From Arabidopsis thaliana (Eukaryota > Streptophyta > Magnoliopsida > Brassicales > Brassicaceae): DNA of 64,000 nucleotides. The notes under the pieces were generated by a model, which was not told the origin of the DNA, made no database searches, and saw only the letters and a list, made by a program, of their open reading frames with translations. Both the position numbers and the translations under genes were made by a program. Of this stretch, positions 1 to 64,000 are shown piece by piece (positions within the stretch are counted from its first letter, which is position 1; each line of letters starts with the position of its first letter). The DNA is taken from NCBI RefSeq assembly GCF_000001735.4, contig NC_003076.8, positions 13,891,835 to 13,955,834 on the forward strand, in the 5' to 3' direction.

Positions 1-2106
1 TCAACCCATTAAACACAGAATTCTTCTCTTTCTCAACCCATTAAACACAGAACAAGATATGTCTCGAGAGAGTTATCTTAATTAATTCAACTAGATGAGT
101 ATCCATGCTACGCGTGGGCTTTTGTTTTAAAAGTTGTTATAGCAATTCTCTGTTGATAGTTTTTGTTGTTGGTTATGTTCATTTTTTTATGAGCATTTGT
201 TTTAAAAATTGTTGAAATATCTATATTGGTAGTTTTGTTGTTAATTATGTTTATATGTTTTTTAGTAAAGTTAGATCTACTTATATAGTTATAAAACTAG
301 ATTTTAACCTGCGGTATACCGCGGAAACAATTTATTTTTTAAAGTTAGTATATATAAAAGTTTACAAATTGTATCTATCTATAAAATAATTTTATTTTAT
401 AGTTTACAAATGTTATTAAATAACGTCCTGCTAAACCCGTCCTGTAAAAAAAAAACCATTTATTTTATTAATGTTGATCTTATTTATGATATGCTTATGA
501 ATCATTGTCTAAATATTTTGTAATTTTGTAGTAATTAAATGCTATCAGATTATATCTCTGCGCTTTGATGATTATAATCGAATTGTTATAGTTATGGAGA
601 AAATCAATATCAAAAATGATAATTTTATAGTAATTAAATGATATTAAATATTTTGGAAGTATTATTTTAGTAAATAATCGTGTAGTTAATGTGGAGAGAT
701 TTTGGGAAGATTGTTAAATGTCAAATATTTAATTCGAAGATTTTATTTTTAATTATCAAAAACAAACATTAAAATCCAGTGGCAGCCATTGTAAATAAGT
801 CCCAACTACAGGATTTATTTCACAAAATGGCTGCAAAAATGTATATATAGATTAGATTCATCTTGGCTCCAGATGACAATTAAACATTTCTTGCAAGTGA
901 AACTATAAACTAAAATTAAATTGTCATCGTGGAAGAGATTTTGGTAGAGAGATCACATTGTAACCAAAATATTTTTCATTACTTGTCTCATGTGTACTAC
1001 CTTGAAAATGAACCAGAAATATCATGTAATCGTCCCAATGTTAAAACTTTTAACACACATTTCAATTCTTAAAATAGAGCAAAGGTTTGTAGAAGAGACT
1101 GTAAGATCCTCATGACTATTATAGCCGCTTTTGCCCACATAAAAAAAAGAATTTTTGGTGAGCGATAGATTTAATCAATCACATAACTCTCACAACATCT
1201 AGTTTGTGCTATAATCGTTGCATGGTTATGCTTAAACTTGTGTCATCCCAATCATTTGGTCCCGGTATACCAGCTTCTCATACTTGTCATCATCAACATA
1301 ATGATTCACACTGTAAATGATAGGTGAGATATAGATTTAGATGATATATTTTCAAGATGTTAGGAACTTATTGACCACAAGATTGGGCCCACTAACAGAA
1401 TTCAGGATATGCATAACTTATTGTATATATGATATATAACTTCATTGACAAAGCTCTATTAGGTTCAAATATTTACTCTTTGTTTTGAAGATCAAAGAGC
1501 AAGTCAAGCATGTACCGTTACTAAAATAAAAATTTAATCATATAATAAAATTATAGTAAAAATATTAATATTTTTTTTGTTTGAGAAACTATTTGGGTTT
1601 CTCTTTGATGGAGATGCTCTTTGACTATATATTTTCGGTTAAATTTTGCCAATTTTTTTTTAATTTTTTAATATGCTATTTATAATTATTTTTTCCAAAT
1701 ACACGTATTTTTTCTTTAAGTAATGAGGTGTCAGAAGGATGAAGAGAGTTCACCTTCTTTCATATGATTAGTCTCCAAAAGCTTTAATTTACTGAAAGCC
1801 TTAACACACCAATACTAAGCCTACAGGCTTTAGTAAAGCCCAAATCAATACAATAAAAATCCTAAATTAATAAACAAAGAGTCTTCTTCTTCTTCTAAAT
1901 CCCAACGGAAAAAGAAGAAGAATAGAGTTTTCGCTTAATCTCTACTCAATACGTTGAATTTGTGAAAGCGGAGATCTACAAAGCGTAAAAGAGTTCTTCT
2001 GGGTTTCTTCTTTCTCCGATCGATCTGCTAGACGATGACGATGAGTTTCCTTCTATAAAACCAGTAACTACGAGATTTGATTTATAACAATCATGAAACT
2101 CTGGTC
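1..2106. other. Intergenic AT-rich DNA and 5' leader of the EXS gene
   Basis: No coding exon is recognisable. A Helitron-type terminus lies at 297-332. The CT/GA-rich stretch at about 1875-2040 looks like the transcribed leader of the EXS gene that follows, because such pyrimidine-rich leaders are common in Arabidopsis. The rest is AT-rich sequence without visible structure. Confidence 0.5.
297..332 (-). mobile_element. Helitron-type 3' terminus
   Basis: Read on the minus strand the segment has a short GC-rich hairpin (CCGCGG, loop, CCGC) followed about 10 bases later by a terminal CTAG and then a T. That is the classic Helitron end: hairpin, CTRR, insertion between A and T. The body would extend to higher coordinates, but I could not find a 5' TC terminus, so only this end is called. 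A similar and more convincing end is at 25460. Confidence 0.45.
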
Positions 2107-4987
2107 ATGTTTGAAAATCCAGCTTCAAATAGTCCTCATCTTCGTAAATCTAGTAGCAAATCTGTCTTCATTGATCCTGGTAAATCCCAATTTCCATATC
2201 CAATTGCATGTTCTTAGATTCTTCGATAATCTGATCTGGTTGGTTACTGAGAAAGAGATCGATCTACTTGGAATGTTTATGGATTTAAGTTTTTGTTTAG
2301 GTTTAAACGGACATTTAGGTGAAATGGGTGACCTTAAAGGTTCAAATTCACCACTTCATATAACAACTATGGTTCCTTCTCCTATCTTCCTCTGGAGATT
2401 TAAGGTGGTTTTGTTTCTGTTTTGGGCTTTATGTTGCTGCAAGGTAAAGATCTTATTCTGTTAAGTCTGTGTATTGATGTTAAAATGTGAATCTTTGATG
2501 ATGTTTTGATGATGTGAATAGATTGGATGGGATTCAGTTATGAGAATGAGTATCGACCTGCGAGATTTATTTTTGTATGAAGCGTTTCTTTATTACAATC
2601 CTCTTCTTCTTGTGGTTAGTTTACTCTCATTTATAGCCTTTTAGAGAAACTCTTTTCTCTTCTGATTAGTGATTGCTTTGTGGATTTTTGAATACTTTAG
2701 ACAATGATGGTTTGGCTGTGGGGAGTGAACTTATGGGTGTTCTCTCAAGGAAGTGTTAATTATTCCAAAGTCTTTGATCTTGATCATAACCACCTTACTC
2801 ATAGAGAGATGTGGAAGGTATTTTAAGTATAAATTTAACTTTTTTTTTGGCTTTCCTTGATATGAAGAAGACTGCTGCTCCATGATGTTCTCAATTTGTA
2901 TCTGGATCTTTTGTGTAATATTTGGCTGCAGTGTAGCATGTGGATGACAATCATTGTCCCAACTAGCATGACAGCGTATCTATATCTGTATTCTCATGGG
3001 GAAGTATCTTTGGCTGCTTCACAACCGGTTAGCATTTTGCTCTCTAGCTTCGTGTCTGTATAATGTTAATTGCAAATGTTCTGTTTGTTGCTTTCCTCTG
3101 TTTCCTCTTTGTATGCCAGATAAATCTGTGAAGATATGTCTAAGGTTTGTGTTATCATTGCTGCAGGTGCTCCTGTACATTGCTTTTGCTTTGGTACTGA
3201 TATTTCCTTTCGATATTTTCTACTTGTCAAGTCGATATTTTCTGCTGAGAACATTATGGAGGATAGCTTTTCCACTGCAGGTAAAGTGATAGACAGCTGT
3301 TGATTAAAATTAAACTTGCAATTGGCGAATTTCTAGGTTTTGCTTAATAGCTGGTTTATAAGTGTTATGCTTGATCAGTGACGTTTGTGTTTGTTCAAAC
3401 TCTTACATTACTTTGGTATCTTTGTATAAATTCATTCATTTAGGCATAAATATCTGATCCTGTTTCTTTTGTTTCACAGCCAATTACATTTCCAGACTTC
3501 TTTTTGGCAGATATTCTGACCTCCATGGTAAAGGTATTAAATTTCAACCAGTTCTCTGAGAGATCTTCCTAACTTCTAATAATTATGTGGTTAGGAATAT
3601 ATTGATAGCAGGAGGCTTAGTATAACTTGTGCCTTTTTTATTGGCCAACTACTGCTCTTTAGCATTTTATTTTGTGCTGATAACTATAATGCCGCTGATA
3701 CTTGATTCTCATTCAAGATTTGACATCGGTAACTATATGCAGGTCTTTTCCGACTTAGAGCGGTCCGTTTGCCGGATGGTGCATAGACAGGTAATTGATT
3801 CATTTTTTTGTGACATCCAATGTAGATTAGAAATATCTTATGCTGGAGGAACTAGTTCCATTTATTTCCTTTGATCTCTGGAATATATGGATAGCTCTGT
3901 AGCTACCAAAATTTATCCTCCAAGACTGAAAAACAGCGGGATATGATTTATTTAGCCAAATTTTCGCTATCCTAGTTTTGCTGATGAACCAATGGAAATC
4001 CTGGTTGTCTGTCTAACATGCACGGGTCTCATACCGTGTTGTCTGTTGTGAAATGATGGAATATATGAGATTAAAATGGACTTTCAGGTCGCTACAATTG
4101 CTTGGTTTGAAGCTGACGCTGTCTGTGGCAGTCATCAAATTGCAATCCCATTGGTTCTTGTTTTCCCCTACATTTGCCGTCTTTTGCAATGTCTTCGACA
4201 ATACAAAGATACAAAGGAAAAATCATCTCTATTAAATGGTAAAAGCCTAACCTTCTAGCATTAATGTTAAATTTTCCCACACTATGAAGAAAGATGTTCT
4301 TTTCCTACCATCAATCTTATAGTTGATCTGTGATTTTTTCAGCTCTGAAGTATTCTACAGCAGTACCCGTGATCTTCCTTTCTGCGCTTAAATATCACGT
4401 GATGCCCGAGAGCTGGACATCATTTTACCGACCGCTCTGGCTTTTCTCAAGTGTCATCAACTCACTGTACTCTTTCTACTGGGATGTAACTCGGGATTGG
4501 GACTTGAGGTAATAGGTTGAAACTGCATCTTCCTATCCACTAAGCAGTATTTGCATATCATAATCACATAACTTCTCTCTGTTGTGCAGCGGTTTCACTA
4601 AGATATTCAAGTTTAGCCGTCCAAGTACCATATCAAACTTATTATATGGCCGACAATGGGTGAGATTCAGTTTCCAATGAAACCGCCATAGTGTTTTCTT
4701 CGTATTGTGATGTCTGAACCTGTCAAGTATTGTTGCAGGTATATTTCTGGGTGATAGGGAGCAATCTGGTGCTAAGATGCGCGTGGACATACAAATTATC
4801 AGCACATTTGAGGCACAACTACATAACGGTGTTCACAATGACAGCGATGGAGATGTTGAGACGATTTCAATGGGTATTTTTCAGAGTAGAGAATGAGTGG
4901 AACAAGATCACTAAATCACATCCAATGGGTGAGATTTCACTTGAAGAAGATAAACTACTTGGTTCTACTACACCTCATGATGTTTAG
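2107..4987 (+). CDS. EXS (ERD1/XPR1/SYG1) domain membrane protein, 12 exons
   Basis: Exons inferred from GT-AG borders: 2107-2179, 2301-2443, 2522-2614, 2701-2817, 2932-3027, 3167-3280, 3480-3533, 3743-3790, 4088-4238, 4343-4508, 4590-4659, 4739-4987. They sum to 1374 nt and a 457-residue protein. The start is the ATG at 2107, which opens with MFENPASNSP and reads through all exons without a stop; the ATG at 2093 is in another frame at exon 1. Hydrophobic segments fill exons 2-6. The EXS domain occupies the C-terminal half, with the RLLQCLRQYKD motif (exon 9), LKYSTAVPVIF and FYWDVTRDWDL (exon 10) and the ENEWNKI region at the end. EXS proteins of the Erd1 type act in the Golgi in retention of resident proteins and phosphate handling; the longer PHO1/XPR1 type has an N-terminal SPX domain, absent here. 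I recall this locus as At5g35730. Confidence 0.93.
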
Positions 4988-6126
4988 CATCCAACTATTT
5001 TTGTTTATTTCCTCTAATCCTATGCAAAATTCTGGTTTTCCTATTCGGACTCTAGACACTTTTAGATTATACACAATTTTTCATGAATTGAACCAAATTT
5101 AATGAATGACATATTAATAGGAAAAAATATTTTCATACTGTTTAACTGAGACATCAGATTATATACGGAGATCTGCTATAATTAACCTACAAATTTTTGT
5201 AAAATTACCTAACAAAAAAATAATATAGACCTTCTAAGAACATTTTCCCCCCATATATGGTGTTAAATTTAATAATTCTAAGAAGAAGAAAAATCTGAGA
5301 ATTAGGGATTGAAGTTTAATTTAGGGATTTATTTGTCGTTTTGGTCACAAACATAGAGCCGATAACGGAGGATAACGTCGGCTAATGGGTCTGTTAAACG
5401 ATTTAACGACATTGGACCTGCTCAACGGAAAGATCATGTTTTAAATATTGGTCAACGATAAGTTGATGTTTTAAATGGGTTACTATGAAGTTGACTTATT
5501 GAATGACCACTTTTTGAAAGTTAAGGGATTAAACAACATTTTTCTCTCATTTTAGAATGTGTGTACAACATTTATATCAAATTTAAAAATAATAATATTG
5601 AATTTTAACAGTAAATGAATGTTCTCATTTTTCACATTTCATTCTCTATTTTTATTATTTTTACACTCATCCTCACTTTCCTCTCCCTGTCTCATAATCC
5701 CAATAATTATGTTACGATATTTTTACTCTATAATTTGAGTTTTGCATTATTGTTCGGTTGTTAAATAAAGTGGATGGGTTTAAGTGCTTAATCACACTTT
5801 TTAATATAATAGGCTGTTACACCTAATCGTGAGAGTAAATAATTGAAGGCGAACAATGGAATTTATCCCTACCACCATTTGTTATTAAACAAAAATATTA
5901 TAAAATTATATGTAAAGAAAATAAAATATAGCTAGATATTGATAAAGAGAGTAGCACTAATAATGAAAAGCAAATTCCAAGTTGCCCACTTGCAAATCAA
6001 TCTTTCACACAAATAAAAACAAAGCCCATAACGTTTCCTCTCTTCAAAGTGCCTATATCATCAACACAAGAAACAACCAAAAGAGACTAAACTAAACTCC
6101 TAAAACTCAAGATCAAAGACAAAGAG
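4988..6126. other. Intergenic: EXS 3' flank and promoter of the 100-aa gene
   Basis: AT-rich, with no coding exon. The stretch 5940-6126 contains a CA/CT-rich leader ending in AAAGAG just before the next ATG and is probably promoter plus 5' UTR of the small gene. Nothing else is recognisable. Confidence 0.4.
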
Positions 6127-6429
6127 ATGACGCAGATGCTTTCCGTACTCCGTCGCAACCTTCAAAACCTTCGTAAGAGCCCTCGCGTAGCTGACGATAC
6201 CGAGTTACCTTCATCGACTAGTGGCGCCGGGCCGGGAGTTGTAGCTAATGGAAGACGAGACGGGTTTAACTCCGTGATCATGCGGTTCCCGTTCTCGATC
6301 ATCTCTTGCTTTGCGGTGCCCCGTGTTAGCGGGACAGATGGACTATGGGTGTCTGGAGATTATGGTAGCATCTCGGAGGTTAACCATCTTATGGTTAGTG
6401 ATAGTATGAGATACGCCATTTTAATGTAA
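6127..6429 (+). CDS. Small single-exon protein of unknown function, 100 aa
   Basis: Uninterrupted ORF of 100 residues. Its base composition is clearly coding, GC-richer than the flanks, and an AC-rich leader precedes the ATG. The N-terminus is basic (LRRNLQNLRKSPR), the middle is Gly/Ser-rich, then comes a hydrophobic patch (MRFPFSIISCFAVPR). The C-terminal part (GDYGSISEVNHLMVSDSMRYAILM) reads like a conserved tail found in small plant proteins. There is no enzyme motif and no clear signal peptide. I remember a gene here (At5g35732) with a chromosome 2 relative (At2g04795), but no function. The call as a real gene rests on ORF quality and position. Confidence 0.75.
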   Translation: MTQMLSVLRRNLQNLRKSPRVADDTELPSSTSGAGPGVVANGRRDGFNSVIMRFPFSIISCFAVPRVSGTDGLWVSGDYGSISEVNHLMVSDSMRYAILM

Positions 6430-9078
6430 TAAACATACTTATAGTATAGTTTTGTGTTTTTCTTCTTTCTTTCTTATCTCTACAATACAATTAATTTTCT
6501 TCTCGATCTTACCTTTGTATAGTGTTAAATCTATGAGATGTAGAACAAGTTTTGTTCGTGTATATAGAATGAAGATTTTATTATTGTAGAATGAAGGTTT
6601 TATTTTTGTATATGTATCTGTAGCATATAAGTTAAGCTTTTTAGACTTTTTTTTCCACTTTTTTTTTTTTGCCTACTTTTTTTTGCTTTCCTATAATCAA
6701 TCATGAAATACCTAATTCTTACTTTCTTTCTCCTATATTCTTACTTCCTACCCCCATTTTTAATTTAAAATAATTCTCAATACGTATTTCCATTTTCTAG
6801 TTTTTAAGTTAAAATTACAGAAATCTCTAAACCATTGGTATAAATAAATAAAATTGAATAAATTCAAAATATGGTCTTTTAATATAACTTGGTGATCTTG
6901 GGCCGAAACTCAATCTAATTCTCGGTAAAATTGAGTTATGTTTTGCCATTTGATGTGTGCAAAATGGTTTTTTTTTTTTGTTGGTATAGACGTGCACAAT
7001 TGTTTTTGTTAAGTCTTTCAATCTTTAAATCCTAATTATGTTCCATGCCCATAGGTTCGCAATGGTACGTGCAAATTCAAACATATAGAATAAGTGCCAA
7101 TTAGTCTGCTGATCGGAGTAAAACAACAACGTTTACATAGTTGCAACATTATACTATCCGAAAAGAATAAAAATATATGGCGACAACAAAAATATGGCAT
7201 GCGAACCATTGGACCGGGTGACCAGTTAAAGAACACATTAAAATTTGGGAATGGTCATATGTAGTTATTTATGTACTATCCATCGAAATCTCTTTATACG
7301 TTTATAAGTTGAAATATAAAATAAAATGGTAAAAAGTATTTATTTATTTTTAAAAATTTTCTTGGACAAGAAAAAGGAATTTTAGATTCCGTTCTACCAA
7401 TGACGGAATAGTTTGCCAAGTTCTTAACGAATATTTGTCTTTTTCTTACCTTAGTGGATGGTAGTCACACTCTCAGTATTTGTCCCCTTTCAACTTTTGT
7501 TGCCCTCTCTTAGTAACATCAATGGAATATGTTCTTCATAAGCTATCTTTATATTCATTTGAATTTTATCCTTCTTTAGTGATTTGGATGCTGTACATAT
7601 ATATTCTACTGCTACTTTGATATATCATGATTTGTTTTTTCTTTTTAGATTCATAAATAACGAATTTACTTTTCTTATATTATATTTATAGCAAGAAAGC
7701 ATACCACTTCTACTACTACTCATATATTTATTTTGTTTATATACCTTGGTACCAATAACGCCATTTTGGGTCGATGATTTCTTGTATTTTGCACAAAACC
7801 ATCTAGGAAAAATAGATATGTACGTAAATCTATCTACTGGAAAGCAGTCAAGTAAGAAACATATACGTTGAAGAAGTCTACGAACGCCGGTGTTGTACGA
7901 TATATCTATAACAATCAATTCCGTATCTATACCATGAGAGTTAGCGTAAATGTTATAGTATTGTATTATTAAGTATGTTTGATAGTTTATGTTGCGTGTA
8001 CTCTGTATGGGGTACTTGTTGTGTATTCCTTGTATGCTTGTGGTGTGCTTTGGTTGCTTTCTATTATTGTTTGGGAATGGGATTGGAGATTTATTATTAA
8101 CTAGACTCGGATTCATTGGATAATCCTAGATTACTCATGATGCATTTTTTGTTCCGCTGGCGATATTAGTAGGAGAGTTTGTAGCAGTGCACTGATCCTT
8201 AGGACGGCTGGTATATATGATTTTCCAGCTTTTTGTCAAATACGTAGTTTTTACTATGTATAAATTTTCAAAGGATCTGAAAACTATATATGTTTTAGTA
8301 ACAATTTAGGTATGATATTATTACTAAAACTAAAAGTGACCGAATAATATATCAGTCTTGTTCTTGATTGACACAACTCGCGACTGTTGTATGGGTTGAA
8401 AAGCCTTAGACTATAATGTAGAGGAAAATATTCTCGTGGTTGGACGATCATAGCAAACAAATTGGTTTCGCAAAACTTAGGTTGGTTGACTATGGGCGTT
8501 GTACATGACACACCGGTTTGTTCTTAATCCTATGACGGTAAAGGGTGTTGCAAAATATGTTTTAAAGAAACACTCTTGGATGTTCATAATGGTACTCTCG
8601 GGATCTTGGACTCTTGGTTATTGAGAAAAGTCCTCAAGCTCTAGAATCAGGTAGCTTTTTTTTTTTTTGCGTTAGGAAATTTCGCAATAGGAGAAGTCCT
8701 AGCTTCTGGTGGGAATTAATCTTGGCTGCCTATACTGTCTCGGATCGGAGAAAGCAGATGAAAATTGTTTCAAGAAGTGCAGCCAAACAAAATTTGACGA
8801 GATTGAGACCAACTATACTCTGTGTTCTAGTTCCCCAGTCAGATGTTGGATACGACACTTCTCTTTGGACATGATACTATAAACATGAAGCATATGGAAG
8901 AAAAACGAAACACGCATATAAAAGATTAATGACTCCATAAATCGATATATCTATAACACAATGAATAAAATTGTATACATAATACATACATGAGCCTACA
9001 AAATATCAAATCAAAAAAGAATCCAAAATCGAGTAGAAGTAGAACAAACAAGAACAAGTGTAGAAACAAAAAGTGAAA
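6430..9078. other. Intergenic AT-rich DNA, no recognised gene
   Basis: This 2.6-kb gap has 3' flank sequence at both ends, because the neighbouring genes converge. A 163-codon minus-strand ORF at 7625-8116 and a 75-codon one at 8284-8511 have strongly biased, Asn/Tyr-rich composition and no motif I recognise. The segment 7700-8870 is less AT-rich than its surroundings and may be very old transposon sequence, but I cannot assign it. Confidence 0.35.
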
Positions 9079-11100
9079 CTAGGCGTCCTGGTGATGTGGT
9101 CCAGTGGTGGTGGTACCATTGACGCCGTTAGAGTACTTGCTCGAAGTTGGTGCAGCGACTGTGTTACCTCCACGGCTCTTACGGCGAAGAACAATGAACC
9201 AAGTGAGTGGCTCGAGAATAAGGACACAAGCACCAAGAAAGATGAGGATCCCAATGTAAGCCCATCGCCATTTATCCTCCGGGTCCAAAATGTCGAATCC
9301 TTTGAAAATGTTGACAATAGAGAGGATGATGGTTGTGTATCCAACGGTGTGATGGTACACGTTCCAGTACGTTCGATATTTGTGGTCTGGCTTTGGCCTT
9401 ACAAGCAGAGCAAATACTTGAAGTGTGGCAAATGTGAAGAGTGCTATTCCAAGGTTACGATGGGTTGAGTAAGATGTGCCTGGTGAGTCGTTACCAAGCT
9501 TGATTCCGGTGGCCCAACCGGCTACCCCGATGACGTAACCCGACACTTGAAAGGCAATGTGGAGATAGAACCATGTTGGATCGGCGAAGACTTTCATGTA
9601 CCGAGCCATCATTGCTCCCATTGGCATTAGTACTCCCCAGCTGACCGCATTTAGTACTCCATGCGTCTGTTTTCATAAAGTTTCCAGTGTTTAGTTTATT
9701 TTTCATAGAGTAATAAACTTTATATTCCAACAAATAAAATTTTATAGTCTAATAAATTAGCTCCTAAAGTTTTTTAGTTTAATAGTTTTCATGAATCTTC
9801 ATCAATTCTACAAATAAGTCTTTTCAAATAATAGTTTTGATTATAGAAGTGGAGACAGAATTTGTGAGTTTGGTTAAAGTGAAACCGTGACAGAGAAGTC
9901 CACTTTCTTTTTCAAAGAAAACCTAACAAATGCGTCGTTAATATTTGACTAGCTTTTCAAGAAATTATCACATTACTATTTTACTATATATGAAAATATA
10001 TACATGCTAGGTGCTTCTATTAAATTATTTATTCATAAAATAATTGAATGCTAAATACGCCATCATTTCACTTTCAGTATGTTGACAAAACACGTCAATA
10101 TGTGTTTGTCTTATTCAAGCAATTATCATTTGACAACAAAGTATTATTTAAACTAAAATTTCTCATCCACAATATTTCAAAATTATTATTCTTAAAGCAT
10201 TTATTTGCTAGTTTTAGATATTTTCAATAAATTATTATAAAATTCTCAAAATACTATATATATTTTAAATTATCATCAAATATTTAGATATCAATAGAAC
10301 AGAAATTCTAGAAGAATACTAAATGTTAAAAAAAAAAAGTGGGTTCCAAATGATTTAGTAACTCTTACTTCACTTTAAAGAAACTTCTCATAAGGCTTAA
10401 ATTTGTGGTAATTTTAGAAAGTTGCCAAAGTAGTAGTAGTATAAATTTTTAATAGAGAAAGACTTGGACTTACGTTTCTCTTCCTCAGCCTGTCACCGGA
10501 ACCACCACCACCAGCTGATGCCTGACCAGTCCGGAAATCAATCCTACCACTCGATCTCATATTATCTCCTGAGGTTTGATGACTCGCAGGAACACCGTTG
10601 ACAACAGGTCCCACCTGCCAAAGCTGGTTGGCCGTGATCAGATTCGGAGACAACTCAAGAGTTGCAAAGATCGTAACCTCGCCACTGACCAGAGTCGCGG
10701 AGAGGCCACTCACACCGAAACTTAGGCTACTACGTTCAAGCCGCGTACCATAGGAACTCACGGAAGAGGTATAGGCCTGGAATTGGTTAGTTGTTGTGTT
10801 TGTGAAGGCTACGAGAGCTTGCGTCCCAACCATCTGAGTACTACTTGGGTTAAGTCCCCAAGCAACCCAAGAAGAAGCAGAGGTTCCAGGGTGGCGATAG
10901 GCGATTGAGACGGTACCGTTTTGTTCATTGTAGGTCCAGTGAAGGAAAGAGCCTAAGGCCGAGAGGTCAGAGCAATCTGCGAAGGCGAGGTTATTGGTGA
11001 ACCTGTGTGTGTTACAAAGTGACTGGCCGTTCACGGTTAAGACAAGGAGTGTTGCCAACACGGCGAACAGAGCTGTCTTTGGAGATTGTGTTCGGTCCAT
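9079..11100 (-). CDS. DOMON / cytochrome b561 membrane protein (auxin-responsive family), 2 exons
   Basis: Exon 1 is 10474-11100 and exon 2 is 9079-9666; the 807-bp intron has GT-AG borders. Total 1215 nt, 404 aa. Residues 1-28 form a cleavable signal peptide ending near VNGQS. Residues ~50-170 are an AIR12-like DOMON domain ([37 protein letters not shown]). Exon 2 encodes the five-helix b561 core: [40 protein letters not shown] and YHHTVGY carry the histidines expected to ligate two haems, followed by a basic cytoplasmic tail. Family members pass electrons from ascorbate across the plasma membrane. An in-frame ATG lies 75 nt upstream at 11175, but a TATA box lies between it and the chosen start, and the signal peptide begins at the chosen Met. 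I recall it as At5g35735. Confidence 0.94.
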
Positions 11101-14040
11101 GTCTTCGTGTTCTGTTTTGAAAGGTTGGTTGGATTTGAGAGTAATGGGGTTTCGAAGATATTTATAGAAAAGCAAACGCGGATGCTTTTTTAAAGGCTAC
11201 GAAAGTCGGAGAAGCTGTTCTTTGTTGACTATTTTTGCCCATTTTGTACCTTTCTCTTTTTCACAATATGACGTAAGCGTAACACTCAAATTTGTCAAAT
11301 TTAAAGTTTTTTTTTATTTAATTTATTTAATAACATAATTATAATATGATAAAGTTTTTTAAAAAACTTCTTTTTTAGTAAAACAAAAGTCACTACGTTA
11401 TAGAATAAATAAAAGAGAAGAAATCAGTTCTATATAGAAAAAAATGTCAAAAAAATCACGAATTTTTAAATTTAAGATGATTTAATTTTGAAGTAAACGA
11501 CGTCGTTTTGGTTTAACAGAGTAAATAAACGAGACATTAACGCCGTAAAAAGTTTTTGTTAACATATTTAATCACATAACTCAAATAACAACAATAAATT
11601 TGTCATTTATTTCGAAACTCAACAAAAATTTTACGATTTATTTGTCTTTTGTGAAATTCAAGACTAAATTGTCTCAAATTTTAAAGTTTGGGATTTTTTT
11701 TAACATTTTTTTCTTTTTATATGTTACAACTTGTGACATTTTTAAGGTTGTAATCGGTATAAGGACATTAAGGTTAATATTTAAAACCACATGGGGCGGC
11801 TCACTTTGTATTGCATGAGTTTCTAAAATATTGTAAATGTTTGATTCTGATTAATGTTAGTTTTAGAAACGTTTTAATAGCTCTACCTATTTAATATTTG
11901 TTATGTACTAATGGTGGGAAGTTCTATATGCAATAAGAAGTCTTATACGTACTACACAATTCTATATTAGATTTTTTAATCGTTAATATGACAAATCTTC
12001 AAGGTTATGAAAAGAACAAATGAAATGTTGACGCGGTCAATTATATTCTCAAAGAAAAGAAACACAAAAGAGAAATGTTAAACAGTAATACAGTTTTAAT
12101 TAGTATATAATTACGGTGGATTAGGTAGATTAGTTAGTAATCACGACATAATCACATTCACATGTCTGTCTACTGATTTTCTGGAGGGTAAATTAAATAA
12201 AGATTACATTAGTATATGATTTTATGTTTCTTTGACAAAAACTAAAGATTTGGAGAAAAAGATAGTCAAATCTCTCGCAATACTCTATGCGTTCACATGT
12301 GGTCTTTAGTTCTCTGTAATATATTCCAAAATGAAAATAGTTGAAATGAGTCAGTCTCCTTTAACGTAATTTCCAATCACGTAAATTGATAGTTCTTTGC
12401 TTTTGGCGATCAGTTAATTTTATTAAATCGAAAATTAATCTATTAGACAGTTCAATCATTTTAAAGAGAACACTAAAAAAGAAACACAAATGATGTTATT
12501 TTCTTCAAAACTTTTGGGACAAGTGACTAAATCGAAAAGGAGACATTTACACACATGATAATAGGAGAAAATGTCCCAAGGAAGATGGAAAGCACTTTCG
12601 TATGGACCAAACACGAAGTGTACGAAACGACGCCGTCAAATATACGCAAAAACACCGTGGCCATGAAGATTAATATGATCCCACCATTGAGAGTTTGAGA
12701 CCCACCCAAAAAAAGCATTCTAGAAGGTTTAACTTCACGTTAAGCTAAATAATCTTTTTTTTTGTACCTTCTCTTATATATGTATATGACTCACTTTTTT
12801 TAATAAAGGCTTTCTTTTAAAATAAATTTCCTCAAATCATTATTCATTTTTAAACATATTTTGATAAATTTGATGAGAATAAAGAATACATAAGTGTTTA
12901 GGAAGAATTATAATAGACTTTCATAAAAATAAAATTATAAATTATATTTTTTTATATAGAGATGAGATTTTCTAATCTAAGATAAAGTTAAATGTAAATA
13001 ATATACTTAAATCTCCATATCCCAATATATTTACGTAATTTAAGCCAATTACCAAACCTCACTAATTATAAAAACTATATTTTTTTGTTGAATATAACTT
13101 AACATTATATTAAAAAAAAAAAATATAGCCAAATCACTATACTTCTCATCCGCATTACATAATACTTAAAAATTCACATTACAAATCAAAAAGAATAGTA
13201 AAAATCTTGTATAGAATAAGTTAAAAGACCTTGAGAGTCAACGCTTCACCAAACCCTTATTTGTAATGTAAAGATTCAAACGTAGGGAAGAAAAGTTCTT
13301 CTTCACCGAAAATAACGATCGCTTCACACCAATTAAAAAACTAAAACAAAGGTTTTGACAAAATAAACCAAAAGACAAAAGGTGGTGATTCGACTAAGAA
13401 ACGCGTGCAGTACCGTACGTGTCAATGCTGCCGTCTATATGCATTCAAACATATTACCTCTCAGTGCAAGACTTTGTTCTCTCGATAGGGTTTGGTGACC
13501 CATAAATGAACTCAAGAAAACTTAGTCCAAGTCAACCTGAAAAACAGATCACCTGTGAGGTAAAGAAATTAGTTTGCTCCAGTCAAAAGACATGTTTTTA
13601 GGCAGTAATTGTTTAATTTCATCTGTATTTATATTTACTAAATTATTTTCCGTATGAAGCCATAGGCCGATGTTGTCAACAAATTAATTTACAATAATAA
13701 AAAGCCACATGCAAACAAATTATATATACGAAAGTTGATCAACTCTCTCCATATAATTGACACATCATTATTTTATTATTTGTCATGTGTCTATAGAATA
13801 ATTAATGTAAGCTCTTCAACTTCTAATTTATAGGTTAATGATATATTTATTATTTAATTTAACATATTTAATTGTACTATTACTATATTTATTTTAATAT
13901 TAAATTGGTTTAACACAAACATTGTTTATGAATTATGTGTATGATGCATTGTTGAGAATGTTGTTAGAAAAAAATATCATTTACTAATTCGCAATAGTTA
14001 CGGAATCTACAAATTGTTCCAAATTTTTTTTTTTTTTATG
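11101..14040. other. Intergenic: promoter of the DOMON/b561 gene and AT-rich DNA
   Basis: Apart from the TATA box, no gene, transposon coding remnant or RNA gene is visible. A slightly GC-richer island at 13250-13560 looks like promoter or leader sequence, but no ORF follows it. A T-run at 14024-14037 precedes the LINE fragment. Confidence 0.35.
11159..11166 (-). promoter_or_regulatory. TATA box of the DOMON/b561 gene
   Basis: TATAAATA on the minus strand, about 60 bases upstream of the ATG at 11100. It also excludes the further upstream in-frame ATG (11175) as the normal start. Confidence 0.6.
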
Positions 14041-14970
14041 GAGGTTATTAAATAGAGCGGTTGCTATGGAAGATCCACTTAGGAAGATTAATACTGCAGA
14101 TGGATGTCTAATGTGTGGTAAAGAAAAAGAAACAATCAATTATATAATGTTTCAGTGTCTTTTGGCTAGACAAATTTGGGCTCTTTCTCTGATTCCCTCT
14201 CCTTCGAATGGTTTTAGAAGTTCAATTTTTACAAATATGTGTTATATGCTTGATATGTCAAAGAATCCATGTTTGACTCCTCATATAAAAGATATTAGCC
14301 CTTGGGTCCTATGGGCTCTATGGAAAAACATAAACAAGAACCTCTTTAAGGGTGCATGCTTAGTGAGTATAATTACCAAAGTGTATGAAGACTGTCATGA
14401 GTGATTTTTGATTCAACAGAATTTGGGGCTATCTTTCAAACCGGATGGTACATGTCTGTAAAAATGGAGTCCTCTGAAACATGGGGATTTAAAGTGCAAC
14501 ATTGGTTTTGCTTGGTCCAAGCAACAACATATTTCAGGAGCTTCTTGGGTAGTAAGGAACTCTCATGGCTCTGTCTTACTACATAGTATACGATCCTTTA
14601 CTCAAGTATACTCGATATTTGATGCTAAATTCAGAAGTTGTGAATGGGCTTTACTTTCTATAAAATGAGCATTATTTGCAGAATGTTACTTTTGGATTTT
14701 TATCATCTAAATTCATCCAAGATTTGCATAAACCAAAGGAATGACATGCGTTAATAGGTCACATTGCTGAATTGTTAAGTTTCACTAACGATAAACCTCA
14801 CATGTATCTTTTGATAGAACCGCCTCATTGCAATAGGGGTGCTTTTGAAATTGCTAAGAGTGTGATAATTGGTTTTAGATGTCAGTCTTATGTCGCTCGG
14901 GGAGCTCCACGTTGGCTGAAGTTGCTCTTTGATGAAGAAATGGGTTTTATACAAGGAGGGTATGATTAGA
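14041..14970 (+). pseudogene. LINE 3' fragment: zf-RVT and RNase H-like remains
   Basis: The translation begins in the zinc-binding zf-RVT region of a plant non-LTR retrotransposon: CLMCGKEKETINYIMFQCLLARQIWAL contains the CxxC...H...C pattern typical just after reverse transcriptase. Downstream, the ORF broken at 14401 and 14586 and the segment around 14772-14969 resemble the tail of the RNase H-like domain. There is no reverse transcriptase upstream, so this is a 5'-truncated and decayed LINE copy in plus orientation. Confidence 0.7.
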
Positions 14971-15216
14971 TTTTCGTTTTTGTCCTTTATAGTTTTAGAG
15001 ATCAAGTTTCTTTTTAGAATTCTATCTTTTGAAATCATTACTCTTAATGGTTAAATAAGTTTTGTTGTTTTCTGGCTTTTTTATTAATATTTTTACTTAA
15101 TCGTCTTTTTTTTTTTGTTTTTCCTCAGTTCAATATTTTCTAGCTTTATCCTTCTTTGACTTAGACTTTTTTTTTTTTTTTAGTTGAGTCTTTTAGGTTA
15201 TTTTTCTTCAAGTTTT

Positions 15217-15220
<4 letters not shown>

Positions 15221-15262
<42 letters not shown>
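15221..15262. repeat. (AT)n microsatellite
   Basis: An uninterrupted AT dinucleotide run of 42 bases between the LINE 3' fragment and the next LINE ORF1 fragment. Confidence 0.95.
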
Positions 15263-15265
<3 letters not shown>

Positions 15266-15329
15266 TTGTCCTAAGTTTAGTTTAGTATCACAACCTCCTT
15301 TTGTGTTTCACCTCTCTCTTTTCTTCATC

Positions 15330-15701
15330 ATGGCGGATGAGTTATGGGATGAGTTACAACATTTAGAGTTTGGAAGGGAGGATCCAGCTCTGTTTATTGC
15401 ACATGCAGCTTATGCAACTGTTGAATCTCGGAATAGGCTTAGCTTGATTGCTAGGCCTCTTAGTCCTCGTTCTCAAAACCGCAACGCTGTAATTGCTATT
15501 TTACCAAAATCATGGGGTCTGACTTCTAGAGTTTATGGAAGAGTGCTTAATATAACTTTTGTTCAATTTCTCTCTCAGTCTGAGGTTGATCATTTGTATG
15601 TGCTAAAAAGGGAACCGTGGTTATATAACAGTTGGTTTGTCACGGCTCAGAGATGGGAGGTAAATCTTGCTTTTGAGTTCTTGTCAAATATTGACTTGTG
15701 A
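15330..15701 (+). pseudogene. LINE ORF1 5' part (DUF4283)
   Basis: This 123-codon ORF matches the DUF4283 N-terminus of ORF1 of Arabidopsis non-LTR retrotransposons: a MADELWDELQHLEF start, then NAVIAILPKSWGL, the REPWLYNSWFVTAQRW motif and FLSNIDL. In complete copies the reading continues past IDL into a conserved WVQ motif; here it meets TGA and decays. No reverse transcriptase follows. It lies downstream of the 3' fragment at 14041, so either two truncated LINEs sit head to tail or one was rearranged. An upstream in-frame ATG exists at 15261 inside the end of the AT run, but the ATG at 15330 fits the family start. Confidence 0.75.
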
Positions 15702-16140
15702 GTGGAGAGATTCTGAAACCTCCAAAAAAACGCTGAACACTCTGAAAATTTTGTCAATTTTTTTTGGTTTTATATGCTGCTTAAGATCCATGAAAGCAGT
15801 CACAAGTTTTGAATAATAGGGTATAATAATGGTATTCCTTTTTGAATAATGACATACCTGCAGCTTTTTGTAATAGGGTATAATGTTCTACTTTAGTTTC
15901 CCTTGTAGTTTGGTTTGCAACATAGATGACTCTTTCTGAAGATAATCTGATGTTGTATATTACATATGAGTGTAAAGTCCTGAAAGTAGATGGTTTCACT
16001 GTTGATTGGTAATAAAAAGGATAACACTTACTAGAAATAAAAAAAAATTCGCAATGGTTGCAACTTGCAACAATAGTTTAATAGTAAATATATAATCGCT
16101 CTTTGTTCGACAAAATAATATTTAGAAAAAAGAAAAAAAG
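15702..16140. other. Decayed LINE flank / intergenic
   Basis: Nothing coding is recognisable. It follows the broken DUF4283 ORF and may be highly decayed LINE sequence. Confidence 0.3.
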
Positions 16141-16440
16141 AAAAGGGTTATATATATATTCCAATCAACAATTGATAAATAATCTATCAATTCATCGAAC
16201 TTTATTTTTTTAAAATTAAAATAGATATACTCATTCTTTTTAGGATTGTAATATTAAAAATTAAATTATACAATTCTTTAGTAAAGAAAAAAGGGTTATA
16301 TATACTCCAATCAACAATTGATAAATAAATTTATCGATTCATAGAATTTTACTATTTTAAAATTAAACAACTATACTCATTCTTTATAGGGTTTAATAAG
16401 AAAACTTAATTTATACAATTTCTTTATTAAAAAATTTCTA
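16141..16440. repeat. Two-copy tandem repeat, unit about 145 bp
   Basis: The block starting at 16145 (GGTTATATATATATTCCAAT, then CAACAATTGATAAATAA, CTCATTCTTTTTAGG, TTTAGTAAAG) recurs at about 16291 (GGGTTATATATACTCCAATC, CAACAATTGATAAATAA, CTCATTCTTTATAGG, CTTTATTAAA) in the same order and orientation, with scattered substitutions and small indels. Confidence 0.8.
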
Positions 16441-16499
16441 ATTAGTTTAAAAAAAATGTAAATATCAAATTGAAAGATTGACTTCATTATTGGACTTGG

Positions 16500-17337
16500 C
16501 CTACATACATATCGCCTCAGTGGGCCGCGTAGCACCTAATCATCTCTCACTACACTTTTTCAGCCAGACTCGAGAGTCTCTCTAACTCCGACCAATCTGT
16601 TGCGTTGTGTTGGATCCAAATTGTGCTTGTCTCCATTTCCGCTCCCAATCCCAAGTTTGTTCTGTTGGATGATCATATCGATGCATTCTTGTACAAGTAA
16701 TTCAATTCCCTTCCCTCTCGTCGTTCGAGTACTAATCCTTTGACTTTCGCACCTGGAAATGGAAGCAAGTTACCAATTTTCTTATGATTTCGAAAGAATA
16801 GTTTTTTTTTAACCTATATCAATGAAATCTAAGTAGAAAGTTAGATCCTTTTCATGAGTGATCAGTGATACTACAACACTCGCCTAAAACAGAATTTTTG
16901 AGGTATATTGTATGAATCTTTTATGTAAAGGTTCAAACTTGAGATTGTGGTGGATCCAGAGCTGGCCTCAAGGTTGAATCGCCACTCATTGATCATCCTA
17001 GTTATAGGTAGAATGTGAAGGCTCTCCAAAGCAAGAACCTGTTGCCTTTCTTACTTTGGTTGCTTTACTTAGGATTTAAAGTATTCTGTTATGCCCTTAG
17101 GTTTCTCAGTTGTTCTACTGAAGAGTTTGTTATTCTTGAATCATTGCTTTACATCAATTAAAAATTCTTGTTTGTATTTGTTTGGTTTACATTGTTGCTT
17201 TTTTTTTTGGTTACAGGTTTTGGCAGAAGTAATATTTTCTTGTTTGTTTCGACTGTTCTAGGCATTGGCAGCTAAATTAACGTGGAGTGAATGCGATTCT
17301 TGCTGGCTTTGAGATCACGTTGAATTGGTTGATTGAT
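16500..17337 (+). other. Upstream region of the WRKY relic
   Basis: The CT-rich stretch 16550-16700 resembles a plant 5' leader. It is followed by alternating intron-like T-rich segments up to the ATG of the WRKY-like relic. No intact coding sequence is present. It is plausibly the old promoter, leader and 5' introns of that gene. Confidence 0.35.
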
Positions 17338-18117
17338 ATGGCTGCAATAGAAGAACTTCCTACATATGAGTTTAAACCAGCTTCTTCAAGCGGGACTGAA
17401 AAAGATGATGCTGTCACTGATAATGTAGAGGCTGGAACGGGAACTAAAAACTGTTGAGTCAAAGAACTTCATCAATGAGGTTTGTCAATGAGATTCTAGA
17501 TTCTAAATTCGCAGACTTCAAGGAGCTTCAAGCGGTGTGTGATGTAGATATTACTTCCGAGGAATCTGAAAAAGCATTAACAACTCTTGAGAAAGTACTG
17601 GCTTACCTTTGCAGTCTGGTTCAATAGGGAACAACTCTTTTATCCGTGAGAATGTAACTGCTGAATCAGGAGTTACTATAGATGTTCAAGTTCTGGATGT
17701 GCGGTCAAGAAACAGGTAGAAAGGTCATCTTGTGATGCGAAGTTGCTTATAACGACATACGAGGGAAAACATGACCATGATATGCCCCCAGGAAGGACAT
17801 TTGCTCACTAGAAGATACTGAAGCAAGGAATTGATGAAGTTAAGAACAAAGATCTGAGTTGTATAGCAGAAGATGCCAATGCGACTCCACAGAGTTTAGC
17901 CCTTTTGACCATTACAAAAGGCCAACTTGATGATGACAGTGGCGCTTCAATATGGAAAATCAGGCAAACAAAGACTGATGCCAAATCTTTGGAGTAAATA
18001 ATAGGAGAATCAGATGAAACCAAAGACCTAGCTGCCAATCAGGACATGCCACAATCAGAACACCAAAGCATAGCTTGTCAGGAGAATGCGGTGAGAACAG
18101 TGTCTGTACAACGCTAA
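17338..18117 (+). pseudogene. WRKY1-like transcription factor pseudogene
   Basis: Reading in changing frames recovers pieces collinear with WRKY1/ZAP1 (group I WRKY, At2g04880) as I remember it. An N-terminal region (17338-17457) is followed by a segment reading LQSGSIGNNSFIREN (about 17610-17650), which in WRKY1 sits just before the first WRKY domain. At 17704-17793 comes the end of the C-terminal WRKY domain, [16 protein letters not shown] then [15 protein letters not shown], including the His-x-His zinc ligands. The acidic tail ends at the TAA at 18115. Both WRKYGQK signature segments are missing, and stops and frameshifts interrupt every part (for example the TGA at about 17455 and the TAA near 17997). 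It cannot encode a functional DNA-binding protein, and it lies in the position expected for a WRKY1 duplicate. Confidence 0.8.
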
Positions 18118-18737
18118 ACATTTTGTTGCAGGTTTAAGGCTTATTAACATAGATTAGTACAAGGGCAGGGTAAATTATTAGTTGACTGTATAGTTAATTG
18201 TTTTGGCCGCACCAGTTTAGTTAGTCCATTATTATATAGCCACCTACATTAGGTGGATTTAAATAAGAGGAGAACTTGTAAAGACAAAGTTGATGTTGAT
18301 GGATCTCTGTAGTATATCGATAGCTCCTATACTGTATATGACTTGATTCAAGTATGTATTTCCATTACATTCATGGAGACACTTGTTCTTTCACTTCCAT
18401 GAACAGAATGAACCAATGTTGTTATATGGTAGCACTGTGTGATAACAACGTATTCTAAACAGAAATGGAATCAGCCTATTACTGCGAGTCTGTGACTACA
18501 TGTTAAGTACTCTAGATTGAGCAATAGTACCAGATTGATGTATATTCGATACTGTAGAAAATCTCAATGCACAGTAAAAGCAGGTTGTTGAAGAAATTTT
18601 TATCTCAGACTGGAGTGTAATGGGAGAACAGTACATGGATACTGCTTTGGAATGAAAACATTACATAGAGAAAACGTATAAATGCAAAATCATAGCTTTT
18701 CATCTTGCTGTATCTTGTCTTTGCTGTGTCGTTTGAA
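18118..18737. other. Intergenic between WRKY relic and X8 gene
   Basis: Probably the 3' flank of the relic and the 3' UTR of the convergent X8 gene. No other feature seen. Confidence 0.4.
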
Positions 18738-19261
18738 TCAGGGGTTATACTCATACTGGCAAGAACCATGGCCTGTCACAATCATAGCTGGATCAGAAAC
18801 AGATGGTTCACTATCTACTAAGATTCAAGGGAGAAAGAGAGAGAGGAGAAAGCTTACTGGGGTCAAGCTCAGTGATCATGGCAGCTCCTTTGAAGTAACA
18901 AGAACCACCTTTGTTTTTATAAGTTTGGTAGTAACTGTTGAAAGCAAAGGAGGCATGATCTCTGATTGTGTTAGGCAAGAAGCAAGGCTGGTTTTCCTGC
19001 TGCATTTTGCTGCAGTCTGCTCCACCTTTTCCGCAAGCCCAGTCTAAGGCTGCTTGCAACTCATCGTCTGGCGTTTGTTCATCCGCTATGCACCATTGTT
19101 CCGACTCTGCCTCTGCTTAAACATACACTCACATACATCTGCATAAGGCCAAAAAAGGGACATAGTATGAACATTGCAGTGGTGTTTTTACCTGAACGTC
19201 GAGGAAGAGTCATTGCTATGATAAGCAAAGGAAGAAGTATCCTTATCAAGAAAGTTGACAT
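18738..19261 (-). CDS. Secreted X8 (CBM43) carbohydrate-binding protein, 3 exons
   Basis: Exons 19192-19261, 18858-19115 and 18738-18772 give 363 nt, 120 aa. Residues 1-23 are a hydrophobic signal sequence (MSTFLIRILLPLLIIAMTLP). The rest is one X8 domain: EQWCIADEQTPDDELQAALD, WACGKGGADCSKMQ, PCFLPNTIRDHASFAFNSYY, GGSCYFKGAAMIT and a final SHGSCQYEYNP, with the six conserved cysteines. The last acceptor (18773) was chosen because it regenerates the family's DPSHGSC motif; an earlier acceptor at 18818 is also in frame but inserts 15 residues. X8 domains bind beta-1,3-glucan (callose) in the wall. No GPI-anchor tail is seen, so the product is probably soluble in the apoplast. I recall the locus as At5g35740. 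Confidence 0.9.
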
Positions 19262-19908
19262 GTTTCTAGAGAAGGCAATGAGTGGTGCAGAGAGATCCAG
19301 ATCTGATCTATCTAGTTAGGAAGTTTGGGAGCTAAGGAAATGAGTGCAACTTGATACCCTTTATACTAGTTAGAAAGAATCATTAGTCCAAAAGTTCAAG
19401 ATCTATGACTAGGGAATCTTGGTTTGCTTCAGATGCAATCATGTGCCAGATCTGCATTGGTTTTGACTTTTGAGGAAGATTTTGTTCTGCTTCTGGAAGC
19501 TTTTCAGAACACACTGTCATTTATACGCTTCCTATCATGTAATCAAGAGCCATTACTATTACTACACAATATACAAGCTGTTTCATAGTTAAGAGGACAG
19601 AGTTTGGGTTTATATATATATAAAATGAATATAATGGAGCTATACCCTAGGAATCTACTATACACACAGGCAGAGATCAATGAAGACAAAGTGTCTATAC
19701 AAAGAGAAAGATCGGTTTTCGCAGTTTTTCTCACTCAACCAGACGAGGTCTTAAGCTGAAAGAGACCTGTGAAGAAAAATTGACAATGAACTGGTTCTTG
19801 CCTTGATCTCAAGTTGAATTGCAGGTCATGGATGTTCAAGATATACTACCCGATGTCAAAAAGCTCTCGGGTTGATATATAATCCTACAAGGGAAATGGC
19901 TTTTTCTT
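19262..19908. other. X8 promoter and AHK2 3' UTR region
   Basis: The left part is the X8 promoter; the right part (about 19740-19908) is probably AHK2 3' UTR. No gene of its own. Confidence 0.45.
19358..19365 (-). promoter_or_regulatory. TATA box of the X8 gene
   Basis: TATAAAGG on the minus strand about 97 bases upstream of the start codon at 19261, a usual spacing for Arabidopsis promoters. Confidence 0.5.
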
Positions 19909-22900
19909 TTAACAAGGTTCAAAGAATCTTGCTACCGCTGTGTAGAGCACTTCCTCTTCAAACGGTTTTGATACATAACCATCCATTCCACATTTCATGC
20001 ATTCTTCATGAGTAGCCTGAATAACATCTGCTGTCATTGCTAATATCGGGACGTGCCAACTACTAAATTTACAGAACATTTCAGCTGAAACTTCTCCAGA
20101 AGCTATTTTCTTATTGATTTCCCTCTCCAGCTCACGGACTCTCCTTGTCGCTTCAAATCTGCGCAAAAAATTATAAAGTTACCAAGGACGACATCCAAGA
20201 AATGAACAAGCTGAAGAGATAAGATTGAAAAATAGTTATCTACCCATCCATTTCAGGCATCTGGAGATCCATGAAGCAAGCATCGAAGTTATGAGGCGGC
20301 TTAAGCATTGCCAATGCAGCTTTGCCACTCTCAACGCATGTAACAATAGCTCCATATTTCTTAAGTGCACCTTCTGCAACTCGTCTGTTCACAAGATTAT
20401 CATCCACAACCAGAATCTGTTTTTCTCTTAGCAAGTGTCCAAGATTTCTTCGCTGTCTGTTCGGTTGCCTCTTCTTGCCATTGACAAGGGTTTCTTGCAA
20501 GCAACATATTAAGACACTCATCCGAAGAGGCTTTATCACCACCTCATCGATGAGACCAGTAGACTTCATCTCACTGCGCTCAGTAAGAGTTGCAGAAGTT
20601 GCCAAAAGAAAAATCTTTGGGACTCTTGTAAAGGTTACTTTGCTTCGGGTAAACAACTCGTCAAGTACTGAAAATTCTTCCTTGTTCCAGGCGTCTTTGT
20701 CTATTAGAATCATAGCCAAATTTTCTAATTTGCTGCAAAGATTCCAGAACAATAAAACGCTTTTAGTGAACTCACTATAATCTCTAAAGACAGACAGACA
20801 CTAATGTACGTAAAGTACCTGATACAACAAGTGCATGCCATTCTCAGACTTGAAACAATGTCTGCAGATATTCCCAGTCTCCGAAGTTCGTACCTGGTGA
20901 CCTCTGCTCTAATGTTTCTGTTATCAATAACTAATGCTCTCAATCCTGTAAACTCCTGAATAGCTAGATCGAATCGTTCCAGCTTAGTAATCGACGTATT
21001 TGTTTCTGCTTTCCCGAAAACTCCAGTAAATGAAAAAGTACTGCCTATCCCGGGCTCACTCACAAACCCCATCTCTCCTTGCATGAGTTCAACCAAACGT
21101 TTGCTTATACTCAAACCTATGCCAGTTCCACCATAAGTCCGCGATGTGGAACTGTCGGCTTGCATAAAAGGTGTGAAGATTCGGCCTTGTGCATCCACAG
21201 GTATGCCAACTCCAGTGTCCTCCACTGTAACTAGCAATTTGATTTGATCAGAATTCTGACTCTCAGTACTGTAACATGTCTTGAAATTCTTCCAGCTTCC
21301 CCATGCATTTACCGCAGGAAACCCGCTAACTGTCTCACCGGACTCGCTGCATCCTAAAGCTAGTCGCTGTTTTAGCACTGCGTCTTCAATAGTAAGAGGC
21401 TCCTTTACCTCATCTGCAAGGTGCACTGAGATAAATATGTGTCCCCTTTCCTGTGTGAACTGTTATTAAGTAAATAACAAATGAGTACTGTAATAGTAGA
21501 GATTCGTGAAGCCTGTTGTTCTGTAAGAAGTAAGGAGTAAATTACTTTGATTGAGTTTCCAACCAGGTTTGTAATGATCTGCCGGAACCGACTCGGATCA
21601 CCGACTACAACATCAGGAACTTGACTAGAAACATAAACGGCCAACTGTAACAAGAAGTCAACATTTCATTACATATGGAATTTGTTTGCCATATGAAAAC
21701 ATTAAGAAAGTAGAAGGTCATGCAGTTTATAATTATACCTCAATTCCTTTTTCATTTGCCTTGCCAGAGAGGAGAGATGAAACATTATCAAGAATAAAAC
21801 GCATATCAAAAGGCACATTTTCAAGCTCGAGCCTTCCGGATTCAATCTTTGCCTGATCAAGAACCTCATTTATTAGTGATGTAAGATCCTTCCCACTGCC
21901 ATGAGCAGTTTGCGCATAGTCCATCTGCTTCGCATCAAGATCGGTGTCCATCAGCATTTTCAGCATTCCTGTAACAAAATGCTTAAACGTTTCAGCTGAT
22001 TTTAAGAGAACATGCAATATTGACCAAGGATAAGTAGAAAAAGTACCTAAAACTCCATTCATCGGAGTCCGTATCTCATGAGAAACAGTTGCTAGGAACT
22101 GCAAAATAAGAAGCATTTCAGTGAAAAAACAAGTAAAGCTTTTGAGACTATATGATTCACAAAGATCACCTGTGACTTTGCAATGTCAGCGGCCTCAGCA
22201 CGAGCTTTGAGTTCCCTCATCTTCTGACAATCCTCTTCAACTGTCGCAATTCGGTTGATGGCTTCATATAAAATATAACCAACAAGAAAAGTAATAACCA
22301 GAACTAAGATCGACGGTGTTATCGCTGTCCAGGGAATGGGAAGTTTATGCTTAAACCTGTAAATGAAAAATGCCACTTTCATACTTCAGAAAACAGAGAA
22401 GTGAAACATATCTTATAAAAATGTACCATAACAGTTAGAGCTAACTAACCTGCAATGCATCTCATGGTTCCTTGATGGATCACCAAAATCAAGGCTACTT
22501 ATATGCTGCTCACTTATATCCCCAATTTCTGAGCCATACATTTTTATTAGACCTGAAGTGTTAGTTGTGTCGTAAACATCCACAGCAATTGTCTGTTTGC
22601 TGGCAAGTTGGTGAAGAAGTTTCTCCACCAGCGATGGCATATCATATGATGCACCAAGGTACCTGTTTTTAAGTGTATCTTATTAATATTTTCTGGTCCA
22701 GAGATCATTCTTTGTTACATAGGTTCAATTTCTTCAGTCCTAGAATCATTTTAAGTAGAAGTAGTACCCAATAGTTGCTTCAACACGCTGTTCTTCTGTA
22801 GCATCAGGCGGTAGGCTCGTGTCATAGACAGCAAAGGTCAACACAACACCAAGATGATTTGACTTAAGAAGCTTAAATGGAGATGTTAACACTCCTTTTC

Positions 22901-24503
22901 CTGATGCCCTTGCCCGTAAGATGTTTTCACGGTCTTCCTGCAAAATAGTTAGACTTTTGAATTCTCTTTTAAGGACATTGGTTTGGCAAAATAGTTCAAG
23001 AAACTTTTAGACGTTACTGACTTCTCCAGACATCATGTCGACCGATACAATATGGGAAACAGTTTCTTGAGCAAATATAACTGGCGCGTATTCGTCTTGA
23101 ATCGGTGCGGGATCAAAGTTTTCAGGAACACAATCTTGTACAACTGTCTGGTCCTCAGTTTCCATTTTCTTTATTGCCCATCCATGCTCCTTTTCAAATT
23201 TCTCTCTTTCTGAGTGTGGGACTTTCAAAGCATACGCTACACCACTAGTAAGTGGCCTCTCAAAGTTTGTTCTCTCAGTATATTCTTCAAATGTTCTCTG
23301 TAAATGTAACAGAAGTTGATGATTTAAACATAAACTTGAGACACAAAATGTATTTAGCAGTAAGAAAAAAACATCACCTGATCAATGGCAGATGGGATTT
23401 TACCATGATGAAATGTAGATACAAGAATAGACAAGGCATGAACATGGTTCAAGCTAACATTGAACTGATCTTGTAAAACACGTGCTCGTTCGTCACACAT
23501 GTTTGCCAAAGTCTCCCTCCTTTTCATTATGATCTCCTCATTAGTGTCCCAAAACCACCAAACAGAGAAGGAAACTCCTCCTAAAATACCAAGGAGAAGG
23601 ATATTCTTCCTCCATCTTCCAGCCCCTCTAGAAGAAGTCTGAGCACGTTGTTGCTGCTTCTTTGGAGCTAAAGCCTCTTGCAGATGTACTTTCTCTTTCC
23701 TCTCACCTCGTGCTTTAGAATGAGATACATAAATCTTATGGCACACTAACACACCAAGGATTAGACACCACCATGCATTTCTTAAATACGATGACAAACC
23801 CTGCTCCAGCCCTTCTTCATGGTTTTCTTCCTCAAGGTTTTCAGGTTGCTGTAAAATCTACTCATAACCAAACACATTCACAATAAACTTTTGTGAGAAC
23901 TAGCTAAACACCAAATCTTAAAGCATTTCCTTCACATGTTGTCGAATCGAATATTATCTTACCGGTTCAAGATTACCACACATACAAGATGTTGATGAGA
24001 TAGAATGTCCTAAGCCAAGATTCCAGGGAAGCCCTCTAGTCTCTTGTTTATCAGAACGCACACTCAGGGAACATGTAATACCATAGTTTGTCCACATTCC
24101 AGGGCTTGATTCCTTATGACATTCAAAGGATGTTACCTACAACAAATACAGAGAAACTGTTACACTTTAAGGCAAATCTGGTGCGTATTCAAAAGCTCAA
24201 TTTCAACAAATACAAGTCAATTCATGCAATTACCTGATCTGAATCAGAGAACAAAGAGACCAAATCATGAATCTCACTTCTTGTGACATTTTGATGTCTA
24301 TACAACACTTTCTCTTCTCCATTACAAGAATCTGTCTCCTCCTTCTGACTTCTACCTAACCGTAAGAACATAACCAAAACAATTACCAAAGAGCCACACA
24401 AAATCAGGAAGAAGAGAGGCTTCTTTAGCCATTTCTTGTCACTGCTCGACGACTTCTTAGCTTTCTTTGAAGTAAGATTCAAGAGCTCACAAGTTATAGA
24501 CAT
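19909..24503 (-). CDS. AHK2: Cytokinin receptor histidine kinase AHK2, 13 exons
   Basis: Exons in transcript order: 24234-24503, 23963-24136, 23378-23857, 23022-23297, 22768-22937, 22450-22662, 22170-22356, 22047-22098, 21739-21968, 21546-21644, 20819-21459, 20244-20732, 19909-20158. They total 3531 nt, 1176 aa, the length I remember for AHK2 (At5g35750). Membrane segments lie near residues 29-46, 176-192, 233-251 and 540-560, with the cytokinin-binding CHASE domain between the last two. The kinase core has the phospho-accepting His597 in [13 protein letters not shown], the N box ([13 protein letters not shown]) and the G boxes ([22 protein letters not shown]). A degenerate receiver-like domain follows, then a true receiver with Asp1086 in [11 protein letters not shown] and a conserved Lys in YVSKPF. 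It senses cytokinin, mainly at the endoplasmic reticulum, and relays phosphate through AHP proteins to response regulators. No coding lesion was found. Confidence 0.98.
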
Positions 24504-25459
24504 TTCGACTCCTAATCTCAGATTCAGCTGAAGAAATTCAGATCTCTTCAAACCCAAAACTAAAACTCTATCAACAACAATCTCATAGTTGAGTTCTTGA
24601 AACCATCCACAAGAAGAACAAGAAGCTGTGACATAGTCCCAAACGCAAAGCTTTTTTCTTTTTTCTTACTTAAGACGCAAGAGGACAAGATGAACCAAAC
24701 CCAGTGGTTGTTGCAATGGGAGAAAGAAGACATTGTTGAGAGTAAAGAAACGGAAAAGAGAAAAAGGACAAAGCTTTATCTTCTTTCATGGTTTCAGGGT
24801 AAAGAAAAATGACAAAGCTTTCTCTGTTTTAGATGTTTGTGAGCTTAAACAAAAGAAACCCAGCTGGTGTCTCTCATTACCCAACTGGACTCAATGATCA
24901 GAGTTTGGATAAAAGAAGCATTTGTTAGAGAAATTATGAGCTAAAGAAAAAGAATGTCACTTCTCTCTTCTTTTACTCTACTTTTGATTATTATTATTGT
25001 TTTTGTCTTTTGGTGAATAAACATTTTTAAAAACTGAGGTTTTTGGGTCCATGATTATCTCATCATCTAGGTGGGGAAGGTATTATAACATTTTTAGTTA
25101 AATTAGAAAAAGTGATTGGCTAATGAAAATATAAATAAACTCAACTATACCAAGAATCAATACATGCTTCTCCTAAAACCTACTCATTGTTATTTGTTTT
25201 TTGTTTGGTCTTTTTGGTGTTTTTAAATTGCTTCATTAGCATAGTTTAACATCTACTCTTAAGTCTTATCTTATCTTGTATAAAATATAACGATGAGTGG
25301 GTTTTACGAGAAGTGGGTATTGATTTGATTCTATATGTACATCTTATTTCTTTTTATCAGTTTATGTATCTTTGTCTCCCAGTTACATTTATGATTCTGA
25401 TTATTTTTATGTAAGAAGTTCTGTTTAAAATTGTATTTGACTTTGAAAATATATTAGGA
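24504..25459. other. AHK2 5' leader and promoter
   Basis: Upstream of the AHK2 start. An in-frame ATG lies 54 nt upstream at 24557 with no stop between. The purine/pyrimidine-rich segment up to about 24980 looks like leader. No other gene seen. Confidence 0.45.
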
Positions 25460-26959
25460 CTAGATCATAACCCGTGCTGTATAGCACGGGCATTAATATT
25501 TTGTATAAATTACATTGTATACTTTGTTATGTTTGTTATGTTTATCAAAATTATTTGTTATATTTGTCAAAATTTAGTAAAATATATTCAAATATAATTA
25601 AATTTATTAAAACTTAATAAATTTAAAAGTTTTTTTTGTTTAGAGACGCACTATCTACATACAAAATACTCGTTTCTATTTTTTTGAGTATTTTTAGGGC
25701 CTGAAACTTTTTATCCAAACTGACCCAAACCCAACTGGACCCGACCCGAACCGAATATTTAGAATTATTCTATTAGGTAGTAAATCATATACCCATTAAT
25801 CCCAAACCCGAACGGGTTCTACCCGAACTCGAATGGGTTACTCATATGCCCAGCCCTATTCTCTGATTTAATTATCTAAAAAATCCCAATAAAACATATG
25901 TTTTGTTGAATACCTTTTATTCAAAAAAATTTACATCCTCTTCTGCCAAAATCATTTCATAAGACATCCCAAAACCCTTGGAATAATGATTCTATGAATG
26001 AAGAATCCTAATTTGAATATACCAAGAGGTTTTGAAAGGTTTTAAGTTTTTGATAGGTGTGTATGTGAGAAGGTACATCCATCGTGATGGTAATCTGCTT
26101 ATTTATAATTTTAACTTGCATTATACAGCAGGTAGGCTTATATTTTAGTTAAACTAAAAACTTTTATTGTAAAGTTGATTACAAATATATGATATTATTT
26201 TATTTGATTTTAAATGTATAGTAAACTGCTAGTTGTATATGTTTTGTTGATATTATTTATATTGTTTAATGTTTAAAATTATATACTTGTATTTTGATTG
26301 TTAATTTTAGAGTTTCACCTGTACTATACCATCTTGTATTAATATTGATTTAAACCCGTCAATTCTAGGATTTTCCAACTTGTATTAAAAATTGAATCAC
26401 ATCATACACATTAAAAAATCTAATATGTTATTAATTATTTTAGTATATAAAATTATAAATTTTAAAATAATATGTATGAAATTGAATATAAATATTCAAA
26501 TTATAACACAGTACTCAGTAAAATTTTTTTTTAAATCTACTTTTGACCCGTTATAGTATTTTTTCATGTATTGAACAGTTTATATTTGTTTTTTTTAAAT
26601 TTAAATTGTGGCATATGCGAAAAAAACTCTAATTATTTTTTTATAACGATGATATTATTTTTTTGCAAAAATAAAATCATATAAAGATGAGAGGTGAACT
26701 ATAATAATTAATAAAAAATTAATATGATAATTTAGATATCAAATCTAATTTGTTGATTTTAATTGGTTACTTTTTTGGAAATTAATAATGTATTTCGTTT
26801 TTGAGTTAAATTTAATTAATTAAATTGACTTTTTAATTTTTAAAGAAATGAATTAATTTACTCTTTAAAATTTTATTTCTAATGGCATACATATGTAATT
26901 ACTTACAAAAAATAAGGTTATATTTAAAATGTACTTCCCAAATAATATAGTAGGATAGA
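25460..26959 (-). mobile_element. Non-autonomous Helitron-like element, about 1.5 kb
   Basis: On the minus strand the 3' end carries a perfect hairpin (GCCCGTGCT, loop, AGCACGGG), then TTATGATCTAG and a flanking T, i.e. hairpin plus CTAG, inserted before T. The proposed 5' end at 26959 reads TCTATCCTACTATATTATTT on the minus strand, which resembles the TC-starting termini of Arabidopsis ATREP Helitrons. The interior is AT-rich and non-coding, with a patch of ACCCGA/ACCCGAAC words at 25710-25850. The base flanking the 5' end is not the expected A, so the 5' border is less certain than the 3' border. Confidence 0.65.
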
Positions 26960-26970
26960 AAACCAGGATT

Positions 26971-26995
26971 TATATATATATATATATATATATAT
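26971..26995. repeat. (TA)n microsatellite
   Basis: Pure TA dinucleotide run just outside the Helitron-like element. Confidence 0.9.
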
Positions 26996-27189
26996 GTGCT
27001 TAAATTAAATAAATTGAAGAAAATAAAGTTGATTTTTTCGTTAAAGTGTTTGTAATGGAATCGCTATTGTAGTATTGTGTCTACACCCAAATTGAAACCA
27101 GACATAATACATGAAATTGACCAAAATTGTATATTTTGAGGTGATCTTACCGTGTTCTCAAGATGACCAACGAAGCAAAGACAAAGATG

Positions 27190-27398
27190 ACCCTATAACT
27201 TTTATTAAATTGTGTTTGCATTAGTCATGCCTATTTAGTTAGAGTTGGATGAAATATTTGATTTGATTTTTTTTTGTTTGACTCCAATATCTAAACCCTT
27301 ATACAGTATCGTGCCAAAGTCAATAGAGGCTTAAGACATATTCTAAAATTGTAGTCTCACACATTCTATTTTTGAGATTTTTTTTGAATGTTAAGAAA

Positions 27399-27450
<52 letters not shown>

Positions 27451-29205
27451 CTCATTTAAGAAACAATTTCAGTACAAACAAGATTTAGTAGTTAATGTAA
27501 AGGAAAAACAAACAAAATTTTCCATAAATGTTATTGATGAGTTTTCTTTCCAAAACAAAAGTCTTAAAACGCTAAATAAAAATAAATACTGAGTAATTCA
27601 GAAATAAATGTGGCATTTTATTTGTTTATTTTTGTATGACCTAAGACAAATGTCTTTTTCCTACATGAAGTACGGCTCTGCCTAAATAACAATTTATTTT
27701 CATTTAATCGATCTTTTTTGGTATTTTTGAACTACTGTCGTATGTACATATCAAACCTCATTATTCTTTCATTCCTATATATTATTTAGTTGTTTAATAT
27801 GTATTCCACCTAAGAGATCTCAATTGATAATTAGTTAGTCTAAAAAAAATATTATCTATTATTTTTATCTCACCAATATTTTAGACTTTAGAACAAAATA
27901 GAAAATGACAAATAATAGCATGAGACAATTATTTTTATTAAAAAACAATAAGCAATATAAACATGTAGAATATTATTCGGTTTGGGATTTACGGCTTTAC
28001 TTCATAGACGGCTTTTAATGACCCTCTTAGGACGTCAAGTTGCTACGATAAAGCCATGAAAACAGTTTTATTAAAGATATGTTATACACCCGAAGACTCA
28101 CAATTGCCAACAAAGTATGAAAGTAATGTTTCACGTAATAAAAGTCTTGTGCTGAAACAAAAAAGATTAAAATTTTCACGATCGAGATTATTGGAAGATA
28201 ACTAGTTCATTCGATCACTATCGCCACCCACCACCCCACATTAGCAGAAACAGTTTTAGCGCAAGAAGTCCTGCAGCTCTATATCATTAGGCAGCTGCGA
28301 TATCTCACCTTCAACAATGAAGGATTGCTAATTGGTTTGTCATATCAAACTTCCCTTACTTTTTATAAAACTAAACGTTGTTGTCATTATAGAGTTTGTG
28401 TATTTTAACAAAATCAATAAATTTAAATGCGGTTCCGTACAATTATGTACAATAACCGATATATTGATTAAAAATACAATGACATACTGGTAAATGCTAT
28501 AGGGCATATAAACTAACACATGAAACAACATTTGGATAATCATTTTAAAATAACTGACACAAGAATATCAATACTTGACACGCAAGATACAGTTATATGT
28601 TTTGTTTTCTAAATATCTATAATATTTTTAATCTCTTTTTCTAGGCCCCTAATTGAGAATCAACCTATAGAAAATGGTCAGTATATATGCAGATGACCTT
28701 ATAACTTTTTTTTTATTGTGTTTGGATGAGGCATGCCTATTTAGTTAGAGTTAGTTGGAATATTTGGTTTGAAAAATTCTGGTTTGACTCCAATATCTCA
28801 AGTTATGTTCTTCCTTTTTACCCTCTATAGCTCTTTATTTTTCATTTAATCGTTTTTGTATTTTTGGACAACATTCGTATTTACATATCAAGTTTCATTA
28901 TTCTTTTCATTAATTCTTATATATTATTTAGTTGTTAAATATGTATTCATTCCATTTCCACCTAAGAGATCTGAATTGATAATTAATAATGTTTATCATT
29001 TTTATCTCACCAATATTTTACAATATGAAGATATAGAATATTCTTTGGTCTGGGATTTACGGATTTTATTTCAAAGACGACGATATCCAAAATTCTTGGT
29101 ACGTAAGATACACGTCTTGTTTTCGAAGTTATCTATAATATTTTTTTACTCTTTTTTTCCAGAACCATCCCCTAATTTGAGAACCAATCTAAAGAAAATG
29201 GTGAG
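27190..29205. repeat. Diverged direct duplication, copies of about 1.5 kb and 0.5 kb
   Basis: Copy 1 (27190-28690) and copy 2 (28697-29205) share matching blocks in the same order. These are a block with GCATGCCTATTTAGTTAGAG and TTTGACTCCAATATCT (27225-27292; 28732-28798), one with CACCTAAGAGATCT..AATTGATAATTA (27702-27840; 28843-28990), one with TTTGGGATTTACGG (27967-28010; 29036-29075), and one with TATCTATAATATTTTT..AGAAAATGGT (28560-28690; 29093-29205). Copy 1 is longer because of insertions at about 27293-27690, 27900-27960 and 28010-28560. No conserved reading frame runs through both copies, so the source is probably non-coding. Confidence 0.75.
27403..27448. repeat. (AT)n microsatellite
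   Basis: AT dinucleotide run of about 46 bases inside an insertion in copy 1 of the local duplication. Confidence 0.9.
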
Positions 29206-29694
29206 TAATGATGTATATTCATTAGTGAAGACTGGTGCCTCTCTTATTTTCTTCAATTTCTTCAAGTTTTGGAGGATTTATTAAAAATTCAAGATAATTA
29301 AAATTTTGCATATATCAACAATATAAAATTACAAATATTATATTTAAAATAAAATAGAAAATTATAAAGATCATAATATAATAATTTTTCTTAATTCAAA
29401 GATGAAAAGGAAATTATAATAAACTGTCTAAGAATACTACAATTATAATTTACAAAGAAAATTAAATTAAGTTAAAAACATTACAAAAACAAAGAAAAAA
29501 AAATCTATTGATCTCACATATTACTAATTGATTAAAGAAGCCCAAATATATGTAACAAGCTTTTTAGTTATTTTAATAATTCTTTTTTGTTTTACAATTA
29601 GTAATTTACTATATTACTTTTATTTACATTTTTAAAAAATATATATATTATTTTTTAGTTTTAGGATCGTAATTTATTGTATATATTTTTGTGA
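29206..29694. other. AT-rich spacer
   Basis: No feature recognised. Confidence 0.3.
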
Positions 29695-30072
29695 GGGCCT
29701 TGTGCAAAAAAACTCTTAAAGCCGTCCATTTTTGCAACTTTATCTTCCACGTCTAGAAAATGCAAAATAATCCTATGAAATGCAAAATAATAGGCAATAT
29801 AGACCATTTTTGCAACTTTACATATATTGTCAACATTATAGATGATCTCCTCATGATCACATACATTTGTTTTTGAAAATTCTGAAGTTATAGGTGAACT
29901 CCTCATTTCGAGGGCTTCAATTTGATATATTATTTATCAAAATTTTAAAATTTGACAATATCTAAAAAGAATTATACTGCGTATTATTTTGGATTTGATA
30001 TGATTATTTTGCAAAATGAAGGGTATAGTTGCAAAAATGGATGAGTTTGAGAGTTTTTTGTGTACATAACCC
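29695..30072. mobile_element. Small element with ~45-bp inverted terminal repeats (MITE-like)
   Basis: The left end (from GGGCCTTGTGCAAAAAAACT, with CCATTTTTGCAAC at 29728-29740) is repeated inverted at the right end (CCATTTTTGCAAC, ACAAAAAACTCTC and GGGTTATGTA on the minus strand, 30028-30072). The core is AT-rich and non-coding. The flanks show no clear target duplication (left TTTTTGTGA, right TTTTTTACA). Terminal repeats of this length suggest a Mutator-like MITE. Confidence 0.6.
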
Positions 30073-30734
30073 TTTTTTACAACCACAAATTAATTAAAAA
30101 TTAACTCTGGTTGTTATATAATTTTCTTTTAATTTGTATATTTTTATTTTTATTTTCAGAAAAACGATATAATTTTTTATTTATCAAAACCTAATCAATA
30201 GATATTACGATAATGCCAGTTACTAACATTGAAATCATGTTTTATTTAATAAGATTTTAAATACCTTAAACACAAGAGCTCACCTTTCTTTGTCTTAATC
30301 TCCTACCGGGTTAACATAACCAAGAAACTATATTAGTTGTCACACAAAAGTTTCTGCTTCATCTGAAACAAATATCTTTGCAATCCAACTGATGAAACCA
30401 AAGGAACTCAAAATGTAGCATCATCCAAACTTTTCTGAAGCAAAAGTGACAAGTAAAAAGCAGAATGACATTGGCTACATTTTATACTAAAGGTTAATAT
30501 AGAAAGAAGGAAATAGAGAATCGTAATAACAAACAGCAACAAGTCAGACTATGTTTGATTCTTCAACATTGCTAATACAACAGCTCCAATGAACGAACAG
30601 AGGCTTGCCTGTGTATATAGTTCCTGACATAATAATCTTCAATATAGAGTTGGGTTTCTACACTGAGTCAACAACCGTTACATTGGTAATATAAAGCTCT
30701 TACTCTTGTCTCTTGCAGCGACAGTGAATGATAA
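30073..30734. other. Spacer and 3' flank of the DnaJ/DUF3444 locus
   Basis: The segment 30480-30734 is probably the 3' UTR of the minus-strand locus. The rest is AT-rich spacer. Confidence 0.4.
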
Positions 30735-32814
30735 TCAATCAGTTCCTGCTCCATTGTGAAGCAACTCTTCTGGTATAGCAGATGGGTCTAAGTCCCAACA
30801 GTTTCCGGGCACACCACAAGTTTCTTCTTTAAGAAACCGAGATGGCACTTGATGCGAAAATCGCAGCATCTCTCTCCGCGGTATCCATTTCTTGCTCTCC
30901 TCCTTATCTCTCCTGCAATACACGGTTTTGTATCCATCTACTTTCACAAGCGGGGCGATGCAAACCCCAAACTGTTCAGAATATTCATCAAGGATCTCAA
31001 CCATTTTGTATTGGTGCCTCACTTCATCTGGAGTTGAGTTGTTCCAGTTTGGTGACCAGTTCTTGTACACAGTCCAAATATCTCCGGTTTGGGGGAATAT
31101 CCTAACACAACCGCCTCTTCCTGTTTTCTTGCCTTTTAAGAGATGGGAAAATATGTTAACATGATCAACTATGTCAGTATTTCGTATCCTGAAATGTCCA
31201 CACGACTTTGTAAACCCATACTGCACCCATTTCATTGTACCAAACTCGATGTCAGTTTTGGAGCTCAAGTAGGCTATGTCAATCTTAAAAGGTTGAACAG
31301 ATAGTACTTCCCGGACCATGCAATATAAGCGTGGCATACCATCATCTTCATCATAAATTGCCCATATTTGCCTAGCCTCGAAGCACTCCTCTAATCTATT
31401 TTTATCAAAGTCATGGAAGTCGGAGTCTGGAACTGTTATTGGCCCGTTTATTTTCCGAACAGGTGGATGACCAAAAGAAACATTTTTTCCTAATCTGGAT
31501 ACATCATCCCCCACCTTGGAGGACGCACTTACTTCATCAAGGGGAGTCGCGTCCTCTGTAGCTGTCGCAGCAGCTTCTGAAGCCAATCTCATAATCTCTA
31601 GTCTTTGCTTAATATCTGTTTTAGCTTTGTGAATCAGTATCTTCCGTGTATCCAATCCTGTTGTAGAAGACCACCGTCTCATTAAACCATAACTCTTCCC
31701 AGGATGTTTGAAGTCATGTTCCATCTTTGCATCCAAATTTGTTGCTTTCGATTCTGGATTTGATTTTGTAATGTTCTCAACAAATCCATTACCAGATGAC
31801 CCTAAACCAACATTCCTCTTCTTCTCAGGTCTGCTGGCTTTAATCACTTAAGGATCAGCAGACCAGTTGGGTGGGCTTGGATATATCAGATCAGAGGCTG
31901 TTCCTTTCATCGAGCTTGTCCTGTTAGACCCATCTTTGACTTTTTTTCTTCCTTTACAGACTACTCCATTGTTGAGCTTATAAGGATATCCGTTGGATGC
32001 TGAAGACATTCGGTTTGACTCCAGATTCCCAGGAGATGTTCCCACATATGAGCTCCAGTCATATGACTCATTTGTAACATATTCATATCCATGTGCTGGA
32101 TACTGACCTAAGAAATAAGTGGAATTGGTAGGCATGCGTGAAACAGCATCATAGCCATGACCTCCATAGCCATTACTTGTTGTATGAGATGGAGGCGCAT
32201 ACTGAAGTGATGCACTAACAGGAGCCGGCCCAGTCTCCACAGCAATAAATGCACCTCGGCAGTTCTTACATGACAACCTCTTATTCACATACTTCCGCAG
32301 ATACTCATACTGAACCTTGCAATATGTGCATACAGTCCAGAAAGTATCAAGCCTTTTCTGAAGCTGGTGGACAACAATCGAATCCTAGGGGCGTGGGGGC
32401 ATACTCTGTACTACTCTTCTGAACCACCATAGAGTCGATAAAGTTTTTTTCTTTTGTAATAAAAGGTGCTTTTCTTAAACTCACTTGACAGGAAACTCCA
32501 AGCTTCCGAAATGATCTGAAATGCTCTGTTAGCTCCAAGGCATTTGTTCTTGTCGGGATGGAGCAATACAGCCATCTTCTTATACTGTTTCTTCACTTCT
32601 CTTTTCCCACATAGTAATCAATTTCCCCACTGCGCCTACTCTGAGAAGCTATATAAACTTCATACGTAGTGAGCATTTGAGACAAACCCTCCAAGTCAGG
32701 AAACAGTGACTTCGCCCTCAACGCATAACTCCTTGCACCTGCAAAATCCTTTTCTGCAAATCTTCTCTCAGCGAACTGCTTCGCTTTAAGAGCATCTTGT
32801 GTGTATGCTTCCAT
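30735..32814 (-). pseudogene. DnaJ / DUF3444 gene with damaged J domain
   Basis: Translation of the minus strand recovers the whole architecture of the plant DnaJ-DUF3444 family, but in several frames. From 32814 the N-terminal helix region (MEAYTQDALKAKQFAERRFA) runs to GEIDYY. There about a dozen codons at the start of the J domain are missing and the frame changes. KKQYKKMAVLLHPDKNKC, containing the HPD motif, follows (32596 down), then two more frameshifts near 32440 and 32350. The C-terminal part carries the zinc-ribbon pairs (CTYC, CKNC) and reads open except for one in-frame TAA at 31848-31850, after which the DUF3444 domain (QIWAIYDEDDGMPRLYCMVR) is intact to 30735. Small introns might bypass some lesions, and I recall a DUF3444 gene model here (At5g35753), but the J domain itself is broken. 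Confidence 0.8.
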
Positions 32815-34135
32815 CTAAAATCAGCTCTTCACCACCAACAGTTCTACAAAAGGAAACTAAGACCGTTCTCGCAAGCTAAATCTCACAAAGTTGTCCATTA
32901 TCTGCAAACATCCACCAGCGTAAAATTATTATCTTCAGTCACTAAACAACATAACCCAATACACCAAAGAGCTCAAACACACAACATTATAACAAGAACC
33001 CAACCCACTCACTAAAAATCACATCTTTGCTCAACTCTGAATGCAAGATCACCCTCAAGCTTAAAACCCACTTCTCCAAGCTCCATTTCAGAAACATATA
33101 CTACCTAAACATCAATCTCTACTACTAACTCAAGTAGATTTGGGTATCTAAAAGCATCGTCTTTGAAGTCAAAGACAGCTTAAAAATCTCTCCTTTCCGA
33201 CGAAATTTCAGTTGTTACAGGTACATCCTCAAATATAAGCTAATAACTTCAACATAAGAATTAAAAGCTCTTAACTTTAAGATTCGCTAATTTCTAAACC
33301 TAAAAATAACCCACAAATCAAAAACAGTCAAATTCATCTTAAAAACATAGAGATACAAGAAGCGATCTTACTGGGTTTTTGCGTAGAAATGGTAACAATG
33401 CTGCAAATTCATCTTCCGGAGCTAAGATCAGATCAAGCTAAAACACTCGAGAAATTTATGGATCTAGCAAGTATACTACACTAAAATTAGGGTTTCTGAT
33501 GAAGTGAAAGCTGATTCAACACTCTGTGATGCACACATCACGAATGAATTTGCCGGCGAAAAACTCGAGATTTTGCCCGGAGATCGGAAATCGAAAATTT
33601 AGGAGAAAATTAACGATAAATAAAAATACGATGCTAATTTGCTAATAGTACTACTTCTTGCTATCGTGCACTGTAATGACCAGTACGCATTTATATATTT
33701 TATATCTTTATATCTAAATTTTTATTTTACATAAACTAAATGTGATAATAATAATACATTAATCATTATGAAAAACATTATAGGAGGCAAAACTTGAAAC
33801 ATGAAAACATATTCTCCCGCCACTGCCCAAACAAATTTGCGCCAACAAAGTCTTTAAGGCATGTTGGATCAGTTATGGTTTTGTTATTGTTGAGTTATTG
33901 GTATGACACCACAAGCTTTTGGATTGTTGGTTTTTCTCAAATATTTGGCACAAGCTTCTGGATTCATGTCTCTATTGATACAAACTTTATTTCAACTTTC
34001 CATTTGAGCTTGTCATGTACCAAATATGATTCTTTATGTGTTGTTGATCTCCACAAACTCTACCTTAGCGTAAAAGATCTCACGTTCTTGGTAAAATACA
34101 CTTGAGAGACATATCTTTACTTTGTTCCTATGATC
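32815..34135. other. 5' leader with intron, promoter of the DnaJ locus, and spacer
   Basis: On the minus strand the leader appears to contain an intron: donor near 33371 (CCCAGTAAG) and acceptor near 32904 (TGTTTGCAG before ATAATGG). The region above about 33650 is AT-rich spacer up to the LINE tail. No other gene seen. Confidence 0.45.
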
Positions 34136-34238
34136 TTTTTTTTTTTGGTAGGTCACGGGGAGAAAAGCTCTCCCCACAATTTATTAAGAAACTAAAAAAC
34201 AAAAATCAAATTCGGATATGCTTTGGAAACGCAGTTTC

Positions 34239-34658
34239 TCAGTCATCATCCTCTACAAATGACGCCACAAAGGGTGGAGCAACATCTAACAAATGAAACC
34301 ATAAAGGGAAAGAAAATGCATAGTTCGCTAACCCGTCCGCAAGACGGTTAGCTTCTCTATAAACATGAGTAACATGGACTAACCAGTCTCTTGATAAGAA
34401 GCCATGGCACAATCGCACCAGGAACGATAAAGGATGAGTATCACTAATCCCCCTCGTTAAAAAACCCACCACCAACTCTGAATCAACCTCCAACTCCACT
34501 CGCCTAAACCGCCTCTCCCAAGCAATATAAAGCCCGTAACAGACACCAATATTCAAGGCGAACCCACCGCACCAACGACCTTGACCATCACGCACAACTC
34601 CTCCTACTGTAGCCAATCCCGGATTTCCCCGTGAAGCGCCATCAGTGTTAAGCTTCAT
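34239..34658 (-). pseudogene. LINE RNase H-like domain
   Basis: 139 codons reading KLNTDGASRGNPGLATVGGV, then a VELEVDSELVV motif, then HVYREANRLADGLA: the acidic active-site signatures (D, E, D and the C-terminal D) of the plant LINE RNase H-like (RVT_3) domain. It is the 3'-most coding part of the LINE. A TGA just upstream (at 34668-34670) separates it from the preceding reading frame (34674-34972). Confidence 0.9.
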
Positions 34659-34980
34659 CCAATCTTCTTTCGGTCATTTCCAGGCCACCATTCTCTCCAT
34701 TTGAGTATTCGATCTGCCCGTATAGCGATTCAGTTTGTGAGCTTGACTTACTTGAGAAGCGAAGTCCTTAACAAACTGAACTCTATCTCTACATTTACCA
34801 ATCTCGCCAAAAACGTAGCCACACCGCCACTTCCAACTCCACCAAACCACAATGGAGAACAAGGTTGCCCATGAATACCCGACCTCATCATTCACCATTC
34901 CCAGATTCAAATATAACCAACCAAGAAGAGACCCATTGAAAAAATCATGTCTCCTGCGAACCGGCACTAACCTTCTCCAA

Positions 34981-35826
34981 TGCAAGACTCGGGGTGAGTC
35001 TCACACGGGGATAGATATGGTGGCTTCACAAGCTGGCGATCGCTTCTCTCTTGTGAAGGAAAGATGGTCGAAGGTGGAAATCTGACACGCTAGCGGTCGC
35101 TTCTCTCGTGTGAGATCAAATCAGGGTTTTGATGGTGGATTGATGATCGCCACTCAAAAGTGTGAAAGCCTTTGTGATAAGATCACGAACCTTTGTCTCA
35201 AGGAATCCACACAAGAGACATTGATTCACACGTTTACTAAGTAAAGGAATCTACCTAACTTAAATAAACAAAAACAAAGCCTAAGCTTTAGAGAAAACTC
35301 TTTCTATTACTTTCAAATTTCGTGGTCCTTTACAATGAAACAAATGAGCTTTTTATAGCTCTTACATGACTAAGCTACATTAAAAGAAAATATTCTAAGT
35401 TAAATACAAATCAATCGATATAATAGAGAAAGCGTGATTGGTGGTGACGATGAGGAACAAATCGTGGGCATTGATGGAGCTTTATCTCTAGATGCATTCT
35501 CTGGATTAAATGGTGGATCAAGGATTTCGAGCAAGCAATACTCCTTAGCAATTAATGCTAATTTAATTACGTCGAATAACGAAAGTTTATTTCCTTTGAA
35601 TTTCTCTTTGATTCCTTTTGATATTCCGGCCAAAGATGTTTTGCAAGCTTCTTCTTCATTTGGAGGGTTTGAAATCTCCAACATAAACGATCCAAGGTTG
35701 ATGGATGATTCACTTTCCTTGCTTGGTTCGACGTGTAGTAGTTCAGGAAGTCCTTCAGCAAGTCTTTCAGGAAGTTCGTCAGAAAGTCCATCAATCAGTA
35801 CATCAGCAAATGTGATGTCCGCATCA
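34981..35826 (-). repeat. LTR, 3' copy
   Basis: 846 bp. Begins TGATGCGG and ends TCTTGCA on the minus strand. It aligns along its whole length with 35985-36838, with scattered single-base differences. Antisense and sense ORFs of about 130 codons occur in it. Confidence 0.9.
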
Positions 35827-35842
35827 TACTCTCCTTCTTGAG
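35827..35842 (-). other. Polypurine tract
   Basis: CTCAAGAAGGAGAGTA on the minus strand, immediately before the TGATG start of the 3' LTR. Confidence 0.75.
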
Positions 35843-35967
35843 AAAGTTTTGTCCTCAAAACTAATTTCATTTTTTTTTTTTTTTTTAAATCACAGAACAA
35901 GAAAAAAAAAATTTAATCGAAGAAAACAAAACAGAAGCAAAAACGATTGATGATATAGGAGCTTTGA

Positions 35968-35979
35968 GCTCTGATACCA
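35968..35979 (-). other. tRNA primer-binding site
   Basis: TGGTATCAGAGC on the minus strand, complementary to the 3' end of initiator tRNA-Met, five bases downstream of the 5' LTR. Confidence 0.85.
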
Positions 35980-35984
35980 AATGA

Positions 35985-36838
35985 TGCAAGACTCGGGGGT
36001 GAGTCTCACACGGGGATAGATATGGCGGCTTCACAAGCTGGCGATCGCTTCTCTTTTGTGAAGGAAAGATGGTCGAAGGTGGAAATCTGACACGCTGGCG
36101 GTCGCTTCTCTCGTGTGAGATCAAATGAGGGTTTTGATGGTGGATTGATGATCGCCACTCAAAAGTGTGAAAGCCTTTGTGATAAGATCACGAACCTTTG
36201 TCTCAAGGAATCCACACAAGAGACATTGATTCACACGTTTACTAAGTAAAGGAATCTACCTAACTTAGATAAACAAAAACAAAGCCTAAGCTTTAGAGAA
36301 AACTCTTTCTATTACTTTCAAATTTTCGAGGTCCTTTACAATGAAACAAATGAGCTTTTTATAACTCTTACATGACTAAGCTACATTAAAAGAAAATATT
36401 CTACAAATTACATACAAATCAATCGATATAATAGAGAAAGCGTGATTGGTGGTGATGATGAGGTACAAATCGTGGGCATTGATGGAGCTTTATGTCTAGA
36501 TGCATTCTCTGGATTAAATGGTGGATCAAGGATTTCGAGCAAGCAATCCTCCTTAGCAATCAATGCTAATTTAATTACGTCGAATAAGGAAAGTTTATTT
36601 CCTTTGAATTTCTCTTTGATTCCTTTTGATATTTCGGCCAAAGATGTTTTGCAAGCTTCTTCTTCATTTGGAGGGTTTGAAATCTCCAACATAAACGATC
36701 CAAGGTTGATGGATGATTCACTTTCCTTGCTTGGTTCGACACGTAGTAGTTCAGGAAGTCCTTCGTTCAGCAAGTTCTTCAGGAAGTTCGTCAGAAAGTC
36801 CATCAACCAGTACATCAGCAAATGTGATGTCTGCATCA
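35985..36838 (-). repeat. LTR, 5' copy
   Basis: 854 bp, direct repeat of 34981-35826. It begins TGATGCAG and ends TCTTGCA on the minus strand, followed by the primer-binding site. Compared with the other copy it has a short insertion near 36763-36770. Confidence 0.9.
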
Positions 36839-36846
36839 TTCTCCAA

Positions 36847-38640
36847 ATGCCCGCTATTGACGGACAATCCCTTCGCACATGCAAGATTGGTTCGTCCCCA
36901 CCTTTGCAGACCTGACAAACACTTGACTCTCCAATATGACCTCGAACTCGTTCCACATTCGTCATGATAACCTGTTGAGTAACCAACCAAAGAAACGTTC
37001 TAACCCTTTCCGGAGCCATCACCTGCCACAGTCTAGCAAAAAAGGAAGACATATCTGTTCGGCACTCAGAATTTTCCATCAACATCTCATAAGCCGACGT
37101 AACCGTAAAAGCACCATCGGCAGAGTACCCCAAGATAACCTATCCCGCACGCCAGTCACGTTATCTAAAGCAATAGAGGCTAACTCCAACTGAGTATTAT
37201 GAGAAACGTAGGGCAAAATTCTGTCAAGTCTCCAACCCATGCCATCCACCCATAGATTGTGAGCTCGCAACTCCTTATCTGTATTTGGTATCTCTAGAAC
37301 TGCTCTTTCAGAGACTGATACGATAACCATTTATCCGCCCAAAAACGAATTTCTTGCCCATTACCAATCACCCATCTACTACCCCGAGTAGCCACTTCTC
37401 TTAACCCTGCCACGATGCTTCTCCAAGTTGACGAGCATGGCCTTTTTTTCTCCATCCAAGTTCGATCATGAATCTCTCCCACTTTATACTTTTTGCGCAA
37501 GATTCTAGCCCACAAACTCTGCCGATCATGAATAAGCCTCCAGCCAATTTTAGATACTAGAGCTTTGTTCATAAACTTTGACTTTTGAATGCCAAGACCC
37601 CCCTCTCTCTTTGGCAAACAAACTCTATCCCAAGCTACCAAATGCATCTTCTTTTTCTCTAACGAACTACCCCACAAGAAAGCTCTCGCCAGCTTATCTA
37701 ATCCCTCCAACGTTGACTGTGGTAAAGAGAGAGTACTCATTGTGTGTATCAGAATAGAGGAGAGAACCGACTTGGTTAGAGTTAATCTCCCCGCAAAGCT
37801 TAAAGAACGGCCTTTCCAACCCGCTAGCCTTGAAGCCACTCTTTCAAGAACCTCTCCAAACGTATCTTTATTTATCCATCTTTCGAGAATAGGCATTCCA
37901 AGATACTTCCCCAACTCTCTTGTTGATTTAATCCCACTCTCATTACTAATCAACTTTTCCAAGTCTCATGAAACATTCTTTGAGAAAAATATCTTATATT
38001 TCTCCAAGCTCACTTTTTGTCCAGAAGCTACACAAAACGTTTCCAAGATTCTTCGTATAACCCTTATTTGAGAGACCGTTGCTTCTGCAAATAGAATTAG
38101 ATCATCGACAAAACAAATATGTGAAATCTTCGGCCCTCCCTAAGACAGACCAATAGGCTTCCACTCTTTTGCAGCTACAGATCGATCGATCATGTGACAA
38201 AGTCGCTCAAGATAGAGAACAAATAAGTACGGAAACAATGGATCTCCCTGTCGAAGCCCACGTGACGGTTTAAAGCTAGCAGTCTTCTCTCCGTTCCAAA
38301 GGATACTCATAGACAGACCAGTGATGCATTGCAAAATCCATTGGACCCATCTCTCCTCCATACCCGCAGCCCGTATCGTATCCTCCAGGAAGTCCCACCG
38401 AATACGATCATATGCCTTCTTCAAATCCAGTTTCAAAAGCATCTACCCTTTTCTCCCTTGTTTCCTTCTCATCGAGTGAACAGCTTCTTGCACCACAATA
38501 ATGTTGTCTAAACTGAGCCTCTCCGGGATGAAGCTAGATTGTGCTGGACCAATTAGCTTTCCAATAACTTGCTTTAAGAGTAACACTAACATCTTAGTAA
38601 GCATCTTAAAAAGAGCATTGCGCATCTTAGTATGTGCCAA
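36847..38640 (-). pseudogene. LINE reverse transcriptase and zf-RVT region, decayed
   Basis: From 38640 downward: KLIGPAQSSFIPERLSLDNI, then LLKLDLKKAYDRIRWDFLED (catalytic Asp in the first block), RGLRQGDPLFPYLF, and ICFVDDLILF (the FVDD catalytic pair, near 38110). Next comes the thumb/linker region (GKYLGMPILERWINKDTFGE, WKGRSLSFAGRLTLTKSVLS), and then zf-RVT with CQVCKGGDEPILHVRRDCPS around 36870-36930. Stops at 38443, 38140 and about 37963 and frameshifts near 37330 and 37130 break it. The RT N-terminus is missing. Confidence 0.88.
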
Positions 38641-40030
38641 ACTTCAAGACTTGTAGAGTTTTGACGAGTGGAGTAGAAGACTTGGATTTTAGGATCCTCC
38701 AGACAGTAGAGACCTTCAAGTGTTCTTCCCATTATCAGCAGCTTCTTGGTTGCCTTATCATTTATACGAACACTATCAACATCAAACTCAATAGAGCACG
38801 GGTAGTCACTTGTGAGTTTTGAAACAGACAAAAGAGATTTAGCAATATCATGGCAAGCAAGAACTTCTTTTAAAGGTATTTTACCTGAAGAGGAAGCAAT
38901 ACTACCTGAACCAGTGTGAGTAATGGGCAAGAAGTTACCATCAACTACCATTATAAAATCAGAACCATGATAGGGTTGAGACTATTGCAAAACTTGGTGA
39001 TTATTGGTAACATGAGCTGTAGCTGCTGAATCTGGAATCCACTTGTGGCCATGATGGTTTGTAACATTTGTAATGCGCATTGTACCAAGAGTCATTGGTA
39101 AGTCTTCGTATTGATAGTTGTTGTCAAACCTATGCCAACATTTCAGAGCATGGTGACCAGCTTTACCACAGATTTGACATACCACACTTGAGTTTTCCGA
39201 CTGAGAAACAGATGAAGATAAAATTTGTTGATGAAAATCATGTCCTCTAGTCGAGAATGAACTCCTGCCACGGCTAGAGTTTGACCTTTCTTTTCCTATG
39301 TTGTTGCGAAATTAGCCATTGTCTGAGTGAGTGACATTGAAAGCAACATGAGGAGAGATAGATGCTTCAGTCACATAGCTTTGAAGACGGTCATCATAGC
39401 CTTTTAACTTAGAAGCAACTTCATCAAGAGAAAGACTTGGAGTAGAGTCAACAGAGTTTTCAATATTTGTTTTAATTGGCTCATACTCTCTTCCAAGACC
39501 ATTCAAAGCAGAAAAGATTTTCATTTTCTCTGGAACATGGTTACCAATAGAGGCTAACTGATCAAATATATATTTCAGATCTTTGAGAAAAGTTTCCATG
39601 ATGTTATGTTTCTTTTCCAGAGTTTGCAATCTTCTTTGCAGTTCAAACAAGCGAGAGGATGATACTCTATTAAAGTGATTAGCAAGAGTCATCCATACCT
39701 GATGAGAAGCGAAGCAGTTGACCACCACACTTAAGATATCTTCAGCAAACGAACCAAGTAACCAAGACTTAACAACTTGGTCTGGTTGGTGCCAAGTGTA
39801 AAACTCCTGAATTTGTTCTTCAAAGGTGACACTGTTGTGAGTAGCAGTCCGAGTTTGCGTCAGAGCAAAGATAGAACCAATGACAAAGCCGACCAGCCCT
39901 TGACCAGATAAAAAATTCTCGAACTAGCTCTTCCTTCTAGAGAATGTAGTTTTGTTGGTAAAGAGTAATGGTGAAACAGTTGGAAATATTGAGAACTGGG
40001 TGGAATTGTATAAGGTGCCATGGATCTTAC
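38641..40030 (-). pseudogene. Copia gag, protease and pre-integrase remains
   Basis: The gag part reads through 39728-39312 (UBN2-type gag: FASHQVWMTLANHFNRVSSS, LFELQRRLQTLEK). The zinc knuckle is CQICGKAGHHALKC (CX2CX4HX4C, 39138-39179). The protease signature WIPDSAATAHVTNN follows (39000-39050), then LLSVSKLTSDYPCSIEFD and LEVWH. Stops interrupt after NG (about 39309-39311) and after VLQ (about 38979-38981), and the 5' part of gag near 39930 is out of frame. It is not expressible as a polyprotein. Confidence 0.85.
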
Positions 40031-40050
40031 TTCTATGAGATCTGATACCA

Positions 40051-40456
40051 TGTTGACATTTCTAAACTAAGAATGGTTTATGCTCAAATGAGCTTATTAA
40101 CATAGAAATCTAAAATTGGAAAATACAATAGTTCAATGAGCTTTATTGAAATATAAAGAAGAAAAAGAAGCTTTAGGTTTTGTCACCAAGAACACTTAGA
40201 AGAAAAATCCACCATTTTCAATGGAAGACAAAAATCCAATCAGATTTCCCATAAAAACCTAACTCTTCCTCAAGTCATTGAAGAGCTAAAAGAGCTCTGG
40301 GCTATGGTTTTACCAATCATAGCAATAATTTTTATATGTATTAGCGTTCTTGGTGAAATAAGAATGAAGCATAATTGTTGTAAATCAGTGACAAATCTAA
40401 TATACTTCATTCTTTTTTCTCCAAGAATGCTAATATATATATAAACTCGTCAAACA
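40051..40456 (-). repeat. Copia 5' LTR (unpaired)
   Basis: 406 bp with TG/CA ends (plus strand TGTTGACA ... GTCAAACA), next to the primer-binding site. No partner LTR exists in the window. The outer border is inferred from the terminal dinucleotides only. Confidence 0.65.
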
Positions 40457-41101
40457 ATCTAAACTATTGTTTGTTAATTGAACTTCAAGCAAGCATTATG
40501 TATAAGTTTGACATGTTCACAAAACATGTTAAATTCATTTGGTGGTTGGTTGAGGAAGTTTTGCTCACCTATGTTCTTTCAAACAATTTCAACAACACAT
40601 TTGATGGCACGTTGAATTAAATCTAAGATCATAATCTCGGTGATCAATCTACACTACGCAATAAGAACCACCATAGATGTATAACCATATATGTATTTAA
40701 TATTAATCTTATTAATTCTGAATTTTGTTGCTTTCAACTCATTACCCCGATAGTATTTAGAAAGCGATGTTGTTTAAACATGAATTAATTGATTCAACAT
40801 CAAAATTCTGGTAAATATTGGTTGGTAAATTGTTCAAAATCGTGGGTAGAAAATTAACAACATTTCTTCGTTTATAAACTAAATTGCACGTTTTTATTAG
40901 TATGTGTTTTATTTTACATAATATAGTTTGTCATACTTTTATTATATACACTATACATTATAACCGTAATTCCATACGAAGAAAACACATATTATAACCG
41001 TAAACCCAAATACATAATCTATTATTCAACTATACGAATTTCATTCAATATATAAATTTTATTAAAAAATTGTCAAAATCTAGTTATTAATATTAGAACT
41101 T
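40457..41101. other. AT-rich spacer
   Basis: No feature recognised between the Copia LTR and the poly(A) retroposon. Confidence 0.35.
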
Positions 41102-42768
41102 ATAAGATGAGGACCCAAATAAGGGTATTAGAAAGTGAAGATCACTTAAACTCTCTCATACACAATGATCGAGGCAGCCTTATCGAACCCTTTCTCCGAC
41201 GTCGATGAAGCCATGGCTCGCCGGCGTCGGGATTTGTCTTCCCTTTACTACGTTGTTTCTCTCCCAACACATCCAAATCCTTTCTCGGCCCATGTCCCAC
41301 GATCTCCCATGCCCACTCCTTGCGACGATTCCTATATATCTGAATTTCTTCAAGTTACAATCGTCTTCCTCTGCTATCAAACAACACCGTTTGATGCGGC
41401 TCAGCCCACTCCTGAAACAAGATCTTCTCCCTCTAAACCTTTTGTGATTCCTGTAAATCGTCCCTCTCAATGGCTCCCCTTGAAGTCAAGACCTGCATCT
41501 CACAACTCCTTTCTTTGGGATTCAATTCCCCCCACCTAGTGTTTTTCTTGGTTTCGTTTGGACCGGAGCTCTGCTTTGACGCCGGAGCCGATGAGGATTT
41601 CGACGACGGAATCTTCAACCCACTCCTCAGCTTTGGCAACGCTGACTCGACTAGCTCTATTACCAAGAAAACTCACCGTCGGCGTGCGGCCACCGTTGAC
41701 GAATAAGGGAGGTAGCTTCCTAACCCTAATGTTGCTTTTCCTTATTTGGTTTGGGCCTAGCCCAAGAACTGTTTACCCTCCCTCCAATCCATTTTTCAAG
41801 TCCTCGAAGCCCATGAACAGTTTTTTTAGGTTAAGCCCACATCTTGTTTGGCCCAGGTTAGGTCTTTATTTCACTCTAGCAAACCCAAACGTTTTGATTT
41901 CTTTCTCGTCTTTGGAGAGTAGCTACCTTCCGAGATTAGTTGTGATGGTCATTGTTTGGTTTTGGTTTTCTCTCCCACAAAGTTTGGCAAATAGGTTAGC
42001 TCGTTGGTTTTATGTTACAAATCTGATCTCAAAAAGCTTTGGGCTAACTCCACTTTTGAAGTGTTTTAGAGTCTTGATGCCCATGATCCGTATTGTTATG
42101 TTTCTGTCAATTACAACCCCTATAGCACCCTTTAACTTTGTTTTGGCTGGTCGTGGACTCCACGCTAACAGAGTAACAGTTCTTTTAGGCTGTTTTGATA
42201 GATACTTTTGTCGAGGTCATTTGTTAATTTTGTTTCGAACCCTATTTGAGACTATCATCCCAAACCTTTGGCAATGTCCAAAAGAGTGAAGAAGAACGCC
42301 ATTATGATCCCATCTCCACGGAGCGGTGGTTACCGAAGCTTCTTCAACTCTCTACCTCCTTACCCGCCAATTACCAAGCTCCTTCAAGGTATCTTCAAGT
42401 ATACGGATAAGTTGCAAATCTGTGAAAGCTTGGCAAAGAGCGGCGTTATGATCTACCCTTTATTTTCTCCCGTGGAGCACCTTTTCAAAGGCTCATATGC
42501 ATTGTTTGCAATAGCCGTTTATGACCACACGTTGGTCGAGGATTTCGCGAAGCCCGTCTTCATGGTCGAATCCGCCAAAGCCTCAACAGATTTTTCAAAC
42601 CTTGTAAACTTTTTTAAAAGTGAACACCTCTTTGCAAAACTCATGAAGCCTCTATCTTCATTTTCTTGTACTATCTTAGTTCTAATTTGTATGAACTTCC
42701 CTTTTTTTAGGCTTAAGTGAATGAAAATTATTGTTTGAGAAAAAAAAAAAATAAGATGAGGACCCAAA
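41102..42768 (+). mobile_element. Poly(A) retroposon with 18-bp target-site duplication
   Basis: The 18-base word ATAAGATGAGGACCCAAA occurs at 41102-41119 and, perfectly, at 42751-42768. The second copy directly follows an A-run (42741-42750). This is the signature of target-primed retroposition in plus orientation; the inserted body is 41120-42750. The body is GC-richer than its surroundings and contains partly open frames, for example 41165-41539, 41558-42289 and 42268-42720. No single frame runs through, and I see no reverse transcriptase, RNase H or endonuclease motif. It may be a LINE-mobilised non-autonomous element (Sadhu-like in kind) or a retrocopy of a host mRNA. Confidence 0.75.
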
Positions 42769-44622
42769 AGCTCATAGTTCGTCATCTGTAACATGCTGCA
42801 TTTTTCAGGCAAAGCAATCCGACTAAAATCAAGGAGATGTGGAGGGGAGAAGCTTCCGCCTGATACCAACGGTAAGAGCTCCACATGCGGTGTAGCGATG
42901 CAGAGTAGAAAAGGGAGATCTACGGCGAAGAACGAGAGAGACAAGTAGATAGATCTGAGACCGAAAATTGTGGCGGTTCCACGAGATCTTTGTCGATGGG
43001 GGAGGTATATTTGATCCGGCAAAGCGAAGCCAACGTCGAAGGTCTCTGTTTTCTATTCCCTACTATTTTCTCTCTTTCATGACTGAGCAAGGATCTCTTC
43101 AACAAAAACGAGATCGGCTCTCTTCCTCCTTCTCAAAACAACTCTACAGTGGCGGCATGGCAACAAATTTTGGATCACCATCTCGTTTGGCTGTCCTATT
43201 TCAGCGAGAATCTGCAGTTTTGGACGGCGGCTCGATCATGTTTTTTGATTGAGATTAGGGTTTTCAATCTTGGTTAGTTAAATTCGGTTTGTAAATTTGA
43301 GATGGCTTTAGTTTTGAGCTGCTTTGTTTATTGTATTGAAGTTTGTGGATTGGGTTTTTGCGATTTTGTATATGCTCTATCTAGAAATAGCCCATTAGAC
43401 ATTATATATAACAAAAAAAAAACATGAAAAACACTAGAAATCATACAATCAAATCCGCATACCTGAAACTTAAAAGACTGGCACATTCGCTAATAATGAA
43501 ACATGCATCAATGGTCTCTCAAGAGTCATATTATTTGCATAAGTTGATTTGTCCCTGCAAATTCCAATACAAAGCCTTGTGGACTTAATTAAGATAATAG
43601 ATGTGAAAATTCAAACACATGAATCTGTTTAAAAGACAAAATAAACGTGGCATTATATCAAACATCTTGTAATTTCATATACATAAATATCAAATTGATA
43701 TTTCCCTCTCTTTGAGAACTGTCCTTACGAATTCGTTTCTAAATAACATGTTTTAGATCCTAACTGTTTGTGTTCTTATGTGATGGTTTTTTAGGGACCG
43801 GTAGGTACAACGTGACTCATTCTTGTGAGAATCCAAGTTTTGAACTATGATTTAAAGTCACAATATATGGTTACCATCTCAAATTTTATGTAGAGTGCAA
43901 CTTTTTCTTGAATTGGCGTGTGTTTGGTCTTCTCGAACTTGCTTCTAACGCTATTTCAAACTTGGAAAATTTTGATTTTCACTCTTTATCATCTTGTTTG
44001 TTCAATGAGATTAGCCGTTTTGTTTGTATATTGGGTGTGTCCAATTATGCTCTTTTCTTATGTTATTGTTTATGAATAACTTGTTGAACATTTTACTTAT
44101 CAATTCACTCCAATATATCCTAAAATTGGGATATGCTCAAATCACATCTAGATCTCATGATTCATATTTCTATACCATTCTTTCGATTTTGATCTTGTTT
44201 CTGTCTACACCTCCTGTAAAATATATTTTTTACACAAAATGTATTTAAAACCCATTATACAAAATAATAAACTCCAGTAAAGTGAAGAATTACAAGTAGA
44301 AGAAAAAAAAAAGACATCTCGTACAAAGTCAGAATTGAGAGAGCCCTAAACACAAGGAAAAAAACAAGAACAACAAGAAAAAGTCCACTTTGTTTGGTTT
44401 TAGACAAAAACAGTAACTTACTTTTTTGGTCAAACTCTGTAGAAAGAATCAATCTCCCTTGTAAATCTCACCCTCCTGTCACCATCTTCCCTCCGTCACT
44501 TTCCCAATTTAATTTATAATCAGAAACCCTACATATACACCTAGGTTTAGGGTTTCGCTTTTTCAGAGAAAAATAGTTTCTTTTTCTTCAAGTTAAAAAA
44601 AAAAAATTATTAATCTGGTACG
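42769..44622. other. Intergenic, including a GC-richer unassigned block, and SAP 3' flank
   Basis: The block 42800-43260 is GC-richer and has short open frames on both strands (for example 42968-43252 plus and 42519-43022 minus), but no family I recognise. It could be an eroded gene. The segment 44300-44622 is probably SAP 3' UTR. Confidence 0.35.
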
Positions 44623-47600
44623 CTACAGTGCACCGAAATCCCATAGATGTATAATACTCTGAGCCGTTGATGAAGCTGACGCAACCGCCACATGTCTATC
44701 ATCGGCAACAATGGCGTCAACTTCTCCTACTCTCTCCCTAATACTGTACAGATACTCTCCTCTCTCTACCTCCCACACGCGCATTATACCACCTGCGCAC
44801 ATTAGCGCGTGCAGTCTATTAACACAACCCATTACTCTTCTCTGCGCCGCTCCACTAACACGGAACTCACACACCGTTTGTTGCGTGTTCACCCTTCGCA
44901 CGCTAGCGTTTCCTCTACTGTCCAATCTAACGTACGCTTCGTCGTTGGCATCGAAGCCTGTCACTATTAGTCCTCTACGTTGCTCTTCGTCTTCTCCGAT
45001 GATCACTCCTTGGTTTCTTAGATCGATCACCATGATTCTCCATCTCGTGCATGCTACCGCCGTCTCGTTACCGGAGATTCTGAGACGGCCAAGGGACGTT
45101 GTTAGCTCTGTTAACGTGTGCCATCCCATGACAGCTTCAGGGTCGGTGAGTGTACCACCGACGAATGTTGTCTCTTCGCTGTTACAGTCCCATATGTGAA
45201 AGGCACGACCTGGCACACCCGCGAAAAGACCGACCCACCAACGTCCACAGCCAGTGAAATCTACCAACGCACCGTCGTTAACTATATCTCCTGCGTAAGC
45301 CGTGCGTGTGTGACCAACACCGTCTATTTCCGCCACGTGGATGTCTCCGTCCATCGTAGCGAACGTGAGCCTTGAGTCGGAGATAACAATGCCTGAGACG
45401 GCTCGTGAGAATCTACCAAAGCGGTCACGTAGAGGTGGCCGTAAGGTCCTGACGTGGAGTCGGTTGTTTAAAAGAAAAAGCCGGACGGTTCCGTCGGCGA
45501 ACCCTGCGGCTAAGTAGAGGTCTGAGAGGGTGAGACAACGGCAAGAGAGACTATCAGGCTCGTCCACATCAGACGGGTCAAATTGGAGAGTGAAGTAGGT
45601 GTGAGTACGCGTCCGGAAGTTTCTAGCCGTCCGATGACGGTAGATGAACTCGTCCCGCCACGTGTCGTGCATCAAATGTGTTCTTGCCCAAACTTGGCGA
45701 GATAGTAGTTGCCATAGATGGTCGGAGCGAGAGACAGCGTGCCACGTGGTGCAAACCTGCGATTAAGAAAAATTATTATAAGTTTTAACAAATATTATAA
45801 TTAGTAGCTTAATTAATAAATGTATAAATAAGGGAGAGAGTAAAAAAAGACATAGAAAGAAGATAAGTAGGCCTGCAACGAAGCATGAAAGACTCTATAT
45901 ATAGGGACTAGGAAGATGGAAAGACAACGACAGACTCAGACACAAGCTCTGCGTAATATTTGTCTTACTCATCGAAACACACAACTCATTTTTATAAAAA
46001 TCTATTTTATGACATATGTTCAATTGACGGGACTAATCAATCTCTGGAAGCTATAGATAGAGATATAACAACAGAAGCCCTAGTGTAAAAGGAATAATGA
46101 GAGGAAGCCCTAGTCCCATGTCAAAAGAACAAAAAACAAATCAATGTGACAATAATACAAAACAGATGATATGTTAATTTATTAGGACAGATGAGAAGAC
46201 TTTAAATGAGTTAAGCTGAACATGAGATTCCGACTTTGCCAACAAGCGTGCCCTTCTCTCTTTCATTTCCAAGAAAGGATAGCTTTTAAGCCTTTGGTCT
46301 TGTTAAAAGTAGAGCTTCCCATAAATACACAAATATTACACTTATATATAGTAGATGTTTCTCTGTCTCTCTCATCCCTCTCCAACAATCCGTGGACCTA
46401 CATTCTCTACATTTACGTTTATATTGTTATTTATTGTACATCTTTATTCCTCATTAAACGCAAAGTAATGTATTTGACTTCGTACTCTAGCTCTATAGTA
46501 CAACCTAAAATCAAATATTTCGAATTCTATACGAAAAGAAAAGATATCTTGTCAAACCAAAGGTTTAATGTCTATTAGTCAGATAATCATTATAAAAAAA
46601 GAATAATCTAGGCACTAGGGCACGAAATGTAACATAAAATAGATTAGTACAACAAATAACATATGATGGAATGGCAAATCCTATTTATTATTATGCAAAT
46701 TACCAATCACATCAATATGATATACTTCAAATAAGAAGGGAAAGAAAGTAGTTCAAATATTCCTGAGTTCTAAGATGACCAGATTCAGAATATCACTTTT
46801 GTATTTTAATGTGTGATATATCAAATGTAAGAACATAGTATATAATCTATAGACACCACTGCACGTGCTCTAAGAGACCCTTAACATTGGGTTCCATGTG
46901 CTTTTCGGCATATGTATGCCCATAATGTCGTCTCTTTTGACTGAAAAAAATTAAGGAAAGAAAAAAAAAAGATAAAAACCCACTTCAATGGAAAAGATGA
47001 ATCGAGTCAGGAAAAAAGATAATTCCATGATCAATTTCAAAGTAAAAAACAACAATGAAAACTCTAGACTTATAGCCTTAATTCTCTGACAAAAGTGTTA
47101 TGCTGTAACTACACTGCAGTTTCTTAAAATTTTAGGGCAAATTTGAAAATTCAATTAATTAGAAAATATTATGGGATTTAATAATGATTTAGAATTATCA
47201 TGTATACATAGAGAAGTGAGATAAAATAAGAGAATGAGAAGTTGTCAGAAGCTCTGCATGCATTACTCAGTGGATCATAATATTGGCAGAGAAAAAAATA
47301 ACAAAAGCAGGACGCAAAAAATGTACATATGTACTTATATACTATTCCTCGTTACTATATATGAGAAAAATCTTCAGCATAATATATATATGTATTATTT
47401 GTTTTTTTATGAACAAAAGAAAAAACAGCTATTTTCATATATAACATAGGATTATTAAAAAGAATAATATGAATGCCTGATATAATACATGGATCATATA
47501 TCTGTTGATGAATAGAGTTTTCATGTATGTAGAAAATAACCTAATGTGGTAATATAGGACTAACATTGGCAAGGCAAAAAGACAGGACCTTACTTAGGTT

Positions 47601-48952
47601 TCTTTTCATTCTCTTTTTAGATGTTGTTAAATGTGCAACGACATTTTCTAGTTTTATGAGTCTGTCGTGAGAGGTCACTTTCTATTATTATAATTTTAAA
47701 ACAATTAGCAGATAAATACCGTTATAATTATAATTCTAAAAAATATTAAATCTATTGGGCATTGGACTAAAGACTGTGCCTAATGTCTATCAACCAATAT
47801 TTGGAGACAAGAAAGTGTTTAATTTGATTATTATTGTAAGAACTTTTGAGTCAAAAAGTGGATTTCTTGATCTTAAAAAAGGGCTTTCTACATGCCAAGA
47901 AAGGAAGATTTAAAGCCAATAAAATAAAATAAAACCTTGATTTTGTGCCCTAAGGGATCCAATTCATAATATAATATTAATATTAGAGTTACTATGCCCA
48001 AATGTTGTACAAAGATTACACAAACGAGATGGGGTTGTATGGTCTCCTTAGAGGATCCAAAAATAGACATTAAAAGGTATCAAAAGTAGACGAGAGAACA
48101 ATGAAAAAGAAATAAACTTATTGGGTAAAAATGGAAGACAAAAAGTTTCTAAATACATAAAAGAAAAACAAAGTCCCCAAACTATATGATATGTGAAAGA
48201 GACATCAAATTAATGTCGTCTTGTTAGACATAAAAGTTGGACTTGGACCCATCATAGAAACACAGAAAGGGCGGTTACCTTTCCAAAGGTCAGTTTTTTT
48301 TTTTTTTTGTCTCTTCAGAATCCCAACCTTACAAACTAATATCACATTCAATCGAATTGAAGTAACATCATCACTTAATTATGATCTAAAGAGTAAGAAT
48401 TCGTTATACCAAAAAGAATTAGAACGGCAGAATCAAATCTAAGCTTAGAAACAACTAAAGTACAAGACACTTGAAACAAGCAGTACATTTGACTAGACCA
48501 AGATTGTGTCCCTCCACTTAAGTTATTATAGACCCACGACTACTTTGACTTTGTTTTGTCTGCATAAGATCTATGTCTCACTATTTTCAAGTTCAAATAT
48601 AAGCTAATAAACGAATTCAGATAGTGTAACGAAAATATTACTTTACTACCTGAAGTACATATATATATAGAGAGACACGAGATAATTGATGTGTCTCGAC
48701 CGTTACAAAACTAAAAGAAGGTATTCAAAGAACGTTAGAACTGACCCGAAAAACGTTGGCAAGAGCCGGAGCTGCGGCGAGGAGGCCGGCGGATGTGGAA
48801 GCGTTAACGGCAACTTGAACGGCGAGAGATTCAAGAAAAGGCTCCGGCCAAACATCGTTGGCTCCGCGGCGAGGGCGGGATGGAGATGGGGCCTCGAAAA
48901 CGCCGCCGCTTCCACCGGCTCCGTTGTCGGAAGAAGAGGAGGAGGTAGACAT
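44623..48952 (-). CDS. SAP: F-box/WD40-type protein STERILE APETALA, 2 exons
   Basis: Exon 1 is 48746-48952 (69 codons, start MSTSSSSSDN) and exon 2 is 44623-45756. Together they give 446 aa, matching my memory of SAP (At5g35770). A Ser/Gly-rich start leads to an F-box-like region spanning the splice site (VWPEPFLESLAVQVAVNAST ... VFR | VCTTWHAVSRSDHLWQLL). The rest is a WD40-like beta-propeller with repeats such as YLAAGFADGTVRLF, AFHIWDC and SIIHLWDFGAL. SAP is the substrate receptor of an SCF E3 ligase that removes PEAPOD/KIX repressor proteins, so it promotes organ growth, and it is required for normal flower and ovule development. The 2989-bp intron is very long for Arabidopsis. Both exons are GC-rich against an AT-rich background. 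No lesion seen. Confidence 0.96.
45757..48745 (-). other. Long single intron of SAP
   Basis: 2989 bp, bounded by GTCAG (donor, minus strand) and CGCAG (acceptor). It is AT-rich with no coding exon or recognisable transposon coding remnant. Long first introns in Arabidopsis developmental genes often hold regulatory sites, but I cannot name one here from the sequence. Confidence 0.7.
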
Positions 48953-50330
48953 GAGACGAGAGGGGTTATAAGAGGAACAGGGGAAGAAGAAGAAGCGGAG
49001 AGAGGAGAAAGAATGGTGGGGGAGAGAGGAAACAAAGGACAAAAAGTGTAGATAAAGACATACTTCTCCGAGGTGGGGGACCCAGGTTGTGAAGGTATGT
49101 TTTTTTCCTATTTTTATTTTCTTTTGTCAAGATTTGTTATTATTTGTTTTTGTTTATTCTTAATAGATGCAGATTTGTTTGTGAAATAGCTTCAATTTTA
49201 TATTTTTTAGGAAAAGTATTGGTTCAGTATGGTGACATATTTCAAAATTTCTTTCTTTTGATATGCAGATTTTGAATTATAATGGCAATATAACAGCTAT
49301 ATTATTATAAATCACTAGATTTATATTTTGACGATTTTTTATATTTAAAATAGTGTTATATATCATTAAGAATTCAACAATATATTTGCTAAGTTTATTT
49401 CCTTCCGCGAACATTAGTAAATTTTTTGTATATGGTAAACTATTGGCTAAACACAAATATTTGTAGATCGATCCATTTTAAAAATGAGAAATAAAATAAT
49501 ATGTATACGCAAAAAATTTGTCAGAGAGATCAAACTCGTAGCACCAAATCTCGACTTTCATACCAGTAGTAAAAACTTTTAAAGCATAGTTTAACATATT
49601 TTTTTTTCCCAACATACTATTGTCATTATAAGTAAATAATTTTTGGAAATCTGGTTAAGCATATTCTTATCATTACAATCCTCAAACCTAGAATTCGCCA
49701 TATTCTGTCATCACAAAACTTAACCCTACTTTTTCTCATATTGCAGCTATCACGATCCTCAAAACCACGGTTCATCGTGAACTTTAGTCCAAACTCATCA
49801 CAAACCAACACATGAGCATGCGATGCTTTTAAGTTTATTCCTCAATCTAAATATAGAAATATTTACATTTTCTGAAAATTATTCATATATATAGTGCTTT
49901 TATATAATTACAATTAACATTTTTGATTAGTATTTTTTAGTTAAAACATTTTTATTCTTTTTTAATTAAAAATAATTAACGAAATAATGATGAATCACGT
50001 TATTAAGAGAGAAAAAAAAATAAAGCCACATTATTAACGTCACTAAGAGGAACATTTTGGTTTTCCTCCCAGACATTGTTCATCTTGGGAAAAAAAAATG
50101 TCTTCTCTTTTACTAGGTGTTTATCCGAAAACGAAGAAAACCTATTTCTCGTGGCTATTCTCTCTTTCTCTCGTCTCTTCCGCCCGAAACTTTTAACGTC
50201 GTTGTCATCGAGTCACATTTCGTCTCAACTCAACTTGTTTCGATATGTGTCAAATCTTTATTTCGATTTTTCCGACAATAATCAGACATCTAAGTTCAAT
50301 AGCAAGTGATTCCCATGATTAAAACCATTT
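48953..50330. other. SAP promoter and intergenic DNA
   Basis: The GA-rich stretch 48953-49060 is probably SAP 5' UTR. No further gene is recognised. The short frames 49626-49811 and 50076-50309 have no support. Confidence 0.4.
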
Positions 50331-50378
50331 TCTAAAACCACTGTTATGATATTGATGGTTTTTATCGACGCTTATTAC

Positions 50379-50700
50379 GGCTGATTTTTGCCGTCGATTT
50401 ACATATGGTGGCTGATTTGTTATTTCTATTCGATTTGATGGCTGAGTTATTGTATGCTTTAGGACTGATTTATGATTTATTAATGCATATGTGGTTGAGT
50501 TTGTTTTGTGTTGTGGCTTGGTTACTGTATGTTTTATGACTGATTTATGATTTATCAATGCATATGTGGCTAGGTTTGTTTTATGTTGTGGATGAGTTAT
50601 TGTATGTTTGACTGAGTTATGATTTATCAATGCATCTGTGGCTAAATTTGTTTTATGTTGTGGCTGAGTTAATGTATGGTTATGGCTGATTTATGGTTTA
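50379..50700 (+). repeat. Motif array 1: GGCTGA(G/T)TTATG variants
   Basis: At least ten variants of (T)GGCTGA[G/T]TTATG, partly arranged in ~70-bp larger units that also contain GATTTATCAATGCATATGTGG. It ends right before the ATG of the DUF1985 segment. Confidence 0.85.
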
Positions 50701-50704
50701 TTAG

Positions 50705-51237
50705 ATGGCTAAGGTTATTTCTGAAGAACAAGCAAAGGATTACCCTCTAAGAATTTACGCAGAAGGAGAGTCTAATCTAGAGAATAAACTCATTAATCAC
50801 AATATCAAGATGACATATTTCTATGGGATTTAGAGAATTAGTATGATAAGATGTGTGGGATCAAATGAAGGAGGCACCTATTGGAATAATTACTAAGTTA
50901 TCGAATAGTCAATTCGTGTGGTCTCGTAAGACTGTACATTTTCTATTAAGTAGACAGTTAATAATACTTTTGAAGGAGATTTGGTGTCTCGTTGGTTAAT
51001 GCTATAAAGATGTTGAGGCCTATTGGAAAGTCGTACACCATCAGTGGTATGGTTTTCATGTTACAGGCTTGGGCATATGATTCAGTCAAATGCTTTGGAG
51101 AGCGATATAGGAACGTAGTCAATAAGGATGAAATATCGTTGCTTAGATGGGGTGGAAACCGTACACGTACAACAATGGAATTTGATGTAGGTCAAATTGC
51201 TCTAAGTTTACTCCCTCAAATAAGAGATCGTCGTTAG
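50705..51237 (+). pseudogene. DUF1985 domain segment
   Basis: The ATG at 50705 begins MAKVISEEQAKDYPLRIYAE, followed by GESNLENKLINHNIKMTYF, then a stop at 50831-50833. The reading resumes out of frame and becomes clear again at 50992-51237 (NAIKMLRPIGKSYTISGMVF, LQAWAYDSVKCFGER). These match DUF1985, the domain of ULP-like MULE genes and of VANC-type proteins, near its end. The central part is eroded and the downstream coding part is displaced by inserted LTR sequence. Confidence 0.7.
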
Positions 51238-52043
51238 TACTTAAGGGTAAAATTCCACAAAACTCTTTTGTTCACACAATAGGCTAAAGTATCAAAATCA
51301 AGCTAGATAGATGATAAGAAAATAAAAAGAAAGCAAGTAAGTAGATAGTGGATTGTGAAGTTGTAAGACAAGATAATAAAAACGTTAGGTTTAGGGTATT
51401 CTCAGGAAATAGATGATAAGAGATATAGAAATAGCTAGGATGTTATCGAATCGTTCTTAAACTCAAACCCTAATTACAGAATAAGCGGTGGTTCGCCGTG
51501 CTACTCAATATGCCTAGGGCTAAAGATTCCCAGCGGTCGCTTGGCAAATCCCTATATTAAGACATGCATGATAAACGAGTTTGATAAGTTCACCTAAATA
51601 GATAGGCCGATTCTTATTTCACATCTATAAACTTGGCTCATCAAATAGTATTTCTGGTAACATATACCTTTTTGGGCATACCTATTATTTAAGATTAAGT
51701 TCTAATTAGTTACTCTAGAACTAGCATTAAGAATAACCAAAGATGAAAAATCCTACATATATCCTAGCAGGTGAACAATCTACTAAATCATCTAAATCCC
51801 TAATGAGAAACCCTAACCCTAACAAGTAGACTACTCATACATGATGGATGAAACAAACAACATTTATGAATGAGAAAGCATAAACAAAATCAATAAGAAG
51901 AAAGAGTTAGAAAATATCTCTTCGGTATTATTGAAATCTCTGATAAAACTCAGAAAAATGAATCCAATGTATAAATAGCTTATAAAATGCTTTAGAACAA
52001 GTTAGGTGGCTAAAAACTTGTTAGGTCACAACAATGACCTTAA

Positions 52044-52046
<3 letters not shown>

Positions 52047-52078
<32 letters not shown>
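52047..52078. repeat. (TA)n microsatellite
   Basis: TA dinucleotide run of 32 bases within the LTR-like remnant. Confidence 0.9.
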
Positions 52079-52079
<1 letters not shown>

Positions 52080-52116
52080 CCTAAAAACGTGTAGGTTACA
52101 TTATTAGGGCGCAACT

Positions 52117-52152
52117 GGTGTCGATCGACACCAAGAGTGTGTCGATCGACAC
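52117..52152. repeat. Two closely spaced perfect palindromes
   Basis: GGTGTCGATCGACACC (52117-52132) and GTGTCGATCGACAC (52139-52152) share the 14-base perfect core and are separated by six bases. Confidence 0.9.
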
Positions 52153-52311
52153 TCTCGACTTGATCTGAAACTAAATTCGTCATTTGGCTTAGTTTCTTTA
52201 GCATTTGCTCCAAATTGTCTCCTTAACTCCATTCTTGTCCCAATCCAAAGAATACCTTAAAAGACTCTAAAAGGACTCTAAAACCTATATTTAAATCATA
52301 GTTAATGTTGG

Positions 52312-52804
52312 TGTCGGATCCCGCATCATGGGCTCGGATCCGGCCAAAGATTGCTACGTGGGTAAAAGAAGCCCATAAGAGAAAGGCCCATAAACGTCCT
52401 CGAGGTGAGAGTATGGATGAGGTGTTGAGTTGCGAAGTGAATACATCATCGAAGTCAAGACTACCCGGATTGAAGAGGCCGAATGGGCCGAAAGGTGAAG
52501 TCAAGAAAAGCTCGGAGTGGATTCAAGTTCCAACGTTCAAATAGTTAATTCGAAGGCTAGAAACGGACACATTTAAGATAGAATGATTGTGAGTAAATAG
52601 GTATTAAATGTATTCTTTGGGTATAAATTGTGGGTCAAAGACCATGTAAAGACAGACGCATTTCTTGGTGCAAATTAGCTATACACACTCTTTTACAATA
52701 CTCATAGTTTTCTCTATAGTCACTTGTCTATTTTCTAGTATATTTGTCCTCAAGAATAATCCTTCCCACTAAATAAATAAATACTTGAGTGTGCGAATCC
52801 GACA
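52312..52804 (+). mobile_element. Probable solo LTR, 493 bp
   Basis: It starts TGTCGGATCC and ends AATCCGACA, so the ends are short inverted repeats beginning TG and ending CA. The interior has LTR-like order: a GC-richer promoter part, a TATAAAT-like box near 52622, then an AT-rich R/U5-like part ending CGAATCCGACA. No internal coding region or partner LTR is nearby, and the flanking five bases (GTTGG, TCCAC) do not match, so it is old or rearranged. Confidence 0.6.
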
Positions 52805-52883
52805 TCCACAGTTAAAAACAGTAAAAATAGGGTTATATCAGAATCGACCATTGCTAAAGATATCTAAGTGCATGGTGAGATAA

Positions 52884-53130
52884 GGTTTTGGCTGTGTTGT
52901 GATAGTTACTGATTGAGTTATGATTTGAAATGGCTGATTTATGGTTTGTGATGGCTGATTTATATTTTATGATGGATGATTTATGGTTTGTGATGGCTAA
53001 GTTATATTAGTGATGGTTTAGTTTTGATTTATTGATATTTGAGTTATATTTTAGTGATGGCTTAGTTATGGTTTAGTGATGGTTGAGTTATGGTTTAGTG
53101 ATGTCTAAGTTATAATTATTGATGATAGAG
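52884..53130 (+). repeat. Motif array 2
   Basis: About ten further variants of TGATGGCT[G/A]A[G/T]TTATGGTTT, spaced roughly 20 bases apart, in the non-coding gap before the ORF at 53165. Confidence 0.85.
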
Positions 53131-53164
53131 TTTAAACTAACTAATGTGTTTTATTTTGTTATAG

Positions 53165-54912
53165 TTGCGTGTGAGTAAAATGGTTATGAAGGATGATGTA
53201 AGAGAGTTATTTCATACGTGGCCAAATCAAGTAGAAGACCCAACACTTGATCACTTGATCGAAAACATACATGAGAATAAGTTTGTTAAAGGTTATAGGG
53301 ATGTGAAGAGAAATGAGAAGAAGAACAAACATGTAAATGGTAAAGTAGCGGTTGAGTCTGAATCTCACGCAAAGAAGCAGAAAGTCTCCCACAGTGAGGG
53401 TGGTGAATATTATGAAGGACATGCACAAAGGAAGAAGAAGAAAGAAAGAAGCAAAGGTAGTGATTTGTGAACAAAAGTGAGGCTGGTGAATCTGGTGAAG
53501 GAGATGCACAAAAGATGAAGAAGAAGAAGAAAGAAGCTAAGGTAAGTTATATGGTCTATGGTGAGTTTATATTTTATGTAATGTTTGGCTAGCTTGTTAG
53601 TGTTTGTTTTTTTGTATGTATTGCATGGTGTTAGTGAGGAGGATGATGTTCTCGAAGATGTGTTGGTTAGAGCAGTCGTGGATATGGTGTCCAAATTAAC
53701 TTCAAGTTTTAACACTGTTGATACAAGCATTAGAGAAATGTCTTCAAATCTAGAGAAGGTGATTGGAGATAGAGTGGAAGCGAAGATGGATGCAAAGTTG
53801 GAAAGCGGATTTGGATATATTGATAGTGAGTTCAAACAGAAGAAAGAGCATTTGAATGTCATGGCCATGGGGGTAGAGCAAACTGACCAAAAAGCTAATG
53901 ATTACGAGAACTCAGAATTCAAAATTACAGATCTACTCAGTATTTAGAAGCAGCGAGATCAGCTACTATGACAACAACAACAACAAAAAACACCAAAAGG
54001 TTCAAGAAAACCTCGACAAAACTACTATGTTACTAGTCCTCCTCATGTAAGCTAATAGTGCAACACATATGTTTGAATTATAAATACATTGCGGCTGATT
54101 AATAATTTTCTTATTTACTTACGGCTGAGTTATCATTATCTTATGACTGAGTTATCATAATGTTTATACAGGCGAAGGATATTGTCGATGTAGTAGAGAA
54201 GGATAATGGTATTGATGAGGTCAATAAGAATATGGATAAAAAATTTGTGAAGGCCATTGATGGGGTCAATAAGAATATGGATAAAGAATTTGTTAAGGCC
54301 ATTGATGAAAAACGATGGTGATATTGGTTTCATTGAGAAGTCTCTTGGTTATAGGAAATTACGCCCTACGACGAGGAGAAATAACAAAGAGAATGAAGAG
54401 GTAAAGAAGAAATCCGTCAAAGAGCAAATCATCAAAGAGCCAACCGTGAAAGGTAAGAGAGGTAGAAAACCTGTAGAGGCGAAAAAGTTGACCATATAAC
54501 TACATCCTGCTCTTGTTATTAATGAGAAGGGAGAAGCTGATGAAACAAAATTACCTGCTCTTAATGTGAAGAGAGAGTGTTGTTGTCTCCAAAAAAGCTG
54601 AGGAAGTCACTGACAATGATGGTTAGAAGGAAGGTGACAGTGACGTATGAGATGTCACATACCAGTTTATCGGTGAAAACGGAAGCACGTTCCCTGAGTC
54701 TGATGATGATGAGGATTGATATAATCGAAGCTTTAAAGACGCAGAGTATTAAGCTGTCTACGGATGGTAGTGCATTGAATCCACTCTTTAATCTCTCAAC
54801 ACGGGTTTTTCCTAATACTGGAGACAACAGACTGAAGTGCATGAGGAAGAATTGTGTGCCTTCAGCTGGAATATATGATCCTCTATCACCGGCTGATACA
54901 GCCAAATTGTAG
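53165..54912 (+). pseudogene. Middle segments of the Ulp1-type MULE gene
   Basis: Three readable parts. 53165-53470 encodes DDVRELFHTWPNQVEDPTLD and a Lys-rich tail. 53631-53947 encodes an acidic, coiled-coil-like region (VSEEDDVLEDVLVRAVVDMV, SSNLEKVIGDRVEAKMDAKL). 54577-54912 ends with CVPSAGIYDPLSPADTAKL. A short direct repeat (VNKNMDK..FVKAIDG type, 54216-54310) lies between. Frames are broken repeatedly. These charged linker regions are typical of the family and lie between DUF1985 and the protease domain. Confidence 0.6.
54090..54160 (+). repeat. Motif array 3
   Basis: Three copies (GCGGCTGATTAAT, ACGGCTGAGTTATC, ATGACTGAGTTATC) in a short non-coding gap between coding segments. Confidence 0.75.
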
Positions 54913-55020
54913 AAACTTAAGGATTACTTATCCCCATTCTAGTATGACCCTTTATACCTTATTAAGTTGTTAATTACAACTTGTTAACATTATTTCTGTA
55001 TATTAACTTGTGTTTATTTG

Positions 55021-55930
55021 TTAGGAATCTCCCATTGGGCAGGGCAACAAACGATGTTGATTTCTACAGGGTTATCATCTCCGAAAGAAAGCACTGACCA
55101 ACCAGAGAATATGGATGGTTGTTCGATAGTGTAAGTATTACATTAGCAGAGTTATTAGTGTGTTTTGTCAGAGTTTTACTACATTATGGCTGAGTTATTG
55201 GTGTGTTATGCTACATTATGGCTGAGTTATTAGTGTGTTTTGTCTAAGTTATGTTATATTGTGTCTGGGTTATTATTTTGTTTTGTCTGAGTTTTTTTTT
55301 TGTACAACATGTGGCTGCGTTATATAGAGTCCTCAGGAATAGGTACAAGCGAAATCTCTGCCCATTCCACAACAAACGCATTGCATTTCTAGACACGTGA
55401 TTCGTGTCTTTTTGGGTTAGAGAGTATGTACAGTGCAAAATATAAAAGAAGATGTTTAAATTCAAAGACACCCCGTATGAAAAGATAGTTAATGGTTTGC
55501 TTCCAGATAATCAACAGACAAATATGAAGTGAATAGAAGATGTGAATCACTTGTATTTGATTCCCCAAACCAGAGGCGATCACTAGGTGGCACTACACAT
55601 GGACCAGATTAAGGGGCACATTGATTGCTATGATATCATTGTGGGATAAGTTACAAGAAACTGAATAGAATTGATTAGAATGTTGTAGGCCGTTTACGAG
55701 AATGATTCCAGCAATGATGAACGTGCTAATTCCTACTACAATCGGTGAACATAGGTTTGAGCAGTTTACATTCAAAAGGAGTAGTGTCTCCAGGGTCCCT
55801 CAAAACGTACAAGTTGGAGCTGCGGCGTGTACTCGTGTTAATTTTTTGAATGTCTAACGCTTGGTATAACTTTCAATGACATATGTGATTTCAACCTATA
55901 CAGGTTAAGATGGCAGCATATATCTACAAT
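55021..55930 (+). pseudogene. Ulp1/C48 cysteine-protease-like domain, inactivated
   Basis: In shifting frames one reads RATNDVDFYRVIISERKH and YGWLFDS (55030-55130), then after a motif array NLCPFHNKRIAFLDT (from about 55350), FKDTPYEKIVNGLLPDNQQT, VNHLYLIPQTRGDH, VALHMDQIKGHIDCYD, and a GA/CGVYS-like segment around 55815. The His of the catalytic triad is present (GDH), but the following conserved Trp codon is replaced by a stop (55594-55596). The Cys segment is out of frame. Members of this family are SUMO-protease-like; this copy cannot be active. Confidence 0.7.
55141..55325 (+). repeat. Motif array 4
   Basis: About eight variants of TGGCTGAGTTATT[A/G]GTGTGTTTTG, spaced 20-30 bases, in the gap that splits the protease-like coding region. 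Confidence 0.85.
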
Positions 55931-55965
55931 AAGGCACCTAATCTGCTTGGACAGTTTAGGATTTT

Positions 55966-56500
55966 GACTTGGGATAATTATATTAACTTTTGAATCGTAT
56001 TTTTTTCAACAATCCATAAGACCAATGAATTTTGTTTTCTTTATAATGGTTTGATTTCAAACTAATTTTCATATCTTGGCATTTTCAGATAATTAAATTG
56101 GAATTTTACATTACAATTATTCTTCTCATAGAATCAAAATGATAAATCTATATTAAATATGTTACTATATTCCAAACTTTTTTGGTTTAGTTTTATGGAC
56201 TTACTATATTGTGCATAACTCAAATTAAATTAAGACATTTTCACTTGGGATCACTATATTAATTTTTGAACCGTATTTTTTTCAACAAACTATAAGGCCA
56301 ATGAATTTTGTTTTCTTGTAATGGTTTGATTTTAAACTAATTTTCATATCTTGGCCTTTTTAGATAATTTTATATTAGAACTATTCTTCTCATAAAATCC
56401 AAATGATAAATCTAAATTAAATATATTGCAAATCTTCCGAACTTTTGTTTGGTTTAGTTTTATAGACTTGCTATATTATGCATAACTCAAATTACATTTA
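55966..56500. repeat. Two-copy tandem repeat, unit about 270 bp
   Basis: Unit 1 (55966-56241) and unit 2 (56243-56500) share ACTTGGGAT, CGTATTTTTTTCAACAA, AATGAATTTTGTTTTC, ACTAATTTTCATATCTTGGC, GGTTTAGTTTTAT and GCATAACTCAAATTA in the same order. It lies just downstream of the protease-like end. Confidence 0.85.
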
Positions 56501-57096
56501 AAAACTCCATTTGTCAAACATTAGGTTTTAACAAATACCTCCATAATCCCCATGTGGCTTTCTAGTACAATTATTTGTCAAACCTACGATCTATCTTCAT
56601 TTTAGAATTTCTGAGATTTCTCTCACAGCCTATAAATCAAGTACAACATTAGGTTTATAGCATGATCTCCAACATTAAGAATAATCAAGTTTTTACCATT
56701 TGTTGTTATTTCCAACTTAACATGATCAAAACTAAATGCGTGGAGTCTTTATGTCCTCGACATAACATTATGTAAATACTTTTTGACTAAAAATAGTACC
56801 ATTCACCCTTCTAACTCTATGTCAATTTGACTACAAAAACATTTTGACAAAAAAATGAACGATTACAAATTACACTGATGGAAAATATACTTAGTCGAAT
56901 AACCACCAACGGTTGAATGTAAATGTGGAGTTCCAATTATTAATCATTTTTTTCGGCACTCAATTCACGAATGTGAATCACCACTAACGCATCTAGGAAT
57001 ATATATAGTAAGGTATACAACTTATTTTTTAATCAAAACAAAAAAATATTTGTAGATTTTTGGGACCTTTGGTTTTCCTTAAAATAGATAAGGGAA
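56501..57096. other. AT-rich spacer upstream of the Copia element
   Basis: No gene recognised. The last five bases (GGGAA, 57092-57096) are the Copia target-site duplication. Confidence 0.4.
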
Positions 57097-57275
57097 TATT
57101 GGAGGATAGATATGAATCTATATGAATTAGAATTTAAGGTCTTAAATCCCTTTGTGATAAGGTTTGGGATACCTATATTTTAGGATCTGTGTTTATCTCC
57201 TGTGGAAACTCTCTTGTATAAATACGAACGTGAGTTCATCAATAAAAGCAAGTCACTTTGATAACCAATTCTACA
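57097..57275 (+). repeat. Copia 5' LTR
   Basis: 179 bp, ending TTCTACA. It contains TATAAATA (57217-57224) and AATAAA (57241-57246), the expected promoter and polyadenylation signals. By hand count it differs from the 3' LTR at about five bases and two short indels. Confidence 0.95.
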
Positions 57276-57289
57276 TGGTATCAAAGAGC
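57276..57289 (+). other. tRNA primer-binding site
   Basis: TGGTATCAAAGAGC immediately after the 5' LTR, matching the initiator tRNA-Met type with one inserted base. Confidence 0.85.
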
Positions 57290-57393
57290 TGAGATCATCA
57301 AAATCATCTTCAAAAATTTTGTGTTCTTAAGTTAAGAATTCTTAAATTGTTTCCTTTCTCTGTTGAGTTGATAGTCTTGTGTGTCAAGTAACA

Positions 57394-60300
57394 ATGACAA
57401 ACCCAACGTCTGGTGATGGATCTTTGTCAACCATGTCGAGTTCTATCGGAAAACAACCAGAGGTGGTGACGTCGGCGGTGACAGTGTCACCGTTCACTCT
57501 TTCTAGCTCCGATAATCCGGGGGCTATGATTCCATCGGTCATGTTGACTGGTGACAACTACAATTCTTGGTCGACAGAGATGCTAAACGCTCTTCAAGCC
57601 AAACGAAAGACGGGTATCATTAACGGTGCAATACGTAAACCACCTGCTGATGATCAAAATTTCGAAAATTGGACAGCGGTGAATTCTATGATAGTTGGAT
57701 GGATCCGAGCTTCCATCGAACCAAAGGTGAAATCCACCGTGACTTTCATCTCAGATGCTCATCAATTGTGGATTGATTTGAAGCAAAGATTTTCTGTGGG
57801 CAACAAAGTGCGTATTCATCAACTCATAGCACAGCTCGCGACATGCCGTCAAGATGGACAATCTGTTTTAGATTACTATGGACGGTTGAGTTCGTTGTGG
57901 GAAGAATACCAAATTTACAAACCCATCACTACGTGTACGTGTGGTTTGTGCACTTGTGGTGCCACATGACAACCATCCAAAGAACGAGAAGAAGAGAAGA
58001 TTCATCAATTTGTGTTGGGACTTGATGAATCTAGGTTTGGAGGAGTTAGTACCAATATCATATCTATGGATCCTCTTCCAACTCTTGGTGAAGTATATTC
58101 GAGAATCATAAGAGAGGAGCATTCTTCTCGCAACAACGAGCAACATCGAGAGTCAGTTGGTCTGTTTACTCGACATGACCAGTCTGCTTCAGATGTCGCT
58201 GCCTACTTTGGGAAATCAGATGTGACTGCTTTAAACAGACCTGAATCCTCAATCATCAAACCCCGAGATTGTAACGTGCTCTGTTCGCATTGTGGACGAG
58301 CTGGGCATGAAAAACAGGAGTGTTGGCAGATCGTGGGGTTTCCTGATTGGTGGAAGGAACGAGAACGTCTTCAAAAGGCTAGTGGTCGTGGAGGAGGAGG
58401 ACGAGGAGCAGGACGAGGAAGAGGACAAGCTTTTACAGCTCATGCCACAAGCTCACATTCCTCTGTTTTTCCTGACTTTACACCGGAACAAATAAAGGTT
58501 CTTCAACAAATGGTCACCGAAAAATCAAGCACCAATAACGTCGACAAGTTGTCGGGTAAGAGAGCTCTTGGTAATGTGATACTTGATACAGGGGCTTCTC
58601 ACCACATGACGGGAAACCTTTCTCTATAACATAACATCAAAAATATTTCGCCATGTTCGGTGGGATTCGCAGATGGAAGTAACACATTTGCCTTGAGTAT
58701 GGGAGTGTTCCCATTGTCTGACACGGTTTCGTTAACCGATGTCCTATACGTACCATCTTTAAATTGCACACTTATCTCAGTTGCTAAGTTCATAAAACAA
58801 ACCAAGTGTGTAGCTTTGTTTACTGAGACCTTGTGCGTTTTGCGGGACCAATTTTCGAAGACTTTGATTGGAAGCGGTGAAGAGCGTGATGGGGTTTACT
58901 ACTTTACGGATGTTGTTTCACCAAAGATACATAGCGTGGATGTTGTTTCTGACAAAGCGTTGTGGCATCGGCGATTGGGACATCCATCATTTTCTGTTCT
59001 TTCAACTTTGCCTATGTTTCTAGTTCTTCGAAATCTGCTACTCCAAGTCCTTGTGACATTTGTTTTAGAGCTAAGCAGACTAGAGAGGTTTTTCCAGAGA
59101 GTTTTAATAAAGCAAACGATTGTTTTTCTTTAATACATTGCGATGTTTGGGGGCCTTATCGGGTTCCATCTTCATGTGGAGCAGTTTACTTCTTGACTAT
59201 TGTTGACGATTATTCAAGAGCGATGTGGACATATCTGCTTCTTCAAAAGTCAGAGGTACGAAATGTGTTGACAAACTTCATTGCATATGCAGAGAAACAA
59301 TTTGGAAAAACAATAAAAATCGTTAGGAGTGACAACGGGACTGAATTTATGTGCCTCTCTTCTCACTTTAAGCAGCAGGGTATCATACATCAAACATCTT
59401 GTGTTGCGACGCCACAGCAGAATGGTAGAGTTGAGAGAAAACATCGCCACATTCTTAATGTTGCTAGGGCATTGTTGTTCCAAGCTAGCTTACCTATCAA
59501 GTTTTGGGGAGAAGCAATTCTTACTGCAGCATATCTCATCAATTGCACACCCTTTTCAGTTAACAATGGTCGTTCCCCATATGAAATTCTACACAACAGC
59601 AAGCCTCCCTACGATCAACTCCGAGTGTTTGGTTCAGCTTGTTATGTTCATCGTATGGCTCGAGACAAAGATAAATTTGGAGAAAGAAGTAGACTTTGCA
59701 TTTTTGTTGGTTATGCTTATGGAAAGAAGGGATGGAAGGTTTATGATTTGGAGAAAAATGAATTTTTCATATCTCGTGTTGTTATTTTCCGGGAAGATGT
59801 TTTTCCATATGCAGCTGGTGATGTTAATTATGTGCATGTTTCTTCAATACAAGTCATTCCTGATGAAGACTGGCTGGTACCTCCGTCTATAGTTGTAAGG
59901 GGGAGCTCAGAGTCTCAAATCGACTCTGTTCCAGCAACTCAAGCGGCTCCTCAAATCGACTCTGTTCCAGCAACTCAAGCGGCTCCTCAAATCGACTCTG
60001 TTCCAGCAACTTTAGCGGCTCCTCAAAACGACTCTGTTCCAGCAAGTCCGGTTTTGCTTGAAAAATCCACGAGTTCGTCTCCTGTTACAATTACACCACC
60101 AGCTTCTCCGAAAATAAGAACATCGTCTTCTTCACCAACACTAGCGCCACTTGTTGATGTTTTAAAACCTGCAGATTCGCCTCATCCTATTGTGGAATTG
60201 CGTCGAAGCAAACGAGAACGACAGGAATCTGTTAGACTCAAAGATTATGTGGCTCATAAAGTAGTATGTTCTTCAGAAACCCATCACGCTCTGCCCATCA

Positions 60301-61982
60301 CTGCCTCTCCATCATTGTCTTCGTCAACGGTCTAAGGTACGTTTTCATCTGAATATGAGTCTCTGTATTCGTTAACAGATTTTATCTCGGATGAACAATT
60401 CTCACTAGGACATCGTGCGTTTTTGGCTACCATTACAAAATCGGTTGAGCCTAAGCATTTCAAGGAAGCTGTTCAAATAAAAGTTTGGAATGATGCTATG
60501 ATCAAGGAAGTTGATGCTCTTGAAATTAACAAGACGTGGGATTTGGTTGAGCTTCCTCGCGGAAAAATTGCACTTGGAAGTCAGTGGATTTACAAGACGA
60601 AATACAACTCGGATGGTACGATAGAACGGTATAAAGCTCGTCTAGTAGTCCTGGGTAATAATCAGATCGAGGGAGAGGATTACAAAGAAACTTCCGCCCC
60701 TGTCGTGAAAATGACTACGGTTTGTGCTCTTCTTCGACTCGTTGCTGCTAATCAATGGGAGGTATACCAAATGGATGTCCATAATGCATTTCTCCACGGA
60801 GACTTGGAAGAAGAGGTATACATGAAACTCCCTCCAGGCTTCCGTCATTCACACCCCGATAAAGTTTGTCGACTTAAAAAGTCTCTATACGGACTTTAAC
60901 AGGCTCCACGTTGTTGGTTCAAGAAGTTGTCTGATTCGTTACTTCGATTCGGGTTTGTTCAATCATATGATGACTACTCTTTATTCTCTTACACTCGTGA
61001 AGGTATGGAGATCCGAGTTTTGATATATGTCGACGATCTCCTCATTTGCGGGAATGATAATTATATGCTTCAAAAGTTTAAAGAATATTTGAGTCGTTGC
61101 TTTGCAATGAAAGACTTGGGGAAACTCAAATATTTTTTGGGGATAGAGGTGAGAAGAGGACCAGAGGGTATTTTTCTGTCACAGCGCAAGTATGCTTTGG
61201 ATATTGTGGCGGATTGTGGAACTCTCAGTGCTACAGCTGCTGCAACTCCTCTTGAACAAAACCATCACTTAGCTGATGACGATGGTCCCTTACTGGCTGA
61301 ACCAAAGAAGTATCGAAGGCTGGTAGGACGCTTGATCTATCTCACTCACACACGACCCGAGTTAAGCTATTCGATACACGTTTTATTTCAATTCATGCAA
61401 GTTCCACGTGAGGCTCATTGGGATGCTGCTCTTCGTGTCGCTCGTTATCTAAAGGGAGCTCCTGGTAAAGGCATTTTGCTCAAAGCTAATCCGGATCTTA
61501 CTCTTACTGTCTACTGCGATTCAGATTATAATTCTTGTCCTCTAACAAGGCGCTCTTTGAGTGCTTTTGTTGTTTTGCTTGGTGGCTCTCCTATTTCTTG
61601 GAGAACAAAGAAACAAGACACTGTCTCTCACTCTTCCGCTGAAGCTGAGTATCGCGCAATGTTTGTCGCTCTCCGTGAGATAAAATGACTTCGAAAACTC
61701 TTGACAGGATTGGGTATCAAACTCACTGCGCCAGCTCGTTTCTTTTGTGATAGTTAGGCTGTGATTCACATTGCGGCAAACCCAATGTTCCACGAACGCA
61801 CCAAGCACATCGAATCAGACTGTCACTTTGTCCGAGATGCTGTCCGAGATGGACTTATCACTACTTGTCATATTGGCACTACGGAACAGCTAGCAGATGT
61901 CTTAACCAAGGCCCTTGGACGTGTTCAATTTCTTACCTTAATGTCCAAGTTGGGCATTCAAGACCACCATGCTCCAACTTGA
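57394..61982 (+). pseudogene. Copia gag-pol with seven inactivating lesions
   Basis: The frame starts at the ATG at 57394. Gag (UBN2-type) runs to about 58250, followed by a zinc knuckle CSHCGRAGHEKQEC (58282-58323) and protease motif LDTGASHHMTG. After LWHRRLGH comes the integrase with its D, D and E (HCDVWGP; VRSDNGTEF; GRVERKH). Reverse transcriptase shows WIYKTKYNSDG, QMDVHNAFLHGDLEEEVYM and YVDDLL (catalytic Asp pair near 61030); RNase H shows YCDSDY and SSAEAEYRA. Lesions: stops at 57967, 58627, 60333, 60897, 61686 and 61755, and one frameshift near 59015. The terminal stop is at 61980. Integrase through the C-terminal tether is otherwise one long open stretch (59020-60332). Confidence 0.95.
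59916..60045 (+). repeat. 36-bp in-frame minisatellite in Copia pol
   Basis: Three full copies and one partial copy of a 36-base unit encoding QIDSVPATQAAP, at 59916, 59952, 59988 and 60024. It is in the Pro/Ser-rich linker between integrase and reverse transcriptase and preserves the frame. Confidence 0.95.
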
Positions 61983-61989
61983 GGGGGAG
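61981..61989 (+). other. Polypurine tract
   Basis: GAGGGGGAG immediately before the 3' LTR. It overlaps the last bases of the gag-pol stop codon (61980-61982). Confidence 0.85.
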
Positions 61990-62164
61990 TATTGGAGGAT
62001 AGATATGAATCTATATGAATTAGAATTTATGGTTTTAAATCCCTTTGTGATAAGGTTTGGGATACCTATATTTTAGGATCTGTGTTTATCTCCTGTGGAG
62101 CTCTCTTGTATGAATACGAACGTGAGTTCATCAATAAAAGCAAGCCATGATAACCAATTCTACA
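61990..62164 (+). repeat. Copia 3' LTR
   Basis: 175 bp. Same start (TATTGGAGG) and end (TTCTACA) as the 5' LTR, followed by the second GGGAA target copy. Confidence 0.95.
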
Positions 62165-62590
62165 GGGAATTTTAATAAAATGTCAAATCTCTCAAATTCA
62201 TTTTGTTTTGTGGGTACTTGAATTCAGCAAACGATTTGTCATTTAAAAAAAAAATCCTAAGCAATCAAAATTTATGGTTTTTAGCTAATTTGATTTGCGT
62301 GGCAACATTGTATTTACCGATTCTGTGCAAATTTGACTTAGGCCTTGTGAAACCCCAAACAAATAGGATGGCAAATAATGACAAGAAAACCTCATTTTGC
62401 TGTATGATTGATACATTTATTTTGCAAATGTCTTTGTAGTCAAACCCGACCATACAACTAAATATAAAATTTGATTGGATCAGAAACCATATATTCTCTC
62501 GCTGGACTCTTGTAAGAAAACTAAAGATAATCTAATACGATTCAGGTGAAAAAAACTAACATCACATTATTTTTGTATAAGTTAATATTG

Positions 62591-62593
<3 letters not shown>

Positions 62594-62627
<34 letters not shown>

Positions 62628-62641
62628 CCTTTTACAAAAAA

Positions 62642-62682
<41 letters not shown>
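62594..62682. repeat. Two (TA)n runs
   Basis: TA runs at 62594-62625 and 62650-62682 separated by a short AT-rich spacer. Together they could fold into a long hairpin. Confidence 0.9.
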
Positions 62683-62685
<3 letters not shown>

Positions 62686-63086
62686 CTAAAGAAGAAAAAC
62701 ACATGCCTCTTTTCTCGAAATATAGATGAGTGTTGCCATAAAACAAATATGCAAATAAGTATGTACAAACTTAAGTATTTTTTACCAAAAAAAACATAAG
62801 TTTTTTGGTCAATTATTTATAATAAAAGATTTTCTAGTTCATATCATTGTGGAGGATGGGCTTTAAAAAGTATTAAAAAGATATTTAAGAAATGAAAAAT
62901 AAATGGCAGTAGAAAAAAAGAAAAAAGAAAAATAAATGATGGCAAATATATCTAATGAAGAGGAGGATTTAACAAGATTTATGAAAAACTATAAAACGTT
63001 ATATAGTGTGTAAAAAGGTAATAAATAAGTAATTTTTAAAATTAGTGAAATTTATAATAATAATTTTTAAAATTAAGATTAAATTC

Positions 63087-63266
63087 TATTATAATTATAA
63101 GAGGATAATATAAATCAATTCTTAAGAAATTATCAGAATTGGCAATGGATTCTGTGTATTATAATTATAAGAGGATAATATGATTCATTTAGATTCAGTC
63201 AGCGACTCTAAAAAATTATACTTTACAACAACATAATAAATCATAAGAATTGGCAATGGATTCTGT
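63087..63266. repeat. Interleaved local direct repeats
   Basis: The 25-base block beginning TATTATAATTATAAGAGGAT occurs at 63087-63111 and 63157-63181. A 24-base block containing AGAATTGGCAATGGATTCTG occurs at 63132-63155 and 63243-63266. The order A-B-A-B indicates a tandem duplication of a segment of roughly 70-110 bases. Confidence 0.8.
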
Positions 63267-63578
63267 CTACCGAAAGATGTGGGGTGAATTCATATGACGA
63301 AATAAGTGGTGCAATTTCGTAATAATCGAAAGATATGGGGACTAAATCTTAAATAGAAACGTTAACTTGATCACAACGGCTATAATTAGTTACTAATCAC
63401 AGTAATTAAACCACTAAACTCAAAAGAAAAATGGAAACAACAAAAAGCCCTACCCTCTTTCCTTAAAGAGAAGGCAACTTTTTTCTGCATTATTCGATCA
63501 GCGGCTCTCCATCTTTCTAATTTCCTTGTTCCTCACGACTTCATTCTCAGAGCTTTCGAGTCTTTCGGTTCCATTACA

Positions 63579-64000
63579 ATGACTATGTACGATCTCACGG
63601 ATTCAGGGAAGGATATGTGTTCGAGTCTTTGTTTACTGGCCGAAGTTGCGGTTATGGTTGCGGAAGAAGAACAATTTCGTCGTCTTCTAAAGACTGTCTC
63701 TAAAGAAGAAGATAGCGACAAGAGTTTCTTCTATCGTTTCCCGAGAAAAATCAGATCGTCTTTGGTGAAGAGAAGATACACGCAGCAAAACCCTAACGGG
63801 GCTTCTACTTCTTCAGCGGTTCTCGATCTGAACCTAATCACCACTGATTACGACTTGAAAACCCAACAAAACCCTAGTTTTGATGAGCCGTTAGTTGGTG
63901 TATAATGGGGCTTCTGCGTCTTCATCGTTCTTGAACCTTCGTTGTTATGATCCTTCGTTACCCTTGGATTACAACACGGCTAAGTTGGGGAAGACAGAGA
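63579..64000 (+). pseudogene. 5' part of a possible B3/DUF313-type gene, frameshifted, cut by window end
   Basis: From the ATG at 63579 the frame gives [20 protein letters not shown], then [20 protein letters not shown], a basic segment ([19 protein letters not shown]) and [12 protein letters not shown], ending at a TAA at 63903. In the +1 frame the sequence stays open to the window end, beginning [13 protein letters not shown], which repeats the earlier [14 protein letters not shown]. So coding sense probably continues after a single-base frameshift near 63880-63900. The N-terminal pattern resembles plant REM/B3 proteins of the DUF313 group, but the B3 domain itself would lie beyond the window. 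An intron is a less likely explanation. Confidence 0.45.

Follow-up and report, generated by a model that had tools for sequence, protein, structure and literature searches.

The 64-kb window, the whole stretch of DNA analysed here, contains the remains of a transposon-borne DUF1985/Ulp1 gene. A short motif, GGCTGAKTTATG, is repeated in its non-coding gaps. The following features were assigned; L069 is a relative of the element.

49900..50378, plus strand, likely left flank of the element; similarity to the left portion of L069 at 49900-49991 and from 50282 on; motif-free
50379..50703, plus strand, gap 1, leader or an intron in the 5' UTR; 9 motif copies (at most 2 mismatches); ends in AG directly before ATG
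50704..51181, plus strand, exon 1 remnant, located by tblastn with L069 exon 1; an internal deletion took most of the DUF1985 core
51182..52839, no strand assigned, transposable element nested inside exon 1; motif-free; about 25 relatives at 72-81%
52306..52810, no strand assigned, solo-LTR-like insert within the nested element; TG...CA, flanked by GTTAA direct repeats
52884..53164, plus strand, gap 2, intron 1; 8 motif copies, spacing mostly 21-22 bp
53165..54049, plus strand, exon 2 remnant; tblastn with L069 exon 2 gives 53165-53455 and 53663-54052
54050..54172, plus strand, gap 3, intron 2; 3 motif copies; donor GTAAGC, acceptor ACAG
54173..55133, plus strand, exon 3 remnant; tblastn with the frames of L069 exon 3 gives 54594-54716 and 54739-55008, the remainder assigned by position
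55134..55326, plus strand, gap 4, intron 3; 4 motif copies; donor GTAAGT, acceptor TATAG
55327..55935, plus strand, exon 4 remnant, a Ulp1/Peptidase_C48 pseudogene with 12 stops; Pfam match only at E 0.11

The four gaps have splice-like GT/AG edges and correspond to the leader and introns 1-3 of the relatives. The initial annotation had described a DUF1985/Ulp1 gene with non-coding gaps. The gaps stand as leader and introns; the gene itself is badly decayed. The DUF1985 core has been lost by deletion: in L069 exon 1 the DUF1985 Pfam match comprises residues 82-216, of this exon tblastn aligns residues 1-117 and 214-277, and DUF1985 was not found in those window pieces that were scanned with Pfam. 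A MULE transposase (PF10551) was not found in the window copy, nor was the exact left end of the element. Gap 1 contains a 75-bp tandem repeat (50439-50701). Other genome copies of the solo-LTR-like insert are mostly at 84-91%, one at 71%. The window copy is a dead half-element which has retained its arrays.

At up to 2 mismatches the element (50379-55324) has 24 copies of GGCTGAKTTATG, all on the plus strand. They are packed into the four gaps, 9, 8, 3, and 4 copies in 325, 281, 123, and 193 bp, respectively, i.e., in a summed length of 922 bp, and 0.02-0.21 copies per gap are expected by chance. Every coding piece of the element and the nested insertion in exon 1 are devoid of the motif at this threshold. 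The remaining 59 kb of the window possess only 5 copies, 2 on the plus and 3 on the minus strand. The total of 29 matches in the window compares with 8.4 expected, and none of 100 shuffled windows reached it. These counts bear out the proposed packing into the gaps, the near absence from the rest of the window and the enrichment over shuffled sequence; an equal density elsewhere, which would have spoken against the proposal, was not observed. The claim of more than 30 copies is correct at up to 3 mismatches (35 within the element), not at up to 2 (24); with the looser setting the motif is common elsewhere too, with 66 matches on the plus and 41 on the minus strand of the whole window. The repeated short word is real and fills the non-coding gaps of a transposon family, including the decayed copy in the window.

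L069 has open DUF1985 and Ulp1 exons and carries motif repeats; the locus at C5:13285873 also has both exons open, with an exact motif copy alongside. Intact relatives lacking the repeats would have contradicted the initial annotation; these two have them, yet no relative is proven intact throughout: in L069 the sequence of exon 3 is spread over different frames, and the Ulp1 exon of L073 has 2 stops. DUF1985 is recognized in the relatives by Pfam with E-values of 1.5e-22 and 4.1e-22. In L069, DUF1985 (exon 1) and Peptidase_C48 (exon 4, E 8.7e-61) are on the same strand 2.4 kb apart and probably belong to one gene. In the Brassica oleracea homologue P0040 DUF1985 and Ulp1 both reside within a single protein; Capsella as well as Brassica has proteins of this clade.

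The motif tracks a single DUF1985-Ulp1 subfamily. The exact-motif matches are complete for C1 and C2, and there no exact motif is present within 3 kb of 57 of the 61 DUF1985 loci. Statements on C4, C5, and the part of C3 past 12.43 Mb apply to the matches listed. Ulp1 matches, which are fragments rather than genes, were counted in 41 of 45 cases, omitting 4 second fragments of listed genes. Among the 18 with at least 56% identity 4 are without an exact motif inside 15 kb (3 on C4, among the matches listed, and 1 on C1, where the matches are complete). Shared ancestry alone would let a motif and a gene family travel together. The MULE or VANA transposase domain PF10551 was located beside family members at C2:5211060, C5:13296457, C3:12119328, and C2:10594716 (150 of 292 candidates scored). 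Single motif copies occur within exon 1 and at the ORF tail of L073 and in the transposase frame of L079. A comparison of the two end regions revealed no long inverted repeat; exact ends and a target-site duplication were not found.

This organization is reminiscent of VANC21 from VANDAL21 (Hiun), i.e., a DUF1985 protein of a MULE with a homologous exon (profile E 5.5e-9 for exon 1 of the family) and with same-orientation arrays of a short motif confined to non-coding parts (introns, intergenic regions, and ends). VANC21 has been crystallized with its target DNA (9lnj; 9lnk is the same protein). A structure model of the family DUF1985 region is of only moderate confidence (mean pLDDT 63), with an rmsd of 4.4 to VANC21. 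The family differs from VANC21 in its motif and in the addition of Ulp1. The VANDAL21 motif is given as YAGTATTAY in the accessible text of PMC5735166; it is absent from the window element and occurs once in L069, on the other strand. Conversely, GGCTGAKTTATG is absent from the VANC21 locus at up to 2 mismatches. For VANDAL6, 7, 8, and 17 the accessible parts of two papers report AGTTGTCC/AGTTGTAC as the VANC6 motif (PMC5735166; PMC10398659); arrangement and logic are shared with the family, the motif is not. Thus, the family motif is, as had been claimed, unlike known ones, the comparison comprising these two published motifs. Kaonashi (KIU) is described as having a VANDAL gene with both DUF1985 and Ulp1, a pairing probably shared by L069, and Ulp1-carrying VANC elements recognize their own motifs according to a review (accessible parts of PMC13317346 and PMC10398659). 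A full-text literature search with four 10-base pieces of the motif returned no VANDAL paper among the matches listed, and the accessible portions of PMC12312487 and PMC12844716 contain no motif of this kind. The motif may already be listed by Sasaki (2022).

A core AGTNNT, shared by YAGTATTAY, AGTTGTMC, and GGCTGAGTTATG, was discarded: about 5% of arbitrary 12-mers contain it in either orientation, it was picked after the fact, and many window copies have GATTTAT, which breaks it. The locus at C1:17048592, which we take from its TE number to be VANC1 (VANDAL1, 2, 22), belongs to another DUF1985 group and is without the family motif. The locus taken as VANC6 was placed by gene position; its motif content fits. 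De novo 8-mer counts at the VANC1, 316-aa, 294-aa, and 293-aa group loci (4.5-6 kb each) yielded no comparably dense non-coding word, and the GTACGTAC palindrome of the VANC1 and 316 loci was unranked in non-coding DNA. In the non-coding control the VANC21 motif ranked fifth, as reverse complement, and the VANC6 motif fell outside the top ten; therefore, these counts are no evidence that such loci lack motifs.

Most probably, the arrays serve as cis recognition sites in a VANC anti-silencing system that carries Ulp1 and is of the VANDAL/Kaonashi type. The proposal that they serve the element's own DUF1985 protein gains support from the sparseness of the motif elsewhere in the window, its presence in relatives with open exons, its tie to one subfamily and the homology to VANC21. 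An autonomous VANDAL-like (MULE) member would encode a single protein, with DUF1985 in its N-terminal and Ulp1 in its C-terminal part. The former would bind TTAYGGCTGAGTTAT, which is dense in the leader and introns, in 3' and terminal non-coding DNA, and in the surroundings of the transposase gene. Binding would strip silent marks, DNA methylation in non-coding parts first, from every array-bearing copy, non-autonomous ones included. Binding, methylation loss, and mobilization are expected from the examples of VANC21 and VANC6.

Slippage might instead have multiplied a 21-22 bp unit in the introns which no protein reads, the motif being what remains of the founding unit. Such growth fits the runs spaced exactly 21-22 bp apart and the 75-bp tandem repeat, and likewise the exact copies along C2:5198272-5205998, mostly about 345-400 bp apart and many near 369 or 378. 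Nevertheless, this is improbable. An initial conservation count had picked copies by a 9-base core, so that the high core values were partly built in. With half-word seeds of five bases core conservation is upheld at lower values: the half not used as seed retains 0.7-1.5 bits per position (ten gaps, two diverged copies), the linkers between copies mostly less than 0.5 bits, up to 0.8 just upstream. Further, the element read has the word throughout the gaps of two separate genes, with both orientations present towards the transposase end, and VANC sets a precedent within the same protein family. Gaps between adjacent copies cluster near 21, 31, 42, and 52 bp. At 10.5 bp the 12-mer has R 0.60, equalled by none of 5,000 random sets, but the copies in an array have a common origin. 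When each spacing is used only once, p is 0.005 (12-mer) and 0.07 (9-mer), or 0.05 and 0.64 with the period scanned; for spacings above 24 bp it is 0.03 or 0.23. Helical phasing of the copies is suggestive only; such periodicity is said to have been noted as a VANC feature by Sasaki in 2022.

An action at the RNA level, in which the repeat (CTGAG/CTGAT) would serve as a splicing signal or a branch-point-like sequence within the introns of the element itself, would agree with the sense orientation of all window copies and with the AG that ends all four gaps before an exon. We find this hardly credible in view of L069, in which the motif is dense on both sides of the gene as well, of 8 antisense next to 26 sense copies in the flanks of the transposase gene, and of its recurrence in the long stretch between the element's two genes. 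Very little likelihood is also accorded to sites for the transposase or a host factor in place of the DUF1985 protein. The motif does surround the transposase gene and lie near the far end of the element, and transposases presumably vary by subfamily too, so family specificity alone is not decisive. What speaks for the DUF1985 protein here is precedent: it binds such arrays in VANC21 and VANC6 (accessible text of PMC5735166), and exon 1 is homologous to VANC21.

VANC-type anti-silencing with a family-specific word is an already known strategy. It is rather doubtful that the family represents a distinct and so far undescribed VANC system of the Ulp1 type, using TTAYGGCTGAGTTAT as its own word, in which the arrays would bring a SUMO protease to element chromatin and local SUMO removal, rather than DNA binding alone, would undo silencing. 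Under the Ulp1-carrying VANC reading, one more motif-protein pair would join the few anti-silencing systems of transposons, from a lineage that also has a SUMO protease. Used alongside the solved VANC21-DNA structure, this pair would provide a handle on the DUF1985 residues that set motif choice. The arrays outlast the gene and can be used to identify dead members of the family.

With up to two mismatches, the limit used for all motif counts below unless stated otherwise, GGCTGAKTTATG has 29 matches in the window versus 8.4 expected, a number reached by none of 100 shuffles. The initial annotation had likewise discounted chance AT-richness. Of these matches 24 fall within 50379-55324, every one on the forward strand, and are distributed over all four non-coding gaps of the element, where 0.02-0.21 copies per gap are expected.

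Motif copies in the gaps of the window element
Gap 1 (leader), 325 bp: 9 copies
Gap 2 (intron 1), 281 bp: 8 copies
Gap 3 (intron 2), 123 bp: 3 copies
Gap 4 (intron 3), 193 bp: 4 copies

No copy is present in the coding pieces of the element, the nested insertion or either flank, and the other 59 kb of the window contain five. The claims of motif-packed gaps, motif-free coding segments and near absence elsewhere are therefore all borne out. The asserted number of over 30 copies is obtained at up to three mismatches (35 in the element), but not at two (24).

The exons were located by tblastn, using as queries the exons of L069, a relative at C2:5188500-5197500.

50690-51180: exon remnant
53165-54052: exon remnant
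54594-55008: exon remnant
55269-55910: exon remnant

The motif gaps sit between these remnants, their borders resemble GT/AG splice sites, and gap 1 terminates in AG immediately 5' of an ATG. By its alignment with L069 exons this is the remnant of a DUF1985/Ulp1 transposon gene. The copy is dead: the DUF1985 core is mostly deleted, a nested transposon (51182-52839) interrupts exon 1, and the Ulp1 part contains 12 stops. The nested element has at least about 25 genome relatives at 72-81% (40 scored of 590 candidates) and is itself split by a solo-LTR-like insert of 505 bp (52306-52810) flanked by GTTAA direct repeats. Neither the transposase half nor the right end of the element was found within the window. 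To the right of the element, at a distance of 1.4 kb, lies a Copia-type LTR retrotransposon body in several frames (57367-61982), whose region 58953-60335 holds an integrase core and an SH3-like domain. A second DUF1985 locus (C5:13962605-13966922), with an adjoining MULE transposase, lies about 7-11 kb beyond the right edge of the window.

Exon 1 encodes DUF1985 in L069 (E 1.5e-22) and in a second relative, L073 (E 4.1e-22). In L069 exons 1, 2 and 4 are open, exon 3 is divided over frames, and exon 4 is a Peptidase_C48 domain (E 8.7e-61); the Ulp1 exon of L073 has two stops. At C5:13285873-13289719 the DUF1985 and Ulp1 frames, the two exons read, are without stops. In at least four family members (150 scored of 292 candidates), the strand opposite the DUF1985 exon carries a PF10551 transposase at a distance of 11-19 kb. 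L069 has 44 motif matches, all on the forward strand.

Motif matches in L069 (exon limits approximate; one match straddling an ORF edge is dropped)
Upstream: 9
Introns 1, 2 and 3: 9, 10 and 5
Downstream: 5 and 4
Exon 2: 1

Outside bare stop-to-stop ORFs are 41 of the 44 matches in L069 and 49 of 51 forward-strand matches in L073, one of the two exceptions being well within exon 1; L073 has four further matches on the opposite strand. By itself, GGCTGAGT is found 30 times in 6.4 kb of L069, where 0.5 would be expected, and never on the other strand. The far, transposase-bearing part of the L069 element has 34 matches (26 sense and 8 antisense relative to the transposase), nearly all outside the transposase reading frames (one inside, one at an edge). 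In one family member, the DUF1985-Ulp1 gene is separated from the transposase by about 8 kb (C2:5198272-5205998) in which exact copies stand mostly 345-400 bp apart, with spacings of 369 or 378 bp frequent; judged from copy positions, this looks like a long tandem array. Arrays in both orientations occur at L048, L049, L054 and L056, loci whose DNA matches the far end of the family. Among the DUF1985 matches scored none lies within 20 kb of L048, L049 or L054, which may therefore represent solo ends or non-autonomous members.

Conservation was measured by half-word seeding, in bits per position, as the mean across ten gaps from two diverged copies. The seed GCTGA recovers the following KTTA (1.0-1.3 bits) and the preceding G (2.0), the seed AGTTA recovers the preceding GGCTG (0.7-1.5), and outside positions are mostly below 0.5, with up to 0.8 in TTAY just upstream. 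This argues for retention of the word and against plain unit copying. Neighbouring copies are often 21-22, 31, 42 or 52 bp apart; since the units of an array are related to one another, the statistics do no more than suggest such a preference.

A search of 119.66 Mb (seven contigs) yielded 194 exact copies versus 11 for the backwards-read pattern; positions are complete for C1 and C2, and counts are minima for C3 beyond 12.43 Mb, C4 and C5. On C1 and C2, 57 of 88 exact copies are within 20 kb of a DUF1985 match, and four members of a single subfamily account for 52 of these 57. For 57 of the 61 DUF1985 loci there, no exact copy lies closer than 3 kb. Of 297 DUF1985 candidates 150 were scored; at least 11 of these have an exact copy no farther than 3 kb away, and their profile scores all fall in the range 65.9-85.4 bits. 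Exact motifs lie within 15 kb of at least 14 of 18 Ulp1 matches at 56% identity or more; at 39% or less it is one of 23 among the matches listed, the window copy. Among the first 30 loci listed for GGCTGAGTTATG, some of which overlap, 27 have five copies or more; of 13 compared with the family, ten array loci match and three others do not. Eight high-scoring DUF1985 control loci have 0-2 copies each. Five loci (C1:2799455, C1:7353753, C2:12577183, C3:9734912 and C5:18130496) have identical DUF1985 scores and frames, each with a same-score transposase match about 7 kb away, which suggests a family that spread recently. In the 4.5 kb read from one of them, L076, no dense motif came up in the ranking.

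The motif is absent from the loci of the known anti-silencing genes VANC21, established by a near-exact gene match to the crystallised protein, and VANC6 and VANC1, whose presumed positions follow from gene or TE numbers. It is likewise absent from L080, a sister DUF1985-Ulp1 locus, and from L076 (294-aa group), and occurs once at L077 (316-aa group). Counted on both strands, the VANC21 locus has six copies of the motif published for VANC21 and the VANC6 locus five of that published for VANC6, and neither motif occurs in the window element, in line with the claim of a motif unlike YAGTATTAY.

At the level of sequence, the anatomy has those features of a VANC system for which a clear answer was obtained; the element ends gave none. 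Hosaka 2017 (PMC5735166) showed that VANC21 binds to YAGTATTAY arrays of non-coding DNA and removes methylation, and that VANC6 works via AGTTGTCC/AC; the window element has GGCTGAKTTATG arrays in its non-coding gaps. The same regions are attacked by RdDM, as stated in Sasaki 2023 (PMC10398659), and Ulp1-carrying VANC elements likewise use motifs of their own, according to a 2026 review (PMC13317346). By this likeness, the DUF1985 protein of the family would bind the motif, DNA at the arrays would be demethylated, and Ulp1 may take some part in anti-silencing.

Sasaki 2022 reportedly comprises at least ten VANC systems, so the chance that the GGCTGAKTTATG motif is already listed there is considerable. 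We place this family as a probable further example of a VANC-type system, a kind already known.
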